Part shown: positions 1-64,000 of the stretch, piece by piece
Layout: each line of letters starts with the position of its first letter
Numbering within the stretch: position 1 is the stretch's first letter
Assembly (NCBI RefSeq): GCF_000585375.1
Contig: NZ_KK073874.1
Coordinates: 3,968,001-4,032,000, forward strand
DNA from: Cryptosporangium arvum DSM 44712
Lineage (GTDB): Bacteria > Actinomycetota > Actinomycetes > Mycobacteriales > Cryptosporangiaceae
Length of the DNA stretch: 64,000 nt
Reading direction: 5' to 3'
Made by a program: the position numbers and the translations under genes
Notes under the pieces: generated by a model
Databases searched by the model: none
What the model was told of the DNA's origin: nothing
The model's input: only the letters and a program-made list of their open reading frames with translations

Positions 1-680
1 TGGGCGCCGCACGGGCTGACGATCACTACGTCCGGCCGCGCTCCGGTCAGCTCGTCCCAGGTGGTGGCGGCGGAGCGGGCTCCCGGCCGGGCCGCGAGCG
101 GCTCGCCACCGGCGGCGGTCACCAGGTCGGGGATCCAATGCCCGGCCGGGAACGGTGGGTCGATCCACTCGACGACGACCACCCGGGGCCGGGGCCGGGC
201 GGCGACCGCGTCGCGGACGGCGTCCAGCCGGGCCCGGAGCCGGGCGAGCACTGCCTCGGCTCGCTGCGGGACCCCGGCCCGGAGTCCGACGGCGGAGATC
301 GTGCGCAGGACGTCGTCCAGGGAATGTGGATCGAGGGAGAGCACGTCGGCGCGGCACCCGAGGTGGTCGAGGGCCCGTTCGACCTGCCCGGAGGGCAGGG
401 CGCAGACCCGGCAGAGGTCCTGGGTGAGGATCAGGTCCGGCTGCAGGCGCGCCAGCGCACCGGCGTGCAGCGTGTAGACGGCCGGGCCGGCTTCCCGCAC
501 GTACGCGTCGATGTCGCCCGGTGTCATCCCGCGGGTGTCGCGCCCGCCGACCACGACCGTCTTCTCGCGGCGGGCGTCCGAGGGCTCGTCGCACTCGAAC
601 GTGACCCCGTGGAGCGACTCGCCCAAGCCGAGGGCGTAGACGATTTCGGTCGCTGAGGGAAGCAGGGACACGACGCGCAC
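1..680 (-). CDS. Periplasmic B12/iron-complex-type substrate-binding protein (BtuF-like), 3' end cut by window
   Basis: On the minus strand a GTG at 680 opens a frame that reads VRVVSLLPSATEIVYALGLG, the typical N-terminus of BtuF/FecB-type substrate-binding proteins. It stays open to the window edge, so the C-terminus is missing. Later segments such as LHAGALARLQPDLILTQD and VVVVEWIDPPFPAGHWIPD fit the cobalamin-binding subgroup, which includes cytosolic members. No signal peptide or lipobox is visible from this start, so export is not shown; some actinobacterial members lack one. No transporter partner lies in the window. Family assignment is good; the ligand is inferred. Confidence 0.75.
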   Translation of the reverse strand, partial: MRVVSLLPSATEIVYALGLGESLHGVTFECDEPSDARREKTVVVGGRDTRGMTPGDIDAYVREAGPAVYTLHAGALARLQPDLILTQDLCRVCALPSGQVERALDHLGCRADVLSLDPHSLDDVLRTISAVGLRAGVPQRAEAVLARLRARLDAVRDAVAARPRPRVVVVEWIDPPFPAGHWIPDLVTAAGGEPLAARPGARSAATTWDELTGARPDVVIVSPCGA

Positions 681-728
681 GTCACCATCCTGCCTCGCCG
701 GGGTCAGCGGTCCCGGTCCGGTCGGGCG

Positions 729-1382
729 TCAGCTCGCGCGGCAGCTGATCTCCATGCCGTCCTCGACCGGGAACGCCACGCTCACGTAGCCGTTGGCCGG
801 GCTGCGCACGTAGCGCAGGTAGTCGGCCATCGAGTCGAAGGTGGTGTCGTCGGCGACCACCAGTGCCCCCGGGGCCAGCCTCGGCTCGAGCGCGCGCAGC
901 ACGTCGAGGCAGGCGTCTTTCCACCCGTCCAGCAGCACCAGGCCGATCGGCCCCGGCACGTCGCGCAGCGTCTGACGGGCGTCTCCGGGCAGCAGGGTGA
1001 CCTGGTCGGCGACGCCGGCCTCGGTGAGGTTGTCGCGGGCGGCGGCCAGCTTCGTGGTGCTCAGTTCGCTGCCGTACACGTGCCCGGTGCCGTTGTCGGC
1101 GACCGCGGCGGCGAGGTAGATCGTCGAGATCCCGAAGGAGGTGCCGAACTCGACGACCGTGGTGGGGCGGGCGGAACGCGCGAGGGCGTAGAGGAGGTCG
1201 CCGCCGGCCGCGGAGATCGGCATGTAGACCTCCGCCCGCGACTCGGCGCGCTCGTGGTCCGGTGCGGCGAGGAACGCGCGGGGGTCGGCGAGGTCGGTGA
1301 CCTGCTCGTCGTCGTGCGCGGCGGCGGCGAACAGGCGGTCGAGGACACGGCGGACGGACGGGTGCGTCAAGGTCGTAGTCAT
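729..1382 (-). CDS. SAM-dependent O-methyltransferase (class I)
   Basis: This 217-residue protein has a Rossmann methyltransferase core. Motif I is VVEFGTSFGISTIYLAAA near residues 70-90, followed by an acidic SELSTTKLAAAR strand-turn and LVLLDGWKDACLD, typical of catechol/caffeoyl-CoA type small-molecule O-methyltransferases. The ATG at 1382 was chosen over a longer frame because it lies just inside the operator palindrome and starts the conserved sequence. It is transcribed divergently from a TetR gene with 44 bp between starts, so that regulator very probably controls it. The substrate is unknown. Confidence 0.8.
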   Translation of the reverse strand: MTTTLTHPSVRRVLDRLFAAAAHDDEQVTDLADPRAFLAAPDHERAESRAEVYMPISAAGGDLLYALARSARPTTVVEFGTSFGISTIYLAAAVADNGTGHVYGSELSTTKLAAARDNLTEAGVADQVTLLPGDARQTLRDVPGPIGLVLLDGWKDACLDVLRALEPRLAPGALVVADDTTFDSMADYLRYVRSPANGYVSVAFPVEDGMEISCRAS

Positions 1383-1386
1383 TGCC

Positions 1387-1418
1387 CTAGAGTAGACGCA
1401 ACGTTGCGTCCACTCTAG
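1387..1418. promoter_or_regulatory. TetR operator palindrome between divergent genes
   Basis: A 32-bp inverted repeat with 15 of 16 pairs matching; the core is GACGCAACGTTGCGTC and the outer arms are CTAGAGT/ACTCTAG. It fills the gap between the methyltransferase start (1382) and the TetR start (1427), as expected for an autoregulated divergent pair. Confidence 0.8.
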
Positions 1419-1426
1419 GGGGACTG

Positions 1427-2029
1427 ATGGGCGATGGTCACCACGGCAACCGGCACGGCCGCAGCGAGGCCGCACGGGAGGCCGTGCTGGAGGCGGCCGA
1501 CGACCTGCTCACCGAGCGGGGCTTCGCCGGAGTGACGGTGGAGGGCATCGCGGCGCGCGCCGGAGTCGCGAAACAGACCATCTACCGGTGGTGGCCCTCC
1601 AAGGTCGACATCCTCCTCGAAGCCCTCGGGTCCGACCTGGCCCAGCACCTCACCCCGGCCGACCGCGGCCCGATCGCCGAGGATCTGCGTGCCCATCTCC
1701 GGGCGCTGGCGCGCTTCCTGACCCGGTCCGATCCGGGAACGGTTCTTCGAGCCCTGGTGGGGCAGGCGCAGCACGACCCGGAGCTGGCGGCGCGGCTGCG
1801 GAGCGAGCAGCTGGCCCCGCAGCGTGAGCGCGAGACGGAGCGGCTGCTCCGCGCCGTCGAGGCCGGTGAGCTCCCGGCGGACCTCGATCCGGGGAGCGCC
1901 GTCGACCAGCTCGTCGGTCCGGTGTACTACCGGGTTCTGGTCACGGGGGAGGCGGTGCTCCCCGCGTTCACCGACGCGCTCGTCGACGGCTTCCTCCGCG
2001 CGCACGGGAGCGTCGAGAAGCCTTCCTGA
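1427..2029 (+). CDS. TetR-family transcriptional repressor
   Basis: A 200-residue TetR protein. The N-terminal helix-turn-helix (residues about 12-60) includes VTVEGIAARAGVAKQTIYRW followed by the KVDILLEAL helix. The C-terminal ligand domain resembles the TetR_C_11/C_16 type. The gene faces away from the methyltransferase and shares its operator at 1387-1418. By family precedent it represses both genes until a small ligand binds; the ligand is not predictable. Confidence 0.88.
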   Translation: MGDGHHGNRHGRSEAAREAVLEAADDLLTERGFAGVTVEGIAARAGVAKQTIYRWWPSKVDILLEALGSDLAQHLTPADRGPIAEDLRAHLRALARFLTRSDPGTVLRALVGQAQHDPELAARLRSEQLAPQRERETERLLRAVEAGELPADLDPGSAVDQLVGPVYYRVLVTGEAVLPAFTDALVDGFLRAHGSVEKPS

Positions 2030-2147
2030 CCAGGTCCGGACGTCACGCCGGCGGTGCGCTCGCCGTGGCCCCGAGTCGGCACACGGGGCGCCCGGGACCG
2101 CCGTCGGCAACGGTGACGGCTGGGAGGCACCGGCGTCCCGGCCGTGG

Positions 2148-2450
2148 TCAGCCCCCGCGGATCCGCAGGTCGATCACCATCTGCGCGGCCTCCGTCATCC
2201 CCGCGCGCGGCGGCTCGGATCCCGACGACTCGATCCGCCGGTGGGTCTGCGCGATCGTCGTGACCTCCCGATCCGACAGCGGCAGGGCTTTCCGCGCCCG
2301 CAGCGACAGCGCGGTCGGCTGCCATGCGGCGATCCACCGCGAGCGCTCATCGTCGTCCATCTGCTCCCAGGCCCGACTGACCTCGATGGACGATGCTCGG
2401 GCCAGCCGCTCAGCGAGAGCGTTCACCTCCCCGCCCCGCCGTCGACTCAT
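2148..2450 (-). CDS. Hypothetical 100-residue protein
   Basis: The ATG at 2450 overlaps the stop of the upstream VOC gene (ATGA), so the two genes are translationally coupled. The product is helical and charged (MDDDERSRWIAAWQPTALSL) with no motif I recognise. Its last residues, AAQMVIDLRIRGG, resemble AAQLVIALEIGGPE, the end of a broken frame at about 22031-22100. This suggests a small uncharacterised actinobacterial family. Confidence 0.6.
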   Translation of the reverse strand: MSRRRGGEVNALAERLARASSIEVSRAWEQMDDDERSRWIAAWQPTALSLRARKALPLSDREVTTIAQTHRRIESSGSEPPRAGMTEAAQMVIDLRIRGG

Positions 2451-2866
2451 TCTGTCGCCCGGGTGGTGTCGGGGCGGGCGTGGGCGCACACCTGGAGCAC
2501 CGCGCCGTCGGGGTCGACGACCCGCATGATCCACTGGGTGGGCAGCCGCTCGATCTCCCCGATCCGCGCGCCCGCCCGGACCATGCGGTCGCGCAGCGCA
2601 CGCAGCTCGTCGTGGGATTCGACCGCGAGACCGAACCGCTCGGTGGTGGAGCCGAGGGCGTCGGTGGCCGGAGCGCCGGACCGGTTCTCGACGATCTTCA
2701 CGTAGCGCGTGCCGCCGAGCTCGACGATCGCCATCCGGGGATGCCCGTGTGCTGCCTGGCCTTCGAAGACCTTCGTCGCGTCGAACATCTCGGAGTAGAA
2801 CCGTACGAGGCGATCGACGTCGGCCGTGACCGCCGTGACGTGATTGATTCCGATTGTCAGGGGCAT
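2447..2866 (-). CDS. VOC/glyoxalase-family protein
   Basis: A 139-residue single VOC module pair. It begins MPLTIGINHVTAVTADVDRL, has FYSEMFDATKVFEG and ends with WIMRVVDPDGAVLQV, the paired beta-alpha-beta-beta-beta halves of glyoxalase/bleomycin-resistance folds. The metal ligands may be H9 of INHVTAV and a C-terminal acidic residue, but no substrate can be named. The start at 2866 was chosen because upstream sequence in the same frame lacks VOC features. It is coupled to the downstream hypothetical gene. Confidence 0.75.
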   Translation of the reverse strand: MPLTIGINHVTAVTADVDRLVRFYSEMFDATKVFEGQAAHGHPRMAIVELGGTRYVKIVENRSGAPATDALGSTTERFGLAVESHDELRALRDRMVRAGARIGEIERLPTQWIMRVVDPDGAVLQVCAHARPDTTRATE

Positions 2867-3415
2867 GGACCGATCCTGACATGCGGCACGGCCGTGGGTC
2901 GGATTCGTCCGCTGCGGTCGACGACAGCCTGGTCCCGCTGTTCCTGGTGACGGCGGTGTGGCATCTGGTGCTGCGCCGCGGCCCCGGGCGAGCCGGCACG
3001 ACAGCCGGCAACCCGGGCCGGACGACGCCACCGGCTACCCGGCCCGCTGACCCGGGACCACCCTGCCGCCGGCGGAACGAGGGAGGACCGCGGTGGAAGA
3101 CCCGACCCGCCCTCTGACCGAGCCGCATCCCCGGGCCGACGCCGCCGCAGCCCTGCTGCGGCGCAGCCCGGAACAGCTTCGCGAGAGCGTCGCCGGACCG
3201 GCGTGAGATGGCCGAGGACGTACTGGCCGGCCGCACGACCCTGCGCGGCGCGGCCGGGTTCTCCTTCCACCAGGACGCGCTGACCGCGCGGTTGGTGGAG
3301 TTCCGCGAGTGGCAGCGGACCGCCGACCCGGCCGACGTCGAGGCCGCCGTCCGGGATGCCCGAGCGGCCACTGCCTCCGAACCGCACTGTGGACAGCGGT
3401 GGACGAGACCCGCGC
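2867..3415. other. 549-bp gap with a possible broken small gene
   Basis: No confident gene. On the plus strand a 37-codon frame (GTG 3093, good AGGGAGG site upstream, stop 3206) is followed one base later by ATG 3208. That second frame starts MAEDVLAGRTTLRGAAGF and runs to 3528, into the 3' end of the convergent TetR gene. The two pieces could be one frameshifted or degenerate gene. I recognise no family in either, and nothing else stands out. Confidence 0.3.
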
Positions 3416-4018
3416 CTACGGCGTCCGTAGGGCGGCGCGCATCGCGTGCGCCGCCCAGGTGCCGGCGTCGGTCTCGCCGTGCAGCAGGCGCGCCGGCCCG
3501 ACGCCGGAGGCGATCGCGTCGAGGGTGAAGGCCGCCTGGTGCGGGTCGAGGTCCGGCGGGAGGTCGCCGTTCCCGATCGCGGTGGTGATCTCCCGGACGA
3601 GCGTCGCGCGCCACTGCCGGACGCCGCCGGCCAGTTCGTCGCGCACCCGGCCCGGCCGGCCGTCGAACTCGTGGGAGAACGTCGCCACGCAGCATCCGCC
3701 GGGGTAGCCGGGAGCCATCGCGTAGCGGGCCCACGCCTCGCAGACCCCGGTGAGCCGCGGCAGGCCGCGCTCGAGATGCCGGGCGGGCTCCCACACCCGG
3801 GCCACGAAGTTCGCGAGCACCAGCCGCACGGTCTCCAGCTGGAGCTCCTCCTTGCTGCCGAACTGCCCGAGCACGCCGGACTTGCTCATCGACAGCTCGG
3901 TCGCCAGCCGGCCGATCGACAGCCCCTCGAGACCGTCGACCGAGGCGATGTCGGCCGCCGCCCGGAGGATCGCGGCGCGGGTCTCCAGCGCGTCCACCGC
4001 GCTTCGTCGTCCGGTCAC
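3416..4018 (-). CDS. TetR-family transcriptional regulator
   Basis: A 200-residue TetR protein starting at GTG 4018. The helix-turn-helix is LSIGRLATELSMSKSGVLGQ (about residues 33-52). The C-terminal half, with GYPGGCCVATFSHEFDGRPG, is the TetR_C_16 type. It faces the GNAT gene across the inverted repeat at 4027-4075, so it probably controls itself and that acetyltransferase. Confidence 0.88.
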   Translation of the reverse strand: MTGRRSAVDALETRAAILRAAADIASVDGLEGLSIGRLATELSMSKSGVLGQFGSKEELQLETVRLVLANFVARVWEPARHLERGLPRLTGVCEAWARYAMAPGYPGGCCVATFSHEFDGRPGRVRDELAGGVRQWRATLVREITTAIGNGDLPPDLDPHQAAFTLDAIASGVGPARLLHGETDAGTWAAHAMRAALRTP

Positions 4019-4026
4019 GCCGCTAC

Positions 4027-4075
4027 TTTAGCGCACGGTCGTTCGCCTTTGACGTCCGAACGATCGGACGCTAAA
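4027..4075. promoter_or_regulatory. Inverted-repeat operator between TetR and GNAT genes
   Basis: The outer arms TTTAGCG/CGCTAAA and inner arms TCGTTCG/CGAACGA form a long interrupted palindrome around a 10-bp spacer. It occupies most of the 82-bp divergent gap and is the likely TetR site. Confidence 0.7.
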
Positions 4076-4100
4076 TTCGCCAGGGACTACGGGAGGTCCG

Positions 4101-4607
4101 ATGACTGTCCTTGACCACGCCGCGACGTTCGCCGCCCCGGTGCTGCGGGTGCGCGAGGCGACCGCCGCCGACCTGACGGCCGTCAACGACCTGCACCGCC
4201 GATGTTCGACGCGGACGCTGTGCCGCCGCTATCACGCGGGCCGCGACCGGCTGAGCGCCGCCGAGTGGAGCCGGATGGTCGATCGCTCGCTGGGGCACAC
4301 GCTGCTGATCGCCGACCCGGCGGTGGGCGACGCGCTGATCGGGTTCGCGAACGTGATGCGGACGACGTCCGACGGCGCGGCCGAGGTGTCCCTGCTACTG
4401 CACGACGAGTGGCAGGGCGTCGGAATCGGTCGGGCCATGGCCCGGTATCTCGTGCTGTTCGCGCGCCGGCGGGGGTTCACCGACGTCGTCGCGTGGGCCG
4501 AGCCCGACAATCGCCGGGCGGTCGGCCTCCTCCGCGGGATCGGCGCGCGGCCCGAGGTCATCGAACCCGGCGAGGTCCGCTGGACGCTTCCCCTCGGGCC
4601 ACGCTGA
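4101..4607 (+). CDS. GNAT-family N-acetyltransferase
   Basis: A 168-residue single GNAT domain. Motif A is LLLHDEWQGVGIGRAMARYL (Q/R-x-x-G-x-G/A acetyl-CoA loop, residues about 96-115), preceded by the acidic beta4 strand AAEVSLLL. The start RPATAADLTAV-like sequence REATAADLTAVNDLHRR is typical. GNATs with this N-terminus often occur as stand-alone domains related to lysine acetyltransferases. The acceptor is unknown. It ends 6 bp before the convergent aldo-keto reductase. Confidence 0.85.
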   Translation: MTVLDHAATFAAPVLRVREATAADLTAVNDLHRRCSTRTLCRRYHAGRDRLSAAEWSRMVDRSLGHTLLIADPAVGDALIGFANVMRTTSDGAAEVSLLLHDEWQGVGIGRAMARYLVLFARRRGFTDVVAWAEPDNRRAVGLLRGIGARPEVIEPGEVRWTLPLGPR

Positions 4608-4613
4608 GCGCCG

Positions 4614-5429
4614 CTACCACCACGGGTGTTCGAGCGCGCGGTCGGTCGCCTGGGTGCGGTCCAGCGCGTCCAGTGCGGCCACGTCGTCCGGTCCGAGCTC
4701 GAAGTCGAAGACCTGCGCGTTCTGCTCGATCCGCTCGCGGTGGGTGGACTTGGGCAGCACGATGAGCTCGCGCTGCAGCGCCCAGCGGATGAGCACCTGG
4801 GCGGGGGTCCGCCCGAGCCGCCCCGCGATCTCGGCCACCCGGGGGTCGTCCAGGTGGCGGCCGGTGCCGAGCGGGCTGTAGGCCTCCAGTGCCACGCCGC
4901 GGCTCTCGCAGGCCTCCCACAGTTCCCGGCGGAACTCGAACGGGCTGAACTGGACCTGGTTGACGACCGGCGGCACGTCGGCGACCTTCCGCACCGCGTC
5001 GAGGTCGGAGACGCTGAAGTTCGAGACGCCGATCGAGCGCGCGTAGCCGCGTTCGTGAGCGCGCTGCATTCCGTCCCAGGCCCAGGTCGGCCCGCCCTGG
5101 GGCCAGTGGACGATGTACAGGTCCACCGACTCGACGCCGAGGCGCTCGAGGCTGCGCTGCGCCTCGGCTTCCGGGTCGCGGAGCCCGGGGTTGAACTTGG
5201 TCGTCAGGAACACCTCGTCGCGGGCCAGTCCGCTCCCACGCAGCGCCCGGCCGACGCTGCGCTCGTTGCCGTAGGCCTGGGCGGTGTCGATGTGGCGGTA
5301 GCCCAGCTCCAGCGCCCAGCGCACCGCGTCCTCGCACTCGCGGCCGTCCGGGACCTGCCAGACGCCCAGTGCGAGCAGCGGGATCTCGTTGCCGTCCGCG
5401 AGCGCCCGCGTCCGATCGTCCGTTGCCAT
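4614..5429 (-). CDS. Aldo/keto reductase (2,5-diketo-D-gluconate reductase type)
   Basis: A 271-residue TIM-barrel NADPH oxidoreductase. The catalytic tetrad is visible as D48 and Y53 (HIDTAQAYGNE), K78 (LTTKFNP) and H108 (YIVHWP). The C-terminal cofactor segment is LIVLPKSTHRERIEQN. Length and motifs match bacterial AKR5-like enzymes that reduce small aldehydes, ketones or sugars. ATG 5429 follows a GAGGAGGA ribosome site. Substrate is not determined. Confidence 0.88.
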   Translation of the reverse strand: MATDDRTRALADGNEIPLLALGVWQVPDGRECEDAVRWALELGYRHIDTAQAYGNERSVGRALRGSGLARDEVFLTTKFNPGLRDPEAEAQRSLERLGVESVDLYIVHWPQGGPTWAWDGMQRAHERGYARSIGVSNFSVSDLDAVRKVADVPPVVNQVQFSPFEFRRELWEACESRGVALEAYSPLGTGRHLDDPRVAEIAGRLGRTPAQVLIRWALQRELIVLPKSTHRERIEQNAQVFDFELGPDDVAALDALDRTQATDRALEHPWW

Positions 5430-5620
5430 CGTGTTCTCCTCCTCGTGGTGGCCGCCGACCGTAGCGGGGTTCCCCGGGCGCAGCGTTTCAGGCTTCGAGC
5501 GCCGAGCCCGAAGGGAGTCATAAGACTCATAAAAATGCAGGGTTACGCGGTGCGCACTCCCGGCGACTCCGAGTCAAGGTCCTCGGGAACGCCGTCGAGG
5601 AACCAGGGAGCGCTGCGCCA

Positions 5621-6646
5621 GTGCGATCCGTCCGGACCCACGCCCGTCGTCCGATCGCTCTGCTGGGCGTCGTCGTCGCCGTACTGGGCGTGGTCCTGCT
5701 GCCGGGCGGTGGCGCCACCGCGGCGCCGTCACCCGCCGACGCCGCGCGTCAGCTGCACTCGCTCGGCGTCACCATGGACCGCCTCAACGAGCGGGCGAAC
5801 AGCGCACGGGCGCAGCTGCGGCGGGTGGAGGCGCAGCGGGTCGGCCTGGAACGCCAGCGGGCCGCCGCGCAGGTCGCCCTCGACGAGTCCCGCGCGCAGG
5901 TCGGTCAGATCGCACAGTCCGCCTACCGGGACGGTGGCCTGCGGCTCTCCTCCTCCGTGCTGGAGGGCTCGCCCGGGGACTTCTTCGCCCGGATGTCGAC
6001 GCTGGAATGGCTCAGCGACCAGCAGCGCGCGACGATCGCCGCCGCGAAACAGCGACAATCCCAGTTCGACGACGCGACGGCGCGCGTCGAGGGGCAGGTA
6101 CGCAGCGCCCGGCGGCTACGGGCACGACTCGACCGCCAGAAGACGGAGCTGGCCGCGCGGATGCGCAGGTGGGAGAAGCTCAAGGAGCAGGTGCCGCCCC
6201 CGCGCGCCGAGCCGGACCCGGAGAACGACGCGCCGCCGCCGCGCCCGGAGGACGACGCACCGCACCCGGACACGCGTCGTCCCACCGACGTCGGCCCGGC
6301 GTCCGGGAACGGCGCCCGGGTAGCGCGGTTCGCGCTCGCGCAGCGGGGCGAGCCGTACGTGTTCGGCGCCGCCGGCCCCAACGCCTGGGACTGCTCCGGC
6401 CTGACCCAGAAGGCCTGGGCGCAGGTGGGCGTCCCGCTGCCGCACTCGGCGCATCAGCAGTACTACCAGATCCGGCACGTCCCCCGGTCCGACCTGCGGG
6501 TCGGTGACCTGGTCTTCTTCTACGGCCTCGAGCACGTCGGCGTGTACATCGGCGGCAACCGGGTCGTCCACGCCCCGACGCCCGGCGAGTCGGTCACGGT
6601 GACGAACCTGAACTACATGCCCTACGCCGGCGCGGGACGCCCCTGA
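5621..6646 (+). CDS. Secreted NlpC/P60 peptidoglycan endopeptidase
   Basis: A 341-residue protein from GTG 5621. A signal peptide (residues about 1-38, hydrophobic core LLGVVVAVLGVVLLPGGG) is followed by a long coiled coil rich in R, Q and E (about 45-190), a proline/aspartate linker, and a C-terminal NlpC/P60 domain. Catalytic residues are C258 (NAWDCSGLTQKAW) and H305 (EHVGVYIGG). The layout matches actinobacterial RipA-like cell-wall hydrolases that cut stem peptides at septa, where the coiled coil inhibits or targets the enzyme. The upstream 190 bp has no clear riboswitch. Confidence 0.88.
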   Translation: MRSVRTHARRPIALLGVVVAVLGVVLLPGGGATAAPSPADAARQLHSLGVTMDRLNERANSARAQLRRVEAQRVGLERQRAAAQVALDESRAQVGQIAQSAYRDGGLRLSSSVLEGSPGDFFARMSTLEWLSDQQRATIAAAKQRQSQFDDATARVEGQVRSARRLRARLDRQKTELAARMRRWEKLKEQVPPPRAEPDPENDAPPPRPEDDAPHPDTRRPTDVGPASGNGARVARFALAQRGEPYVFGAAGPNAWDCSGLTQKAWAQVGVPLPHSAHQQYYQIRHVPRSDLRVGDLVFFYGLEHVGVYIGGNRVVHAPTPGESVTVTNLNYMPYAGAGRP

Positions 6647-6739
6647 CCCGCGATCCGGCGACGCCGTCCCGCGACGCGACTCGGGAGTTCGACCGCCAAG
6701 CGGCTAACAACCGTAGCGGCGCTGCCGAACAGGGTGGCG

Positions 6740-9043
6740 ATGCTGAACTGGTTCCGGACCGGCCGGGTGTCCGCCGCGGGCGTGCTCGCCTGCGGGCTTC
6801 TGCTCGTCGTGCAACAGGTCTGGTTCTTCGCTGGCTGGGGCGGCTCCGAGGTCAGCAGGCTGGTCACCGACGCCGCGTACGTCCCCCTCGCGATCGTCTT
6901 CACCGTGCTGGCCGCCCGGGTGGCCCGGTCGAAGCGGCAGGAGCGACGGACCCGGCGCGCCTGGCGCGTGATCACCGTCGCGTTCATCTGCCAGCTGGCC
7001 GCGCACTGCTCCTGGTTCGCCCAGGAGCACCTCCTGCACACCACCGGTTACCCCTCGGCCGCCGACTACTTCTTCCTGCTCTTCTCCCCGTTCATGTTCG
7101 CCGGGCTGCTGATGCTGCCCGGCCGGCACCGGAGCCGCCGGCAGCGGCAGAAGCTGGCGCTCGACGCGCTGATCGTCGGCGCGGGCGGGTTCGTCGTCCT
7201 CTGGTATCTGTTGCTCGGGCCCGTCTTCAAAACCCCCGGCGTGACCGGCTGGGAGCGCGCGTACACGGCCGCGCTGCCGATCGGTGACCTGTTGCTGGTG
7301 CTGGCCGTGTCGACGGCTCTGCTCCGGCGTCACCAGGCGGATACCCCGGCGCCGATGCGGTTGCTCGCCGCGGCGATCACGGTGACCGTCGTCGCTGACG
7401 TCTCCTACAGCTGGATCCAGGTGCACGGCGGGTTCACCGGCGGCTCCTGGCCGGACCTGCTCTGGCTGGCCGGGTGCTTCCTGCTCGTGCTGGCGGCCGA
7501 TCAGCAGTACCGCCGCCCGCCCCGGCCCGGCGCCTGGCGTGGCGACCGCAACGCGGTCTCCGTCCTTCCGTACGTGGCCGGCGCCGGCGCCTACCTGCTG
7601 CTCGCCGAGCGGTCGTCGCACCTGCCGCTGGACCCCTACGGCGGCATGATCCTGGGCTCGGCCGTGCTCACGCTCCTGGTGATGGCGCGCCAGTTGTACG
7701 CGCTGCGCGAGAACCGGGAGATGGCGGTCACCGACGGTCTGACCGGCCTGGCCAACCGCACGCTGATCACCGAGCGACTGGACCAGCTCGCCCGCCAGCC
7801 GATCCGGCCGGGCGGGCACACCGCGGTCATGGTCGTCGACCTCGACGGGTTCAAGCCCATCAACGACACGTTCGGCCACGAGGCGGGCGACGCGGTGCTG
7901 GTCGCCACCGCCGACGCCCTGCGCGCCGCGGTCCGCGGCGGCGACCTGGCCGGACGGCTGGGCGGCGACGAGTTCGTCGTCCTGATGCACGGCCTGCCGT
8001 CGCGGGAGACCGCGGGCGCGATCGCCGACCGCCTGCTGGAGGCGTTGCGGACGCCGGTGATCTTCGGCGAGCACGTGCTGATGGTCGAGGCGAGCATCGG
8101 TGTGCTCGTCCGTGACGAACCGGACGCCTCCGGCGACACCCTGCTGCAGCAGGCCGACGCCGCTCTGTACGCGGCGAAACGGGCCGGCCGCGGCCGGTTC
8201 GAGTACTACTCCGACCTCCTGGACACCCGGGCCCGCGAAGCCGAGTTGCGCCGCGCCGTCGCCGACGACGAACTCGTGGTGTACTTCCAGCCCGCGGTCG
8301 AGCTGGCCACCGGCGAGCTGCGCGCGGTCGAGGCCCTGGTGCGCTGGAACCACCCGTCCCGGGGCCTGCTCGGCCCGGACGCGTTCATCGAGCTGGCCGA
8401 GGAGACCGGCGTGGTGGTGCCGCTCGGCACGTGGGTGCTGCGCACGGCCTGCCGCGAGGCCGCGGGCTGGCGCGAGGCCGCGGGCCGCCCCGCCGCCACC
8501 CCCGACGCTGCCGACGTGCGCCTCTCGGTCAACCTCTCACCGAAGCAGGTGGCCCAGGCCGACCTGGTGCGGACGGTCGAGAGCATCCTGGCCGAGACCG
8601 GGTTCCCGCCCGACCGGCTGACGCTCGAGATCACCGAGAGCGTCATCCTCCACCCCGACCCGCTGACGATCGGCCGTCTGGAGGCGCTGCGCGACCTCGG
8701 CATCGAACTGGCCGTCGACGACTTCGGCACCGGCTACTCGGCCCTGAGCTACCTGCGCAACCTGCCGGTCACCGTGCTCAAGATCGACCGCTCGTTCGTG
8801 ACCGGCATCGCCGACGACACCGAGGCCCGGGCGGTCTGCGAGGCCGTCGTCCACCTCGGCGAAGCCTTCAAGATGACGGTCGTGGCCGAGGGCATCGAGA
8901 CCGCCGACCAGGCGGCCGCCCTGATCGAGATGGGCTGCACGATCGGTCAGGGCTTCTATTTCCACCGTCCGCTCCCACCGTCCGAGGCCGGAGTCCTGGT
9001 CCGCCGCGAGTACGAGACGCGGGGGCAGCGGCACCGGACGTAG
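6740..9043 (+). CDS. Membrane GGDEF-EAL cyclic-di-GMP protein
   Basis: A 767-residue protein from ATG 6740 (GTG 6734 is possible). Eight to nine hydrophobic segments (residues about 8-320) precede an intact GGDEF site near residue 408 and an EAL domain. The EAL motif is VEALVRW, with ITES, DDFGTGYSALSYL and KIDRSFV also present. Both domains keep their signature residues, so synthesis and hydrolysis of c-di-GMP are both possible. The membrane domain probably senses a signal. In actinobacteria such proteins affect development and envelope behaviour. Confidence 0.92.
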   Translation: MLNWFRTGRVSAAGVLACGLLLVVQQVWFFAGWGGSEVSRLVTDAAYVPLAIVFTVLAARVARSKRQERRTRRAWRVITVAFICQLAAHCSWFAQEHLLHTTGYPSAADYFFLLFSPFMFAGLLMLPGRHRSRRQRQKLALDALIVGAGGFVVLWYLLLGPVFKTPGVTGWERAYTAALPIGDLLLVLAVSTALLRRHQADTPAPMRLLAAAITVTVVADVSYSWIQVHGGFTGGSWPDLLWLAGCFLLVLAADQQYRRPPRPGAWRGDRNAVSVLPYVAGAGAYLLLAERSSHLPLDPYGGMILGSAVLTLLVMARQLYALRENREMAVTDGLTGLANRTLITERLDQLARQPIRPGGHTAVMVVDLDGFKPINDTFGHEAGDAVLVATADALRAAVRGGDLAGRLGGDEFVVLMHGLPSRETAGAIADRLLEALRTPVIFGEHVLMVEASIGVLVRDEPDASGDTLLQQADAALYAAKRAGRGRFEYYSDLLDTRAREAELRRAVADDELVVYFQPAVELATGELRAVEALVRWNHPSRGLLGPDAFIELAEETGVVVPLGTWVLRTACREAAGWREAAGRPAATPDAADVRLSVNLSPKQVAQADLVRTVESILAETGFPPDRLTLEITESVILHPDPLTIGRLEALRDLGIELAVDDFGTGYSALSYLRNLPVTVLKIDRSFVTGIADDTEARAVCEAVVHLGEAFKMTVVAEGIETADQAAALIEMGCTIGQGFYFHRPLPPSEAGVLVRREYETRGQRHRT

Positions 9044-9149
9044 GACCCGGCGGCGTCGTGCCGTCACGAACGCGGCCGGAGCGCGCGCGAGTCACGCGGC
9101 CATCGTTCGAGCGGGGGGTGATCCGAGCGCGTTCGGTACGGTCACCGGC

Positions 9150-9272
9150 ATGGCCTTCGTGTCGCTGAGCGTGAGTAGCCCGGCCGCGTCCGGCGCGGGT
9201 GGATGGGCGCCGCCGGTGATCGACCGCGCGGTGCTGCTCGCTGCTACCGGCCTCCCGAGCACGCTCGGATGA
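9150..9272 (+). CDS. Possible 40-residue leader ORF, overlapping the response regulator start
   Basis: ATG 9150 opens a 40-codon frame (MAFVSLSVSSPAASGAGG...) whose TGA overlaps the response-regulator ATG as ATGA at 9269-9272. A TACGGT hexamer lies about 10 bp before the ATG, so the message may be leaderless. This would place the two-component operon under translational coupling to a short peptide. The peptide has no recognised motif, and the reading is inference from layout. Confidence 0.4.
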   Translation: MAFVSLSVSSPAASGAGGWAPPVIDRAVLLAATGLPSTLG

Positions 9273-9973
9273 GCGACGAGCAGCCGTACCGCGTGCTCGT
9301 CGTGGAGGACGAGCCGACCATCCGGTCGCTGCTGGAATTCGCGTTCCACCGCTCGGGTTACCAGGTGAGCAGCGCGGAGACCGCGCGCGCGGCGCTCGCC
9401 GAGATCGATCGCGGCGAGCCGCATCTGCTCGTGCTCGACGTGATGTTGCCGGACACGGACGGCATCGAGTTGACCCGGCAGTTGCGAGCGTCCGGCAACG
9501 GTGTCCCGGTGCTCCTCCTGACCGCGCGGACCGCGCTCCGCGACCGGGTCGCGGGGCTGGCGGCCGGCGCGGACGACTACGTCGCGAAACCGTTCGACAT
9601 CGAAGAGGTACTGCTCCGGGTCGAGGCGATACTCCGTCGTACCGCGCCGAGTTCCGGCCGGTCGGCTCCGGACCAGGTGCTGCGCTACGCGGACCTGGAA
9701 CTGAACGTGACGCTCCACGAAGTGCACCGGGCGGGGGAGCACATCGCGCTGTCGCCGACCGAGTTCAAGTTGCTGCGCTACCTGCTCGCCCATGCCGGGA
9801 AGGTCGTCACCAAAGCGCAGATCCTCGATCACGTGTGGAGTTACGGATTCGGTGGGGACCAGAGCATCATCGAGACGTACGTGAAGTACTTACGGCGGAA
9901 GGTCGATCGGTTCGACCCGCCGTTGATCCAGACGGTGCGGGGCGTGGGCTACTCGCTGCGGTCGCCGCGATGA
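9269..9973 (+). CDS. OmpR-family response regulator
   Basis: A 234-residue protein. The receiver domain (residues about 8-120) has the phospho-acceptor D57 in LLVLDVMLPDTDG, T/K switch residues in LLLTARTA and YVAKPFD. The winged-helix DNA-binding domain (about 140-232) includes LSPTEFKLLRYLL and IETYVKYLRRKVD. ATG 9269 starts the conserved sequence MSDEQPYRVLVVEDE. The stop overlaps the kinase start (ATGA), so the two are one operon. It resembles TrcR/TcrX-type regulators. Targets are unknown; the next operon downstream is VTC-DUF4956-CotH. Confidence 0.9.
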   Translation: MSDEQPYRVLVVEDEPTIRSLLEFAFHRSGYQVSSAETARAALAEIDRGEPHLLVLDVMLPDTDGIELTRQLRASGNGVPVLLLTARTALRDRVAGLAAGADDYVAKPFDIEEVLLRVEAILRRTAPSSGRSAPDQVLRYADLELNVTLHEVHRAGEHIALSPTEFKLLRYLLAHAGKVVTKAQILDHVWSYGFGGDQSIIETYVKYLRRKVDRFDPPLIQTVRGVGYSLRSPR

Positions 9974-11400
9974 CCCGTCGGCTGGTCCTGGGCGTCACGC
10001 TGACGGCCACCCTCGCGGTGCTGGTCTCCCAGGCCGTCGGGCTCCTCGTGGTGCGGTCCTGGCTCCTGGAGCGCGTCGACCATCAGCTCTCCGCCCTGCG
10101 CCCGCCGCCGGGAATCGTGCCCGTGCCGGAACAGCCGGCGGGAGCGCTGCCCTCGGAGTTCCGGATCTACTTCTACGACGGCGCCGGCCGGCTGGTCGGG
10201 AAGTCCGACGCGACCGGGCCCGCGCTCGCAGACGACCGGCAGCACCTGGACGTGGCGTTCGGCCGCCCCGTCACGGTTCCCGCCGCCGACGGCGACGGCC
10301 GGTGGCGAATCCTGGTCCGTACGCTCTCGGACGGCACCACCGGCGTCGTCGCGTTGCCGCTGGACACCGTCAACGGGGCGGCGTCGAAGCTGCTCTGGAT
10401 CGACGGATTGCTTCTGCTGTTCACCGTGGGTGGCCTGCTGGCGCTCAGCCGGTGGGTCGTGCGGTTGGGGCTCCTGCCGCTCTCCCGGGTGGAGCGGACG
10501 GCGGAGGAGATCACGGCCGGTCGGCTGGATCTGCGGCTGCCCGACACCGACCCGAGCACCGAGGTCGGCCGGCTCGGGCGAGTACTCAATTCCATGCTGG
10601 ACCGGCTGCGCAACGCCCTGGCCGAGCGGGAGGCGTCCGAGACGCGGCTCCGTCAGTTCGTCGCCGACGCCGGCCATGAGCTGCGCACGCCCCTCACGAC
10701 GATCCGCGGTTACGCCCAGCTGGGCCTCCGCGACGACGAGGAGGGGTATCGGGTGATCGCGGAGAGCAGCGCGCGGATGGCCCTGCTCGTCGACGATCTG
10801 CAGTTGCTCGCGACGCTCGACCGCGAGCCGGCGTACGAGCGCGGTCAGGTCGACCTGCTGTCGCTGGCCGCTGATGCGGTGAGCAGCATCGGCGTGCAGA
10901 GTCCCGCGCACCCGATCGACCTGGGTCCCCTCCGGGGCGTGCCGGCGTTCGGGAAAAAGCCCGAACTGGAGGTCGTGCAGACGGTCGGCGATCCGCGCCG
11001 TCTCCGGCAGATCGTCGACAACCTGCTGTCCAACGCGGTTCGGTACACCCCGACGGGAACCCCGGTCCACGTCCGCCTCGGTACGGCGCGGGCCGGTGCC
11101 CTGACCGGGGGAACGGACCGGCCCGGCCGGGTCGGGGCGTCGGCGCCGCTACCGGTCGGAACGCCGATCTGCGTGCTGGAGGTCGCGGACGAGGGACCGG
11201 GGCTCGCCCCCGACGACGCCGCCCACATCTTCGAGCGCTTCTACCGTGCCGACCGCTCCCGATCGCGGGGTCTGGGAGGCAGCGGGCTCGGTCTCGCCAT
11301 CGCCGCGGTGATCGCGGAAGGCCACGGCGGCCGGTTGGAGCTCGACCCGGTGCCCGGGTCCGGCTGCGTGTTCCGTCTCGTCCTGCCGGATCCCGTCTGA
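9970..11400 (+). CDS. Sensor histidine kinase (OmpR partner)
   Basis: A 476-residue membrane kinase. Transmembrane segments lie near residues 6-28 and 138-160, enclosing an extracytoplasmic sensor of about 110 residues. A HAMP region follows, then HisKA with phospho-acceptor H236 (DAGHELRTPLTTIRGY), and HATPase_c with the N box DNLLSNAVRYTP, G1 DEGPGLAP and G2 GGSGLGLAIA. All catalytic motifs are intact. It is translationally coupled to the response regulator. The stimulus cannot be predicted. Confidence 0.9.
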   Translation: MTRRLVLGVTLTATLAVLVSQAVGLLVVRSWLLERVDHQLSALRPPPGIVPVPEQPAGALPSEFRIYFYDGAGRLVGKSDATGPALADDRQHLDVAFGRPVTVPAADGDGRWRILVRTLSDGTTGVVALPLDTVNGAASKLLWIDGLLLLFTVGGLLALSRWVVRLGLLPLSRVERTAEEITAGRLDLRLPDTDPSTEVGRLGRVLNSMLDRLRNALAEREASETRLRQFVADAGHELRTPLTTIRGYAQLGLRDDEEGYRVIAESSARMALLVDDLQLLATLDREPAYERGQVDLLSLAADAVSSIGVQSPAHPIDLGPLRGVPAFGKKPELEVVQTVGDPRRLRQIVDNLLSNAVRYTPTGTPVHVRLGTARAGALTGGTDRPGRVGASAPLPVGTPICVLEVADEGPGLAPDDAAHIFERFYRADRSRSRGLGGSGLGLAIAAVIAEGHGGRLELDPVPGSGCVFRLVLPDPV

Positions 11401-11603
11401 CCCGGCGGCAAAGCCACCGGGCACCCGAGTGCCTCGCGGACGGTGACCGTCCTTAGTAGGCGGCTGTGCGATTCCGGGGAGGTGCCGGGGAGGCGACGCC
11501 GAGCCGTCGCGTCCCCGGGCATTCACCCGGAATTCACATGTCGTTCCAAGGGGGCGATGTTTGACTCGCCGCGCTCCCACGCTCCACGAGATCGGCGACG
11601 CCT

Positions 11604-12491
11604 ATGCACATCCCTTTTTTCGGCCGGAAAACGGCACGACACTCACCACCCCGTCCCGCGGACGATCCGGCGGATCGACATCCCGCGCGCGACGACCGCG
11701 CCGGCCATGCCCTGCGCGCGCCGAGCCGGCTGCACGCCTTCAACCGGTACGAGATCAAGTACCTCGTCCCGGTGGATCGGCTCGACGACCTGCGGGACGA
11801 GTTCCACTCCCGGATGGATGCCGACTCCCACGGCGGCAGCGCCGGCTACGGGGTCTGGAGCGTGTACTACGACACGACCGACCTGCGGTTCTACTGGGAG
11901 AAGATCGAAGGTCTCCGGTTCCGTCGCAAGCTCAGGGTGCGCCACTACGGCGACCGGTCGACGATCGACGACGACACGACCGTGTTCGTCGAGATCAAGC
12001 AACGGGTCAACCGGGTCACCCAGAAACGCCGGGTGGCGCTGCCGTACGCGAGGGCTCGCGAGTTGTGCGACGACCGCACGCTCGTCGAACACGAGCCGCG
12101 TGAACGAGCCTTCCTCGAAGAAGTGCTCGAACTGGTGAACGGTCTCGATCTGCGTCCGGTGGCCATGACCGGCTACCACCGGGACGCGTTTCTGGGGCGC
12201 GACGCCGACGTCGGCCTGCGGGTGACGACCGACTACCGCATCCGCGGGCGCGACCGGGACTTCCACCTGGGCGCGGACGCCGAGAACCGGCTGATCGTGC
12301 CGGCCCGGCTGGCGATTCTCGAGATCAAGGCCAACGAGCGCATTCCCTATTGGCTCACCGATCTGACCGCGCGTCACAACCTGTCGGTGGCGCGCGTTTC
12401 CAAGTACTGCCAGAGCGTGGAGGCCTACGGCCGCGCACCGCGCTCGATCTACCACGTCACCGACGAACCCTTGACGAAAGCGGCCCTCTGA
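11604..12491 (+). CDS. VTC-domain polyphosphate polymerase-like protein
   Basis: A 295-residue protein with the tunnel-fold VTC/CYTH signature: FNRYEIKYLV near residue 47 (E-x-K), SVYYDTTDLRFY, KLRVRHYGD, VFVEIKQRVN, LEIKANERIPYWL and VSKYCQSVEAYG. Alternating charged strands supply the basic and acidic tunnel residues that in yeast Vtc4 make polyphosphate from ATP. The bacterial activity is unproven. It shares a TGATG overlap with a DUF4956 gene, which overlaps a CotH gene. This trio recurs in many bacterial genomes. The 203 bp upstream of it (11401-11603) holds nothing I recognise. Confidence 0.82.
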   Translation: MHIPFFGRKTARHSPPRPADDPADRHPARDDRAGHALRAPSRLHAFNRYEIKYLVPVDRLDDLRDEFHSRMDADSHGGSAGYGVWSVYYDTTDLRFYWEKIEGLRFRRKLRVRHYGDRSTIDDDTTVFVEIKQRVNRVTQKRRVALPYARARELCDDRTLVEHEPRERAFLEEVLELVNGLDLRPVAMTGYHRDAFLGRDADVGLRVTTDYRIRGRDRDFHLGADAENRLIVPARLAILEIKANERIPYWLTDLTARHNLSVARVSKYCQSVEAYGRAPRSIYHVTDEPLTKAAL

Positions 12492-13168
12492 TGGATTTCA
12501 ACCTGCAGGATCTTTCCGGCACGTTCAGTGTCGGTGACATCGCGGCGGTGCTGTCGCTGGCGTTCGTGCTGTCCGCGGCGATCGGCTGGGTCTACCGGTT
12601 CACCCACCGGAACATCTCCTACAGCCAGTCGTACGTGCAGACGCTCGTCATCCTCGGGATGCTGATCGCGCTGATCATGCTCGTGGTGGGGTCCAACATC
12701 GCCCGGGCGTTCGCGCTGGTCGGAGCGCTGTCGGTGGTGCGGTTCCGGAACGCGATCAAGGAGACCCGCGACGTCGGGTTCATCTTCCTGGTGATGGGCG
12801 TCGGGATGGCGGTCGGCACCCGCTTCTACTCGCTGGCGATCATCTCCGCGGTCGCGATCACGCTGATCATCGTCGTGATGTACCGGTTCGACTGGTTCGC
12901 GCTCAACGTTCAGCGGCAGGTCGTGAAGGTGCAGGTGCCGCCGGACGGGGACTACACCGAGGGTCTGCAGGACGTGTTGTTGCGGTACACGTCGGAGTTC
13001 GAACTGGTCAGTATGGAGACGATCCGCGGCGGGGCGTTGACCGAGATCATGTACACGGTCCGGCTGAAGAAGAACTCCACGCCGGGTGACCTGATCGCCG
13101 CGCTCTCCGAGCGGACCGCCGGACAGCGGGTGTCGGTGCTGACCGGATACGACCAGACCGACCTGTGA
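12491..13168 (+). CDS. DUF4956 membrane protein
   Basis: A 225-residue protein with about four transmembrane helices (residues 17-37, 50-70, 75-93, 97-133). The conserved loop GALSVVRFRNAIKETRDVGF is diagnostic of DUF4956. A cytosolic C-terminal ferredoxin-like region (about 140-220) follows. It starts at ATG 12491 inside the VTC stop and its own stop overlaps the CotH start. Function is unknown; the fixed neighbourhood suggests a membrane partner of the VTC enzyme. Confidence 0.85.
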   Translation: MDFNLQDLSGTFSVGDIAAVLSLAFVLSAAIGWVYRFTHRNISYSQSYVQTLVILGMLIALIMLVVGSNIARAFALVGALSVVRFRNAIKETRDVGFIFLVMGVGMAVGTRFYSLAIISAVAITLIIVVMYRFDWFALNVQRQVVKVQVPPDGDYTEGLQDVLLRYTSEFELVSMETIRGGALTEIMYTVRLKKNSTPGDLIAALSERTAGQRVSVLTGYDQTDL

Positions 13169-14838
13169 TGGCTCCTCTTCCGCCCACGCGTCGGCAGAAG
13201 GTCGTGCGCCGGCTACCGCGCCGGGTGCGTCACTACTGGAAACTGCTCGTCGCGTGCGTGGCGTTCGTCGGTGTGCTCGCGGTGGTGCTCGGCACGGTCT
13301 CGGTGCGGCCGTACGTCACCAGCGCCAGCGACGAGGGCGCCGACGCCGTCACCCAGAACGTCGCCGGCACGAAGGATCTCTTCGACGCGGGGGTGGCGCA
13401 CAGCATCCAGCTCTCGTTCACGCAGGCCGCGTACGACAAGATGCTCGACCAGTACTTCCAGGACGGGGAGAAGGAGTACGTCGAAGCGGATCTGACGATC
13501 GACGGCACGCGCCTTCCCAGCGTCGGTATCCGGTTGAAGGGCAACTCGACGCTCGGCGGGCTGACGCGCGACGGGAAGGCCGCGACGCGAGGGCCGGGTG
13601 GATTCGGCGGCGAGAACCGGCCGGGGCGCGACGCCCAGCCGCCCGGGGGAGGGTTCCCGCAGAACGGACAGCTGCCGGAGGGTTTCACGCCCCCGGACGG
13701 CGCCCAGCAGCCCGGCGCCGCCCAACCGGGTCAGCAGCAGCCCGGCGCCGCTCAACCGGGGCAGCAGCCGGGGGGCGGCTTCGGCCGGACGGCGCTCAAG
13801 GCGGAGGAACCGGAGAAGCTGCCGTGGCTGATCCGCGTCGACGAGTTCGTCGAGGGACGCCGCTATCAGGGTCATCGTGACCTCGCGGTCCGGGTTTCCG
13901 GCATGGGCGGTGGCACCACGGTGCTGAACGAGGCCGTCAGTCTCCAGGTGCTCGCCGCCGCCGGTGAGGTCGCGCAGAAGTACGCCTACACGAGCTTCAC
14001 GGTGAACGATCGCCCGACGACCGCCCGTCTGGTCGTCGAGCACCCCGACGAGAACTTCGCCGACCAGATGGACGGCACCGGAGTCCTCTACAAGTCACTC
14101 GCTACGGGCCGCTTCACCGATCAGGGCGACGACCAGACCGACTACCAGGACGACTTCCAACAGATCACCAAGAAGGGCAGCCAGGACCTGCAGCCGGTCA
14201 TCGACCTGATCCGATGGGTCACCACCAGCAGTGACAAGGAGTTCGACGCGAAGCTCGACGAACATGTCGACGTCGAGTCGTTCGCCCGCTATCTCGCGGT
14301 GCAGAACCTGCTGCTGAACTTCGACGACATGTCCGGCCCGGGCAGAAACTATTACCTCTGGTACGACCTGTCGACGAAGAAGTTCTCCGTGGTCGGATGG
14401 GACTACAACCTGACGATGAGCGGCGACGGCACGTCGGGACCGCACGACTCCGTGTCGATGGGCTTCGGCGGCGACCGCCCGCAGGGCCAACAGCAGGGCG
14501 CGCAGCAGCCACCCGCCGGTATGCAACTGCCAGAGGGCGTCGAGATGCCCGGCGGCAACGGCGGACCGGGCGGTCTCGGCGGTGGTCACACGCTGAAGGA
14601 GCGCTTCCTGGCCAGTGCCGCGTTCGACGAGGTCTACGAGACCGCGTACCGCGAGCTCTACACCAAGATCTACGGCAGCGGGTCCGCGCTCTCCGCGGTG
14701 AAGAACATCGTGGCCGTTCTCCGGACCGTCGACGGCGGCGACTCCGGGACGCTCGCCTCGGAGAGCAGTCAGCTGGAGGACCTGATCACGCGGCGAACGT
14801 CGAGCCTCGCCCAGGACGAGGTGATCACGCAGCGCTGA
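13168..14838 (+). CDS. CotH-family protein kinase-like, membrane-anchored
   Basis: A 556-residue protein. An N-terminal transmembrane anchor (residues about 25-48) precedes the CotH fold: HSIQLSFTQAAYDKML, IRLKGNSTLGG, LAVRVSGMGGGTTVLNEAVS and the active-site-like FSVVGWDYNLTMSG. Two low-complexity inserts rich in Q, P, G and A (about 140-205 and 440-475) are exterior spacers; one holds tandem QPGAAQPGQQ units. CotH of Bacillus is an atypical spore-coat kinase. Here the protein is extracytoplasmic and belongs to the VTC-DUF4956-CotH operon, whose substrate is unknown. Confidence 0.85.
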   Translation: MAPLPPTRRQKVVRRLPRRVRHYWKLLVACVAFVGVLAVVLGTVSVRPYVTSASDEGADAVTQNVAGTKDLFDAGVAHSIQLSFTQAAYDKMLDQYFQDGEKEYVEADLTIDGTRLPSVGIRLKGNSTLGGLTRDGKAATRGPGGFGGENRPGRDAQPPGGGFPQNGQLPEGFTPPDGAQQPGAAQPGQQQPGAAQPGQQPGGGFGRTALKAEEPEKLPWLIRVDEFVEGRRYQGHRDLAVRVSGMGGGTTVLNEAVSLQVLAAAGEVAQKYAYTSFTVNDRPTTARLVVEHPDENFADQMDGTGVLYKSLATGRFTDQGDDQTDYQDDFQQITKKGSQDLQPVIDLIRWVTTSSDKEFDAKLDEHVDVESFARYLAVQNLLLNFDDMSGPGRNYYLWYDLSTKKFSVVGWDYNLTMSGDGTSGPHDSVSMGFGGDRPQGQQQGAQQPPAGMQLPEGVEMPGGNGGPGGLGGGHTLKERFLASAAFDEVYETAYRELYTKIYGSGSALSAVKNIVAVLRTVDGGDSGTLASESSQLEDLITRRTSSLAQDEVITQR

Positions 14839-14935
14839 GGTGCGGTGAGGGCCGTGTCCGCCGTGCACCGCCGTGCGCGGCGGACCGGCTGTGGTCAACG
14901 GGCGGTCGCGGCGACACCGCGGCCGCCTACCGGCT

Positions 14936-16429
14936 TCATTCGGGTCGGGGAGTGGCGGCGCCGCCGCGGAGCCCCGGTGCGACGACCTGCCCGGTGGTCG
15001 GCGGGTCGGGGAGGTCTCCGCTCGACGGGTCGCCGTGGTGGGCCGGGTGCGAGCCGGGTCGGAACATCTGGTTCGGGTGCGGCGACCAGGCGACCTCGCG
15101 GGCTCCGAACAGGTGTGGCGCGATCCGGGTCTGGTCTCCGGCGATTCCGATCGCGCGGACCGGCGTGACCGGCTGGACCTGCGCGCGCGCCGCCGTCGTG
15201 CTCTCGGGGCTCGCGGTGACGTGTGCGCGTTCGGGGTGTCGCCGTGCTGCGGATGGTCCGACGGGGAACAGACGTGGCGTCCGACCGGCGGCGAGGTCCT
15301 CGACCCAGCCGAACACGACGACGCAGATCGCGACGAGCACCCAGATCACCGCGTAGTTCCAGACGGCGTTCCCGGTCAGCGGCGCCGCACCGGGAAAGAC
15401 GCTCTCGATCGTGTCTTCGAGCACGAAGGACAGGCCGATCATCACGTTGTGCCAGAGGTAGATCGTCACGGCTCGGTTGTTCACCAGTGTGACGACCCGG
15501 CCGAGGACCGGCGTGCGGCCGATCCGGCTGGCGTCGGGCGCGAACCGCAGGAGCGGCAGGACGAAGGCGATCGACCAGAGCGCGTCGGCCAGAGGTATCT
15601 CGTTGAGGTCGTACGTCGCACCCGGGTCGTCGCCGGGGTGGGTGAGCGCCCACCCCGTCGCGGCGGCCGCGCACACCGCCGCGACACCCAGCAGCGCGCT
15701 CTTCGGGATCCGCCGCAGTGCGCCGGTGCGGTGAGCGAACCCGAGCATCCAGCACGGCGCGAACATGCCCAGGCTGACGAGCAGGTCCCAGAGTTGGCCG
15801 TGGTTCTGATCCGGGACGAGACCGAACGCCGCGGCGACCACGATCGTCAGGGGCGCGAGCAGCGTCGGCAGCGGCCATCGGCGGAACGCGCCGAGCAGTA
15901 GCGGTGAGAGCGCAACGAGCCAGAGGTACGTGCGCAGGTACCACAGTGGCGCGGTCGCGTCGGCGCCCCAGGTGCTGCCCGGCGGGTCGAATACCGGTAC
16001 CACCCAGAACAGGAGACCGGGCCGGCTCAGCGGCGAGTCCTCGTCGTCGGCCCAGCCGTGGACGAGCATCAGCGGCACCATGATCGCGCCGAAGAGCCAG
16101 AGGGCGGGGAGCAGCCGCCGGAAGCGGTTGCGGACGACGGTGAGCGGAGGCTGCCGGTCCAGCGAGCGCACCATGAGGCCACCGGCGAGGGCGAACATGA
16201 TGCCCATCGCGGGGAACACCCAGCTCAGCCACGACCCACCGAACGCGTGGTAGGTGACGACCCGCACGATGGCCGCGGTGCGCAGCGCGTCGAGATAGAG
16301 CTCGCGCCTCGGAGCTGCCGCCGGTGGTGTCGCGACTGGACGAGGGGTCGACAGGCGGACCAGCGCGTCAGAAACGCCGGACGGGACGCGGAGGGATGGT
16401 CGGGGCCGATGCTGTCGGGTGCGAGCCAC
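14936..16429 (-). CDS. Acyltransferase family 3 (OafA/YrhL-type) membrane protein
   Basis: About 10 hydrophobic segments with the acyltransferase-3 N-terminus LDALRTAAIVRVVTYHAFG (catalytic-type His) and later ATAPLWYLRTYLWLVAL and TIYLWHNVMIGLS. These enzymes move acyl groups onto envelope glycans, lipids or antibiotics. GTG 16429 is my best start but is uncertain because the first about 30 residues are arginine-rich. The roughly 110-residue C-terminal tail is hydrophilic and disordered. No glycan cluster flanks it, so the target is unknown. Confidence 0.78.
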   Translation of the reverse strand: MARTRQHRPRPSLRVPSGVSDALVRLSTPRPVATPPAAAPRRELYLDALRTAAIVRVVTYHAFGGSWLSWVFPAMGIMFALAGGLMVRSLDRQPPLTVVRNRFRRLLPALWLFGAIMVPLMLVHGWADDEDSPLSRPGLLFWVVPVFDPPGSTWGADATAPLWYLRTYLWLVALSPLLLGAFRRWPLPTLLAPLTIVVAAAFGLVPDQNHGQLWDLLVSLGMFAPCWMLGFAHRTGALRRIPKSALLGVAAVCAAAATGWALTHPGDDPGATYDLNEIPLADALWSIAFVLPLLRFAPDASRIGRTPVLGRVVTLVNNRAVTIYLWHNVMIGLSFVLEDTIESVFPGAAPLTGNAVWNYAVIWVLVAICVVVFGWVEDLAAGRTPRLFPVGPSAARRHPERAHVTASPESTTAARAQVQPVTPVRAIGIAGDQTRIAPHLFGAREVAWSPHPNQMFRPGSHPAHHGDPSSGDLPDPPTTGQVVAPGLRGGAATPRPE

Positions 16430-16556
16430 GCGAGTGATTCGGAGCGACCGGCGGCGCGGACAGGTCGCCGTACGGGGGAACGCGCGAGGACGGCGGTCCC
16501 GTCGGAGGGCCACCGTCCGCGGCGCGGCTCCGCCCGGGTGCCGGAGGACCGGGGAC

Positions 16557-16575
16557 AGGACTTCGGACTCTGCCC
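16557..16575 (+). promoter_or_regulatory. DosR-like box
   Basis: GGACTTCGGACTCTGCC, on the plus strand about 107 bp before the CBS-BON gene at 16682. It matches the island consensus GGACNTTCGNCYCTGCC and is the first copy met from the left, so it marks the island edge. Confidence 0.65.
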
Positions 16576-16681
16576 GGCCGCGCCCGGGCGGACGAACATC
16601 GGTGTCGAGGCGTTCGCGTCGGTCGACACGACGCCGGCTCCACGGCCGACGCCGCCGTGCCGTGAGGAACGGAGGAGTGCG

Positions 16682-17290
16682 ATGACGCGCTACACGGTTC
16701 GTGACGTGATGAGTGACGAGGTCGCCACCGTCGTGGTCGACGCACCGCTCGCGACGGTGGCGACGCTGCTGGGCCGTCGGCGCATCAGCGGCGTTCCGGT
16801 GCTGGACGGCGAGGACCGTGTCGTCGGTGTGGTCACGGTCAACGATCTCCTGCACACGATGACCGGGCACCAGGACACGGCCGACGTGCGCGCGCGGGAC
16901 CTGATGACCGCGCCGGCGGTGACGATCGACCCCGACGCGTCGATCGTGGAGGCCGCGGCGAAGCTCGAGGACACGGGCGTCGGGCGGCTGCCCGTGGTGG
17001 ACCGCGACGGTTCGCTGGTCGGCGTCGTGAGCCGCGGGGACCTGGTGAAGGTGTTCACCCGGCCGGACGAACACATTCTCGGCGAGATCACCGAGGACGT
17101 CGTCGCGGACCTGTTGCTGATCCCGCCGGAGTTGCTCACGATCACGGTCACCGACGGGGTGGTGACCCTGCGCGGCCATCTGGAGAAGCGGTCCCAGGCC
17201 ACCCAGCTCGTCGCACTGTCGCGACGGGTCGACGGCGTCGCCCGGGTCGTCGACGAACTCAGCCACGGGACGAACGACGCCGGCCGATAG
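16682..17290 (+). CDS. CBS-CBS-BON domain protein
   Basis: A 202-residue soluble protein. The two CBS motifs start TVRDVMSDEVATVVVDAPL (about 4-55) and RARDLMTAPAVTIDPDASI (about 68-120), followed by a BON domain (about 145-195; TVTDGVVTLRGHLE, RVVDEL). The CBS pair (Bateman module) typically binds adenine nucleotides; BON binds lipid or protein surfaces. ATG 16682 follows GGAACGGAGGAG. It is shorter than the paralogs at 20529, 26104 and 27197, with a shorter linker between CBS motifs. Mycobacterial Rv2626c, a DosR member, is a CBS-only relative. Confidence 0.88.
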   Translation: MTRYTVRDVMSDEVATVVVDAPLATVATLLGRRRISGVPVLDGEDRVVGVVTVNDLLHTMTGHQDTADVRARDLMTAPAVTIDPDASIVEAAAKLEDTGVGRLPVVDRDGSLVGVVSRGDLVKVFTRPDEHILGEITEDVVADLLLIPPELLTITVTDGVVTLRGHLEKRSQATQLVALSRRVDGVARVVDELSHGTNDAGR

Positions 17291-17395
17291 CGGCGGACCG
17301 GTCGTCAGTGCACCGCGAGCGTGATCGCCAGACGCGGCACGAGCCCGCACCGGCCGCCGGACCCGCCTCGCCGGTCGTCGTCCCGCATCGCCGCG

Positions 17396-20023
17396 TCAGC
17401 TGCGGGTGATTCGGCGGAGTGCTTCCTCGATCAGCACCACGCTCGCGGCGACCGCCCCGCAGATCGCCCACTGGCCGGTGGTCAGCGCGGCCGTGCCGAA
17501 CAGGGACTCCGCCCAGGGCAGGTGGACCAGCGCGATCTGCGTGAGGAGCACCGCACCCAGCGCCACCCACAGAGCCGGGTTGCGCAGCTGGTCGCGATGG
17601 AACACGGTGCGCCGGCCGGCTCGCGCGTTGACCACGTTGACCAGCTGGAACAGCACGAACGTCGTGAACGCCATGCTCATCGCGGTGGCGTCGCCGAACG
17701 GGCCCCGGGCGAGCGCCAGCACACCGAGCGTCCCGGCGGCCATCACCGCTCCGACCCGGACGACGTCGGCCAACCGGCTCCGCGAGAGGATGCGCTCACC
17801 GACCGGGCGGGGCCGGCGTCGCAGGACGTCGGAGCGAGCGGGGTCGACGCCGAGCGCCATCGCGGGCGGACCGTCCATGATGATGTTGACCCAGAGCAGT
17901 TGGAGCGCGGTCAGCGGAGCCGGCAGCCCCAGCAGCGGGGCGGCGAGCAGCGCCAGGATCGCGCCGATGTTCGTGGACAGCTGGAACCGGACGAACGTGA
18001 CGACGTTGTCGTAGATGGCGCGGCCCTGGCCGATGGCCCGCACGATCGTGGTGACGTCGTCGTCGGTGAGCACCATCGCGGCGGCTTCCTTGGCCACGTC
18101 GGTGCCGGTGCGCCCCATGGCCACGCCGATGTGCGCGGCGTGCAGGGCCGGTGCGTCGTTGACCCCGTCGCCGGTCATCGCGACGATCTCCCCGCGAGCA
18201 GCGAGAGCGCGGACGATCGCCACTTTGTGCTCCGGGGCGACCCGCGCGAACACGCCGACCCCGGCGACCTTCGCGGTGAGCTCCTCCTCGGTGAGGCCGT
18301 CGAGCTCGGCGCCGGTGACGACGTCCCCGGCGATTCCCAGCTCGCGGGCGATCGCGGCGGCCGTGTCGGCGTGGTCGCCGGTGATCATCGTGACCGCGAC
18401 ACCGGCCGCCCGGCACCGCTCGACGGCGTCGCGGGCCTCCGGGCGCGGCGGGTCCGCGATCCCGACGACCGACACCAGCGTGAGCTCGTCGGGCAGGCCG
18501 CCGGGGTGGTCGACGACCGCCGTGGCCCCGGCCAGCACCCGCAACCCGTCGTCGGCCATCTCGTGCGCGGCCGCGCGGACCTGCCGTTCGAGGGCCGCGT
18601 CGAGCGTTCCCACACCCGCCACGTCCGAGCAGCGCGGCAGCAGGACGTCCAGAGCCCCTTTGGCGTAGACCCGGGTCCGGCCGTCCGGCTCGGGATGGAA
18701 CGTGACCATGTACCGGGCGGCCGCGTCGAACGGCACCTCGCCGGTGCGGGGCACGGGCGCGTGCAGCCCGGCCTTGGCCCCGAGCACCAGCAGCGCGGCT
18801 TCGGTCGGGTCGCCCGCGATGCCACCGTCGGCGAGCAGCTTCGCGTCGTTGCAGGCGACCATCGGCATCAGCGCCGTCGGAAGACCGCCGGCCGGTCCGC
18901 CGGTGATCACGCCGGACGGGCGGTAGCCCTCGCCGGTCACCCGGTAGCGACGGCCCGCGAACCACAGCGTGCGAGCGGTCATCTGGTTCATGGTCAGCGT
19001 GCCGGTCTTGTCGGTGCACACCACGGTGGCCGAACCGAGCGCCTCCACGGACGCCAGCCGCCGGACGATCGCCCCGCGCCGGGCCATCCGGTGCACGCCC
19101 AGCGCCAGGGTCACCGCGAGCACCGCGGGCAACCCTTCCGGCACCGCGGCGACGGCCAGCGCGACGGAGCGCAGCGCCAGCGCCGACAGGCTCTCCCCAC
19201 CGGCCAGCGTGAGCTCCACGACCAGGTAGACGACGACCGCGACGCCACCCAGCAGCGCGAGCCGCCGGCCCAGGCTGTCCAGCTGGACCTGCAGCGGGCT
19301 CGGGGGCTCCTCACCGGCGCGCAGCTGCTGGGCGATGGCGCCGATCCGGGTGCACATCCCGGTGCCGGTGACGACCATCTCGGCCCGGCCCCGCGTCAGC
19401 GTGGAGTTCATGAACAGCACGCTGGTGCGCTCCGCGACCGGGACGGTCTTCTTCACGGCGGTCGTGGACTTGCTGACCGGGAGCGACTCGCCGGTCAACG
19501 CCGCCTCGTCGACGTCGACGGCTTCGGCCACGGTCAGCCGTCCGTCGGCGGGTACCCGGTCGCCGGCCTCGAGCAGGACGACGTCGCCGGGCACGACGTC
19601 CCGGGCGGGTACCACCCGGATCGCTCCCGCCCGGCGGACGCGGGTCGTGGCGACGAGCATCTGGCGGAGGGCCTCCAGGCTGTGCTCGGCCCGGCGCTCC
19701 TGGACGAAACCGATCACCGCGTTGATCAGCAGCACGAGGAGGATCACGGCGGCTTCACCGAGTTCACCGACCGCGGCGGCGAGGACCGCCGCCCCGAACA
19801 GGATCGCGAACAGCCAGCTGCGGAACTGGTCGAGGAAACGCAGCCAGGGCGAGCGGTGGGTGGGTTCGGGGAGTTCGTTGGGGCCGTAGCGGTCCAGGCG
19901 CGCCGCGGCCTCGGCCTCGGTCAGGCCCCGGTCGGGACGCACCTCGAACAGCGCGGCGATCTCGGTGGCCTCGCGGTCGTGCCCGTCGACGGGACTCCGG
20001 TCGCGCGCCAGCATCGTGGTCAT
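17396..20023 (-). CDS. Type II P-type cation-transporting ATPase (CtpF/PMR1-like)
   Basis: An 875-residue ATPase. It has the N-terminal cation domain ([24 protein letters not shown] style), actuator loop [10 protein letters not shown]4 motif [18 protein letters not shown], phosphorylation site D338 in [14 protein letters not shown], hinge [11 protein letters not shown] and a C-terminal set of six helices with [18 protein letters not shown] and the length fit Ca2+/Mn2+ or mixed cation pumps; the DosR-regulated Mycobacterium ctpF is the parallel. ATG 20023 follows GGGAAGGAAGG. A minus-strand box lies at 20203-20219. Confidence 0.9.
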
Positions 20024-20095
20024 CGAGCCCTTCCTTCCCTCGCCGGTCACGCGGACCGGCTCTCCGGAAGGTCTCCCCGGAGCCTCGCACTCGAC

Positions 20096-20118
20096 GGGAC
20101 CCGATGCGGCCGGGTCCC
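20096..20118. promoter_or_regulatory. Perfect 8-bp-arm palindrome upstream of ATPase gene
   Basis: GGGACCCG and CGGGTCCC flank a 7-bp spacer, 73 bp before the ATPase ATG. The arms look like two convergent DosR half sites, but the spacing differs from the other boxes, so a second factor or a hairpin is also possible. Confidence 0.45.
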
Positions 20119-20202
20119 GGTTCGCCGGGGCCGTGCTGACGGCCTGCCACCTGGCGGGTACTCCCCTTCACCACCAGCATCACCTGCGGTGGTCCGCGTC
20201 GA

Positions 20203-20219
20203 CAGGGGCGAAAGACCTG
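20203..20219 (-). promoter_or_regulatory. DosR-like box (minus)
   Basis: Reading on the minus strand, GGTCTTTCGCCCCTGTC matches most positions of the island consensus and points to the P-type ATPase starting at 20023. The 505-bp gap 20024-20528 contains this box, the palindrome at 20096 and the box at 20455, and no gene that I can support. Confidence 0.55.
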
Positions 20220-20454
20220 CCCCCGCGACTTCTCGGAGAAGCGTTCCGGGCCGTGCGCGGCGAGCCCGTCACGCCCCGGCCCCGGCGATCGGCGGACTCC
20301 CACGCCGGCGATCGTCGCGCGGACGGCCGCGCAGCACGGGGGACCGCTGGCGCGGCGCGGAACCGTCGTGGCGATGCGGATCCCGGCCTCGCCTCCCGCA
20401 CCGCCGACGGCGACCGGCGGCTGACGGCGGCACGGACCTCCGCCCGGGACTCCC

Positions 20455-20472
20455 GGGACTTCGGGCCCTGCC
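20455..20472 (+). promoter_or_regulatory. DosR-like box
   Basis: GGGACTTCGGGCCCTGCC, one of the best copies, 56 bp before the CBS-BON start at 20529. Confidence 0.75.
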
Positions 20473-20528
20473 GCCCGTCGCGACGCCGGGCGGACGATCG
20501 GGTCACGGTACGACGGAGGAGGTCCACG

Positions 20529-21230
20529 ATGACCAACCGCACGGTCAGAGACGTCATGACGACCGAGGTCCGCACGGTTCACCCCGGCTCGTCGGTGAAG
20601 GCGGTCGCCGAGCAGTTCGACCTCGGCCGCATCAGTGCGGTCCCGGTCGTGAACGAGGAGCGGCACGTGCTGGGCGTCATCTCCGAGACCGACCTGCTGC
20701 ACAAGATCACCTATCAGGACGACGCCGACGGCCGGCCCCGGCTGCTGCGGCGGCACCGGGCCGACCGGGCGAAGGCCGACGGGATGACCGCGGCCGAGCT
20801 GATGACCACCCCGCCCGTCACCGTGGGCCCGGGCGCCTCGCTGACCGAGGCGGCCGGTCTGATGGAGCGCACCGCGGTGAAGCGCCTCCCGGTGATCGAC
20901 GAGTCCGGCGCGCTGGTCGGCATCGTCAGCCGTGGTGACCTGATCCGGGTCTTCACCCGATCCGACGCGGACATCCTCCGCGAAGTGGAGCGGGAGATCT
21001 TCCTGCGCGTCCTGATGCTCCCGCCGGGTATGGCGTCCGCCGAGGTCACGGATGGTGTGGTCACGATACGCGGCGCGCTGGCACGGGAGTGCGAGACCGA
21101 GGTCGCGGGTGATCTCGTCCGCCGCGTCGACGGGGTGGTGGGAGTGGACAACCAGCTCACCTACCGCTTGGACGACACCACGTACCGCGCGATCCGCGAC
21201 GCCGACGCGCCCCGGGGCGTCTTCTACTGA
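20529..21230 (+). CDS. CBS-CBS-BON domain protein
   Basis: A 233-residue paralog of the family in this window. CBS1 is TVRDVMTTEVRTVHPGSSV (about 4-60) with LHKITYQDD, then a basic linker RLLRRHRADRAKADGM, CBS2 ELMTTPPVTVGPGASL (about 88-145) and BON (about 165-215; EVTDGVVTIRGALA). It ends with a conserved tail, DDTTYRAIRDADAPRGVFY, also present in paralogs. Predicted cytosolic adenylate sensor of the dormancy programme; no partner is proven. ATG 20529 follows GGAGGTCCACG. Confidence 0.9.
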   Translation: MTNRTVRDVMTTEVRTVHPGSSVKAVAEQFDLGRISAVPVVNEERHVLGVISETDLLHKITYQDDADGRPRLLRRHRADRAKADGMTAAELMTTPPVTVGPGASLTEAAGLMERTAVKRLPVIDESGALVGIVSRGDLIRVFTRSDADILREVEREIFLRVLMLPPGMASAEVTDGVVTIRGALARECETEVAGDLVRRVDGVVGVDNQLTYRLDDTTYRAIRDADAPRGVFY

Positions 21231-21232
21231 CG

Positions 21233-21385
21233 GTGTTGCGCAGCGAGACGGCCGAGATGGCTACCGCATCGGACCGGATCTCCGCGCTGACCGCGGTGGC
21301 CCGGCCCGGCACGGTGCACAACTCGCTCGAGTTCCGTCCGGTCGTCGACCTCACCGTCACGACAGCTGGGCGAGAGTCAGCGTGA
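21233..21385 (+). CDS. Possible 50-residue ORF or gene remnant
   Basis: A GTG-initiated frame just after the CBS-BON stop: MLRSETAEMATASDRISALT..., ending EFRPVVDLTVTTAGRESA. It has no clear ribosome site and no recognised family. It may be the stump of a gene lost when the following CBS gene was truncated. Confidence 0.25.
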   Translation: MLRSETAEMATASDRISALTAVARPGTVHNSLEFRPVVDLTVTTAGRESA

Positions 21386-21398
21386 ACTCGGTGAGGCC

Positions 21399-21793
21399 CT
21401 CCTGGCCGCTGCTGCTCCGCCGGCACCGTGTCGACCACCGGAAGGCCGACGCGTTCCTCGCCCGGAACCTGATGAGCGCACCGCCGGTGACGGTGGGGCC
21501 GGAGGCGTCCGTGGTGGAGGCGGCGCGGCTCATGGAGCGTCACGACGTCAAGTGGCTGCCGGTCGTCGACGCGGACGGGAGCCTGGCCGGGATCGTCAGC
21601 CGCGCGGATCTCCTCGGGCTGCTCCGGCGCTCCGACGCGGATCTGCGGGCCGAGGTGCGGGAGCAGGTACTGCGGCGTCCCCTGCTGTTGCCGCCGAACA
21701 CCGCACGCGACGAGTTTGACCTACGCGGCGGACGACGTCCGCGACGAAGCCCTGCGCTTCGAATCCGGCCGCGCACCCGGTCGCTTCTTCTGA
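21399..21793 (+). pseudogene. CBS-BON paralog lacking CBS1 and BON
   Basis: The frame resumes with LLLRRHRVDHRKADAFLA, the inter-CBS linker of the paralogs, and a good CBS2 (NLMSAPPVTVGPEASVVEAA ... IVSRADLLGLLRRSDADLR). It then breaks at PPNTARDEF. The terminal tail LTYAADDVRDEALRFESG continues in another frame to TGA 21793. The first CBS motif and exactly the BON domain are missing relative to the 20529 gene. No start codon fits. It is a decayed tandem duplicate. Confidence 0.75.
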
Positions 21794-21815
21794 GCGGCTC
21801 GTGGTGAGCCCGGGC

Positions 21816-22034
21816 TCAGTCCTGCGTCGGATCCGGCGGGGATCCGCAGCCGTGGAGATGCTTGACCTGCGCATCCGGTCCCGGGTAGAGCAGCGTCGTG
21901 CGGCCGTCGCTCCACCGCACCAGGTAGGGAGGGAAGCCGTCGGGATCGTCCACGCCGATGACCTCGCCGTCCCGGACCGGGTGTCCGGCCCCGGGCGGCT
22001 GAAGCAGGATCTCGTCTCCGCGATGAGCGTTCAT
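21816..22034 (-). CDS. DUF1918 protein
   Basis: A 72-residue protein starting MNAHRGDEILLQPPG with RDGEVIGV and PPYLVRWSDGRTTLLYPGPD, the full DUF1918 signature (an SH3-like small barrel). Function is unknown; such genes occur in actinobacterial stress regulons. The ATG overlaps the TGA of a broken upstream frame (ATGA at 22031-22034), showing it was once coupled to a gene now largely deleted. Confidence 0.85.
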   Translation of the reverse strand: MNAHRGDEILLQPPGAGHPVRDGEVIGVDDPDGFPPYLVRWSDGRTTLLYPGPDAQVKHLHGCGSPPDPTQD

Positions 22035-22333
22035 TCCGGGCCTCCGATTTCCAGGGCGATGACCAGCTGGGCCGCGCGGCGCGGCGTTTCGGGTGGGGGA
22101 TCGGGCGCGCCCGGCGGCGGCCGCTGTCACGAGCGCGTGGTGCAGGGTGGCGCCGCAGCTGATCGTGGGCAGGCGACCGTCGGGTCGACGGTCGGAAGCT
22201 GTCGGCGGCGATCGGCCCACAGCTCCACGGCGTGACCGGACAGGCGCCATCGCCACGGCCGGCTGTCGCGGATCGACGGTGCGCGCAGCCCGGCCTCCGC
22301 GACCTCTTGAAGGACGTTCTCGACCGTGGGCAC
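22031..22333 (-). pseudogene. Acg-type nitroreductase fragment fused to another gene remnant
   Basis: From GTG 22333 (site GGGAAGG) the frame reads EAGLRAPSIRDSRPWRWRLS, like the N-terminus of the intact Acg-type nitroreductase at 57100. One missing base near 22180 then shifts the frame, after which DGRLPTISCGATLHHAL matches the paralog segment DGRLLLLSCGAALDHAV. The similarity stops near 22105 and the remaining 200-plus residues are absent. From about 22100 a different frame ends RRAAQLVIALEIGGPE at 22031, coupled to DUF1918, apparently the tail of a second gene. The promoter box at 22392 survives. Confidence 0.75.
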
Positions 22334-22391
22334 GCCTTCCCTCCTCGCCCGGTGCGCCGCTGTGCCCAGCCTCGGCTCGTCCGGGACCACC

Positions 22392-22410
22392 GGGCAGAGG
22401 CGGAAGTCCC
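22392..22410 (-). promoter_or_regulatory. DosR-like box (minus)
   Basis: On the minus strand GGGACTTCCGCCTCTGCCC, 58 bp before the broken nitroreductase start at 22333. It is a strong copy retained in front of a dead gene. Confidence 0.7.
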
Positions 22411-22429
22411 GAGGTGGACCACGATCAGC

Positions 22430-22448
22430 GGGACGATCGCCTCTGTCC
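22430..22448 (+). promoter_or_regulatory. DosR-like box
   Basis: GGGACGATCGCCTCTGTCC, 48 bp before the USP start at 22497. It lies 19 bp from the divergent minus-strand box, forming a two-way promoter. Confidence 0.68.
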
Positions 22449-22496
22449 GCCCGGGCCGTCCCGTCCGACGATCGGGCAAGGACGGGAGGTGCGGTC

Positions 22497-23312
22497 ATGA
22501 CGAGCATCGAAGACCGCGGTGTGGTGACGGTCGGCCTGGATTCGCCGGCGACGACCGGGCCGGCGGTGCAGTGGGCGCTGGAGTACGCGCGGACCCGCGG
22601 GGCGGCCGTGCGACTGATCGCCGGCCGGCCGTACCCCGGCCCGGCCGAGCAGGTCCGGGCCCGGGTGGACGATCTGGTGTTGCTGTCCCGCTCGACGGTC
22701 CCGGGCCTCGATGTCGTCGGTGAGGTCGCCGCGGAGCCGCTCGGACCCGCGCTGCTGGCCGCGGCGCAGAGCAGCGAACTGGTCGTGATCGGTGACCGCG
22801 CGTCGCGGCGCCATGCCTCCGACCTGCGGCCGACGGTCGACGCGCTCGTCGCCTGGGCCGAGTGCCCGGTGGTCGTCGCGCGGTCGGCGCGCTGGCCGAA
22901 CCCGGAGGCGCCGATCGCGGCCGCCCTCGACGGATCGGATCGCGACGACGCGGTGCTGGACACGGCCTTGGAGCTGGCGGCGCGCTGCGTCTCGCCGCTG
23001 GTCGCGATCCAGCTCAGCCCGGACGGACCGGACCGGGCCACGGCCGCGCGGGTCGCCACCCGGCTGGCGCACCGGGAGCGGGCCTACGCGCGGGTGCCGG
23101 TTCGCTTCCGGGCGGCGGTGGGTCCGGCCGCGCCGGTCCTCCTGCTGGCCGCACGCTGGGCGAGCCTGCTCGTCGTGGGGCCGCCGCGTGCCGACGGCGT
23201 CACCCGCTCGGTGACGCACGAAGCCGTGTGCCCGGTGCTCGTCGCGCGCCGCCCGAGCGTGGCGCCGGGCCTGGCCGGGCTCGGTGGCCTGATCGTCTCC
23301 GCGCCCGTTTGA
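22497..23312 (+). CDS. Tandem universal stress protein, degenerate nucleotide sites
   Basis: A 271-residue protein with two USP domains (about 8-128 and 138-255). The first begins VVTVGLDSPATTGPAVQWAL; the usual D of VGxDGS is partly kept. The G-2x-G-9x-G(S/T) ATP loops of both halves are replaced (GDRASRRHASDLRP and VGPPRADGVTRSV), so ATP binding is doubtful. The remaining USP fold is clear (ECPVVVARS, CPVLVARR). It heads the USP cluster 22.5-25.4 kb under its own box. Confidence 0.85.
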   Translation: MTSIEDRGVVTVGLDSPATTGPAVQWALEYARTRGAAVRLIAGRPYPGPAEQVRARVDDLVLLSRSTVPGLDVVGEVAAEPLGPALLAAAQSSELVVIGDRASRRHASDLRPTVDALVAWAECPVVVARSARWPNPEAPIAAALDGSDRDDAVLDTALELAARCVSPLVAIQLSPDGPDRATAARVATRLAHRERAYARVPVRFRAAVGPAAPVLLLAARWASLLVVGPPRADGVTRSVTHEAVCPVLVARRPSVAPGLAGLGGLIVSAPV

Positions 23313-23323
23313 CCTGGTCCGAG

Positions 23324-23343
23324 GGGACCTTCGACTCTGCCCC
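23324..23343 (+). promoter_or_regulatory. DosR-like box
   Basis: GGGACCTTCGACTCTGCCCC, 47 bp before the USP start at 23391; among the closest matches to consensus. Confidence 0.75.
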
Positions 23344-23390
23344 ACCGGGCTCGGCTCGGCGCACGCTCGAAGGAGAGGGAGGAGGCAGTC

Positions 23391-24278
23391 ATGACCATCA
23401 CTCCTGTTGTCACCGTCGGGATCGACGGTTCGGAATCCGCGCGTGCCGCCCTGGACTGGGCGGTGGAGTACGCGCGGGCGCACGGCGCGTCGCTCCGTCT
23501 CGTCAACGGCTTGGAGTTGCCCGAGCCGTCGCCCGCGTACACGCCGTATCCGATCGGGGACGTCCGCGACGCCGTCGAGAAGGAAGCGTGCGAAGCCCTG
23601 GATGCGGCGCGGACCCGGGTGCACGAGACCGCACCGGAGGTCGAGGTGACCACGGCGGTCGTGGCCCATCCACCGGTGCCGGCTCTGCTCGAGGCGTCCG
23701 GACACAGCGCGTTGCTCGTCGTCGGGTGCCACGGGTGGGGCGAGTTCGCCGGCCTGTTCCTCGGCTCGGTCTCCGCGTCGGTCACGGCTCACGCCGCGTG
23801 TCCGGTCGTGGTGGTCCGCGGCGACGGTGCCGGCCGGACGGCCGCGCCGGTCGTCGTCGGCGTGCACGGATCCGGCGACGAGGACGCCACGCTGGAGACC
23901 GCGTTCGGCGAAGCGGCGCGCCGCCGGGTGCCGCTCGTGGCGGTGAGCGCGTGGAGTGACGTCACGCTGGAGAACGCCGCCGGTGCGATCGTCGGAGCCT
24001 GGCCGACCTGGGACCGGCTCCGCGAGGAAGCGGGCCACCGCCTCGAGGCGACACTGCGACCCTGGCGGGACAAGTACCCGTCGCTCCACGTCGGAACCAT
24101 GGTGGTTCGGGACCGTCCGGCCGCGGCTCTGCTCGACCGGTCGGCCGAAGCGCAGCTGCTGGTGGTCGGCTCCCGCGGACGCGGTGGCTTCGCCGGCATG
24201 CGTCTGGGCTCGGTTCCCCGACGCCTCGTTCACCACGCGCACTGCCCTGTCCTCGTCGTCCGACACGCGGAGGAGTAA
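23391..24278 (+). CDS. Tandem universal stress protein
   Basis: A 295-residue two-domain USP. Domain 1 (about 5-142) starts VVTVGIDGSESARAALDWAV but its loop is GCHGWGEFAGLFLGSV. Domain 2 (about 152-292) has the full ATP loop GSRGRGGFAGMRLGSV and ends CPVLVVRH. This length and arrangement match the DosR-regulated Rv2623/Rv1996/Rv2005c group; Rv2623 binds ATP and restrains growth. It is the first gene of a box-driven operon with the mini-CBS gene and a further USP downstream. Confidence 0.92.
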   Translation: MTITPVVTVGIDGSESARAALDWAVEYARAHGASLRLVNGLELPEPSPAYTPYPIGDVRDAVEKEACEALDAARTRVHETAPEVEVTTAVVAHPPVPALLEASGHSALLVVGCHGWGEFAGLFLGSVSASVTAHAACPVVVVRGDGAGRTAAPVVVGVHGSGDEDATLETAFGEAARRRVPLVAVSAWSDVTLENAAGAIVGAWPTWDRLREEAGHRLEATLRPWRDKYPSLHVGTMVVRDRPAAALLDRSAEAQLLVVGSRGRGGFAGMRLGSVPRRLVHHAHCPVLVVRHAEE

Positions 24279-24282
24279 GGCC

Positions 24283-24561
24283 ATGCGGGCTCGAGACCTG
24301 ATGACGACACCGGTGCACCTGCCGGTGCTGGACGACGATCGCCTAGTCGGCATGGTGAGCGACGCGCTGGCCGCCGAGGCGCACGGCCGCCTCGACGAGT
24401 ACCGCGGCGGCGTGCGGCGCTGGGAGGTCTTCGTGGCCGACCGGGTCGCCACCGTCGCCGGGACGTTCGGCGACGCGGGCGAGGGGAGGGCCGTCCGCGT
24501 CCTCGTCGGTTCCGTGCCCGGAATCCGCACGGTCCGGCTGGACGCGACGGAGGAACGATGA
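24283..24561 (+). CDS. Miniature CBS/BON-like protein
   Basis: A 92-residue protein 4 bp after the USP. It starts MRARDLMTTPVHLPVLDDD, equivalent to the start of CBS2 in the paralogs, keeps a half CBS motif, and then reads VFVADRVATVAGTFGDAGEG, a shortened BON-like segment. Its stop overlaps the next USP start (ATGA). The coupling on both sides argues that it is translated. It looks like a naturally shrunken CBS-BON gene; whether it folds is unknown. Confidence 0.6.
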   Translation: MRARDLMTTPVHLPVLDDDRLVGMVSDALAAEAHGRLDEYRGGVRRWEVFVADRVATVAGTFGDAGEGRAVRVLVGSVPGIRTVRLDATEER

Positions 24562-25364
24562 CCGCCTACCGCAAGCCGATAGTCGTGGGTGTCAGCCCGA
24601 CGGACTCGGCCAACGACGTGGTGGCCTGGGGAGCGCGTGAGGCCCAGCTGCGGGGGCGACGGCTCCGGCTCGTGCACGCGCACGAGTTCGCTCACGGAGG
24701 CACCGCGGCGCCGGCCACCGCGCGGCTGGCCTACCGCGACGCGGCCGAGTGGATGCGTGCTCAGCGCGCGTACGCCGCCCGGTTGCTCCCCGGCGGCGAG
24801 CTCGAGGCCACCGTGCTCGACGGCAACTGGGTGGAGGTGCTCCTCCACCAGGCGTCCGACGCCGAGATGCTGGTGGTGGGCAGCGGCGACGAGTGGCGGA
24901 CCGACGGGCTCGCCACCGCGCGGGCCGTGCAGCTCGTCGCCCACGCCGACGTCCCGGTGATCGTCGTGCGTGGAGGCGGGCAGCCGGCTGCCGCCGCCGG
25001 TCGGGTGGTCGTCGGTTGCGGGGAGGGAGACCAGCCCGACGTCCTGCTCGCCGCCGCTTTCGACGAAGCGGACCGGCGTGGGGTGGACCTGCTGGTGGTG
25101 CGGTCCCGGATCTCGGCCGACGTTCCGCGGGAAGCGGACGTGCTGGCCGGTTGGCGCGCGAAGTATCCCCAGGTCGTCGCCGGGCTCAGGGTGTGCCACG
25201 AGTCGCCGGCGGCGGCGCTGATCGAGGCGTCGCAGGCGGCCGGTCTGGTCATCGTCGGGAGCCGCGGAGCGGGAGGTTTTCCCGGGCTGCGGCTCGGATC
25301 GGTGACCGACGCGGTGCTGCGCCACGCCGTCTGCCCCGTGCTGGTCGTCCCGGTCGTCCGCTGA
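24558..25364 (+). CDS. Tandem universal stress protein
   Basis: A 268-residue two-domain USP. Domain 1 (about 6-138) starts PIVVGVSPTDSANDVVAWGA and lacks the ATP loop (GSGDEWRTDGLATA). Domain 2 keeps GSRGAGGFPGLRLGSV and CPVLVVPVV. As in the gene at 23391, only the second half appears ATP-competent. It is the last gene of the operon, followed by a strong hairpin at 25371. Confidence 0.9.
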   Translation: MTAYRKPIVVGVSPTDSANDVVAWGAREAQLRGRRLRLVHAHEFAHGGTAAPATARLAYRDAAEWMRAQRAYAARLLPGGELEATVLDGNWVEVLLHQASDAEMLVVGSGDEWRTDGLATARAVQLVAHADVPVIVVRGGGQPAAAAGRVVVGCGEGDQPDVLLAAAFDEADRRGVDLLVVRSRISADVPREADVLAGWRAKYPQVVAGLRVCHESPAAALIEASQAAGLVIVGSRGAGGFPGLRLGSVTDAVLRHAVCPVLVVPVVR

Positions 25365-25370
25365 CGCGGA

Positions 25371-25401
25371 ACGGGCCGCCGCTTCCCCGGCGGTGGCCCG
25401 T
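25371..25401. terminator. Hairpin terminator after USP operon
   Basis: Arms ACGGGCCgCCG and CGGtGGCCCGT around TTCCCC, 6 bp after the USP stop. No U tract, as is common in high-GC actinobacteria. Confidence 0.6.
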
Positions 25402-25426
25402 CGTCGATCAGCGGATTCTTCCGCGG

Positions 25427-25466
25427 GCCGGCTCGTCCGTGGGAAGGGTGTCGCGGACGAGCCGGC
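25427..25466. terminator. Second hairpin, between convergent operons
   Basis: Perfect 13-bp arms GCCGGCTCGTCCG and CGGACGAGCCGGC with a 14-bp loop. It lies between the plus-strand USP operon and the minus-strand flavodoxin operon and can serve both directions. Confidence 0.55.
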
Positions 25467-25473
25467 GGTCCGG

Positions 25474-25566
25474 TCAGAGCTGGGAGTGTTTCGGGAGACG
25501 AACAGCATCGGGTGTGACGTCGGCGCTTCTCCGGGTGCGGGTGGCCAGCCGGCTGTTCGTGCTCAT
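25474..25566 (-). CDS. Possible 30-residue coupled small protein
   Basis: ATG 25566 overlaps the flavodoxin stop (ATGA), opening a 30-codon frame MSTNSRLATRTRRSADVTPD... that ends at 25474, just before the hairpin at 25427-25466. The exact overlap and the position before a terminator support translation. The peptide is basic with no known motif. Confidence 0.45.
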   Translation of the reverse strand: MSTNSRLATRTRRSADVTPDAVRLPKHSQL

Positions 25567-26087
25567 CGTGCCTCTCCCTTCAGGGGGCGGTCGGGCACGG
25601 AGGCGGCGAGGCGCTGCCCCCACGCCGTCGCGCGCTCGAGCTCGCCGGCGCGGAGCGGTCCGGCGGTGTCGAGGACGAAGAAGTCCTCCGGTGGGGCCGC
25701 GGCGCGGTACCCGTGGCGTTCGAGCCGCCGGGTCGCGGCCTTGGCCGCCGATCCCGGGACGAACTTCTTCGGGATCCGGGTCGTGAACGCGGTCGCGAAG
25801 GTACCCGGCAGGCACGGCGAGAGGTTCGCGAGCCACTCGCGGAGGCCCCTGTCGCGGTGCTGCGCGCCTTGCTGCTCCGCGGCGTGCCGGGTGTTGGGGC
25901 GGGAGAGGCTGAACGCGTGCGTCGGTGCGCCGACCACCAGCAGGTCCACGTCGACGTGCGGGGCCGGCGGTGCGTCCGCCAGATCCAGCACGGTGACGGG
26001 ACCGGCCGAGGCCAGCCCGTCCGCGACGGCGTCGGCGACGGCACGGGTGTTGCCGAACATCGACTCCACCACGATCAGTGATCGCAT
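25563..26087 (-). CDS. Flavodoxin-domain protein
   Basis: A 174-residue protein with the FMN phosphate loop VVESMFGNTRAVADAVADG at residues about 7-25 and the second flavodoxin loop LLVVGAPTHAFSLSRP. Members with this sequence are actinobacterial flavodoxin-fold proteins that may act as electron carriers or quinone-type reductases. It sits 16 bp after a CBS-BON gene and shares its box at 26859. Under iron or oxygen stress a flavodoxin could supply low-potential electrons, for example to the PFL activase (30331); that link is inference. Confidence 0.82.
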   Translation of the reverse strand: MRSLIVVESMFGNTRAVADAVADGLASAGPVTVLDLADAPPAPHVDVDLLVVGAPTHAFSLSRPNTRHAAEQQGAQHRDRGLREWLANLSPCLPGTFATAFTTRIPKKFVPGSAAKAATRRLERHGYRAAAPPEDFFVLDTAGPLRAGELERATAWGQRLAASVPDRPLKGEAR

Positions 26088-26103
26088 CACAGGCTCCTGA
26101 CTC

Positions 26104-26805
26104 TCAGAGGAACGGGCCGGACGGGTAGCTGACTTGCTCCCGCAGAGCGCGGTAACTGGTGTCGTCGTCCACGTGGGCCAGCGCGTCGACGACCCTGACG
26201 ACGCCGTCGATCCGGCGCGCGAACTCGACGGCGAGCTCGACGTCGCTGCGGCGTGGCAGCGTGCCGCTGAGCGTCACGACCCCGTCGGTGACCTCGGCGG
26301 CCACGTCCGGCGGGTGCAGCAGCACCCGGCCGAAGACCTCGGCCTCCACCTCGTCGCGGATCTGCGCGTCGGACCGGACGAACAGCCGGACGAGGTCACC
26401 GCGGCTGACGATCCCCAGGAGCTTGCCGGTGTCGTTGACGACCGGCAGCCGCTTGACGTCGCGCTTCTCCATCAGCCGAGCGGCGTCGACGACCGAGGCG
26501 TCCGCGTCGATCGTGATCGCCGGCGCGGTCATCAGATCGCGGGCCACCAGGCCCTCGGCCTTCGCCCGGTCCGTGCGGTGGCGTCGCAGCAGCCGCGGCC
26601 ACTCGTCGCGCTCGTCCTGGTAGGTGATCTTGTGCAGCAGGTCGGTCTCCGACACGACGCCGACCACGTCCGCTTCGTCGTCGAGCACGGGCATCGCGCT
26701 GATCCCGGCGAAGTCGAGTTGCTCGGCGATGAGCTTCACCGGCGTACCGGCGTAGACGATTCGGACGGTGGTCGTCATGACGTCCTTGACCGTGCGGTGG
26801 CTCAT
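26104..26805 (-). CDS. CBS-CBS-BON domain protein
   Basis: A 233-residue paralog of the 20529 protein: CBS1 TVKDVMTTTVRIVYAGTPV, LHKITYQDERDEWPRLLRRH linker, CBS2 DLMTAPAITIDADASVVDAA, BON EVTDGVVTLSGTLPRR, and the tail DDDTSYRALREQVSYPSGPF. ATG 26805 lies 53 bp from its box. Expected to bind AMP/ATP-type ligands through the CBS pair. It leads an operon with flavodoxin and a small ORF. Confidence 0.9.
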   Translation of the reverse strand: MSHRTVKDVMTTTVRIVYAGTPVKLIAEQLDFAGISAMPVLDDEADVVGVVSETDLLHKITYQDERDEWPRLLRRHRTDRAKAEGLVARDLMTAPAITIDADASVVDAARLMEKRDVKRLPVVNDTGKLLGIVSRGDLVRLFVRSDAQIRDEVEAEVFGRVLLHPPDVAAEVTDGVVTLSGTLPRRSDVELAVEFARRIDGVVRVVDALAHVDDDTSYRALREQVSYPSGPFL

Positions 26806-26858
26806 GACACGCTCCCTTCCTCGTTGATCTCCATGCTTCGCCGGTCGCGATCGCGTCG

Positions 26859-26875
26859 GCAGGGGAGGAAGTCCC
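26859..26875 (-). promoter_or_regulatory. DosR-like box (minus)
   Basis: GGGACTTCCTCCCCTGC on the minus strand, 53 bp before the CBS-BON gene at 26805. Confidence 0.7.
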
Positions 26876-26926
26876 GGGTGCACCGGACCGAGGTCAGTCG
26901 CCGGTGGCGGACGTCCTGCTGCGGTC

Positions 26927-26944
26927 GGACGTTCGCCCCTACCC
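26927..26944 (+). promoter_or_regulatory. DosR-like box
   Basis: CGGACGTTCGCCCCTACC on the plus strand, about 45 bp before the truncated Hsp20 start at 26990. Confidence 0.6.
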
Positions 26945-26989
26945 GACCGCCGGGACACGGGCATTCCGCCACTGGCCGTGTGGCCGGCG

Positions 26990-27172
26990 ATGGGAAGCGC
27001 CAAGGGCGGCATCCGGTTCGAGGAGCGCCGGGAGAAGGACCGCTACGTGGTGCGCGCCGAACTGCCCGGCGTGGACCCGGAAAAGGACATCCAGATCTCC
27101 GTCGCGGAGGGCACCCTGACGATCACGGCGGAACGGCGCGAGGAGAAGCAGGAGGGAACCCGGACCGAGTAG
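26990..27172 (+). pseudogene. Truncated Hsp20/alpha-crystallin (HspX-like)
   Basis: About 60 codons carrying only the first half of an alpha-crystallin domain: DRYVVRAELPGVDPEKDIQ and TLTITAERREEKQEG, close to the same region of mycobacterial HspX. The frame stops at TRTE where full-length proteins continue with the FxYGSFxR and GxLxV strands. The latter half and IXI tail are absent, so a functional oligomeric chaperone is unlikely. ATG 26990 is preferred over GTG 26978 by distance to the box. Confidence 0.7.
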
Positions 27173-27196
27173 TGACGCACGGCAGCATGGCTCCGC

Positions 27197-27877
27197 CTAC
27201 ATGCCCACGTAGACGGTGTCGTCGGTCCGGTACGAGAGCTCGTTGTCCACGTGCACGACCCCGTCGACGCGCTTGACCAGGCCGGCCGCGACGTTCGCCT
27301 GGGTCAGCCGGTCCAGCGTCCCGCGCAGCGTCACGACGCCGTCGGTGACCTCGACGGCCAGGTCCGGGACGTCCGCGAGCAGGGCCGCTCCGAAGATCTC
27401 GTGCACGATCTCGTCGTGGATCTGCTGGTCCGGTCGCAGCAGCACACCGACCAGGTCCCTGCGGGTGACGATGCCGACCAGCTCGCCGACGCCGTCCACC
27501 ACCGGCAGGCTCTTCACGCCGTGCCGCTCCATCCGCTGCGCGGCCTCGACGATCGTCGCGTCCGGGAGGACGGTGACGGCCGGCGAGGTCATCAGGTCGC
27601 GGGCCACCGAGGCGCGCGACTTGGCCTTGGCGTCGTGGTGCCGGCTGAGCAGCCGCCACCAGCCGTCGGTGTCCGCGTCGGCCAGGTCCGCGTAGGTGAT
27701 CTTGTGCAGCAGGTCCTGCTCGGAGACGACCCCCACCACGTGGCGCTGCTCGTCCAGGACCGGTACGGCGTTGACGTGCCGGGCGTCCAGAACCTGGGCG
27801 ATCACCTTCGCCGGGGTGTCGCGATCGACCGTGACGACGTCGGTCGTCATGACCGTTCGAAGAGTTCGGTGTGACAC
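27197..27877 (-). CDS. CBS-CBS-BON domain protein
   Basis: A 226-residue paralog starting at GTG 27877 (GGAG site): CBS1 VMTTDVVTVDRDTPAKVIAQ, linker WWRLLSRHHDAKAKSRASVA, CBS2 DLMTSPAVTVLPDATIVEAA, BON EVTDGVVTLRGTLDRLTQ, tail SYRTDDTVYVGM. Its stop at 27197 lies 24 bp from the 3' end of the convergent Hsp20 remnant. It is divergent from pflB, with two oppositely oriented boxes between them. Confidence 0.9.
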   Translation of the reverse strand: MSHRTLRTVMTTDVVTVDRDTPAKVIAQVLDARHVNAVPVLDEQRHVVGVVSEQDLLHKITYADLADADTDGWWRLLSRHHDAKAKSRASVARDLMTSPAVTVLPDATIVEAAQRMERHGVKSLPVVDGVGELVGIVTRRDLVGVLLRPDQQIHDEIVHEIFGAALLADVPDLAVEVTDGVVTLRGTLDRLTQANVAAGLVKRVDGVVHVDNELSYRTDDTVYVGM

Positions 27878-27977
27878 GGTGCGCTCCGATCCCGCGCCGC
27901 AGCGCGTGCTGGTTGATGCCTCCGGCTCGAGCCTCGCGCGGCCGGCGCACCCCGCGGCAGAGCCCGAAGTGAGCAGT

Positions 27978-27995
27978 GCACGGGGCGAAGGTCCC
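27978..27995 (-). promoter_or_regulatory. DosR-like box (minus)
   Basis: GGGACCTTCGCCCCGTGC on the minus strand, about 100 bp before the CBS-BON start at 27877, a longer spacing than usual. Confidence 0.6.
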
Positions 27996-28004
27996 GGGTC
28001 GTTC

Positions 28005-28024
28005 GGGAACGGTGACTCTGCCCC
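28005..28024 (+). promoter_or_regulatory. DosR-like box upstream of pflB
   Basis: GGGAACGGTGACTCTGCCCC, 52 bp before the pflB ATG. The left half is weaker (GGGAAC) but the right half and spacing match. Confidence 0.55.
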
Positions 28025-28076
28025 GGCGCCGCGGCCGGGCCTAGGAAGGAGGTGAAGCGATTCGAGGAGGATCCCC

Positions 28077-30329
28077 ATGACCACGACCGTGGCGCCCCAC
28101 CGGCTCGACGCCTGGCGCGGCTTCTCCGGGCACCGGTGGCGCCGTGCCGTCGACGTCCAGCGCTTCATCCTCGACAACGTCACGCCGTACCTCGGTGACG
28201 GCGGGTTCCTCGCCGGCCCGACCGACCGGACCACCGCGCTGTGGCAGCGCGTCTCCGAGCTGATGTCGGTCGAACGGCAGCGCGGGATCCTCGACGTCGA
28301 CACGGTCACCCCCTCGACGATCACCAGCCACCGGCCGGGCTACATCGACCGCGCGAACGAGCTGATCGTCGGCCTGCAGACCGACGCACCGCTCAAACGG
28401 GCGATCATGCCGAACGGCGGCCTGCGGATGGTCGAGAACGGCCTGGCCGCCTACGACTACCAGCTGGATCCCGGTGTGCGGACGATCTTCACGACCTACC
28501 GCAAGACGCACAACGACGGGGTCTTCGACGCGTACACCCCGCGGATCCGGGCCGCGCGCAAGGCCGGGATCGTCACCGGGCTGCCCGACTCCTACGGGCG
28601 CGGCCGGATCATCGGCGACTACCGCCGCGTCGCGCTCTACGGCGCCGACGCGCTGGTCGCGGCGAAGGAAGCCGAGAAGGCGGCCCTCGACGACGTCCGG
28701 TCCGGCGCGGACGTGATCCGGGACCGGGAGGAGATCGCCGAACAGATCCGCGCCCTGCGTGAGCTCGTCACGATGGCCGCCGGGTACGGCTACGACCTCA
28801 CGCGCCCGGCGGCGACCGGCCGCGAAGCGGTGCAGTGGCTCTACTTCGCCTACCTCGCCGCGATCAAGGAGCAGAACGGCGCGGCGATGTCGCTGGGGCG
28901 CGTGTCCACGTTCCTCGACGTCTACCTCGACCGGGACCGGCACGAGGGCCGGTTGACCGAGGACGAGGCGCAGGAACTCGTCGACGACCTGGTGATCAAG
29001 CTGCGGATGGTGCGGTTCCTGCGCACGCCCGAGTACGACGCGCTGTTCTCCGGCGACCCGACCTGGGTCACCGAGGCGATCGGCGGGATGGCCCGCGACG
29101 GGCGCCCGCTGGTCACCCGGACGTCGTTCCGGTTCCTGCAGACGCTGTACAACCTCGGCCCGGCACCCGAGCCGAACCTCACCGTGCTCTGGTCGCCGGC
29201 GTTGCCCGAGGGCTTCAAGCGCTACTGCGCGCAGACCTCGATCGACACCAGCGCGATCCAGTACGAGAGCGACGACCTGCTGCGGACCCGGTACGGCGAC
29301 GACACCGGGATCGCGTGCTGCGTGTCGGCGACCCAGCTGGGCAAGAGCATGCAGTTCTTCGGTGCGCGGGTGAACGTCGCGAAGGCCTTGCTGTACGCGC
29401 TCAACGGCGGCCGCGACGAGATGTCCGGCGCGCAGGTCGGCCCCGAGTCCGAGCCGGTGGGCGGAGACGTCCTGGACTACGACGACGTGTCGGCGCGGTT
29501 CGACCGGATGCTCGACTGGCTCGCCGAGACCTACGTCGACGCGCTCAACGTCATCCACTACATGCACGACAAGTACGCCTACGAGCGGCTCGAGATGGCG
29601 CTGCACGACCATCCGGTCAAGCGCACGATGGCGTGCGGCATCGCCGGGCTGTCGGTGGCCGCAGACTCGCTGTCGGCCATCCGGTACGCCACGGTGCGGC
29701 CGGTCCGCGACGAGACCGGGCTGATCGTCGACTACCGCACCGAAGGCGAGTTCCCGGTCTACGGCAACGACGACGACCGCGCGGACACGATCGCCGTCGA
29801 ACTCGTGCACGCGTTCATGCAGAAGCTGCGCCGCCGGCCGACCTACCGCGGCGCGCTGCACACGCAGTCGGTCCTCACGATCACGTCGAACGTCGTGTAC
29901 GGCACGCACACCGGCAACACCCCGGACGGCCGCCGGGCCGGGGAGCCGTTCGCACCGGGCGCGAACCCGATGAACGGCCGCGACCGCCACGGCCTGATGG
30001 CCGCCGCGCTCAGCGTCGCCAAGATCCCGTACGACGACGCCCGGGACGGCATCTCGCTGACCGCCTCCACGGTGCCCGCGGGTCTCGGACGGACACCTGC
30101 GGACCGGGTCACCAACCTGGTCGGCGTGCTCGACGGGTACACCGACGCCGGCGGCTTCCACCTCAACGTCAACGTCCTGAACCGGGAGACGCTGCTCGAC
30201 GCGATGGATCACCCGGAGAACTATCCGAACCTCACGATCCGGGTCTCCGGCTACGCGGTGAACTTCGTGAAGCTCACCCGCGAGCAGCAGCGCGACGTCG
30301 TCAACCGGACCTTCCACCAGACGGTGTGA
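28077..30329 (+). CDS. pflB: Pyruvate formate-lyase
   Basis: A 750-residue glycyl radical enzyme that converts pyruvate and CoA to acetyl-CoA and formate without NADH production. The adjacent catalytic cysteines are C414-C415 ([20 protein letters not shown]); the radical site is G725 in [10 protein letters not shown]. The C-terminal third follows E. coli PflB closely ([39 protein letters not shown]). It starts a box-driven operon with pflA, GAPDH and a CBS gene. PFL is oxygen-labile and uncommon in actinobacteria of this GC class, so it points to real anaerobic fermentation. Confidence 0.96.
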
Positions 30330-30330
30330 C

Positions 30331-31059
30331 GTGACCATCGGCTCGGTTCACTCCTGGGACCTCTCGATCGGCGTCGACGGACCCGGCACCCGGCTGGTGC
30401 TGTTCACCGCGGGGTGCCCGCTGCGCTGCCAGTACTGCGAGAACCCCGACACCTGGCACCGGCGCAACGGTGTCCCGACCACCGTGGAGGACGTGATGGC
30501 GAAGGTGCGCCGCTACCGTCGCCTGTTCGACGTCACCGGCGGCGGCGTCACGATCACCGGCGGGGAACCGCTGATGCAGGCGCAGTTCACCGGCGAGGTG
30601 CTCGCGGCCTGCGCGGCCGAGGGAATCCACACCGCGCTGGACACGTCGGGCTTCCTCGGCGTCCGGGCCCCGGACGAGATGCTGGCCGACGTCGGACTGG
30701 TACTGCTGGACCTCAAGTCCTGGGACCCGGCGACGTACCGGAAGGTGACCGGGCGCGAGCTGGTGCCGACACTCGCGTTCGCCGAGCGGCTGGCCAGGCT
30801 CGGCCGGCCGACCTGGATCCGGTTCGTGCTGGTGCCCGGGCTCACCGACGCGGCGGAGAACGTGGACGGCCTGGCCGACTACGTGGCGACGCTGCCGAAC
30901 GTCGAACGGGTCGACGTCCTGGCCTACCACCGCTTCGGCGTGGCGAAGTACGCCGAGCTCGGCGTTCCCTACCGGCTGGACGGCGTGCCGGAGCCGACCG
31001 GTGAACAGCTAGAGCACGCACGCCGGGCGTTCGCGTCCAGCGGCTTGATCGTCACCTGA
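30331..31059 (+). CDS. pflA: Pyruvate formate-lyase activating enzyme (radical SAM)
   Basis: A 242-residue radical SAM protein starting at GTG 30331, one base after the pflB stop. The cluster motif is C29-x3-C33-x2-C36 (CPLRCQYCEN), followed by GGGVTITGGEPLMQ (SAM binding), TALDTSGF and LLDLKSWDP. It abstracts hydrogen from the PFL glycine using SAM and a low-potential electron donor, possibly the flavodoxin encoded at 25563. The length matches E. coli PflA. Confidence 0.95.
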   Translation: MTIGSVHSWDLSIGVDGPGTRLVLFTAGCPLRCQYCENPDTWHRRNGVPTTVEDVMAKVRRYRRLFDVTGGGVTITGGEPLMQAQFTGEVLAACAAEGIHTALDTSGFLGVRAPDEMLADVGLVLLDLKSWDPATYRKVTGRELVPTLAFAERLARLGRPTWIRFVLVPGLTDAAENVDGLADYVATLPNVERVDVLAYHRFGVAKYAELGVPYRLDGVPEPTGEQLEHARRAFASSGLIVT

Positions 31060-31091
31060 CGACCCATCTCACCCCGTTCGAGGAGGAAACC

Positions 31092-32090
31092 ATGTCCGTC
31101 CGCATCGGAATCAACGGCTTCGGCCGCGTGGGACGCTGCTTCTACCGCATCGCCCGGGCGCGAGGCCTGGACGTCGTCGCGGTCAACGACCTGACCGCAC
31201 CGGCGACGCTCGCCCACCTGCTGACGTACGACTCGACGTTCGGCCGGCTGGACACCGAAGCGGTGGTGACCGATGACGGTATCGCGGTCGGCGACTCCCG
31301 CTTCGCGGTCACCGCCGAACGCGACCCGGCCGCACTGGATTGGGGCGCGTACGGCGTCGACCTCGTCATCGAGTCGACCGGTCGCTTCCGCGCCCGCGAC
31401 GACGCGGCGGTGCACCTCAAGTCGGGCCCGAAGAAGGTGCTGATCAGCGCCCCGGGGAAGAACGCCGACGCCACCGTGGTACTCGGCGTCAACGAGGAGA
31501 CCTACGACCCGGGGCGTCACGACGTCGTCTCCAACGCGTCCTGCACGACCAACTGCGTCGCGCCGATGGCCAAGGTGCTCAACGACGCCTTCGGCGTCGA
31601 ACGCGGGTTGATGACGACGATCCACGCCTACACGAACGACCAGTCGCTGCTGGACGCCCCGCACAAGGACCTGCGGCGGGCCCGGTCGGCCGCGAGCAGC
31701 ATGATCCCGACCAGCACCGGCGCCGCCAAGGCCGTCGGCCTGGTCGTCCCGGAGCTGGCCGGCAAGCTCGGTGGCGTCGCGGTGCGGGTGCCGATCGAGG
31801 ACGGCTCGCTGACCGACCTCACGGTCCAGCTGCGCCGGGACGTGACGGCCGACGAGGTCAACCGGGCGTTCGCGGACGCCGCCGTCGGCCGGTTGAACGG
31901 CTACCTGCGCTACAGCACGGCGCCGATCGTGTCGCGCGACATCGTCGGTGACCCGGCGTCCTGTGTCTTCGACGCACCGCTCACGCAGGCCGACGGCCCC
32001 CTCGTGAAGGTGTTCGGCTGGTACGACAACGAGTGGGGTTACTCCGCCCGCCTGGTCGACCTGGCCGAGTACGTGGCCGCGCGGTTCTGA
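31092..32090 (+). CDS. gap: Glyceraldehyde-3-phosphate dehydrogenase, type I
   Basis: A 332-residue GAPDH. The N-terminal NAD-binding motif is INGFGRVGR, the catalytic cysteine C151 lies in SNASCTTNC, and the C-terminus has WYDNEWGYSARLVDLAEY. It sits 32 bp after pflA in the fermentation operon and is probably a second, anaerobiosis-specific copy; the housekeeping gap is normally linked to pgk, which is absent here. Pairing with PFL suggests glycolysis to pyruvate is boosted together with its fermentation. Confidence 0.95.
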   Translation: MSVRIGINGFGRVGRCFYRIARARGLDVVAVNDLTAPATLAHLLTYDSTFGRLDTEAVVTDDGIAVGDSRFAVTAERDPAALDWGAYGVDLVIESTGRFRARDDAAVHLKSGPKKVLISAPGKNADATVVLGVNEETYDPGRHDVVSNASCTTNCVAPMAKVLNDAFGVERGLMTTIHAYTNDQSLLDAPHKDLRRARSAASSMIPTSTGAAKAVGLVVPELAGKLGGVAVRVPIEDGSLTDLTVQLRRDVTADEVNRAFADAAVGRLNGYLRYSTAPIVSRDIVGDPASCVFDAPLTQADGPLVKVFGWYDNEWGYSARLVDLAEYVAARF

Positions 32091-32137
32091 TGTCCGCGCG
32101 GGGTGGGGTCGGTCGCGATGCCGAGGGAGGTTCCGTG

Positions 32138-32632
32138 ATGAGCTCCGGGACGTCGATGTTCTGGCCCGACGAGGATCCGCTGCAGCCGACGTCCGAGGAG
32201 TACGGGGCGGACCTGCCGGTGACGACCGTGATGCGCCCGTGCGTGGTGCTGGGGGAGAACGAGCCGATCACGGTGGCGTGGAACCGGATGCGGGCCCACG
32301 GGGAGGTCGCCCTGGTCGTCGACGGGGCCGCCCACGTCGTCGGCCTGCTCGGCCTGCGAGAGGTGTCGGAGCGGTGGCCGGTCCGGCCACCGCTGTCCGC
32401 CGAGCCCACCGCTGGGGACGCGTTGCGGGGCGTACGGACCTGCCGCATCACCGCGACGACGTCGGTCCGGGACGCGGTGCGGACGCTGATCACGGATCAG
32501 CGGGCCACCGCGCCGGTGGTGACGGCGGACGGCCGGGGACTCGGTGTGGTGACCGCTCTGGACTTGCTGACCGCGCTCACCGGCCGGAGTTCACCGGCCG
32601 GGCGGAGCTCAGCGCAGCCGGCGGGCGCGTAG
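32138..32632 (+). CDS. CBS-pair protein (no BON)
   Basis: A 164-residue CBS-pair protein. CBS1 is VTTVMRPCVVLGENEPITVA (about 27-75); CBS2 is TCRITATTSVRDAVRTLITD (about 95-150). ATG 32138 follows GAGGGAGG; an earlier in-frame ATG at 32090 overlapping the GAPDH stop is the alternative. It closes the pflBA-gap operon and could sense adenylates for it. Its 3' end overlaps the convergent gene at 32609 by 24 bp. Confidence 0.8.
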   Translation: MSSGTSMFWPDEDPLQPTSEEYGADLPVTTVMRPCVVLGENEPITVAWNRMRAHGEVALVVDGAAHVVGLLGLREVSERWPVRPPLSAEPTAGDALRGVRTCRITATTSVRDAVRTLITDQRATAPVVTADGRGLGVVTALDLLTALTGRSSPAGRSSAQPAGA

Positions 32633-32932
32633 AGCGTGCGCCCACCACGGTCGTGAACCCGGGTCGGTGGCGCGAGCCCGGGGTGCGCGGGCTCCACGGA
32701 CGCTGAGCCAGCCACCGGGTCCCATCGACACCGGCCCGACCGCGGGGGTGCGGTGCAGCGCGCTGCCGAGCACCGCGGCCGCGCCGGCCACCGCGACGAC
32801 GCCGAGAACGAGCCGTTCGACGTCCACCGCCGGCTGGTAGCGGACCGACGCGCCGTCGCTGACGTACGCGCCGATCGTGCGCGGTCCGCAGCGGCCCGGC
32901 CGCTCGACGGGCAGGAGCACGGGATCGCTCAT
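32609..32932 (-). CDS. Small membrane-anchored hypothetical protein
   Basis: A 107-residue protein with a good GGGAGG ribosome site before ATG 32932. One hydrophobic helix lies near residues 40-62 (LVLGVVAVAGAAAVLGSAL); the rest is arginine- and proline-rich. No family recognised. It is divergent from the USP at 33085 and may use the same promoter region. Confidence 0.5.
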   Translation of the reverse strand: MSDPVLLPVERPGRCGPRTIGAYVSDGASVRYQPAVDVERLVLGVVAVAGAAAVLGSALHRTPAVGPVSMGPGGWLSVRGARAPRARATDPGSRPWWAHALRARRLR

Positions 32933-33004
32933 GGTGACCTCCCAGGTCGCTTCCAGCCTGCGTGAGACCGCCCGGAGCGGGGAGAGGCGGAGGCCCCACA
33001 GGTC

Positions 33005-33024
33005 GGGACCTTCGGCCGTTTCCG
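33005..33024 (+). promoter_or_regulatory. DosR-like box
   Basis: GGGACCTTCGGCCGTTTCCG; the left 12 bases match the consensus exactly, the right end is weaker. It is 60 bp before the USP start at 33085. Confidence 0.65.
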
Positions 33025-33084
33025 CTCGTCATCCGGCGTTCTAGCGTCGAAGACACGAGAACATCCGAGGGAGGTGCGCACGCC

Positions 33085-33966
33085 ATGACGTACGCAGCGG
33101 GAGCCCCGGTCACCGTCGGCGTCGACGGCTCTCCGGCCAGTCTGGACGCTGTGGCCTGGGCGGCGGACGACGCCGGTCGGCGTGGACGTTCGATGCGGCT
33201 GGTCTACGTCAACAGCTGGCCGGCCTACACCTACGCGATGTGGCCGGCCTGGGGCCCGCCGGAGAGCCGGGACGGCCAGGAGGCCGGGCGGCTGATCGTC
33301 ACGGACGCCGCTCGGCACGCCGCGGTGACGGCTCCGGCGACCCGCGTCACGACCGAGGTCGTGGACGGTGGACCGGCGAGTGTTCTCCTCGACCGCGCCG
33401 AGCACTCGGCCCTGCTGGTCGTCGGCCGCCGCGGGACCGGCGGGTTTCCGCAGCTGGTGGTGGGGTCGGTCGCGACGCAGGTGGCGATCTACGCCGGCTG
33501 CCCGGTGGCGATCGTGCCCGAGCACCCGGCGCCCGCGGCCGGCGACGGTCCCGGCGTCGTGCTGGGAGTCGACGGCAGCGACCAGTGCCAGGCGGCGATC
33601 GAGTACGCGTTCACCGAGGCGTCCCTGCGCGGCCGGAAACTGACGGCCGTGCGGTCGTGGTACTGGCCCTCCGACGACCCGGCGATCGTGGAACCGGCCC
33701 CGCTGCCGGCCCACCACCTGCTCGAGCAGCAACGGCTGGTCAGCGAAGGGCTCGCCGGCTGGGCGGAGAAGTACCCCGACGTCGAGGTGCGCACCGTGAT
33801 CGCGCACCACCGGCCGGCGCGGGCGTTGCTGGACGCCGCCGCGGGCGCCGAGATGCTGGTGGTGGGTGCCCGCGGAAGCGGGGGATTCCGCGCGCTGCTG
33901 CTGGGATCGGTCGGTGAGACCGTGGCGCGCCACGCGCACTGCCCGGTCGTGATCGTGCGCTCGTGA
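33085..33966 (+). CDS. Tandem universal stress protein
   Basis: A 293-residue two-domain USP in which both halves keep the ATP loop: GRRGTGGFPQLVVGSV in domain 1 and GARGSGGFRALLLGSV in domain 2. Starts VTVGVDGSPASLDAVAWAAD and second VVLGVDGSDQCQAAIEYAF. It is the least degenerate USP of the island and the closest in layout to Rv2623. A GAGGGAGG site precedes ATG 33085. Confidence 0.93.
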   Translation: MTYAAGAPVTVGVDGSPASLDAVAWAADDAGRRGRSMRLVYVNSWPAYTYAMWPAWGPPESRDGQEAGRLIVTDAARHAAVTAPATRVTTEVVDGGPASVLLDRAEHSALLVVGRRGTGGFPQLVVGSVATQVAIYAGCPVAIVPEHPAPAAGDGPGVVLGVDGSDQCQAAIEYAFTEASLRGRKLTAVRSWYWPSDDPAIVEPAPLPAHHLLEQQRLVSEGLAGWAEKYPDVEVRTVIAHHRPARALLDAAAGAEMLVVGARGSGGFRALLLGSVGETVARHAHCPVVIVRS

Positions 33967-34099
33967 CCGGCCGCCGCCGGACGGAACGGTGCCCTTCCCC
34001 TCCGGCGGCCCCGCCCGCCGGAGGGGACGATGAGAACGGCGCGGCGCCGGGCCTGGACGGCTGTTCTCCTCAGAGCGGCGTTCGTCGTTTTCCGCCGGT

Positions 34100-34760
34100 C
34101 GCTTCCGTCGCCGGCGACGTGCGTTCCCTGGAGCCCGGACGGGCGCTCCTGGCGCTCGTCGCTCAGGCTGGCGTCGCTCGGCGCGTACGTGGCTTGCTCC
34201 GCGTCCTGGGTGGGCGGATGTCGGTGCTGCGAACGGCTGACCTGACGTTCGCGCGGACCGCGATGTCGGTCACGCTCCCGGGCGGTGGTGTGGTGTCGAG
34301 CGCGTACGCCGTGCGGCAGTTCCACCGAGCCGGTGTGAGCAGCGGCGGCGCTCGTGGTCCTGACCGGCCTGCAGTCGGTCGCCACGCTGGTCGTGGCCGA
34401 GGCACGGGGGTCGGCGGTCGGCCAGGGTCTGGTGGCGATCGTCGTACTGGCCGTGGTGACCGGTGTCTGGTTCGGGGTGAGATGGGCCGACGCCCACCTG
34501 AGCCACCTGACCGGCCCGCCCCGGGTGCCCCGGCCGTCCTGGCGTGATCGTGCCCGCGACGCCGTCGAGGCCGCCCTGCACGCGGCCGCGACGCTGGCCG
34601 CGCTCGTCACCGGCGGCTCGACGGCCGCCGCGGCGACCGCGGCGGTACTGACGTACCGGCTGCTGTCGTGCCGGCTGATCGTCGTGATCGGACTGCCGGC
34701 GTCGCTGGCGCACTGGAGGTCGCCCGCGGTGGCCCGACAGCGGGAAACCGGGAGGACGAG
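34100..34760 (+). pseudogene. Remnant of a YbhN/UPF0104-like membrane protein
   Basis: In one frame LTFARTAMSVTLPGGGVVSS followed by AYAVRQFHRAGVS (about 34240-34335) looks like the LPGG-containing segment of YbhN/LPG-synthase-type flippases. The frame breaks near 34340, and the next frame continues with LVVLTGLQSVATLVV, further helices and VLTYRLLSCRLIVVIGLPAS, the family's C-terminal motif. The N-terminal half is missing and there is no start codon with a ribosome site. Family identity is by motif order only. Confidence 0.55.
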
Positions 34761-34797
34761 CACGCCACCCGTCGCTGATCCGCCCGGGAGCTCAGCC

Positions 34798-34815
34798 GGG
34801 ACGTTCGACCCTGTC
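34798..34815 (+). promoter_or_regulatory. DosR-like box
   Basis: GGGACGTTCGACCCTGTC, about 50 bp before the nitroreductase start at 34865. Confidence 0.7.
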
Positions 34816-34864
34816 GTGCCACTGCCGTCCGACCTAGCGTCGAAGCAGAGAAGTGGTGATGATC

Positions 34865-35326
34865 ATGACAACCGAGAGGCCTCCGGTGTTCCGGATGACC
34901 CGGGCACGTCGGGCCGGCGATTCGCTGATGGGGCCGCTGATCCGGCTGGGGCTCGTCCCGCACTCCTATCTCCTGACCACGCGGGGACGGAAGACCGGGC
35001 AGTTCCGCACGACTCCGGTGACCCTGGTCGAGGCCCACGGGCGCCGCTACCTGGTCGCGCCCTACGGCCCGGTGTCCTGGGTGCTGAACACCCGTGCCGC
35101 CGGTCGGGTGGGCATCGCCCGGCGCGGGCGCGAAGTGGAGTGCACGGTGCGCGAAGTGCCGCCGGCCGAGGCCGGACCGGTGCTCAAGCAGTACGTGCGG
35201 CTGGCCCGGCCGACTCGTCCGTATTTCCGGGCGCGGACGGACGCGCCGGTCGAGGAGTTCGTGGCCGAGGCGGGTCGGCACCCGGTGTTCGAACTCACGG
35301 TGCTCGGCGGGGAGCGTTGGCCATGA
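34865..35326 (+). CDS. Deazaflavin (F420)-dependent nitroreductase family protein
   Basis: A 153-residue split-barrel protein of the Ddn/DUF385 family: TTRGRKTGQFRTTPVTLVE, YLVAPYGPVSWVLNTRAAGR and VFELTVLG are the characteristic strands. Relatives reduce quinones or nitro compounds with F420H2. Start choices are GTG 34853, ATG 34859 and ATG 34865; the last gives the usual N-terminus. Its stop overlaps the next gene (ATGA), forming an operon of nitroreductase, membrane protein and USP. Confidence 0.85.
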   Translation: MTTERPPVFRMTRARRAGDSLMGPLIRLGLVPHSYLLTTRGRKTGQFRTTPVTLVEAHGRRYLVAPYGPVSWVLNTRAAGRVGIARRGREVECTVREVPPAEAGPVLKQYVRLARPTRPYFRARTDAPVEEFVAEAGRHPVFELTVLGGERWP

Positions 35327-35649
35327 CGAGCGTCATCGCTGAGCCACGGCGGCCGGAGACCTGGGGACACCACCGCCGCTGGCGTGACCTCACCGTGGGG
35401 GAGCGCCGGTTCGTGGTGGCCGGGACCGCGCTGGACACCGCACTCAAGGTCGCGATGCTGGTGGACCTGCGTCGCCGGCCGGGGGAGCAGGTGCGGGGAC
35501 CCACGTGGGCGTGGGCGTCGGCGGCGCTGATCAACTCCGCCGGTGTGATCCCGGCGGCGTACTTCGCCGTCGGCGTCACGCGGAGCGGACGACACGGACT
35601 CCGACCGCAGCTCCCCGATCACCGCCAACCGAGGAGACACGACTCATGA
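35323..35649 (+). CDS. Small membrane hypothetical protein
   Basis: A 108-residue protein with two hydrophobic stretches (about residues 30-45 and 62-82: WAWASAALINSAGVIPAAYF) and conserved-looking basic loops (LRRRPGEQVRGP). It resembles small DUF5652-type membrane proteins, but I am not certain. It is coupled by ATGA to the nitroreductase before it and the USP after it. Confidence 0.6.
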   Translation: MTSVIAEPRRPETWGHHRRWRDLTVGERRFVVAGTALDTALKVAMLVDLRRRPGEQVRGPTWAWASAALINSAGVIPAAYFAVGVTRSGRHGLRPQLPDHRQPRRHDS

Positions 35650-36089
35650 ACGAGAACGAAGGCCGGATCGTCGTCGGCATCGACGGGTCGGACCCGTCGA
35701 AGCAAGCGTTGGCCTGGGCGGTTCGGCAGGCGCGGCTGACCGGCGCGCAGATCGACGCGGTGATCGCGTGGCACCCCGTCGTCGTCTTCGGCTACATGCC
35801 GCCGCCCGGCGACTTCGACGTCGAAGGTGCCGCGCGGTCCGCCCTCGCCGACGTGATCGACAAGACCGCGGCCGACGCGGGGGACGTGCCCATCCATCCG
35901 CGCGTGATCGAGGGCGCGGCGACCCGGGTCCTCGTCGACGCGGCGCGCGGCGCGCAGCTGCTGGTGGTCGGCAACCGGGGTCACGCGGGGTTCACCGAAG
36001 CGCTACTCGGTTCGATCGGCCAGTACTGCGTGCACCACGCGGCCTGCCCGGTGGTCGTGGTCCGGGGTAGCGACGGCGAGGACACGTAG
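35646..36089 (+). CDS. Single-domain universal stress protein
   Basis: A 147-residue single USP domain, starting GRIVVGIDGSDPSKQALAWA with the ATP loop GNRGHAGFTEALLGSI and the end CPVVVVRGSD. All ATP-binding residues appear present. It is the only one-domain USP in the window and ends the nitroreductase operon; it would have to dimerise to equal the tandem forms. Confidence 0.9.
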   Translation: MNENEGRIVVGIDGSDPSKQALAWAVRQARLTGAQIDAVIAWHPVVVFGYMPPPGDFDVEGAARSALADVIDKTAADAGDVPIHPRVIEGAATRVLVDAARGAQLLVVGNRGHAGFTEALLGSIGQYCVHHAACPVVVVRGSDGEDT

Positions 36090-36146
36090 CCTCTCCCGGC
36101 GCCCGACGTTCCGGACCACACCCGGCAGCGGCGGATCAGTGCCGAG

Positions 36147-36162
36147 TTGCATATATTTGCAA
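36147..36162. promoter_or_regulatory. AT-rich operator before SulP gene
   Basis: TTGCATATATTTGCAA (arms TTGCA/TGCAA) lies in a roughly 50-bp AT-rich stretch (36147-36195) that stands out in this GC-rich DNA. ArsR-family repressors favour such AT-rich dyads, and an ArsR gene lies in the same apparent operon. Confidence 0.5.
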
Positions 36163-36260
36163 TTTGCTATTTTCTTAAATCACTAATCCTGCAAGTGCCG
36201 TCCCGGCGATCCCGGTGCGTCGGAGCGGAGGACATCGGTGCGGGTCGCGAGGGCAGCACG

Positions 36261-37967
36261 GTGAATCCGGCCCTGGTGCGGTGCGCCCGCGGTGTACGAG
36301 CCGTCCTGCCGGTCGGCGCCGACTTCCGGCTGATGACCCGCAACCCCGGCCGCGACCTGCTGGCCGGGGTGACGGTGGCGGTCGTCGCGCTGCCGCTGGC
36401 TCTCGGTTTCGGAGTGTCGTCGGGGTTGGGTGCGGAGGCCGGGATGGTGACGGCGGTGATCGCCGGGAGCCTGGCGGCGCTCCTCGGTGGCTCGAACCTG
36501 CAGGTGTCGGGTCCGACCGGCGCGATGACCGTGGTCCTGGTCCCGATCGTCGCCCGCTTCGGACCGAGCGGCGTGCTGCTGGTCGGGTTGATGGCCGGGG
36601 CGCTGCTGATCGGCCTCGCGCTGCTGAAGACCGGCCGGTACATGGCGTACGTCCCCGCGCCGGTGGTGGAGGGCTTCACGCTCGGGATCGCCTGCGTGAT
36701 CGGTTTGCAGCAGGTCCCGAACGCGCTGGGGGTGGAGAAGCCGGACGGCGAGAAGGCGCTGACGATCGCGTGGCGATCCGTGCTCACGTTCGCCGACGCG
36801 CCGGACTGGACGGCGCTCGCGCTGTCGGCCGGGGTCGCGGCGGCGATAGTGGCCGGGGCTCGGTGGTGGCCGACCATTCCGTTCTCGATCGTCGCCGTCG
36901 CCGCGTCGACGATCGTCGTGGACGTCTTCTCGCTGCGTGACGCAACGCGGATCGGAGCCTTACCGACCGGATTGCCCGCGCCGTCGTTGAGCTTCCTCGA
37001 CGCGTCGATGGTCGACGACCTGTTCGCGTCGGCGGTCGCGGTGGCGGCGCTGGCCGCGTTGGAGTCGCTGCTGTCGGCGACCGTCGCCGACGGTATGACC
37101 GTGGGCCAGAAACACGACCCGGACCGCGAACTGTTCGGCCAGGGTGTGGCGAACCTGGTGGTGCCGTTGTTCGGCGGGGTGCCGGCTACCGCCGCGATCG
37201 CCCGCACCGCGGTCAACGTCCGTACCGGTGCGTCGTCCCGGTTGGCGGCGCTGACGCACGCCGCTGTCCTCGGGGTGATCGTGTTCGCCGCCGCTCCACT
37301 GGTCTCCCGCATTCCGCTGGCCGCGCTGGCCGGGGTGCTGCTGGCGACGGCGATCCGGATGGTGGAGGTCGGTTCGCTGCGGGCCATGGCCCGCGCGACC
37401 CGTTCCGACGCGCTCGTCCTGGTGCTGACCGCCACCGCGACGCTGGTGCTCGATCTGGTGTCCGCGGTGATCGTCGGACTCGTGGTGGCCGGGGCGCTGG
37501 CCCTGCGCGCGGTGGCCCGGCAGGCCCGGATCGACCAGGTCGACTTCCGGCCCGATCTGCTCGGCGAACACAGCGACGAGGAACACGCGCTGCTGGCCGA
37601 ACACATCGTCGCGTACCGCATCGACGGGCCGGTGTTCTTCGCCGTCGCCCACCGGTTCCTGCTCGAACTGTCGGAGGTGTCCGACGTCCGCGTCGTGGTC
37701 CTGCGGCTCTCGCGGGTCAGCACCATGGACGCGACCGGCGCACTCGTCCTGAAGGATGCGGTCGAGAAGCTGAACCGGCGAGGCATCACCGTGCTGGCCT
37801 CCGGAATCCGACCGGCCCAGCGGCAGGTACTGGACTCCGTCGGAGCGCTGGACCTGCTGGGCCCGGACGGTCACGACCATCGCACCACCCCCGAGGCGAT
37901 CGCCGCGGCCCGCCGGCTCCTCGAGCAGGACGGGCTCGTGTCGGCCGACGATCGCGACCACCGCTGA
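36261..37967 (+). CDS. SulP-family anion transporter with STAS domain
   Basis: A 568-residue SLC26/SulP carrier. GTG 36261 was chosen because upstream codons extend into the AT-rich promoter. The core (about residues 25-400) contains GVTVAVVALPLALGFGVSSG, the SulP signature GLYSS-like region, NLQVSGPTGAMTVVLVPIVA and NLVVPLFGGVPATAAIARTA. A STAS domain follows at about 425-545 (VVVLRLSRVSTMDATGALVL). Substrates of the family are sulfate, bicarbonate or dicarboxylates; none can be chosen. An ArsR regulator gene follows 96 bp downstream. Confidence 0.9.
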   Translation: MNPALVRCARGVRAVLPVGADFRLMTRNPGRDLLAGVTVAVVALPLALGFGVSSGLGAEAGMVTAVIAGSLAALLGGSNLQVSGPTGAMTVVLVPIVARFGPSGVLLVGLMAGALLIGLALLKTGRYMAYVPAPVVEGFTLGIACVIGLQQVPNALGVEKPDGEKALTIAWRSVLTFADAPDWTALALSAGVAAAIVAGARWWPTIPFSIVAVAASTIVVDVFSLRDATRIGALPTGLPAPSLSFLDASMVDDLFASAVAVAALAALESLLSATVADGMTVGQKHDPDRELFGQGVANLVVPLFGGVPATAAIARTAVNVRTGASSRLAALTHAAVLGVIVFAAAPLVSRIPLAALAGVLLATAIRMVEVGSLRAMARATRSDALVLVLTATATLVLDLVSAVIVGLVVAGALALRAVARQARIDQVDFRPDLLGEHSDEEHALLAEHIVAYRIDGPVFFAVAHRFLLELSEVSDVRVVVLRLSRVSTMDATGALVLKDAVEKLNRRGITVLASGIRPAQRQVLDSVGALDLLGPDGHDHRTTPEAIAAARRLLEQDGLVSADDRDHR

Positions 37968-38063
37968 GGGGCTGCTCGTCAGGAGACGCCGAAATCTGCA
38001 ACTCTAGAAGTGATCAGACACCGTCGCGGGCCTCGTCGGGGCCGAGAGCAGGATGGGACGAGA

Positions 38064-38447
38064 GTGCCGAGCCGGAGCGCGGACGAGACCGCAGGGGAAG
38101 GTCGCCGAGAACCTCGGCCCGACCCGCCGCTCTATCAGCTGAAAGCGGAGTTCTTCAAAACGCTCGGCCATCCCGTGCGCATCCGCGTCCTAGAACTGCT
38201 CAGCATCCGGCCGCACGCGGTCTCCGAAATGCTTCCGGAGGTCGGTGTCGAGTCAGCGGCGCTCTCCCAGCAACTCGCCGTCCTGCGCCGCGCGAACCTG
38301 GTCACCGCGCGGCGCGAAGGATCCGCCGTCTACTACCAGCTCGCGACCGACGACGTCGCCGAACTTCTCCGGGTGGCCCGGGGCATCCTCACCGGTGTGC
38401 TGCAGGGACAGATCGAGCTCCTGGCCGGCTTGCGCGCTAGCTCGTAG
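38064..38447 (+). CDS. ArsR-family transcriptional regulator
   Basis: A 127-residue winged-helix protein. The ArsR core runs from LKAEFFKTLGHPVRIRVLEL (about 28-47) through ESAALSQQLAVLRRANLVTA to REGSAVYYQL. No CVC metal motif is visible on the recognition helix, so it is not a classic ArsR/SmtB metal sensor. GTG 38064 was preferred to 38010 because the upstream residues are low-complexity. It probably autoregulates the SulP-arsR unit. Confidence 0.82.
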   Translation: MPSRSADETAGEGRREPRPDPPLYQLKAEFFKTLGHPVRIRVLELLSIRPHAVSEMLPEVGVESAALSQQLAVLRRANLVTARREGSAVYYQLATDDVAELLRVARGILTGVLQGQIELLAGLRASS

Positions 38448-38546
38448 TAGCAGCCGGCGTGACGCCGCCGATCCGGAACACACAGTGATTTAACAAGCTG
38501 ACCAGTCCAATGTGCACGGTCAGTTTCCACTGTGATTGGAGCATTC

Positions 38547-38912
38547 ATGAGCCGGAAGTTTCATGGGGGCCGTAACGGGATGCGGAAGCCGACGACCGTC
38601 GCGCTGACGATCGTCGCCATGGCGCTCGCGGTCCTGGGCTGGCAGTCGCCCGCTCTGGCCGTCAACGAGGTCGCCTGCGGCACCCGCACCGACCTGGCCA
38701 AGGCCTGGGACGTCAGCGGCACCCACTGTTACGCGAACGCCGGAGCCATGTCGATCAACCTCACCAACGTCACGCGGCTCTGCGCGGGGAACAATGTCGT
38801 GTCGTGGACGGTCTGGCCCACGGCGACGAGCGCGACGCAGCTCCGCCAGAACCGCTGGCAGTGCAACTACGACGTGCGGTTCGTCAAAGCCACTCGCGTC
38901 TCCATTTCGTGA
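38547..38912 (+). CDS. Secreted beta/gamma-crystallin-like small protein
   Basis: A 121-residue exported protein: a signal peptide (about 1-42, core TVALTIVAMALAVLGW, cleavage near PALA-VN) and an approximately 78-residue mature domain with four cysteines. HCYANAGAMSINLTNVTRLC followed by GNN resembles the crystallin-type fold of Streptomyces killer-toxin-like and metalloprotease-inhibitor-like proteins. ATG 38547 follows TTGGAGC. A CTGACC/GGTCAG repeat at 38498-38523 may be its operator. Activity is unknown. Confidence 0.65.
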   Translation: MSRKFHGGRNGMRKPTTVALTIVAMALAVLGWQSPALAVNEVACGTRTDLAKAWDVSGTHCYANAGAMSINLTNVTRLCAGNNVVSWTVWPTATSATQLRQNRWQCNYDVRFVKATRVSIS

Positions 38913-38920
38913 GTGCTGAC

Positions 38921-38956
38921 GGTTCGGGCCCCGGCATCGACCGGGGCCCGAACCGT
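38921..38956. terminator. Strong terminator hairpin
   Basis: Perfect 15-bp arms CGGTTCGGGCCCCGG and CCGGGGCCCGAACCG with a 6-bp loop, 8 bp after the secreted protein's stop. Confidence 0.8.
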
Positions 38957-38990
38957 CGGGGGTAACCGCGATCGGCGTCGCGCTCACCGC

Positions 38991-39031
38991 GCTCCTACCC
39001 GCCCGCTCCTACCCGCCCGCGCCTACACGCC
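38991..39031. repeat. 14-bp tandem repeat
   Basis: GCTCCTACCCGCCC occurs twice in tandem (38991-39004, 39005-39018), followed by a degenerate third copy, directly before the hemerythrin ATG at 39036. Copy-number change here would alter the leader of that gene. Confidence 0.7.
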
Positions 39032-39035
39032 GACG

Positions 39036-39467
39036 ATGAGCCCGGCCGACGTCGCCACCGCACGGCGGCTCTACGCGCAGCACGAGTCGATCCGTCCGCT
39101 CGTCGAGCAGGTCCGTGCCGTCGCGGACGCACTCACCCGGCCGGATCCCCGGGTCGAACCCGTCCGGACCCTTCTCGGGCAGTTGCGTCGCGAGTTGTTG
39201 CCCCACGAACACGCCGAGGAGGCCGACCTCGTCCCGATCCTCAACCGGACCCTCGGCGGCGCCGACGCCACCGGAGCGATCAGCCGCACCCATGCGGAGA
39301 TCGAGCAGTACGTCGTCCGGCTGGGGCGAGCCCTCGATGCCATCACCACTACCGAGAACCTCGCCGACCTGCAGCGTCTCCTGTATGGCCTCTACGCGAT
39401 CCTGCGTCTGCACAACGCCCAGGAGGAGGAGGCGGCCTTCAGCCTCGTCCCCGGACCGGCACCGTAG
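39036..39467 (+). CDS. Hemerythrin HHE-domain protein
   Basis: A 143-residue four-helix protein with diiron ligand positions: H in YAQHESIRPLV (helix 1), LPHEHAEEADLVP (helix 2; H and E), SRTHAEIEQYV (helix 3) and RLHNAQEEEAAF (helix 4). Such cytosolic hemerythrins bind O2 or NO, or buffer iron. ATG 39036 begins the domain immediately, with little leader and a 14-bp repeat just upstream. It is not linked to a visible box. Confidence 0.8.
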   Translation: MSPADVATARRLYAQHESIRPLVEQVRAVADALTRPDPRVEPVRTLLGQLRRELLPHEHAEEADLVPILNRTLGGADATGAISRTHAEIEQYVVRLGRALDAITTTENLADLQRLLYGLYAILRLHNAQEEEAAFSLVPGPAP

Positions 39468-39485
39468 GACGCCGCCCGGCGCGGG

Positions 39486-40334
39486 TCACGCGGCCGTGGT
39501 GTGCCGGTACCTCCGCACCGCCGCGGTCACCGCGACCGCGAGCAGCCCGCCGACGCAGGCGAGAGCCTGACCGGCGTGGGCGGCGGTGGGACCGCCGAGG
39601 CACAGTGCCCGGAGGGCGTCGACGGTGAGGGTGATCGGGTTGACCGACGCGAAGGCCCGCAGCCAACCAGGGAAGGTGGCGATCGGGACGAACGTGGAGC
39701 TGGTGAAGACGAGCGGGACGGCCACGAGCAGCCCACCGACGCCGGCCGATTCCGGGTCGTGGACGAGCAGGCCCAGCAGGGCGAAGATCCACGAGAAGGC
39801 GACACCGACGCCGAGCGCGAGACCGAGCGCGGCGAGTGCCGCGGCCGGGCCGGCGTGGAACCGGAATCCGATCGCGGTGGCGACGCCGGTCATGAGCGCG
39901 AGGACGAACAGGTTACGGGCGGCGTCGGCCACGGTGCGGCCGATCAGTACGGCGGAGCGGGCCATGGGCAGGACCCGGAACCGGTCGATCATTCCGGTGG
40001 CGAGGTCCTCGGCGACGGCGACACCGGTCTGGGAGGCGCCGAAGGCGAGTGACAGCACCCAGATGCCCGGTAGCGCGTAGTCGATGTAACGGGTGACGCC
40101 GGGTGGGTGGACGGCGCCGCCCCAGGCGTAGGTGAACAACAGCACAAAAAGGACCGGCTGCACGGTCGCGAACGCGATCAGGGTCGGCACTCGCACCAGG
40201 CGGCGCAGGTTGCGACCGGTGACGGTGGCGACGTTCGCCGCCAGCCACCCCGCGCCGCGCATCGGGCCGACCACGACTGCCTCCGTCACGACTGCCTCCG
40301 TCACGACTGCCTCCGTCATGGCTGCCTCCGTCAT
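39486..40334 (-). CDS. ABC-2 type permease (DrrB-like)
   Basis: A 282-residue permease with six hydrophobic segments and the ABC-2 pattern LVRVPTLIAFATVQPVLFVL, ATGMIDRFRVLPMARSAVLI and FASVNPITLTVDALRALCLG. Its N-terminus is built of repeated (M/V)TEA(A/V) units encoded by a 15-bp tandem repeat. It overlaps the ATPase gene by ATGA. DrrAB-type pairs export hydrophobic drugs or lipids; expression is probably controlled by the divergent PadR gene. Confidence 0.87.
   Translation of the reverse strand: MTEAAMTEAVVTEAVVTEAVVVGPMRGAGWLAANVATVTGRNLRRLVRVPTLIAFATVQPVLFVLLFTYAWGGAVHPPGVTRYIDYALPGIWVLSLAFGASQTGVAVAEDLATGMIDRFRVLPMARSAVLIGRTVADAARNLFVLALMTGVATAIGFRFHAGPAAALAALGLALGVGVAFSWIFALLGLLVHDPESAGVGGLLVAVPLVFTSSTFVPIATFPGWLRAFASVNPITLTVDALRALCLGGPTAAHAGQALACVGGLLAVAVTAAVRRYRHTTAA
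40272..40331. repeat. 15-bp in-frame tandem repeat in permease gene
   Basis: CACGACTGCCTCCGT appears three times exactly plus one variant (CATGGCTGCCTCCGT), giving MTEA/VTEA units at the permease N-terminus. The unit length keeps frame, so copy number may vary without disrupting the gene; several units begin with an ATG or GTG. Confidence 0.8.
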
Positions 40335-41302
40335 TGCGGCCTCCGGTCGGCCGGGCCCCCGGGGCCGGTGAGGGTGAAGAAGACCTCGTCGAGGGTCGGA
40401 CGGCGCAGAGCGACGTCGCTGATCCGGAGATCGGCGGCGGCCAGCCGGGTGGCGACCCCGAGCAGGGCACCGGGGCCGTCGGCGACGGGGAGGAGTACCC
40501 GTTCGGTGCCGGCGTCGATGACCGGCGGGCCGGTACCGAGGTCGCACACCGCGGCGGCCAGTGCCCGCGGGTCCGCGCCGGGCAACGTCCGGAGTTCCAG
40601 GCGGTCCCCACCGACCTGACGTTTGAGTTCCTCTGGGCTGCCGGTGGCGATCGCGCGGCCCCGGTGCAGAACCAGGATCCGCGTGGCGAGCCGGTCGGCC
40701 TCCTCCAGGTATTGCGTGGTCAGCAGCAGGCTCGTGCCGCTGCTGCGCAGTTCGTCGAGCAGCCGCCAGAGTTCGGTCCGGCCACGTGGGTCCAGGCCGG
40801 TGGTCGGCTCGTCGAGGAAGAGCACCGCGGGTGCGGCGACCAGGCTCGCCGCCACGTCCAACCGTCGGCGCGTTCCCCCGGAGAGGGTGCGGGCGGTCCG
40901 GCCGGAAGCCGACCCCAGGTCGAAGGTCTCCAGCAAGTGGTCGGCGCGCCGTTTCGCGTCGGTTCGGGACAGCCCGGACAGGCGGCCGATCATGCGGAGG
41001 TTCTCCCGCCCGGTCAGGTGGGCGTCCACGGCGACGTACTGTCCCGAGACCCCGATCAGCCGGCGGATCTGCCCCGGGGCGTCACGCACGTCGTGCCCCA
41101 GGATCCGGGCGGTCCCGGCGTCGGGCCGTAGCAGCGTCGTCAAGATCCGTACCGCGGTGCTCTTCCCGGCTCCGTTCGGACCGAGTAGCCCCAGGACTTC
41201 ACCGATCGGCACGTGCACGTCGAGTCCGTCCAGCGCCCGCACCGTGCCGAACCGTTTGACCAGCCCGTGAGCCTCGATCGCCGACCGTTCGGTCACGGCC
41301 AT
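40331..41302 (-). CDS. ABC transporter ATPase (DrrA-like)
   Basis: A 323-residue ATPase with Walker A GPNGAGKST, signature LSGGTRRRLDVAASL, Walker B VLFLDEPTTGLDP and a switch H replaced by Q in LLLTTQYLEEADRL, as in other DrrA proteins. The C-terminal 90 residues are the DrrA-type accessory domain. ATG 41302 lies within the palindrome-bearing gap shared with the PadR gene. Partner of the permease at 39486. Confidence 0.9.
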   Translation of the reverse strand: MAVTERSAIEAHGLVKRFGTVRALDGLDVHVPIGEVLGLLGPNGAGKSTAVRILTTLLRPDAGTARILGHDVRDAPGQIRRLIGVSGQYVAVDAHLTGRENLRMIGRLSGLSRTDAKRRADHLLETFDLGSASGRTARTLSGGTRRRLDVAASLVAAPAVLFLDEPTTGLDPRGRTELWRLLDELRSSGTSLLLTTQYLEEADRLATRILVLHRGRAIATGSPEELKRQVGGDRLELRTLPGADPRALAAAVCDLGTGPPVIDAGTERVLLPVADGPGALLGVATRLAAADLRISDVALRRPTLDEVFFTLTGPGGPADRRPQ

Positions 41303-41314
41303 CACCCCGCATAG

Positions 41315-41331
41315 ATAGGTTAGCTACCTAT
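41315..41331. promoter_or_regulatory. PadR operator
   Basis: ATAGGTTAGCTACCTAT (6-bp arms, 5-bp spacer) within an AT-rich divergent promoter; a related AGCATAGCT palindrome follows at about 41344-41352. It separates the exporter genes from the PadR gene. Confidence 0.72.
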
Positions 41332-41379
41332 TGGCGGAACAGTAGCATAGCTATCTATCCGGCCTCTAGACTCAGAGTT

Positions 41380-41724
41380 GTGAAGGCCGACGCGCAGGTA
41401 CTCAAAGGACACCTCGACGTGCTGCTGCTCGCCACGCTGGACGAAGGACCCCGGCACGGGTACGCGATCAGGGACGAGCTCCGGCAGCGCAGTGACGGCC
41501 GGTTCGACCTGCCCACCGGCACCATCTATCCGGCCCTGCACCGCCTGGAAGCCGCCGGCCTGATCACCGGTTCGTGGTCGCGGGCCGAGGGCCGGAGGCG
41601 GCGCTCCTACCAGCTCACCGCCGCCGGGCAGCAGCGTCTGCACACCGAACGCGGCGGCTGGCGCGAGTTCGCCGCCACCGTCACCGCCGTTCTGGACCGC
41701 GAGCCGTGGCCGGCCACCCCCTGA
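41380..41724 (+). CDS. PadR-family transcriptional regulator
   Basis: A 114-residue winged-helix protein with the PadR signature: LKGHLDVLLLATLDEGPRHG, YAIRDELRQRS, LPTGTIYPALHRLEAAGLI and RRRRSYQLTAAGQQRL. GTG 41380 has no clear ribosome site and a TAGACT element lies 8-13 bp upstream, so translation may be leaderless. PadR proteins commonly repress adjacent multidrug exporters, here DrrAB-like genes. Confidence 0.88.
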   Translation: MKADAQVLKGHLDVLLLATLDEGPRHGYAIRDELRQRSDGRFDLPTGTIYPALHRLEAAGLITGSWSRAEGRRRRSYQLTAAGQQRLHTERGGWREFAATVTAVLDREPWPATP

Positions 41725-42281
41725 TCGGCCGGTACCTGCGCCAGCTCTCCGATCGGCTCCCCGCCGACACCGTGGACGAGCTGGCCGACGGGCTGCACGA
41801 AACGTGGACCCATTTCCTCGAACGCGGAGACGACGCCGAGGCCGCCGCGCGCGCCGCGATCGCCGAGTTCGGTACTCCGGCCCAGGTCGTCGACGCGTTC
41901 GTGGCCGACGCGCCCGGGCGCCGGACCGCCCGGGCTCTGCTGGCCACCGGCCCGCTCGTCGGCGCGTGCTGGGCCGCCTGTCTCATCGAGGCGCGGGCCT
42001 GGACCTGGCCGATCCCCACCGGCGTGCGGGCCGGCTACGCGGCCGCCGTCGTCACCGTCGTGATCTGCCTGCTGATCGCCGCGAGCAGCCGCCACGGCTA
42101 CCGCCGTACCCGGCTGGGCGACGTGGGCGCCGCTGCTCTGGTCCCGCTCGACCTGGTCATGATCGCCGCCGTCGCGCTGGCGGGATCCACGTTCGTCTGG
42201 CCCGTGATCGTCGCCGTCCCCGCCAGCGTGATCCGCATCCTGCTGATCACGCGCGCGCTCCCCGGGCGCGCGGCCCGCTGA
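41706..42281 (+). CDS. PadR-linked membrane protein
   Basis: A 191-residue protein from GTG 41706, overlapping the PadR gene by 19 bp. The N-terminal about 60 residues (YLRQLSDRLPADTVDELADG ... AIAEFGTPAQVVDAF) form the helical module often found after PadR genes (HAAS/DUF1700-like). Four transmembrane helices follow (about 75-190). It may sense membrane conditions for PadR or accompany the exporter; this is inferred from genomic habit. Confidence 0.72.
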   Translation: MAGHPLIGRYLRQLSDRLPADTVDELADGLHETWTHFLERGDDAEAAARAAIAEFGTPAQVVDAFVADAPGRRTARALLATGPLVGACWAACLIEARAWTWPIPTGVRAGYAAAVVTVVICLLIAASSRHGYRRTRLGDVGAAALVPLDLVMIAAVALAGSTFVWPVIVAVPASVIRILLITRALPGRAAR

Positions 42282-42311
42282 CGGGTCGGTGCCCGGGCGA
42301 CCCGTGCGGCT

Positions 42312-43178
42312 TCAGCCGGTGGTGCGGTGCGCGGCCACGAGCACCGGCCGGTGCGCATGGTGCAGCGTGGCCATCGCGACGCTGCCGAGGAACATCTCGC
42401 GCACCGTGGACCGGCCTCGCGATCCGACGACGATCACCGCGGCGCCCGCCGCGCGGGCCGCCTCGCTCAGGGCTTCGGCGACGACCCGGCCCTGCGGTCC
42501 GATCCGGCCGGGGAGGGCGAGCGTGGTCACGTCGGCGTCGCCGGGGAGCTCCGGAGCGTCGGCGTCGACCTCGCCCACGGAGACCAGGACGAACTGACGG
42601 GACGGGAAGATCGTCCGGGCCGCGGCGAGCGCCTCGGCGGCTCCGGTGGAACCGTCCCAGCCGACCACGACGGGCCCGTCGGTGAGCGCGTCGTACTCGG
42701 CGGAGAGCAGCGGCTGCGGGATCACGAGCGCCGGGCCGGGTGCGTAGTGGACGACCACGTCCGAGACGCTGCCGAGGAACGCCCGGGTTCCGCCCAGACC
42801 GCGGGAGCCCACGACGACCAGGTCGGCGTCGAGTTCCTCGGCGAGCTGGGCGAGTTCGAGGCCGTTGCCACCGTAGGCCGCTTCGAGACGGGCCTCGGCG
42901 TCCCAGCCGGCCGCGCGCGCGAGGTGGATTCCGGTGGAGATCAGCCGGGTGGCTTCCCGGCTGCCCTCCCGCTCGACCGCGGCCCGGAAGGCGTCGATGT
43001 TCTTCGCCCCGGCCCACAGCCGGTTGCGCATCTCGTCGCTGGCGAACGGCGGTGTCCAGACGTAGGCCAGCGTCGCGTGTGCCCCGGGGAACAGTCGTGC
43101 ACCGGCGTCGATCGCTGCGTTCGCAGCCGGCGAGCCGTCGTAACCGAGCAGTACTCGAAGGGCGGCGGGATCGCTCAC
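42312..43178 (-). CDS. Tandem universal stress protein
   Basis: A 288-residue two-domain USP from GTG 43178. Domain 1 starts RVLLGYDGSPAANAAIDAGA with loop GSRGLGGTRAFLGSV; domain 2 starts VVVGWDGSTGAAEALAAART with loop GSRGRSTVREMFLGSV. Both loops keep the key glycines, so both halves may bind ATP. Its spacing from the alcohol dehydrogenase (23 bp) indicates one operon under the box at 44332. The inter-domain linker is longer than in the other USPs. Confidence 0.9.
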   Translation of the reverse strand: MSDPAALRVLLGYDGSPAANAAIDAGARLFPGAHATLAYVWTPPFASDEMRNRLWAGAKNIDAFRAAVEREGSREATRLISTGIHLARAAGWDAEARLEAAYGGNGLELAQLAEELDADLVVVGSRGLGGTRAFLGSVSDVVVHYAPGPALVIPQPLLSAEYDALTDGPVVVGWDGSTGAAEALAAARTIFPSRQFVLVSVGEVDADAPELPGDADVTTLALPGRIGPQGRVVAEALSEAARAAGAAVIVVGSRGRSTVREMFLGSVAMATLHHAHRPVLVAAHRTTG

Positions 43179-43201
43179 GGGGACTCCGTTCGTGGGGCCG
43201 A

Positions 43202-44257
43202 TTACGGGTGTACCAGGATTTTGACCGCGGTGTCGTTGTGATTGATCAGCGTGTCGATGCCCTTCTCGAGCAGTTCGTCCAACTGAATACGCGCGGTGAT
43301 GAACGGGGCGAGGTCGACCTTGCCGTCCTGCACGAGCTTGATCGTGGCGGGGTGGTCGTTGACGTAGGCGATCGTGCCCCGGAGGTCGATCTCCTTCAGG
43401 ACGACCTTCTGCATGTCGATCGTGGCAGGCGCGCCCCAGATCGACACGTTGACGACGACACCCGCCGGTTTGACCGCGTCGAACAGCTGGTCGAGGACGG
43501 CGTTGACGCTGGTGCATTCGAACGCGACGTCGGCGCCCACTCCGCCGGTGAGTTCCCGGACGCGGGCCACGACGTCCTCGGCGGCGGGGTCGAGAACGTG
43601 GTCGGCGACCCCGGTGGTGCGCGCCATGGTCTTCCGGGCGTCGCTGAGCTCCGAGATGATGACGGTCAGGCCTTCGGCCTTGAGGACGGCGGCCAGCAGC
43701 AGTCCGATCGGTCCGGCACCGCCGACGAAGGCGACGTCCCCGGCCCGGGCGCCGCTGCGCACGAACGCGTGATGGCCGACCGCGAGCGGTTCGATGAGCG
43801 CGGCCTGGTCGAGCGGGATGTCGCCGACGGGGTGGACCCACCGCTCGTCGACGACGACCTTCTCGCTCAGCCCCCCACCTCCACCGGCCAGGCCGATGAA
43901 GCCCATCCGGGTGCAGAGGTTGTAGTTGCCGGCGGCGCAGGGGGCACAGTCCCCGCAGACGACGTAGGGCTCGACCACTACGCTGTCGCCGACCTCGAGG
44001 CCGGTGACCCCCTCACCGAGGGCGGTGACCGTGCCGGAGAACTCGTGTCCCATGGTGACGGGCTGGGCCTCGCCGGTCAGCGGGTGCGGATGACCGGCGG
44101 GCGGGATGAAGATCGGTCCTTCGAGGTACTCGTGCAGGTCCGTCCCGCAGATGCCGCACCAGGCGACGTCGATCGCGACCGCGCCGGGCCGCAGCTCCGG
44201 CGCCGGAACGTCGTCGATGGTGATGGTCTTGCGGTCGTGGAAGATCGCTGCCTTCAC
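43202..44257 (-). CDS. Zinc-dependent alcohol dehydrogenase ((R,R)-butanediol dehydrogenase type)
   Basis: A 351-residue medium-chain dehydrogenase. It has catalytic zinc ligands in WCGICGTDLHEY and MGHEFSG, the structural zinc lobe CGDCAPCAAGNYNLC and the NAD loop FVGGAGPIGLL. The insertion PIFIPPAGHPHPLTG near residue 50 is typical of 2,3-butanediol/sorbitol dehydrogenase-like members. GTG 44257 has a GGAGGG site. In anaerobic cells it could reoxidise NADH by reducing acetoin or similar ketones; the substrate is inferred. Operon with the USP at 42312. Confidence 0.88.
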   Translation of the reverse strand: MKAAIFHDRKTITIDDVPAPELRPGAVAIDVAWCGICGTDLHEYLEGPIFIPPAGHPHPLTGEAQPVTMGHEFSGTVTALGEGVTGLEVGDSVVVEPYVVCGDCAPCAAGNYNLCTRMGFIGLAGGGGGLSEKVVVDERWVHPVGDIPLDQAALIEPLAVGHHAFVRSGARAGDVAFVGGAGPIGLLLAAVLKAEGLTVIISELSDARKTMARTTGVADHVLDPAAEDVVARVRELTGGVGADVAFECTSVNAVLDQLFDAVKPAGVVVNVSIWGAPATIDMQKVVLKEIDLRGTIAYVNDHPATIKLVQDGKVDLAPFITARIQLDELLEKGIDTLINHNDTAVKILVHP

Positions 44258-44331
44258 GGTGGTGCCCTCCAGGTGGGTGACGGACCGAGGAGTCCTGTCC
44301 AGGACGCTAGGTCGCCGGTGGCCGCGGCAGT

Positions 44332-44350
44332 AGGGACCTTGTACCCGCCC
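44332..44350 (-). promoter_or_regulatory. Variant DosR-like box (minus)
   Basis: On the minus strand GGGTACAAGGTCCC followed by TACTGCC; the plus strand reads GGGACCTTGTACCC. The dyad is more symmetrical than in other copies. It lies about 75 bp before the dehydrogenase start at 44257. Confidence 0.55.
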
Positions 44351-44361
44351 GGCCCGGGCGC

Positions 44362-44997
44362 CTACAACGCGTCGGGTGGGCGCAGGACGGGCGCCGGACG
44401 GGTCAGAGTGACGCCGGCGACGATCAGCCAGGCGGCGAAGGCCGCTTCGGTGATCGCGGTGAACACCGGCCCGATGAGCCAGGGATAGGCGCCGACGAGT
44501 TGCAGCGCCCCGGCCGCCACGCCGGCGACGGCCCACGTCGCCGGGTGCCTCGTCGAGAGCCCGAGCACGACGAGCGCGGCGCCGACGAGCAGGGACACCA
44601 GGTGCGCTCCGCCGTAGTACAGGGAGATCGTCAACGCCAGGGTCGCGGGGGCGTCGAGGTCGATGCCGTAGACGGGGTAGACGAGGCGCCCCTGGACGAC
44701 GGCCAGTACCAGGATCACCGGTACCGCGGTGGCGAGCGCCGCGCAGCCGATCCCGGCCCACGGCTTGGCCGACCCGTGGAGACGCTGGTGGAGCGCGAGG
44801 GCCAGCGGAATGAGCAGGACGGCCCCCAGGGCCATCGTCTCGTTCGTCAGCGCCAGCGGAAGGTGGTGCGAATCCACCCAGGACGGTAGTCGCGCCCGGT
44901 CGGACGGCGGCTCGCCGACGACGAGGTCCAGTCCAGCTTTGACCAGGAAGAGCGCGCCGCTGACGACACCGCAGATCCCGCCGGGGGACGTGGTCAC
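44362..44997 (-). CDS. Membrane hypothetical protein, six to seven helices
   Basis: A 211-residue hydrophobic protein with helices at about 8-25, 45-62, 73-95, 112-135, 142-160 and 170-200. The loop LPSWVDSHHLPLALTNETMA carries two histidines and an acidic residue. No family recognised. GTG 44997 overlaps the stop of a 41-codon ORF (GTGA), so translation is coupled. It is preceded by the minus-strand box at 45203 and is probably part of the island regulon. Confidence 0.65.
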   Translation of the reverse strand: MTTSPGGICGVVSGALFLVKAGLDLVVGEPPSDRARLPSWVDSHHLPLALTNETMALGAVLLIPLALALHQRLHGSAKPWAGIGCAALATAVPVILVLAVVQGRLVYPVYGIDLDAPATLALTISLYYGGAHLVSLLVGAALVVLGLSTRHPATWAVAGVAAGALQLVGAYPWLIGPVFTAITEAAFAAWLIVAGVTLTRPAPVLRPPDAL

Positions 44998-45119
44998 GGT
45001 CGGCTCACCGCCGCGGCCGGGCGCCGGGGGGATCGGCGTCCGGGGCGTTCCGGGTAGCCGACCCGGACCGTGGCCAGCACCTCGAGTGGTCCTAACGCTC
45101 TGGTCCGGGTCGTTGTCAT
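44994..45119 (-). CDS. Possible 41-residue coupled ORF
   Basis: ATG 45119 with a GGAG site opens a 41-codon frame (MTTTRTRALGPLEVLATVRV ... AAAVSRP) whose TGA overlaps the next gene's GTG. Placement between the box at 45203 and the membrane protein makes it the first gene of that transcript. The peptide is basic and unrecognised. Confidence 0.5.
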   Translation of the reverse strand: MTTTRTRALGPLEVLATVRVGYPERPGRRSPRRPAAAVSRP

Positions 45120-45202
45120 GGCGATCTCCTCTGATCACGTACCGACACCTCGAGACTTCATCCGTCCCACCTGTCCCCGGCAGGGTCGTGTGGTGCGGTG
45201 TG

Positions 45203-45219
45203 TCCGGGTCGAAGGTCCC
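45203..45219 (-). promoter_or_regulatory. DosR-like box (minus)
   Basis: GGGACCTTCGACCCGGA on the minus strand, 83 bp before ATG 45119. It is adjacent to an oppositely oriented weaker copy at 45226. Confidence 0.65.
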
Positions 45220-45225
45220 GAGGTC

Positions 45226-45239
45226 GTGACCTTCGGATC
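45226..45239 (+). promoter_or_regulatory. Weak DosR-like box before WS/DGAT gene
   Basis: GTGACCTTCGGATC matches 11 of 14 positions of GGGACCTTCGGCCC and lies 35 bp before the WS/DGAT ATG at 45275. Together with 45203 it forms a divergent pair: GAAGGT and ACCTTC arms flank the centre. Confidence 0.45.
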
Positions 45240-45274
45240 TACGACGCGGCGCTCGGCGGTGGTGCGCTGGGACC

Positions 45275-46753
45275 ATGGACAGGCTGCGATCCGCCGACGT
45301 GATCAACCTGGCGGCGGAGGCCCCCGGGGTGCCGATGCACATGACGGTGGTGGCGGTCCTCGACGGGGCCGCGCTCTGCGACTCGGCCGGGCGTCTCCGG
45401 CTGGACGCCATCCGGCGGACAGTGTCGGCCGGGGTCGAGGCGGTGCCGCGGCTCCGGCAGGTGCTGCACGAGCCCGGCCGTTTCGCCGGGCGGCCGCTCT
45501 GGGTCGACGCGGCGAGCTTCGACGTCGTGAAGCACGTCGGCCGGATCGGGGTGCCGTCGTCGTCGGGCGAGGACGCGCTGCTGGAGGTGGCGGCCCGCGT
45601 TCTCGTGCGCCCCCTCGACCGGCGGCGGCCGCTGTGGCGGATGGTGTTCGTGACCGGGCTCGGGGATCACCGGATCGGGCTGATCGTCGTGGTCCACCAC
45701 GTGGTCGCGGACGGCCTCGCCGCGACCGCGCTGCTGCTCTCGCTACTGGATCGCCCCCTCCTGCCGGACGACGGCCGTGCCCCGGTCGCGCCGGAGGCTC
45801 CGGTCGCGCCGGAGGCTTCAGGGACCCCGGTCGCAGCGGGCGAACCGGTCGCTGCGGGCGAACCGGTCGCGCGGCCGGGTTGGGGTGCGCTGGTGCTCGA
45901 CAACGCGCGGGGCGGGTTCGGGAACGCGCGGCACGCGCTCGCGTCCGTGCGGCACGTTCGTGCCGCCGGGATCCGCGCCGCGCTGCGGCCGATGGTCGCC
46001 CGTGCTCCCGGTCCCCGCCCGGCGTCGCTGAATCGGCCCGTCGGACCACATCGCGGGGTCGGCGTCGTCCGTTTCGATCTCGCAGAGGCCGCACGGGTCG
46101 CTCACGCCCACGGCGGGACCGTCAACGACCTGGTCCTCGGACTGACGAGCGGCGGCCTCCGGGCGCTGCTGGTCGAACGTGGTGAGGACGTCGGCCGTCT
46201 CGTCGTCACCGCCTCGGTCGCGGTGTCGCTGCGCGACCGGGGCCGCGACGGCGATGTCGGCAACCGCACCGGGGCGTACCTCGTCGACCTCCCGGTCGGT
46301 GTCCGCGACCCGGGGGAGCGGCTCCGGTGCGTGGCGGCCCGAACCGCGGCGGTGAAGGCCGCCCAGCCGTCGTCGGCGGCGACCGCGTTCCTCGCGGTGC
46401 TGTCGCGGGTGGGGGTGGCGCGCTGGTTCAGCGTGCACCAGCACCTGGTGCACGTCGTCGAGAGTGATCTGACCGGTCCGACCGGGCCGGTCACCGTGTT
46501 CGGCGCCCCGGTGCTGGGGCTGATCCCGATCGGATCGCTGGCCGGCAACGTGCCGGTCTCGGTGCTCGCGCTGTCCTACGCCGGCCGGCTCGTCGTCGCG
46601 ATCCAGACCGACACCGACGCGGTCCCGGACGCGGACACCCTCCTCGACGGTCTCCGTGCGGAGTGGGCGGCGCTGCGCGGGACGAACGACTCTAGGCCCG
46701 GCGCGGTCGGCGCGGGATCCTTGGGCAAACGGTCCGAAGGAGGCGCCGGATGA
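45275..46753 (+). CDS. Wax ester synthase/diacylglycerol acyltransferase (WS/DGAT)
   Basis: A 492-residue bifunctional acyltransferase that esterifies fatty alcohols or diacylglycerol with acyl-CoA at the membrane or lipid-droplet surface. The active site HHxxxDG is H141-H142...D146-G147 (VVHHVVADGLAA). Other family motifs are GTVNDLVLGLTSGGLRALL and SDLTGPTGPVTVFGAPVLG. An insertion of repeated (V)APEA/VAAGEP units sits near residues 170-195. DosR-regulated tgs1 (Rv3130c) makes storage triacylglycerol in dormant mycobacteria, the likely parallel. Its stop overlaps an ABC ATPase gene. Confidence 0.93.
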   Translation: MDRLRSADVINLAAEAPGVPMHMTVVAVLDGAALCDSAGRLRLDAIRRTVSAGVEAVPRLRQVLHEPGRFAGRPLWVDAASFDVVKHVGRIGVPSSSGEDALLEVAARVLVRPLDRRRPLWRMVFVTGLGDHRIGLIVVVHHVVADGLAATALLLSLLDRPLLPDDGRAPVAPEAPVAPEASGTPVAAGEPVAAGEPVARPGWGALVLDNARGGFGNARHALASVRHVRAAGIRAALRPMVARAPGPRPASLNRPVGPHRGVGVVRFDLAEAARVAHAHGGTVNDLVLGLTSGGLRALLVERGEDVGRLVVTASVAVSLRDRGRDGDVGNRTGAYLVDLPVGVRDPGERLRCVAARTAAVKAAQPSSAATAFLAVLSRVGVARWFSVHQHLVHVVESDLTGPTGPVTVFGAPVLGLIPIGSLAGNVPVSVLALSYAGRLVVAIQTDTDAVPDADTLLDGLRAEWAALRGTNDSRPGAVGAGSLGKRSEGGAG

Positions 46754-47736
46754 CGTCGCCGGATGTCGTCGCGGAAACGACGAGGAGCGCGCCGGCCGGC
46801 CGGCCGGTGCTGCGCTGCCACGAGTTGCGTAAGAGCTTCGACGGGACGGCCGCGGTGGACGGCCTGTCGTTCACGGTCGCGCCGGGGGAGACGTACGGCC
46901 TGCTGGGTCCCAACGGCGCCGGGAAGACCACGACGATCCTGATGGTCGCCGGCGTCCTGGCGGCCGACCGGGGTGAGATCGAGGTCGGCGGGCAGCCGAT
47001 GACGGTCCGTTCGGTCCGCGCCAAGCGCGCGATCGGCTACGTCCCGCAGGAGACCGCGCTCTACCCGGAGCTCACGGGGCGGGAGAACCTGCGCTTCTTC
47101 GCCGGGTTGTACGGTCTCGGCCGGGCCGCCGGCCGCGCGCGGGTGGAGGACGTGCTGGGCGTCGTCGGGCTGGCCGAGAAGGCGAGCGCGGCGGTCAAGA
47201 CGTACTCCGGTGGTATGCAGCGGCGGCTCAACATCGCCGTCGGGCTACTGCACCAGCCAGAATTACTCATTCTGGACGAGCCGACGGTCGGCGTCGACCC
47301 GCAGAGCCGCAACGCGATCCTGGAGAGCATCGAAGCGCTCAGCGCCGCCGGCATGGCCGTGCTTTACACCACGCACTACATGGAGGAGGCCGAACGGCTC
47401 TGCGACCGCGTCGGCATCATCGACCGCGGGACGCTCGTCGCGGAGGGAACCACCCGTGAGCTGACCGGCCTGGTCGGCGAATCGGACCGTGTCCGGCTGG
47501 CCGCCACCGGCAACCTCGCGGCCGCGGCCGACGCGCTGCGGGAGCTCCCGACCACGCGCACCGTGACGGTCGGCCCGGACGGCCTCGACGTCCTGGACGC
47601 CGATGCGCGCACCGCGCTGCCCGGCCTGCTGGCCGCCGCCGCGCGTGCCGGTGCGGTGGTGCGTTCGGTCGCGGTCGAGGAGCCCGACCTCGAGGCCGTG
47701 TTCCTGCACCTGACCGGCAGCCGGCTGCGGGACTGA
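46750..47736 (+). CDS. ABC-2 exporter ATPase
   Basis: A 328-residue ATPase with Walker A GPNGAGKTTT, signature YSGGMQRRLNIAVGLL, Walker B LLILDEPTVGVDPQSR and switch TTHYMEEAERLCD. ATG 46750 overlaps the WS/DGAT stop (ATGA), so the lipid synthase and this transporter are translationally coupled. The C-terminal about 90 residues resemble those of lipid/antibiotic exporters. It energises the two permeases encoded next. Confidence 0.92.
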   Translation: MTSPDVVAETTRSAPAGRPVLRCHELRKSFDGTAAVDGLSFTVAPGETYGLLGPNGAGKTTTILMVAGVLAADRGEIEVGGQPMTVRSVRAKRAIGYVPQETALYPELTGRENLRFFAGLYGLGRAAGRARVEDVLGVVGLAEKASAAVKTYSGGMQRRLNIAVGLLHQPELLILDEPTVGVDPQSRNAILESIEALSAAGMAVLYTTHYMEEAERLCDRVGIIDRGTLVAEGTTRELTGLVGESDRVRLAATGNLAAAADALRELPTTRTVTVGPDGLDVLDADARTALPGLLAAAARAGAVVRSVAVEEPDLEAVFLHLTGSRLRD

Positions 47737-47738
47737 CG

Positions 47739-48875
47739 ATGCGACCGGTACTCCTGATCGTCGGTAAGGATCTACGCGAACGTCTCCGCGACCGCTCGCT
47801 GTTCCTGTTCGCGTTCGTCGTCCCGCTGCTGCTGGCGTTCGTCTACGACCTCGTGCTCGGGAAGGCGTCCGATCCGGATCCGTTCCGCTACGCCGTCGTC
47901 GATCTCGACGGTGGACCGGTCGCCGCCGCCTTCGCCGACGACGTCCTGGGCGCACTCGTCGACGACGACGTCGTGACCGTGCGCCGGGTGGCCACCACCG
48001 ATGCGGCGCGGACACTGGCCCGGGACGGGGACATCGACGCCGCGTTCGTCCTTCCCGCCGGGTTCAGTGCGCGCGTCCCGACGCGGGACCCGGCCGGCAT
48101 CGACGTGATCGGCAACGTCGATGCGCCCACCGGCACCCAGGTCGCCACGGCGATCGCGGACGCGTACGCCGGACAGCTGAACGCGGTGCGGGTGACCGTC
48201 GCCGCGGGCGGCGATCCGCGCGTGGCGGAGCAGGCGGCCCCGCTCACGGTGGTCGGCGGTCCGGCGTCGAGGAAAGTGCTGGATCAGACGACGTACATGG
48301 CCGCCGCGATGGCGATCCTCTTTCTGTTCTTCACCGTTCAGGCCGGGCTGTCGTCGGTGATCGACGAACGGTCGGCCGGCACGCTGCGCCGGATCCTCGC
48401 GCTGCCGGTACCCCGCTGGACCGTGCTGGCCGCCAAGGCGGTGACCAGCATCGTCATCGGTGTCGTCGGCATGGGCGTGCTCGTCGTCGCCTCGTCGCTC
48501 CTGATGGGAGCCGACTGGGGCGACCCGGTCGGCGTCGCGCTGCTGGTCGTCGGCGGTGTGCTCGCCGCCACCGGCGTCACGGCCGCGGTCGTCGCGACCG
48601 CGCGGACCGCGGAGCAGGCCGGGAGCCGACAGGCCGTGGTCGCGATCCTGTTCGGCCTGCTCGGTGGGGTGTTCTTCCCGGTCGGCCAACTGGGTGGTGC
48701 GGTCACGACGCTGAGCCTGGTGACGCCGCACGCCTGGTTCCTGCGCGGGCTCGGAGAACTCGCCGGGGGCGGCGGTGCGACGGCCGCGCTGCCGTCGGCC
48801 GGAGTCCTGACGGTGTTCGGGGTCGTCACCGGAGCGATCGCGCTCGTCGGTCTGCGCCGGGAGGTGGCGCCGTGA
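47739..48875 (+). CDS. ABC-2 permease with large external loop (YhfE/NatB-like)
   Basis: A 378-residue permease. One N-terminal helix (about 18-40) is followed by an extracytoplasmic domain of about 150 residues and a bundle of five helices (about 190-375) including MAAAMAILFLFFTVQAGLSS and RSAGTLRRILALPVPRWTVL. The architecture matches ABC2_membrane_3 heterodimer subunits. It overlaps the next permease by GTGA. Substrate is unknown; coupling to WS/DGAT suggests a lipid-related cargo. Confidence 0.88.
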   Translation: MRPVLLIVGKDLRERLRDRSLFLFAFVVPLLLAFVYDLVLGKASDPDPFRYAVVDLDGGPVAAAFADDVLGALVDDDVVTVRRVATTDAARTLARDGDIDAAFVLPAGFSARVPTRDPAGIDVIGNVDAPTGTQVATAIADAYAGQLNAVRVTVAAGGDPRVAEQAAPLTVVGGPASRKVLDQTTYMAAAMAILFLFFTVQAGLSSVIDERSAGTLRRILALPVPRWTVLAAKAVTSIVIGVVGMGVLVVASSLLMGADWGDPVGVALLVVGGVLAATGVTAAVVATARTAEQAGSRQAVVAILFGLLGGVFFPVGQLGGAVTTLSLVTPHAWFLRGLGELAGGGGATAALPSAGVLTVFGVVTGAIALVGLRREVAP

Positions 48876-50020
48876 AAGCGCTCGTGATCGCCGGGACGAA
48901 CCTCCGCCGGATGTTCCGCGACCGGACGACGATCTTCTTCGTCGGGGTGTTCCCGCTGCTGCTGATCCTCGTCCTGGGACTGGCCTACGGCGGTGCCAGC
49001 GAACCCCGCGTCGGGGTGAGCGTGGCCGGGTCCGGGCCGCTCGCGGAGGAACTGGAGCGGCGGCTCCGCGGCGCGGACGGGCTGGACGTCCGGACCGGCG
49101 ACAGCGCCGACGCCGTGGTGCGTGCGGTGGAACGGGGACAGCTGGAGGCCGGTGTCCTCGTACCGGCCGGCTACGACCGGGACGTCGCCGCCGGTCGAAC
49201 CGTGACCGTGCGGGTGATCGTGCCACCGGGGCTGGCCGGTCAGCAGACCCAGGCGTCGCTCCGCGCGGTGGTGGGCCTCGAATCCGACCGGCTGCGCGCG
49301 GCCCAGGCCCTGGACGTTCCGTTGTCCGAGGCCGTCGTGCGCGTCGATGAAGCACAGCGGTCGGTGCCGGGTGTCCCGGTGCGGACCCGCACCGAGGGCG
49401 ACGCCGCGTTCGGCACGAGCACCGGCCGCTTCGACGTCGGAGCGAGCTCGCAGCTCGTGCTGTTCGTGTTCGTCACCTCGATGAACGGTGCGGCCGCGCT
49501 GATCGAGACCCGCCGCTTGGGCGTGTCCCGGCGCATGCTCACGACGGCGACGTCGGCCGGGACGATCGTCACCGGAGAGGCGCTCGGCCGGTTCGCCGTC
49601 GCGGCCGCACAGGGCGCGATCATCATGGCCGGTTCCGCGCTGTTGTTCGGCGTGCGCTGGGGCGATCCGGTCGCGTCGGTGCTGTTGATGCTGGTGTTCG
49701 CGTTGTTCGCGGCCGGAGCCGGAATGCTCCTGGGCACGCTCGCGCGGAGCGTCCAGCAGGCCACCGCGGTCGGTCTGCTCGCCGGGCTCGGGCTGGCCGC
49801 GCTCGGCGGCGCGATGATGCCGTTGGAGTTCTTCTCCCCGGTGATGCGGCTGGTCGCGCACGGAACGCCGCACGGCTGGGCCGTCGAAGGCTTCGGCACG
49901 CTGCTGCGTCACGGCGGCACGCTCGTGGACGTCCTGCCCCAGCTGGGCGTCCTGGCCGGTGGCGCCGCCGGGGTGTTCACGCTCGCCGCGTGGCGATTCC
50001 GCGCGATTCTGACCCGTTGA
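48872..50020 (+). CDS. ABC-2 permease, second subunit
   Basis: A 382-residue paralog of the preceding permease from GTG 48872: helix 1 TTIFFVGVFPLLLILVLGLA, an external domain (about 40-205), then RRLGVSRRMLTTATSAGTIV, GEALGRFAVAAAQGAII and HGWAVEGFGTLL. With the subunit at 47739 and the ATPase at 46750 it makes a complete heteromeric exporter. It is the last gene of the operon. Confidence 0.88.
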   Translation: MKALVIAGTNLRRMFRDRTTIFFVGVFPLLLILVLGLAYGGASEPRVGVSVAGSGPLAEELERRLRGADGLDVRTGDSADAVVRAVERGQLEAGVLVPAGYDRDVAAGRTVTVRVIVPPGLAGQQTQASLRAVVGLESDRLRAAQALDVPLSEAVVRVDEAQRSVPGVPVRTRTEGDAAFGTSTGRFDVGASSQLVLFVFVTSMNGAAALIETRRLGVSRRMLTTATSAGTIVTGEALGRFAVAAAQGAIIMAGSALLFGVRWGDPVASVLLMLVFALFAAGAGMLLGTLARSVQQATAVGLLAGLGLAALGGAMMPLEFFSPVMRLVAHGTPHGWAVEGFGTLLRHGGTLVDVLPQLGVLAGGAAGVFTLAAWRFRAILTR

Positions 50021-50048
50021 GAGCGACGGCGGCGGGTCCCCTCGGGTC

Positions 50049-50066
50049 GGGACCTCCGCCTCTGCC
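50049..50066 (+). promoter_or_regulatory. DosR-like box
   Basis: GGGACCTCCGCCTCTGCC, 51 bp before the USP start at 50118. Confidence 0.72.
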
Positions 50067-50117
50067 GCCGGGACGGCACGCGCCCGACGATCGGGAGAGA
50101 CGACGGGGAGGTGTGCC

Positions 50118-50954
50118 GTGACGATCGACGGTGCGACGGAACGGGGAGCGGTCCAGGAGCGCGAAGCTCGGGGCGCCGTGGTGGTCGGTATCGACGGTTC
50201 ACCCGGCGGTACCCGGGCACTCGACTGGGCCGCGCGGGAAGCCGCCGCCCGCGGTGCGCGGCTGCACGTCGTGGTGGCCGAGGCGGAACCGTCCGCGCGG
50301 GGCGCCGGACAGGGTGAACTCGACCGCGCGGCGATCCGGTGCCGCACCACCGCTCCCGGCCTGCCGGTCACCGGGACGGTCCGGCCCGACTCCCCGGCCG
50401 CGGCGTTACTCGCGGTGGCCGCCGACGCCCAGTTGCTGGTGGTCGGGCGGAGCGGTCGGGGCGGCCGGGTCGGCACGCATCTGGCGTCGGTTCCGGCCGC
50501 GGTACTGCGGTTCGCGGGGTGCCCGGTCGCGGTCGTCGCGGGTGGACGAACCGGCCGGCCGCCGGAATGGGCCGGTGAGGTCGTCGTCGGGATCGACGGC
50601 TCGGCGGCCGACCGGCCGGTGCTGGCCGCGGCGTTCGGCGAAGCGGGCGCGCGCCGAGGGCGGTTGACGATCGCGCACGCGGCCACCGTGGGCGCCCACA
50701 CGGACGGCGCCGCCACCGCGCGGGCGCTCGTGGACGCCGCGATCGGCGAATGGTCGCCGCGGCATCCGTCGGTGGAGGTCGCCGGGCGCGTCGTGCACGA
50801 CGCACCCGTGCGCGCGCTCGACGGTCTGTCCACCGGTGCGGCGCTGCTGGTGCTCGGCGCGGTCGGCCGGAACGCGATCCCGTCGGAGCTGCTCGGCGCC
50901 GTGCCGCGGGCGCTGGCCGGGCAGGCGGCCTGCCCGGTACTCGTCGTGCGCTGA
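50118..50954 (+). CDS. Tandem universal stress protein
   Basis: A 278-residue two-domain USP: VVVGIDGSPGGTRALDWAAR with loop GRSGRGGRVGTHLASV in domain 1 and VVVGIDGSAADRPVLAAAFG with degenerate loop GAVGRNAIPSELLGAV in domain 2. Here the first half keeps most glycines and the second has lost them, the reverse of the genes at 23391 and 24558. It stands alone under its own box. Confidence 0.9.
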   Translation: MTIDGATERGAVQEREARGAVVVGIDGSPGGTRALDWAAREAAARGARLHVVVAEAEPSARGAGQGELDRAAIRCRTTAPGLPVTGTVRPDSPAAALLAVAADAQLLVVGRSGRGGRVGTHLASVPAAVLRFAGCPVAVVAGGRTGRPPEWAGEVVVGIDGSAADRPVLAAAFGEAGARRGRLTIAHAATVGAHTDGAATARALVDAAIGEWSPRHPSVEVAGRVVHDAPVRALDGLSTGAALLVLGAVGRNAIPSELLGAVPRALAGQAACPVLVVR

Positions 50955-50983
50955 GCGGAGCCGCGGCCGAGCACGGATTCGCA

Positions 50984-51027
50984 GGACATGGCCTAAGTCC
51001 CGCCACGACGGGTCTTTCCGGCCTGGG
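50984..51027 (+). promoter_or_regulatory. Two DosR-like half-degenerate boxes before DUF4389 gene
   Basis: GGGTCTTTCCGGCCTGGG at 51010-51027 (plus) and GGGACTTAGGCC at 50990-51001 (minus), the second close to the classic mycobacterial GGGACTTNNGNCC form. A further AAGGGT/ACCCTT dyad lies at 51064-51078, just before the ribosome site. Confidence 0.5.
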
Positions 51028-51110
51028 GTGGTGCGGGCCGGAGGGCCAGTCTGGAGTGCGGGGAAGGGTTGCACCCTTTCGCCGCCCTCCCCGCTCGAAG
51101 GGAGGGCCTC

Positions 51111-52193
51111 ATGCGTACCCGACAGACCGTGCTGCTGATCTTCGGGGTTCTGAGCCTGGTCGTGACGCTCGTGCTGCTGGCGATCGCCGGACCGTTGCTC
51201 TGGGCGCACGCCACCCGACGCGACGCGGACGGCTTCTACGTCCTGCCGTCGCAGCGGCTGGCGTCGCCGACGGTCGCGATCACGTCGGAGCCGATGGCGA
51301 TCTTCGCCCACATGCACGGCGGCTACGCCGACCGCATGACCGACCGGCTCGGTACGGTCCGGGTGACCGCCGACGATCTCGGCGGCCACGACGTCTTCCT
51401 CGGCATCGCCCGGACGGCGGACGTGACCGCGTACCTGAGCCCGGCGTCCTACGACGTGGTGTCCGGCGTCTACGGCGGGCGGGCCGACTACCGACGGCAC
51501 GACGGCGCCGGAGCGCTGTCGGGAACGCCCGCCGAGCAGGCCTTCTGGGTCGCCTCGGCCGACGGAGCGGGACGCCGGACGCTCACCTGGAGCGTCCGGC
51601 CCGGTGACTGGACGCTCGTCGTGATGAACTCCGACGCGAACCCGGGCGTCGACGTCGACGCGCGCGCCGGTCTGCGGACGGACGCCCTGCTGCCGGCCGG
51701 CGGCTGGTTTCTGGGTGCCGCTCTGGTCAGCGCGCTCCTGGCCGCCGGGTTGCTCGTCGGAGCGGTTGCCGGGGTGAGCCACGAGCCCGGTCCGGCGCCG
51801 GGAACCGGCACCCCGGGCGCCTACCCGGTGCGGGTCGACGCGCGGCTCGACCAGCCGCTCCACCGTGGTCTGTGGCTCGTGAAGTGGCTCCTGGCGATTC
51901 CGCACTTCGTCGTGCTGGCGTTCCTCTGGCTCGCGTTCGGCCTTCTCACGGTGGTGGCCTGGGTCAGCATCCTGCTCACCGGCCGCTACCCGAAGGGCGT
52001 TTTCGCGTTCAACGTCGGCGTGCTGCGGTGGCACTGGCGCGTCGTCTACTACGCGATGACGCTCGGCACCGACGAGTACCCGCCGTTCCGCCTGGACACC
52101 GGCGGCACCGACCCGGGCAGCGTGTCGGTGCTCCCACCGGCGCCGCCGGCGGCACCCGCCCCCGCGACGGGCGACGAGCTGGCCCGCATCTGA
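51111..52193 (+). CDS. DUF4389 membrane protein
   Basis: A 360-residue protein. Helix 1 is at about 7-30 ([20 protein letters not shown]), followed by an extracytoplasmic beta-rich domain of about 160 residues ([17 protein letters not shown]), a second helix (about 198-222), and the DUF4389 module (about 245-330: [47 protein letters not shown]). Function of DUF4389 is unknown; actinobacterial dormancy regions often contain it. ATG 51111 follows GAAGGGAGG. Confidence 0.88.
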
Positions 52194-52212
52194 CACACCA
52201 CCGCTCCCGGAG

Positions 52213-52236
52213 CCGCGTCCGCCCGATCGGGCGCGG
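52213..52236. terminator. Palindromic hairpin after DUF4389 gene
   Basis: A perfect CGCCCGATCGGGCG core (52220-52233) extended by partial CCGCG/CGCGG arms, 20 bp after the stop. It may end the DUF4389 transcript or be an operator for the next gene. Confidence 0.4.
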
Positions 52237-52263
52237 TTCCCTCCTTTCCCGGAGGGGATCACC

Positions 52264-52707
52264 ATGGCCGCCGACTTCCAGACCCACGTGCACGACCACG
52301 CCGGAGCCGGCGTGCTGGAGACCGAACAATGCCTTGCGCTGGTACGCGGCGAACGGCTCGGCCGGGTGGGGTTCGTCCGCGCCGGGACGGTCGAGGTGCT
52401 TCCGGTCAACTACGTCCTGCTCGGCACGACGATCGCGTTCAAGTCCGGATACGGATCGAAGCTCGGCGCGGCCCTGGACGGGGCGCCGATCACGTTCGAG
52501 GTGGACGGCGTCGGATACACCGGCGCGCTGCCGCTCGGCTGGAGCGTCGTCGTGAAAGGCACGGCCGGTTTCCTGGCCGACGACGAGCGCACGGCGCTGC
52601 TGCTCGCCGGGGCTCCGCTGCCGTCGCTGCCGTCCGCGGCGGCGACCGGCCGCTGGATCGTGATCCGGGCCGAGGAGATCACCGGCCGCACGGTGCCGTT
52701 CACCTAG
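52264..52707 (+). CDS. Pyridoxamine 5'-phosphate oxidase-like flavin-binding protein
   Basis: A 147-residue split-barrel protein: LETEQCLALVRGERLGRVGF, VLPVNYVLLGTTIAFKSGYG and VVVKGTAGFL are typical of the PNPOx-like group. Rv3129, a DosR-regulated mycobacterial protein, has the same family and lies next to tgs1 and devS relatives. The stop codon shares the tetranucleotide CTAG with the stop of the convergent kinase, so the two genes overlap by 4 bp. Flavin binding is inferred from the family. Confidence 0.82.
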   Translation: MAADFQTHVHDHAGAGVLETEQCLALVRGERLGRVGFVRAGTVEVLPVNYVLLGTTIAFKSGYGSKLGAALDGAPITFEVDGVGYTGALPLGWSVVVKGTAGFLADDERTALLLAGAPLPSLPSAAATGRWIVIRAEEITGRTVPFT

Positions 52708-54443
52708 GCGAGCGGTGCCGTCCAGGACAGGCAGGTGCCGTTCGGCAGAGCGGGCGCGACCAGGAACGTCCCGCCGTGGCGTTCGGCGCGCGCACGCAGA
52801 TCGGCCAGGCCGCTGCGGTCGTCGGTGGGACCCGTTCCGATGCCGTCGTCCCGGACCTCGAGCGTGATCTCGGCGCGGCGGCCCGCCTGGGCGTCCTTGG
52901 CGGTGATCCCGACCTCGACCCGGGTGGCGTGCGCGTGCCGGGCGGCGTTGCTCAGCGCCTCCCGGAGCACCGCGAGCAGGTCCGCGCCGAGGGAAGTCCC
53001 CGGGCCGCCGAGGAGCGCGTCGATCGGGCCGGAGAACCGGAGGCCGGGGGAGAAGCCCAGTGCTCCGGCGGCGTCGTTCACCAGGTCGAGGATCTCGGCC
53101 CGCAACCCACCGGTGCGGGGGCCGGTCTGCTCGAGCGCGAAGATGCTGCTCCGGATCTGGCTGATCGTGTCGTCGAGCTGCTCGACGACACCGACCAACT
53201 CGCGGGACAGCGCGCGGTCCGGTATCCGCGCCGCCGCGCCGTGCAGCGTGAGCCCGGCCGCGAACAGCCGCTGGATGACGTGGTCGTGTAGACCTTCGGC
53301 GATGCGCCGGCGTTCCTCGACCATGCCCATCCGTTCCTGGTCGGCCCGGGCGTCGGCGAGTTCGAGCCCGACGGAGGCCTGGGCGGCGAATCCGGCCGCC
53401 ATGTCCAGGTCCTCGGAGGAGAACGCCGGGCGTCCCGGATGGCGGATCACGGCGAGCACGCCGTTGGTCCGTCCGGAGCCGGTCAGCGGGACGAACAGCA
53501 TCGGGCCGGCGCTGACGTCATCGGCGATGGCCGAGCGCGGGAGGTCCGGGTGGTCGGCCGGATCCCGGAACCGGAGCGGCTGCCCGGTGGTGAAGACGTG
53601 TCCGCACAGCGAGCCGTCCGCGGCCACGTTCCGGCCGGTCACCTGATCCGCGGTTCCGCCGACGGCGACTTCCACGCGCAGCGTGGAGCGGGACTGATCC
53701 TCCGGGAGGAACAACGCGACCAGATCGGCGTCGGACAACCGCCGGGTGTTCTCGGCGATCATCCGGAGTGCGTCCCGGGTGCCGGGCGCGAGCAATCGTT
53801 GCGTGACCGCTGCGGACGCGTCGAGCCACTCGCCGCGACGGCGGGTGGACTCGAAGTGGCGGGCGTTGTCGATCGCCACCGCCGCGGTGGCGGCGAGCGC
53901 GCGGGCCAGTTCCTCGTCCTCGGCGCTGAATCGGCCGTGCACGCTGTCGGTCAGGTAGAGGTTGCCGAACACTTCGTCGCGGATGCGGATCGGGACGCCG
54001 AGGAAGTTCTCCATCGGCGGGTGCCCGGGCGGGAAACCGGACGAGCGGACGTCGTCGTCGAGCCGGTCGAGCCGGATCGGCCGGGGATCGTCGATCAGAG
54101 CACCGAGTAGCCCCTTGCCGGTCGGCAGGTCACCGATCGTGGTGACGGTGTCGGCGGGCATGCCCACGTGGACGAACTCGACCAGGCCTCCGGCCGGCGT
54201 CAGCACGCCCAGCGCGGCGTAGCGGGCGTCGAGCAGTTCGCGGGCCGCTTCGACCACGTGACGCAGCACGGCCGGTAGCGCGAGGTCGGTGACGATCAGC
54301 TGGTTGGCGCGGAGCAGACCGCGCAGCCGCCCCTGCGCGCCCATGACCTCGGTGGCGCGCTCGATCAGTTGGGCGAGGAGCTGATCGAGCTCCAGCCGGG
54401 GCAGATCCGGGAAGTGAAGCATCGGTTCTGCTTCTCGCGCCAC
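52704..54443 (-). CDS. GAF-GAF histidine kinase, DevS/DosT-like
   Basis: A 579-residue soluble kinase, almost the length of Mycobacterium DevS (578). GAF-A (about 50-200) includes SSGFPPGHPPMENFLGVPI; H141 here aligns with the heme-ligand histidine of DevS as I recall that sequence. GAF-B spans about 215-365. The HisKA_3 motif is RRIAEGLHDHVIQRLFAAGL with phospho-acceptor H386, then HATPase_c (REALSNAARHAHAT, VRDDGIG, GLADLRARAERHGG). GTG 54443 with GGAGG was chosen over ATG 54422. A CCGAAcgcTTCGG dyad lies upstream at 54482-54494. No response-regulator gene is adjacent. Confidence 0.9.
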   Translation of the reverse strand: MAREAEPMLHFPDLPRLELDQLLAQLIERATEVMGAQGRLRGLLRANQLIVTDLALPAVLRHVVEAARELLDARYAALGVLTPAGGLVEFVHVGMPADTVTTIGDLPTGKGLLGALIDDPRPIRLDRLDDDVRSSGFPPGHPPMENFLGVPIRIRDEVFGNLYLTDSVHGRFSAEDEELARALAATAAVAIDNARHFESTRRRGEWLDASAAVTQRLLAPGTRDALRMIAENTRRLSDADLVALFLPEDQSRSTLRVEVAVGGTADQVTGRNVAADGSLCGHVFTTGQPLRFRDPADHPDLPRSAIADDVSAGPMLFVPLTGSGRTNGVLAVIRHPGRPAFSSEDLDMAAGFAAQASVGLELADARADQERMGMVEERRRIAEGLHDHVIQRLFAAGLTLHGAAARIPDRALSRELVGVVEQLDDTISQIRSSIFALEQTGPRTGGLRAEILDLVNDAAGALGFSPGLRFSGPIDALLGGPGTSLGADLLAVLREALSNAARHAHATRVEVGITAKDAQAGRRAEITLEVRDDGIGTGPTDDRSGLADLRARAERHGGTFLVAPALPNGTCLSWTAPLA

Positions 54444-54562
54444 GCTGTCCTCCAGGGACCATGCTGAGTAGGCGCCACTCTCCGAACGCTTCGGCTCTCC
54501 CACCCTACGCTCAGGGCGGCCGCGAGAACCGTGGTCGCGGCCGGCTTCGGTGCGTACCGCTC

Positions 54563-57087
54563 TCAGCGCGTGTCGGACCCCGTCCCGGCCACGGCGGCAC
54601 GGCCGGCCTCCAGGCGCGCGATCGGCACCCGGTACGGCGAGCACGAGACGTAGTCCAAACCGGCGTCGTGGAAGAAGTGCACCGACTCCGGGTCTCCGCC
54701 GTGTTCGCCGCAGACGCCGATGTGCAGCTCCGGGCGCGCCGCCCGGCCCTCCTCGACCGCGATGCGGATCATCCGGCCGATGCCCTTCCGGTCGATCGTC
54801 TCGAACGGCGACACCCCGAAGATGCCCAGTTCCAGGTAGCGGGAGAAGAACGCGCCCTCGACGTCGTCGCGGGAGAACCCCCAGCCCATCTGGGTCAGGT
54901 CGTTCGTCCCGAACGAGAAGAAGTCGGCCGCGTGCGCGATCTCGCCGGCGGTGAGCGCCGCGCGCGGGACTTCGATCATCGTGCCGATCCTCACCGGGAA
55001 TCCGGCGGTCAGCTTCTCCGCCTCGGCGCGCACGGTCTCCAGCTCCTGCACGGTACCGACGAGCGGCACCATGATCTCCGGCCGCGGATCGCCGCCCGCC
55101 TCGCGGTGCGCGACCGCCGCTCGCACGATCGCGCGGATCTGCATGGCGAACAGACCGGGAACGACGAGCCCGAGACGCACACCGCGCAACCCGAGCATCG
55201 GGTTGGCCTCGTGCATCCGGCGCACGGCCGCGAGCAGGGCCAGGTCGCTCCCGGGGTCGTTCCCGAGCGCCTGGGCGACGCCGACCTTCACCGCCAGTTC
55301 TTCCAGCGACGGCAGGAACTCGTGCAGCGGCGGGTCGATCAACCGGATCGTGACCGGCAGACCGTCCATCTCCCGGAACAGCTCCTCGAAGTCCGCCTGC
55401 TGCAGCGGCAGCAGCGCATCCAGCGCGAGCTCGCGTCCGGCGGCGTCGTCGGCCAGGACGAGCCGTTCGATCAGGCCCCGGCGCTCCCCGAGGAACATGT
55501 GCTCGGTGCGGCACAGCCCGACGCCCTCGGCGCCGAAGCGCCGGGCCCGGGCGGCATCGGGGCCGGTGTCGGCGTTGGCGTGCACACCGAGCCGGCGCCG
55601 GGCGTCCGCGTGCCGGAGCAGCCGGTCGACGGCCGCGACCAGCCGGTCGGCGGTCGGGGCCAGGGAGCCCTCGAAGTACCGCACGACCGGCGACGGCGCG
55701 ACCGGCACCGCGCCGAGGTAGACGCGCCCGGTGGTCCCGTCGATCGAGATCACCTCGCCCTCGGTGAGCACGTGTCCGTCGACGGTCAGCTCGCGCCGCT
55801 CGGCGTCGACCTGCAGGCCGTCCGCGCCGCAGACACAGGTCTTGCCCATGCCGCGGGCCACCACCGCGGCATGGGACGTCTTGCCTCCCCGGCTGGTCAG
55901 GATCCCGTCGGCGGCGATCATGCCGGGCAGGTCGTCGGGGTTGGTCTCCCGGCGCACGAGGACGACGTGCTCGCCTTCGGCGGCGAGCGCGGTGGCGCGA
56001 GCCGAGTCGAAGACGATCCGCCCCACGGCGGCGCCGGGGGAGGCGCCGACGCCGTGCGCGAGCGCGCGAGTGGCCGCGCCGACCTCGAACATGGGGAACA
56101 TCAGGTGCGCCAGCTGCGTGCCGTCGACGCGGGCCAGGGCCTCGTCGGCGTCGATCAGCCCTTCGTCGATCAGCTGGGACGCGATGACGAACGCGGCGGC
56201 GGCGGTGCGCTTGCCGACCCGGGTCTGCAGCATCCAGAGCGTGCCGCGCTCGATCGTGAACTCGATGTCGCAGAGGTCGCGGTAGTGCGCCTCCAGCGTC
56301 GCCATGTGTTCGAGCAGTTCGCGGTACGAGGAGGGATCGATCTGCTCCAGGTCCTGCAGCGGCACGGTGTTGCGGATGCCCGCGACGACGTCCTCGCCCT
56401 GGGCGTCCGGCAGGTAGTCGCCGTAGACGCCCCGGGCGCCGGTGGCCGGATCGCGGGTGAACGCGACGCCGGTGCCGGAGTCGGGCCCGAGGTTGCCGAA
56501 CACCATCGCCATCACGTTCACCGCGGTGCCGAGGTGGGCAGGGATGCGTTCCTGGCGACGGTAGAGCACGGCGCGTTCGGAGTTCCACGACTCGAACACC
56601 GCGCGCACCGCGAGGTCCAGTTGCTCGCGGGGGTCCTGCGGGAACGGCCGGCCGGTGTGTTCGAGGAAGACCTTTTGATATGCGGTGACGAGTTCTTCCG
56701 GGTCCTCGACGAGTGCTTTCGCCGCGTCGAAGTCCGCGGACGGGACGCCGCACACCGTGCGTCCGAACATCTCGATCAACCGCCGGTAGGAGTCCCAGGC
56801 CGACTCGCCCCGGTGCGCCGCGAGACCAGCAGCGGATCGGACGGGTCACCGAGGCGACGGCCCATCCGGCGTTCGAGGTCAGCGAGTTTCTCGCTGACCT
56901 GATCGGCCAGTTCGGCCGGCTCCCGGCCGGTTCGCAGGTAGGCCCGGCAGGCCTCGGTGGTGATCGTGAAGCCGGGCGGCACCGGGAGACCGATGGTGGT
57001 CATCTCGGCCAGGTTCGCTCCCTTCCCGCCCAGCAGGTCCTTCATGTCCTTGTTGCCGTGGGTGAAGTCGTAGACGAACGTGACCAT
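54563..57087 (-). pseudogene. ppdK: Pyruvate phosphate dikinase interrupted by an internal deletion
   Basis: ATG 57087 starts a normal PPDK N-terminus (FVYDFTHGNKDMKDLLGGKG, AEMTTIGLPVPPGFTITTEA) that runs to GDPSDPLLVS and then shifts frame and stops near 56776. The second frame resumes with GLAAHRGESAWDSYRRLIEM and is intact to 54563, with the phosphohistidine motif GGKTSHAAVVARGM and C-terminal IGVCGEHGGDP. The missing piece, about 30 codons, normally carries VRSGAKxSMPGMMDT, part of the ATP site. A GGTCTCG at 56821-56827 sits exactly at the joint. Full enzyme cannot be made without recoding; a truncated C-terminal product from TTG 56779 is possible. Confidence 0.8.
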
Positions 57088-57099
57088 CGGAGCGTCTCC

Positions 57100-58065
57100 T
57101 TACGATTGGCCGGGGAACCCGAGCGCGTCCGAGTTCGGACGCCGGACGGTCCGGGGTGGGGCCGCCGTGTCGGCGGGGACGCCGATCCGCAGCGCGATCG
57201 CCGGGTGGTCGCTCCCGCCCAGCAGGGTGCGCAGCGCACGCCGGGCCGAGGAGACCTCGACCACTTCGCTGATCGGCGACGCGACGAGCCTGTGGCCGGT
57301 CAGCGTCAGCCAGACGTCGGACAGCGCCTCGCCGGCCGCCAGCCAGGAGCGGCGGTCGTCGCGTTCGGTGAGCAGGACGCCGTAGGCGGTGCCGCCGTCG
57401 GTGCCCGAACCCAGCTGCTCGTGCTCACGGCGGAAGGTGCGCGTCGGCACGGTCCGCCAGGTGTCCGGCACGATGGTGCGGCCGGGCAGGCCGTCGCGCC
57501 GGTCGGCCGGGCGGGTGGTCCAGGTCCGCAGATCGCGCAGGAGCGACGGCTCGGCGTGTTCGACGACGTCGGCCACCTCGGCGATGTCGGCGAACGAGGT
57601 GAGCTCGTCCGGCGTCAGGAACCGCAGCCGGGCATCGTGGCGCCCGGCGGCCGCCCGCAGCGCGTCCAGGTCGGCGGCCGCGGGCGGCTTCTCCGCGAAC
57701 GGCCGGCGCTCGGTCTGGCGGCGGTAGATCGCCTCGTGGTTCCGTGGGTCGGCCACGCAGCGCGCACCGAGACGCAGCCGGGCCACCAGCTCCGGCCGGG
57801 TGTCGTCCGGCAGGCGCTCGACGCTCCCGGCGTACCCACCGGCGCGCAGCGCCGCCACCGCGTGGTCCAGGGCGGCGCCGCAGCTGAGCAGCAGCAGGCG
57901 TCCGTCGGGGTCGAGCGCGCCGAGCCGGCGGTCGGCGTCGAGCCGGAGCTCCGCGGTGTCGCCGAGGAACGTCCACCGCCAGGGCTGGGTGTTGAGGACC
58001 GATGGGGCGCGGAGCGCCGCCAGGGTCGCTTCGGTCAGCTGGTCGATTGCCGCACGGTCGGACAT
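57100..58065 (-). CDS. Acg-family nitroreductase-like protein
   Basis: A 321-residue protein of the Acg (Rv2032/Rv3131/Rv3127) group, a doubled nitroreductase fold with a lid. Motifs are LRAPSVLNTQPWRW (N-terminal), DGRLLLLSCGAALDHAVAAL, RRQTERRPFAEKPP and GEALSDVWLTLTGHRLVASP. In mycobacteria these proteins are strongly DosR-induced and may sequester FMN rather than reduce nitro substrates. It lies 12 bp upstream of the PPDK start, so the two share a transcript led by the boxes at 58125-58166. ATG 58065 has a GAAGGGAAC site. Confidence 0.9.
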   Translation of the reverse strand: MSDRAAIDQLTEATLAALRAPSVLNTQPWRWTFLGDTAELRLDADRRLGALDPDGRLLLLSCGAALDHAVAALRAGGYAGSVERLPDDTRPELVARLRLGARCVADPRNHEAIYRRQTERRPFAEKPPAAADLDALRAAAGRHDARLRFLTPDELTSFADIAEVADVVEHAEPSLLRDLRTWTTRPADRRDGLPGRTIVPDTWRTVPTRTFRREHEQLGSGTDGGTAYGVLLTERDDRRSWLAAGEALSDVWLTLTGHRLVASPISEVVEVSSARRALRTLLGGSDHPAIALRIGVPADTAAPPRTVRRPNSDALGFPGQS

Positions 58066-58124
58066 GGTTGGTTCCCTTCGTCGTTGGCGGGTCCCTCGTC
58101 CACGGTCGTCGCCCCGGGTGGCTC

Positions 58125-58166
58125 GCAGTAGGGCCGGGAGGGCCCCGGGGACTGCGACCAAAGACC
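58125..58166 (-). promoter_or_regulatory. Two variant DosR-like boxes (minus)
   Basis: On the minus strand GGGTCTTTGGTCGC (58153-58166) and GGGGCCCTCCCGGCCC followed by TACTGC (58125-58147), 60-90 bp before the Acg-type gene. The CCCTACTGC end is shared with the box at 44332. Confidence 0.45.
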
Positions 58167-58181
58167 CGGGTCCAGAGCTGC

Positions 58182-59219
58182 TCAGCCGGGGACGACGACG
58201 GCGCGGCCGGGCACGGTGCCGGCGGCGACCGCCGCGTAGGCGTCGGTGGCCCGGCTCAGCGGCCAGGTGCGCACCTCGGCGCGCAGGTCCCCGCGCGCGG
58301 CCAGCCGCAGCACCTCGTGCAGCTCGGGGCGGGTTCCCCAGTAGGTGGGCGTGACCGAGACGCCGTAGGGCGTACCGAGCAGCGACACCGGCAACACCCC
58401 ACCACCCAGTCCGACGATCAGGATCTGACCGCCCTTCGCGACCGACCTCGCCGCGATCGACAACGTGGCGTCGGAACCGACCAGGTCGAGGACGGCCGCG
58501 GCACCCGCACCGCGGGTGAGGTTGCGGACGGCGTCCTCGGCGCACGCGCTGGCGTGCACCAGGTGGTCGGCGCCGCACGTCTTGGCCAACTCGAGGGCCT
58601 CGGGTTTGGTGTCCACGGCGATGATCTCGGAATCGGTGGTCGCGCGCAGGATCTGCACGGCGAGGTGCCCCAGGCCGCCGATGCCGATCACGACCGCGGT
58701 GGCGCCCGGCGTCAGCACGGACCGTGCCTTGGCGATCGCGTGGTAGGGCGTGAGGGCCGCGTCGGTCAGTGGCGCGGCCTCGGCCGGCGACAGGCCGTCC
58801 GGCAGCGGAACGAGGAAGCGTGCCGACGGCACCAGCAGGTACTCGGCCATTCCGCCGTCGGCCCCGAGGCCGGCGACGGTCCAGTTGCCGGGCACCGACG
58901 CGCAGTAGTTCTCGGCGCCGGTGGCGCAGGTGCGGCACGTTCCGCAGCCCCACGGCCCGTACACCGCGACCGGGAGGCCCGGCTCCAGGTCGACTCCCGC
59001 GCCGACGGCGTGCACCCAGCCGGCGTTCTCGTGGCCGAGCGTGAACGGCACCGGCCAGTCGAGCAGGCCGGGCGGGAAATCGTGGAGGAGGTGGAGGTCG
59101 GAGTGGCAGACGCCGGCGCCGCCGACACGGACGAGTACCTGCCCCGGTCCCGGGTCGGGGACGGGCAGCTCGGCGAACTCGGGGTCGTGGTGCCAGGCGA
59201 CGAGGCGGAGCGCGCGCAT
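58182..59219 (-). CDS. Zinc-dependent alcohol dehydrogenase (AdhA/AdhT-like)
   Basis: A 345-residue medium-chain dehydrogenase. Zinc ligands are in GVCHSDLHLLHD and LGHENAGWVH, the structural lobe is CGTCRTCATGAENYC, and the cofactor loop is VVIGIGGLGHLAVQIL. It resembles bacterial NAD-dependent ethanol-type dehydrogenases. With PFL producing acetyl-CoA, it could dispose of NADH by reducing acetaldehyde; no acetaldehyde-forming enzyme is in the window, so this is inference. A strong palindrome sits 19 bp before its ATG. Confidence 0.9.
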   Translation of the reverse strand: MRALRLVAWHHDPEFAELPVPDPGPGQVLVRVGGAGVCHSDLHLLHDFPPGLLDWPVPFTLGHENAGWVHAVGAGVDLEPGLPVAVYGPWGCGTCRTCATGAENYCASVPGNWTVAGLGADGGMAEYLLVPSARFLVPLPDGLSPAEAAPLTDAALTPYHAIAKARSVLTPGATAVVIGIGGLGHLAVQILRATTDSEIIAVDTKPEALELAKTCGADHLVHASACAEDAVRNLTRGAGAAAVLDLVGSDATLSIAARSVAKGGQILIVGLGGGVLPVSLLGTPYGVSVTPTYWGTRPELHEVLRLAARGDLRAEVRTWPLSRATDAYAAVAAGTVPGRAVVVPG

Positions 59220-59237
59220 GGTGATCTCCTCACGGAC

Positions 59238-59265
59238 ACGGCCCGGCCCTCGAGGGCCGGGCCGT
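59238..59265. terminator. Perfect 28-bp palindrome between DoxX and dehydrogenase genes
   Basis: ACGGCCCGGCCCTCGAGGGC and its mirror form a hairpin with 12-bp arms and a TCGA loop. It lies after the DoxX stop and just before the dehydrogenase ribosome site, so it may terminate or attenuate between the two. Confidence 0.65.
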
Positions 59266-59291
59266 TGTGGGCAGTTGTGATCGGGCCGGGC

Positions 59292-59885
59292 TCACGTGAG
59301 CCAGGGGAACCTCTGGACCAGCGCGGTCTGCCGCCACCAGGTGCCGAAGCCGAAGTAGTTGCCGGCTCCGAGCAGGACGAGCGCGGCCACGATCAGCGCG
59401 CCGAGGATGTGATCGTCGGTGATCGGGTTGTTCTCCGGGGGCAGCGCGACGGTCCACATCAGGACGTAGAGCAGGCTGCCGCTGACGCCGGCGATGCGCA
59501 TTCCGATGCCGAGCGTCATCGCGACGCCGATGCCGAGCAGACCGAGCATGAACGCCCAGTTGGCGAAGGCGGTGCCGGCCAGGTCGTGGTAGAGGCCTTC
59601 GAACGGGCCCTTGGCGCCGTTCGCCAGGAAGCCCTGCGTGGGCGAACCGCCGTCGATCCAGCCCTTGCCGGCGGGCGTCGCGTAGCCGAGACCGAAGACC
59701 TTGTCGACGAACGCCCACAGGAACGTCCAGCCGACGACGATCCGGGTCGCGGCGAGCACGATCCGGGTCGCGGTGGCGGTGCGGCCGTCCGGCGTGTCGT
59801 AGAGCGCGGCCGGGCTGTCGGGGGCGGTCAGGTGGAGCGAGTCGGGGATGTGGAGGCGGTGCTGCTTGCCGTGGGTGGTGGCCAT
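59292..59885 (-). CDS. DoxX-family membrane protein
   Basis: A 197-residue protein with four helices (about 42-62, 105-128, 133-150, 160-180): [53 protein letters not shown] and [20 protein letters not shown]. It matches the DoxX/TQO small-subunit-like group seen in actinobacteria. The function is probably in quinone-linked redox, but no partner subunit is present. ATG 59885 lies 69 bp from a box. Confidence 0.85.
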
Positions 59886-59954
59886 CGTGCGTCACCTCGT
59901 CGGTAGTGGGGGTGCTCGGTGCAAGTCCAGATTCCACTCGCGCCGGCGTGCCCA

Positions 59955-59971
59955 GCAGAGGCAGAGGTCCC
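59955..59971 (-). promoter_or_regulatory. DosR-like box (minus)
   Basis: GGGACCTCTGCCTCTGC on the minus strand, 69 bp before the DoxX start. Confidence 0.65.
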
Positions 59972-60000
59972 GGTCCGCCCGGCCCGCTCCGGCCGGTTCC

Positions 60001-60016
60001 CGGGACCTTGGTCCCG
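60001..60016. promoter_or_regulatory. Symmetrical DosR-like dyad
   Basis: CGGGACCTTGGTCCCG: 7-bp arms CGGGACC/GGTCCCG around TT, the most symmetrical copy and the closest to the mycobacterial form. It lies 115 bp before DoxX and about 260 bp before the ATPase, so it may act as a distal site for DoxX. Confidence 0.55.
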
Positions 60017-60204
60017 AGCCCCCACGCCCACCGGCGCCGCCCGGAGAACCCGTGCGCGAGGAGCGCGAACTCCGACAACGAGGTACTGGAGCCGGCGAGG
60101 CTCGCGATCCGCGCCGAACAGCACTACGGCTCGGCTCCGGACAGGGAACGGGCGACCGGCGCCGTGTTCGGGGGCGCGGCGTTCGAGGGCGCGGTGCGAG
60201 AAAC

Positions 60205-60222
60205 GGGACCTTCGCCCCTCGT
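60205..60222 (+). promoter_or_regulatory. DosR-like box
   Basis: GGGACCTTCGCCCCTCGT, 54 bp before GTG 60277. That spacing equals the spacing at other island genes and favours 60277 over GTG 60247 as the ATPase start. Confidence 0.68.
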
Positions 60223-60276
60223 GACCGCCTTCCCGGGGGAGCGACGGTGATCGAGGACCAGGCGAGGAGAACCACC

Positions 60277-62911
<2,635 letters not shown>

Positions 62912-62919
<8 letters not shown>

Positions 62920-63975
62920 GACCCTCGCGGGCGTCGCCGAGACGCACACCGGCGTCGTGTTCTTCGTCGGCGACCGCGCCTACAAGCTGAAGAAGCCCGT
63001 CGACCTGGGATTCGTCGACTTCCGCACCCGCGAGTCCCGGCGCACCGCCTGCCGTCGCGAGCTCGAGCTCAACCGGCAGTTCGCGCCGGACGTCTACCTG
63101 GGCGTCGCGGAGGTGCACGACCCGGAGGGGCGACCCTGCGACTGGCTCGTCGTGATGCGCCGGATGCCCGCCGATCGACGGCTCTCGACGCTGGTCCGGG
63201 CCGGAAAGGACGTCGACGAGCCGCTCCGGGCACCCGGTTCCTGGCCTGGTTCGCGGAGTTCGCGGGCGGCCCGCGGGTGACGTCACTGGAACATCGCTAC
63301 GTGACTCACCGGGCCGTCATGCGGGCCAAGGTCGCGTGCCTGCGCCGGCAGCAGGGCGTCGCCGACAGCGCTGCCACCGCCGTCCGGCTGCTCGGGATCG
63401 GCGTCACCCATCTGCGTGCCGCCGAACCGCGGCTGATCCTCGTCGGCGGCCTGCCCGGCGCCGGGAAGTCGACGCTGGCCGGTGGCCTCGCCGACGCGCT
63501 CGGCGCGGTGCTGATCCGATCCGACCGCGTCCGTAAGGAACTGGCCGGGATCTGGCCGCTGACCGACCGGCGGTCGCCGTGGCGCACCGGGCTCTACCAG
63601 CCCGGTCGTACCGCGGCGGTCTACGACGCGCTGCTCCGCCGGGCCGCCGACGCGCTCCGGCACGGCGAGTCGGTGGTCCTGGACGCCGGCTGGGTGGACG
63701 CGGCCGCGCGCGACGCGGCCCTCGTGATCGCGTCCCGGGCCGGTGCGACGCCGGTGGAGCTGCGCTGTGTCGCCCCGGCGCAGGTCGCGGCCGAGCGGAT
63801 CACCGGCCGGACCGGCGACCCGTCCGACGCGACGCCCGAGATCGCCGCCCGGCTGGCCGCGGGGTTCGCTCCCTGGCCGGCCGCGTCCGAGATCGACACG
63901 ACCGCGCGTCCCGCCGACGCGGTGGCCGCGGCGCTGCACCGCGTCGAGCAAGTCGGGACGAACGTCCCGTCCTAG
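62912..63975 (+). pseudogene. Rv2004c-like phosphotransferase/P-loop kinase with internal deletion
   Basis: GTG 62912 starts a good N-terminal domain (ETHTGVVFFVGDRAYKLKKP, VDLGFVDFRTRESRRTACRR, VVMRRMPADRRLSTLVRAG). Near 63225-63240 it leaves frame. The other frame continues RFLAWFAEFAGGPRVTSLEH, MRAKVACLRRQQG and a complete C-terminal P-loop domain (GGLPGAGKSTLAGGLADALG). About 170-180 codons that normally hold the aminoglycoside-phosphotransferase-type catalytic loop are absent. The ORF from 63277 could still make the P-loop domain alone. The parent family includes DosR-regulated Rv2004c. Confidence 0.72.
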
Positions 63976-64000
63976 CGGTCCACCGGCTCTGCTGCCGGAC

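Follow-up and report, generated by a model that had tools for sequence, protein, structure and literature searches.

Two described systems lie closest to the locus considered here. In Mycobacterium tuberculosis DosT serves as a second kinase for DosR, and its gene, dosT, is constitutive and stands outside the DosR regulon (PMC10034137). Glu87 of DosS has been proposed to block a channel and to promote autoxidation, a proposal on which the review itself notes disagreement (PMC4082495). In Streptomyces coelicolor the OsdK/OsdR pair is encoded by SCO0203/0204, and an orphan kinase, SCO0211, lies close by to judge from its locus number (PMC9739842); the PPDK gene SCO0208 belongs to the regulon (PMC5069765).

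The stretch analysed (the window) comprises 64,000 nucleotides of Cryptosporangium arvum DSM 44712, C1:3968001-4032000 within a 9.2-Mb single-contig genome; coordinates given without a contig or locus name are those of the window. It carries the gene of a sensor kinase, K1, which is very probably a DosT-like second heme-GAF kinase feeding into the DevR dormancy/hypoxia regulon via a regulator encoded outside the window, DevR1, and perhaps via its near-copy DevR2.

Gene and domain organization of K1

K1 and its parts are located as follows:

52704..54443, (-) strand: K1, DevS/DosT-like GAF-GAF-HisKA_3-HATPase sensor kinase (579 aa, GTG start, GGAGG upstream)
53868..54278, (-) strand: GAF-A, predicted heme domain, residues 56-192 (best solved match DosT GAF-A, 2vzw)
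53361..53768, (-) strand: GAF-B, residues 226-361 (domain search)
53127..53315, (-) strand: HisKA_3, residues 377-439 (domain search)
53286..53288, (-) strand: His386 codon, the phospho-acceptor of EGLHDHVIQRLFA
52710..52982, (-) strand: HATPase_c, residues 488-578 (domain search)

The reading frame is unbroken across its 579 aa, close to the family length of about 575 aa, and the domain order is GAF-A, GAF-B, HisKA_3, HATPase_c. Pfam GAF_2 matches K1 in two stretches (1.3e-36), HisKA_3 with 8.4e-10 and HATPase_c with 1.4e-8; the H, N and G1 motifs are retained together with those of the pocket. An earlier note, made on this DNA from its letters, had described a kinase of DevS length with tandem GAFs, a segment holding the presumed heme histidine H141 and a phospho-acceptor in LHDHVIQR, and all of this holds, H141 being aligned as set out below and the phospho-acceptor being H386. 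It is worth adding that residue 384 of K1 (53292-53294) is Gly, giving EGLHD, whereas Asp stands here (RDLHD/EDLHD) in almost every relative, that of the congener among them; judged from the motif, this substitution could weaken the kinase.

The predicted heme pocket

Among the solved structures the closest to K1 GAF-A is GAF-A of DosT (2vzw, 4.5e-45), that of DosS matching with 4e-41. In a K1 model built from nine relatives (mean pLDDT 80.6, pTM 0.51) GAF-A superposes on 2vzw with an rmsd of 1.6 Å over 141 columns at 58% identity, and the GFPPGHPPM segment of K1, containing H141, aligns with the corresponding DosS/DosT GAF-A segment. Three pocket positions were assigned by alignment to the residues described for DosS and DosT (PMC4082495):

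54021..54023, (-) strand: His141 codon, aligned to the heme ligand DosS H149
53955..53957, (-) strand: Tyr163 codon, aligned to the distal DosS Y171 / DosT Y169
54207..54209, (-) strand: Gly79 codon, at the position of DosS E87 / DosT G85

H141, Y163, and G79 are invariant among the nine aligned relatives. Gly occupies the 85/87 channel position in almost all relatives, including K2, the K1 paralog described below; because Gly is the common family state, Gly79 is a weak DosT discriminator. Read from the alignment, it proves by itself no special link between K1 and DosT, and "DosT-like" at the channel position amounts to one residue.

Neighbouring genes and DevR-type boxes

The surroundings of K1 comprise the following features:

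52264..52707, (+) strand: PNPOx-like gene (Pfam Pyridox_ox_2), convergent with K1 and overlapping its end by 4 bp
54563..57087, (-) strand: PPDK pseudogene in two frames, 119 bp upstream of K1
57100..58065, (-) strand: nitroreductase-like gene, co-directional, start approximate
58182..59219, (-) strand: zinc-type alcohol dehydrogenase (ADH) gene, co-directional
59292..59885, (-) strand: DoxX-like protein, named by eye (no Pfam match), at the head of the co-directional run
60002..60015, no strand: GGGACCTTGGTCCC, a perfect palindrome of the DevR-box type, at the head of the run and also lying before a divergent P-type ATPase gene

Both immediate neighbours had been named correctly in the earlier note: the first matches Pyridox_ox_2, and TIGR01828 is found in both ORFs of the PPDK pseudogene, which carries an 88-bp deletion and a frameshift in the ATP-binding part (56713-56802), the copy of the congener being intact (877 aa). 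The genes on one strand form a run of five, in the order DoxX-like (by eye), ADH, nitroreductase, PPDK and, as the last, K1; the earlier note had not considered this box-headed run. G003, a congener, keeps the box (L053:1800) and the run's first four genes in order, with PPDK intact, and its K1 ortholog is preceded by an opposite-strand TerC-like gene and a small gene of winged-helix type (names read from sequence). Across the genus, then, K1 does not always adjoin the run led by the box.

Scanning with a loose matrix for the box proved useless in DNA so rich in GC, and the pattern RGGACSWWSGTCCY took its place. Eight such boxes were found in the window against 1.07 expected, so that as a set they are real and the boxes do persist, as had been claimed. 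Exact GGGACNNNNGTCCC sites number eight genome-wide, three of them in this island; a reversed-pattern control gives six, and the exact genome-wide count alone is therefore not strong. No RGGACSWWSGTCCY box, with up to two mismatches allowed, was found in the 119 bp before K1, in agreement with the earlier note, nor was any box found between devR1 and K2. Among the kinase relatives a box lies within 480 bp upstream in 14 of 79 (0 of 79 in an equal intragenic stretch), and the lack of an own box is therefore usual. As to regulon membership, K1 has no local box, yet its run has the head box at 60002, and the congener arrangement differs. The CCGAA/TTCGG dyad noted before K1 does exist, at 54482, but gives no support to the separate control that it had been taken to suggest: the window contains 194 comparable dyads (5-bp arms, 3-nt loop), which is chance level, and the dyad is not conserved in the congener.

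Two further box sites were recorded. One is a perfect box, GGGACCTTCGTCCC, at L009:6848-6861 (window coordinate 69848) in the same island; it immediately precedes a second PNPOx-like gene and has an ADH gene on its other side. The other is a tandem of boxes, at L151:6701 and 6791, ahead of a USP gene in the devR neighbourhood of the congener G002, whose K2 ortholog is on another contig.

DevR regulators and the second kinase

No GerE-type regulator was found inside the 64-kb window, and K1 is indeed without an adjacent regulator. A genome search for DevR-type regulators, as the earlier note had proposed, returned two of them, DevR1 and a second copy, DevR2, 92% identical to it, the third-best regulator being only 43% identical. 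The loci concerned are:

L009:8708-9358, (-) strand: DevR1, 216-aa regulator (REC + GerE), divergent from K2 and 87 bp apart from it
C1:4040479-4042182, (+) strand: K2, 45% identical to K1
C1 about 849316-849954 (0.85 Mb): DevR2, intact 211-aa frame beside a decayed kinase
L150:8631-9240 = C1:848631-849240, (-) strand: K2-like kinase pseudogene, divergent from devR2

DevR1 belongs to the island of K1 and occupies 71708-72358 in window coordinates, 17.3 kb from K1 and 7.7 kb past the window end. It matches M. tuberculosis DevR (3c3w) over its full length (3.8e-72) and is the regulator closest to it in the genome. The regulator of K1 had been expected to be either elsewhere or lost; the former stands, with DevR1 17.3 kb off and DevR2 at 0.85 Mb, and loss of devR is ruled out by these two copies. 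Moreover, the devR1 gene, a short way beyond the window, has another kinase, K2, as its pair, an arrangement which the earlier note itself had named as counting against its reading.

K2 is the one close paralog of K1 in its own genome, and the two are the only full DevS-like kinases there; that K1 is a recent copy of K2 is ruled out by the 45% identity and by their separate clades. The kinase remnant at devR2 corresponds to K2 residues 40-58 and 202-371, followed by pieces of the ATPase region; GAF-A is gone, as are the helix with the phospho-acceptor and the greater part of the ATPase. DevR1 and DevR2 are 94% identical across shared columns, with the kinase-facing residues nearly alike. The genome set consists of an intact pair, K2-DevR1, of DevR2 with a dead kinase, and of K1 without a neighbour regulator.

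Relatives of K1 and their partners

Scanning of contigs for DevS-like loci gave 80 named loci, to which two congener loci were added, and adjacency was defined as the presence of a DevR-like gene within 700 bp of the kinase gene. By this measure 42 kinases are adjacent to devR, 16 have it in the locus but farther away, 13 have none in flanks of at least 5 kb either way, and 12 are unscorable; the non-adjacent ones make up 29 of the 71 scorable loci, in a sample that is uneven, the loci having been chosen by query similarity. Absence of an adjacent devR is common in this kinase family. The orphan state of K1 is ordinary, and the mismatched kinase/regulator set is the only mildly unusual part.

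In the kinase tree (quick method, no bootstrap) K1 groups with kinases from a congener, Pseudonocardia, and Actinoplanes (SH-aLRT 99). The larger clade around them (96) includes kinases of Microbacteriaceae and Jatrophihabitans that are encoded directly beside devR, and K2 falls on the other side of the tree. The K1 clade is not that of the kinases whose DevRs are nearest to DevR1 and DevR2; the partner match was therefore not inherited as a pair. On DevR, the surfaces that should face the kinase hardly differ between regulators whose partner is from the clade of K1 and those whose partner is from that of K2.

Kinase matches outnumber DevR matches in several of 41 genomes of the order, e.g., 4 vs 2 in G005, G007, and G008, counts obtained with different cut-offs and including some partial kinase matches. 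Of three congeners, one has no relative at the cut-off and another has the K2 type only. An intact K1 ortholog, 76% identical to K1, is present in G003 (L053, L055, L056), where no devR was found and K2-like pieces lie at contig ends; assembly gaps may hide devR in this genome.

Proposed role of K1

Heme binding, gas response, phosphotransfer, and transcription of K1 we infer by analogy. The kinase is predicted to be soluble, and O2 on the GAF-A heme, with His141 as the proximal and Tyr163 as the distal residue, would keep it off. Loss of O2, or binding of NO or CO, would lead to autophosphorylation at His386, the site being deduced from the family, and the phosphate would be transferred in trans to DevR1, encoded 17 kb off beside K2, and possibly to the 92%-identical DevR2. 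These regulators would in turn act on GGGAC-N4-GTCCC boxes. A DevR is taken as the partner of K1 because the genome encodes only two of them, the next regulator is at 43%, and kinases of the K1 clade adjoin devR elsewhere.

K1 could instead mainly serve DevR2 as a replacement for the decayed kinase, with K2-DevR1 and K1-DevR2 forming parallel circuits. This would suit an intact 211-aa DevR2 facing a remnant without GAF-A or phospho-acceptor helix and with little of its ATPase left, in a genome where K1 and K2 are the sole full DevS-like kinases, but with 94% identity of the two regulators across shared columns and near-identical kinase-facing residues an exclusive pairing is unexpected, and K2 could serve both; we consider it unlikely. 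The related idea of a partner swap in progress, in which decay of the kinase at a duplicated DevR locus was followed by recruitment of K1 from the other clade, is offered as a tentative one, on the doubtful side. If true, it would mean two heme sensors and two near-identical DevRs, with oxygen inputs split or integrated.

The broken PPDK gene adjoining K1 and the EGLHD substitution, as well as the congener lacking any relative at the cut-off and the one having the K2 type only, could be taken to mean that the island is eroding and that K1 is degenerating or catalytically weak, in which case it may work as a phosphatase or have no activity. Nevertheless, the 579-aa frame is intact, the H, N, G1, and pocket motifs are kept, and the congener ortholog (76%) is intact as well, which leaves this explanation quite improbable. 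Still less probable is signalling of K1 to an unrelated regulator of the NarL type encoded at another site: the 127 GerE-domain matches in the genome offer room for it, and S. coelicolor OsdK also phosphorylates the orphan regulator SCO3818 (PMC9739842), but the genome does encode true DevR orthologs, and in other genomes kinases of the K1 clade adjoin DevR.

With K1 read as a second sensor kinase for DevR, the locus gives a large actinomycete genome an oxygen sensor of the dormancy type and an island of the DevR regulon, in the two-kinase layout of M. tuberculosis, and the intact pair, the other-clade orphan, and the regulator with a dead kinase together offer a natural test of partner swapping in one family.

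Comparison with known systems

K1 shares its domain types and pocket His/Tyr with DevS/DosS (Rv3132c). The two differ in the channel, where DosS has Glu87 and K1 has Gly, and in location, the DosS gene lying beside devR and K1 having no adjacent devR. The likeness to DosT (Rv2027c) extends to the fold and sequence of GAF-A, the heme-ligand and distal-Tyr positions, the Gly at position 85/87, and the kinase ATPase domain (3zxq). Like DosT, K1 is without an adjacent regulator and is, genome-wide, a second kinase beside a devR-kinase pair, and the lack of a box directly before its gene recalls dosT, which is outside the DosR regulon (PMC10034137). This likeness is one of sequence, model, and layout.

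The PPDK, USP, nitroreductase, ADH, and PNPOx genes are also those of the island in the soil actinomycete S. coelicolor (PMC5069765, PMC9739842). There, too, one kinase is paired with devR and another, SCO0211, stands unpaired in the vicinity, being likened to K1 by its locus number. The box is of the GGGAC type here, unlike the GGGCC type of Streptomyces. By analogy, the layout around K1 parallels both DosS/DosT/DosR and the S. coelicolor OsdK/OsdR island and is that of an ordinary system, not a broken one.
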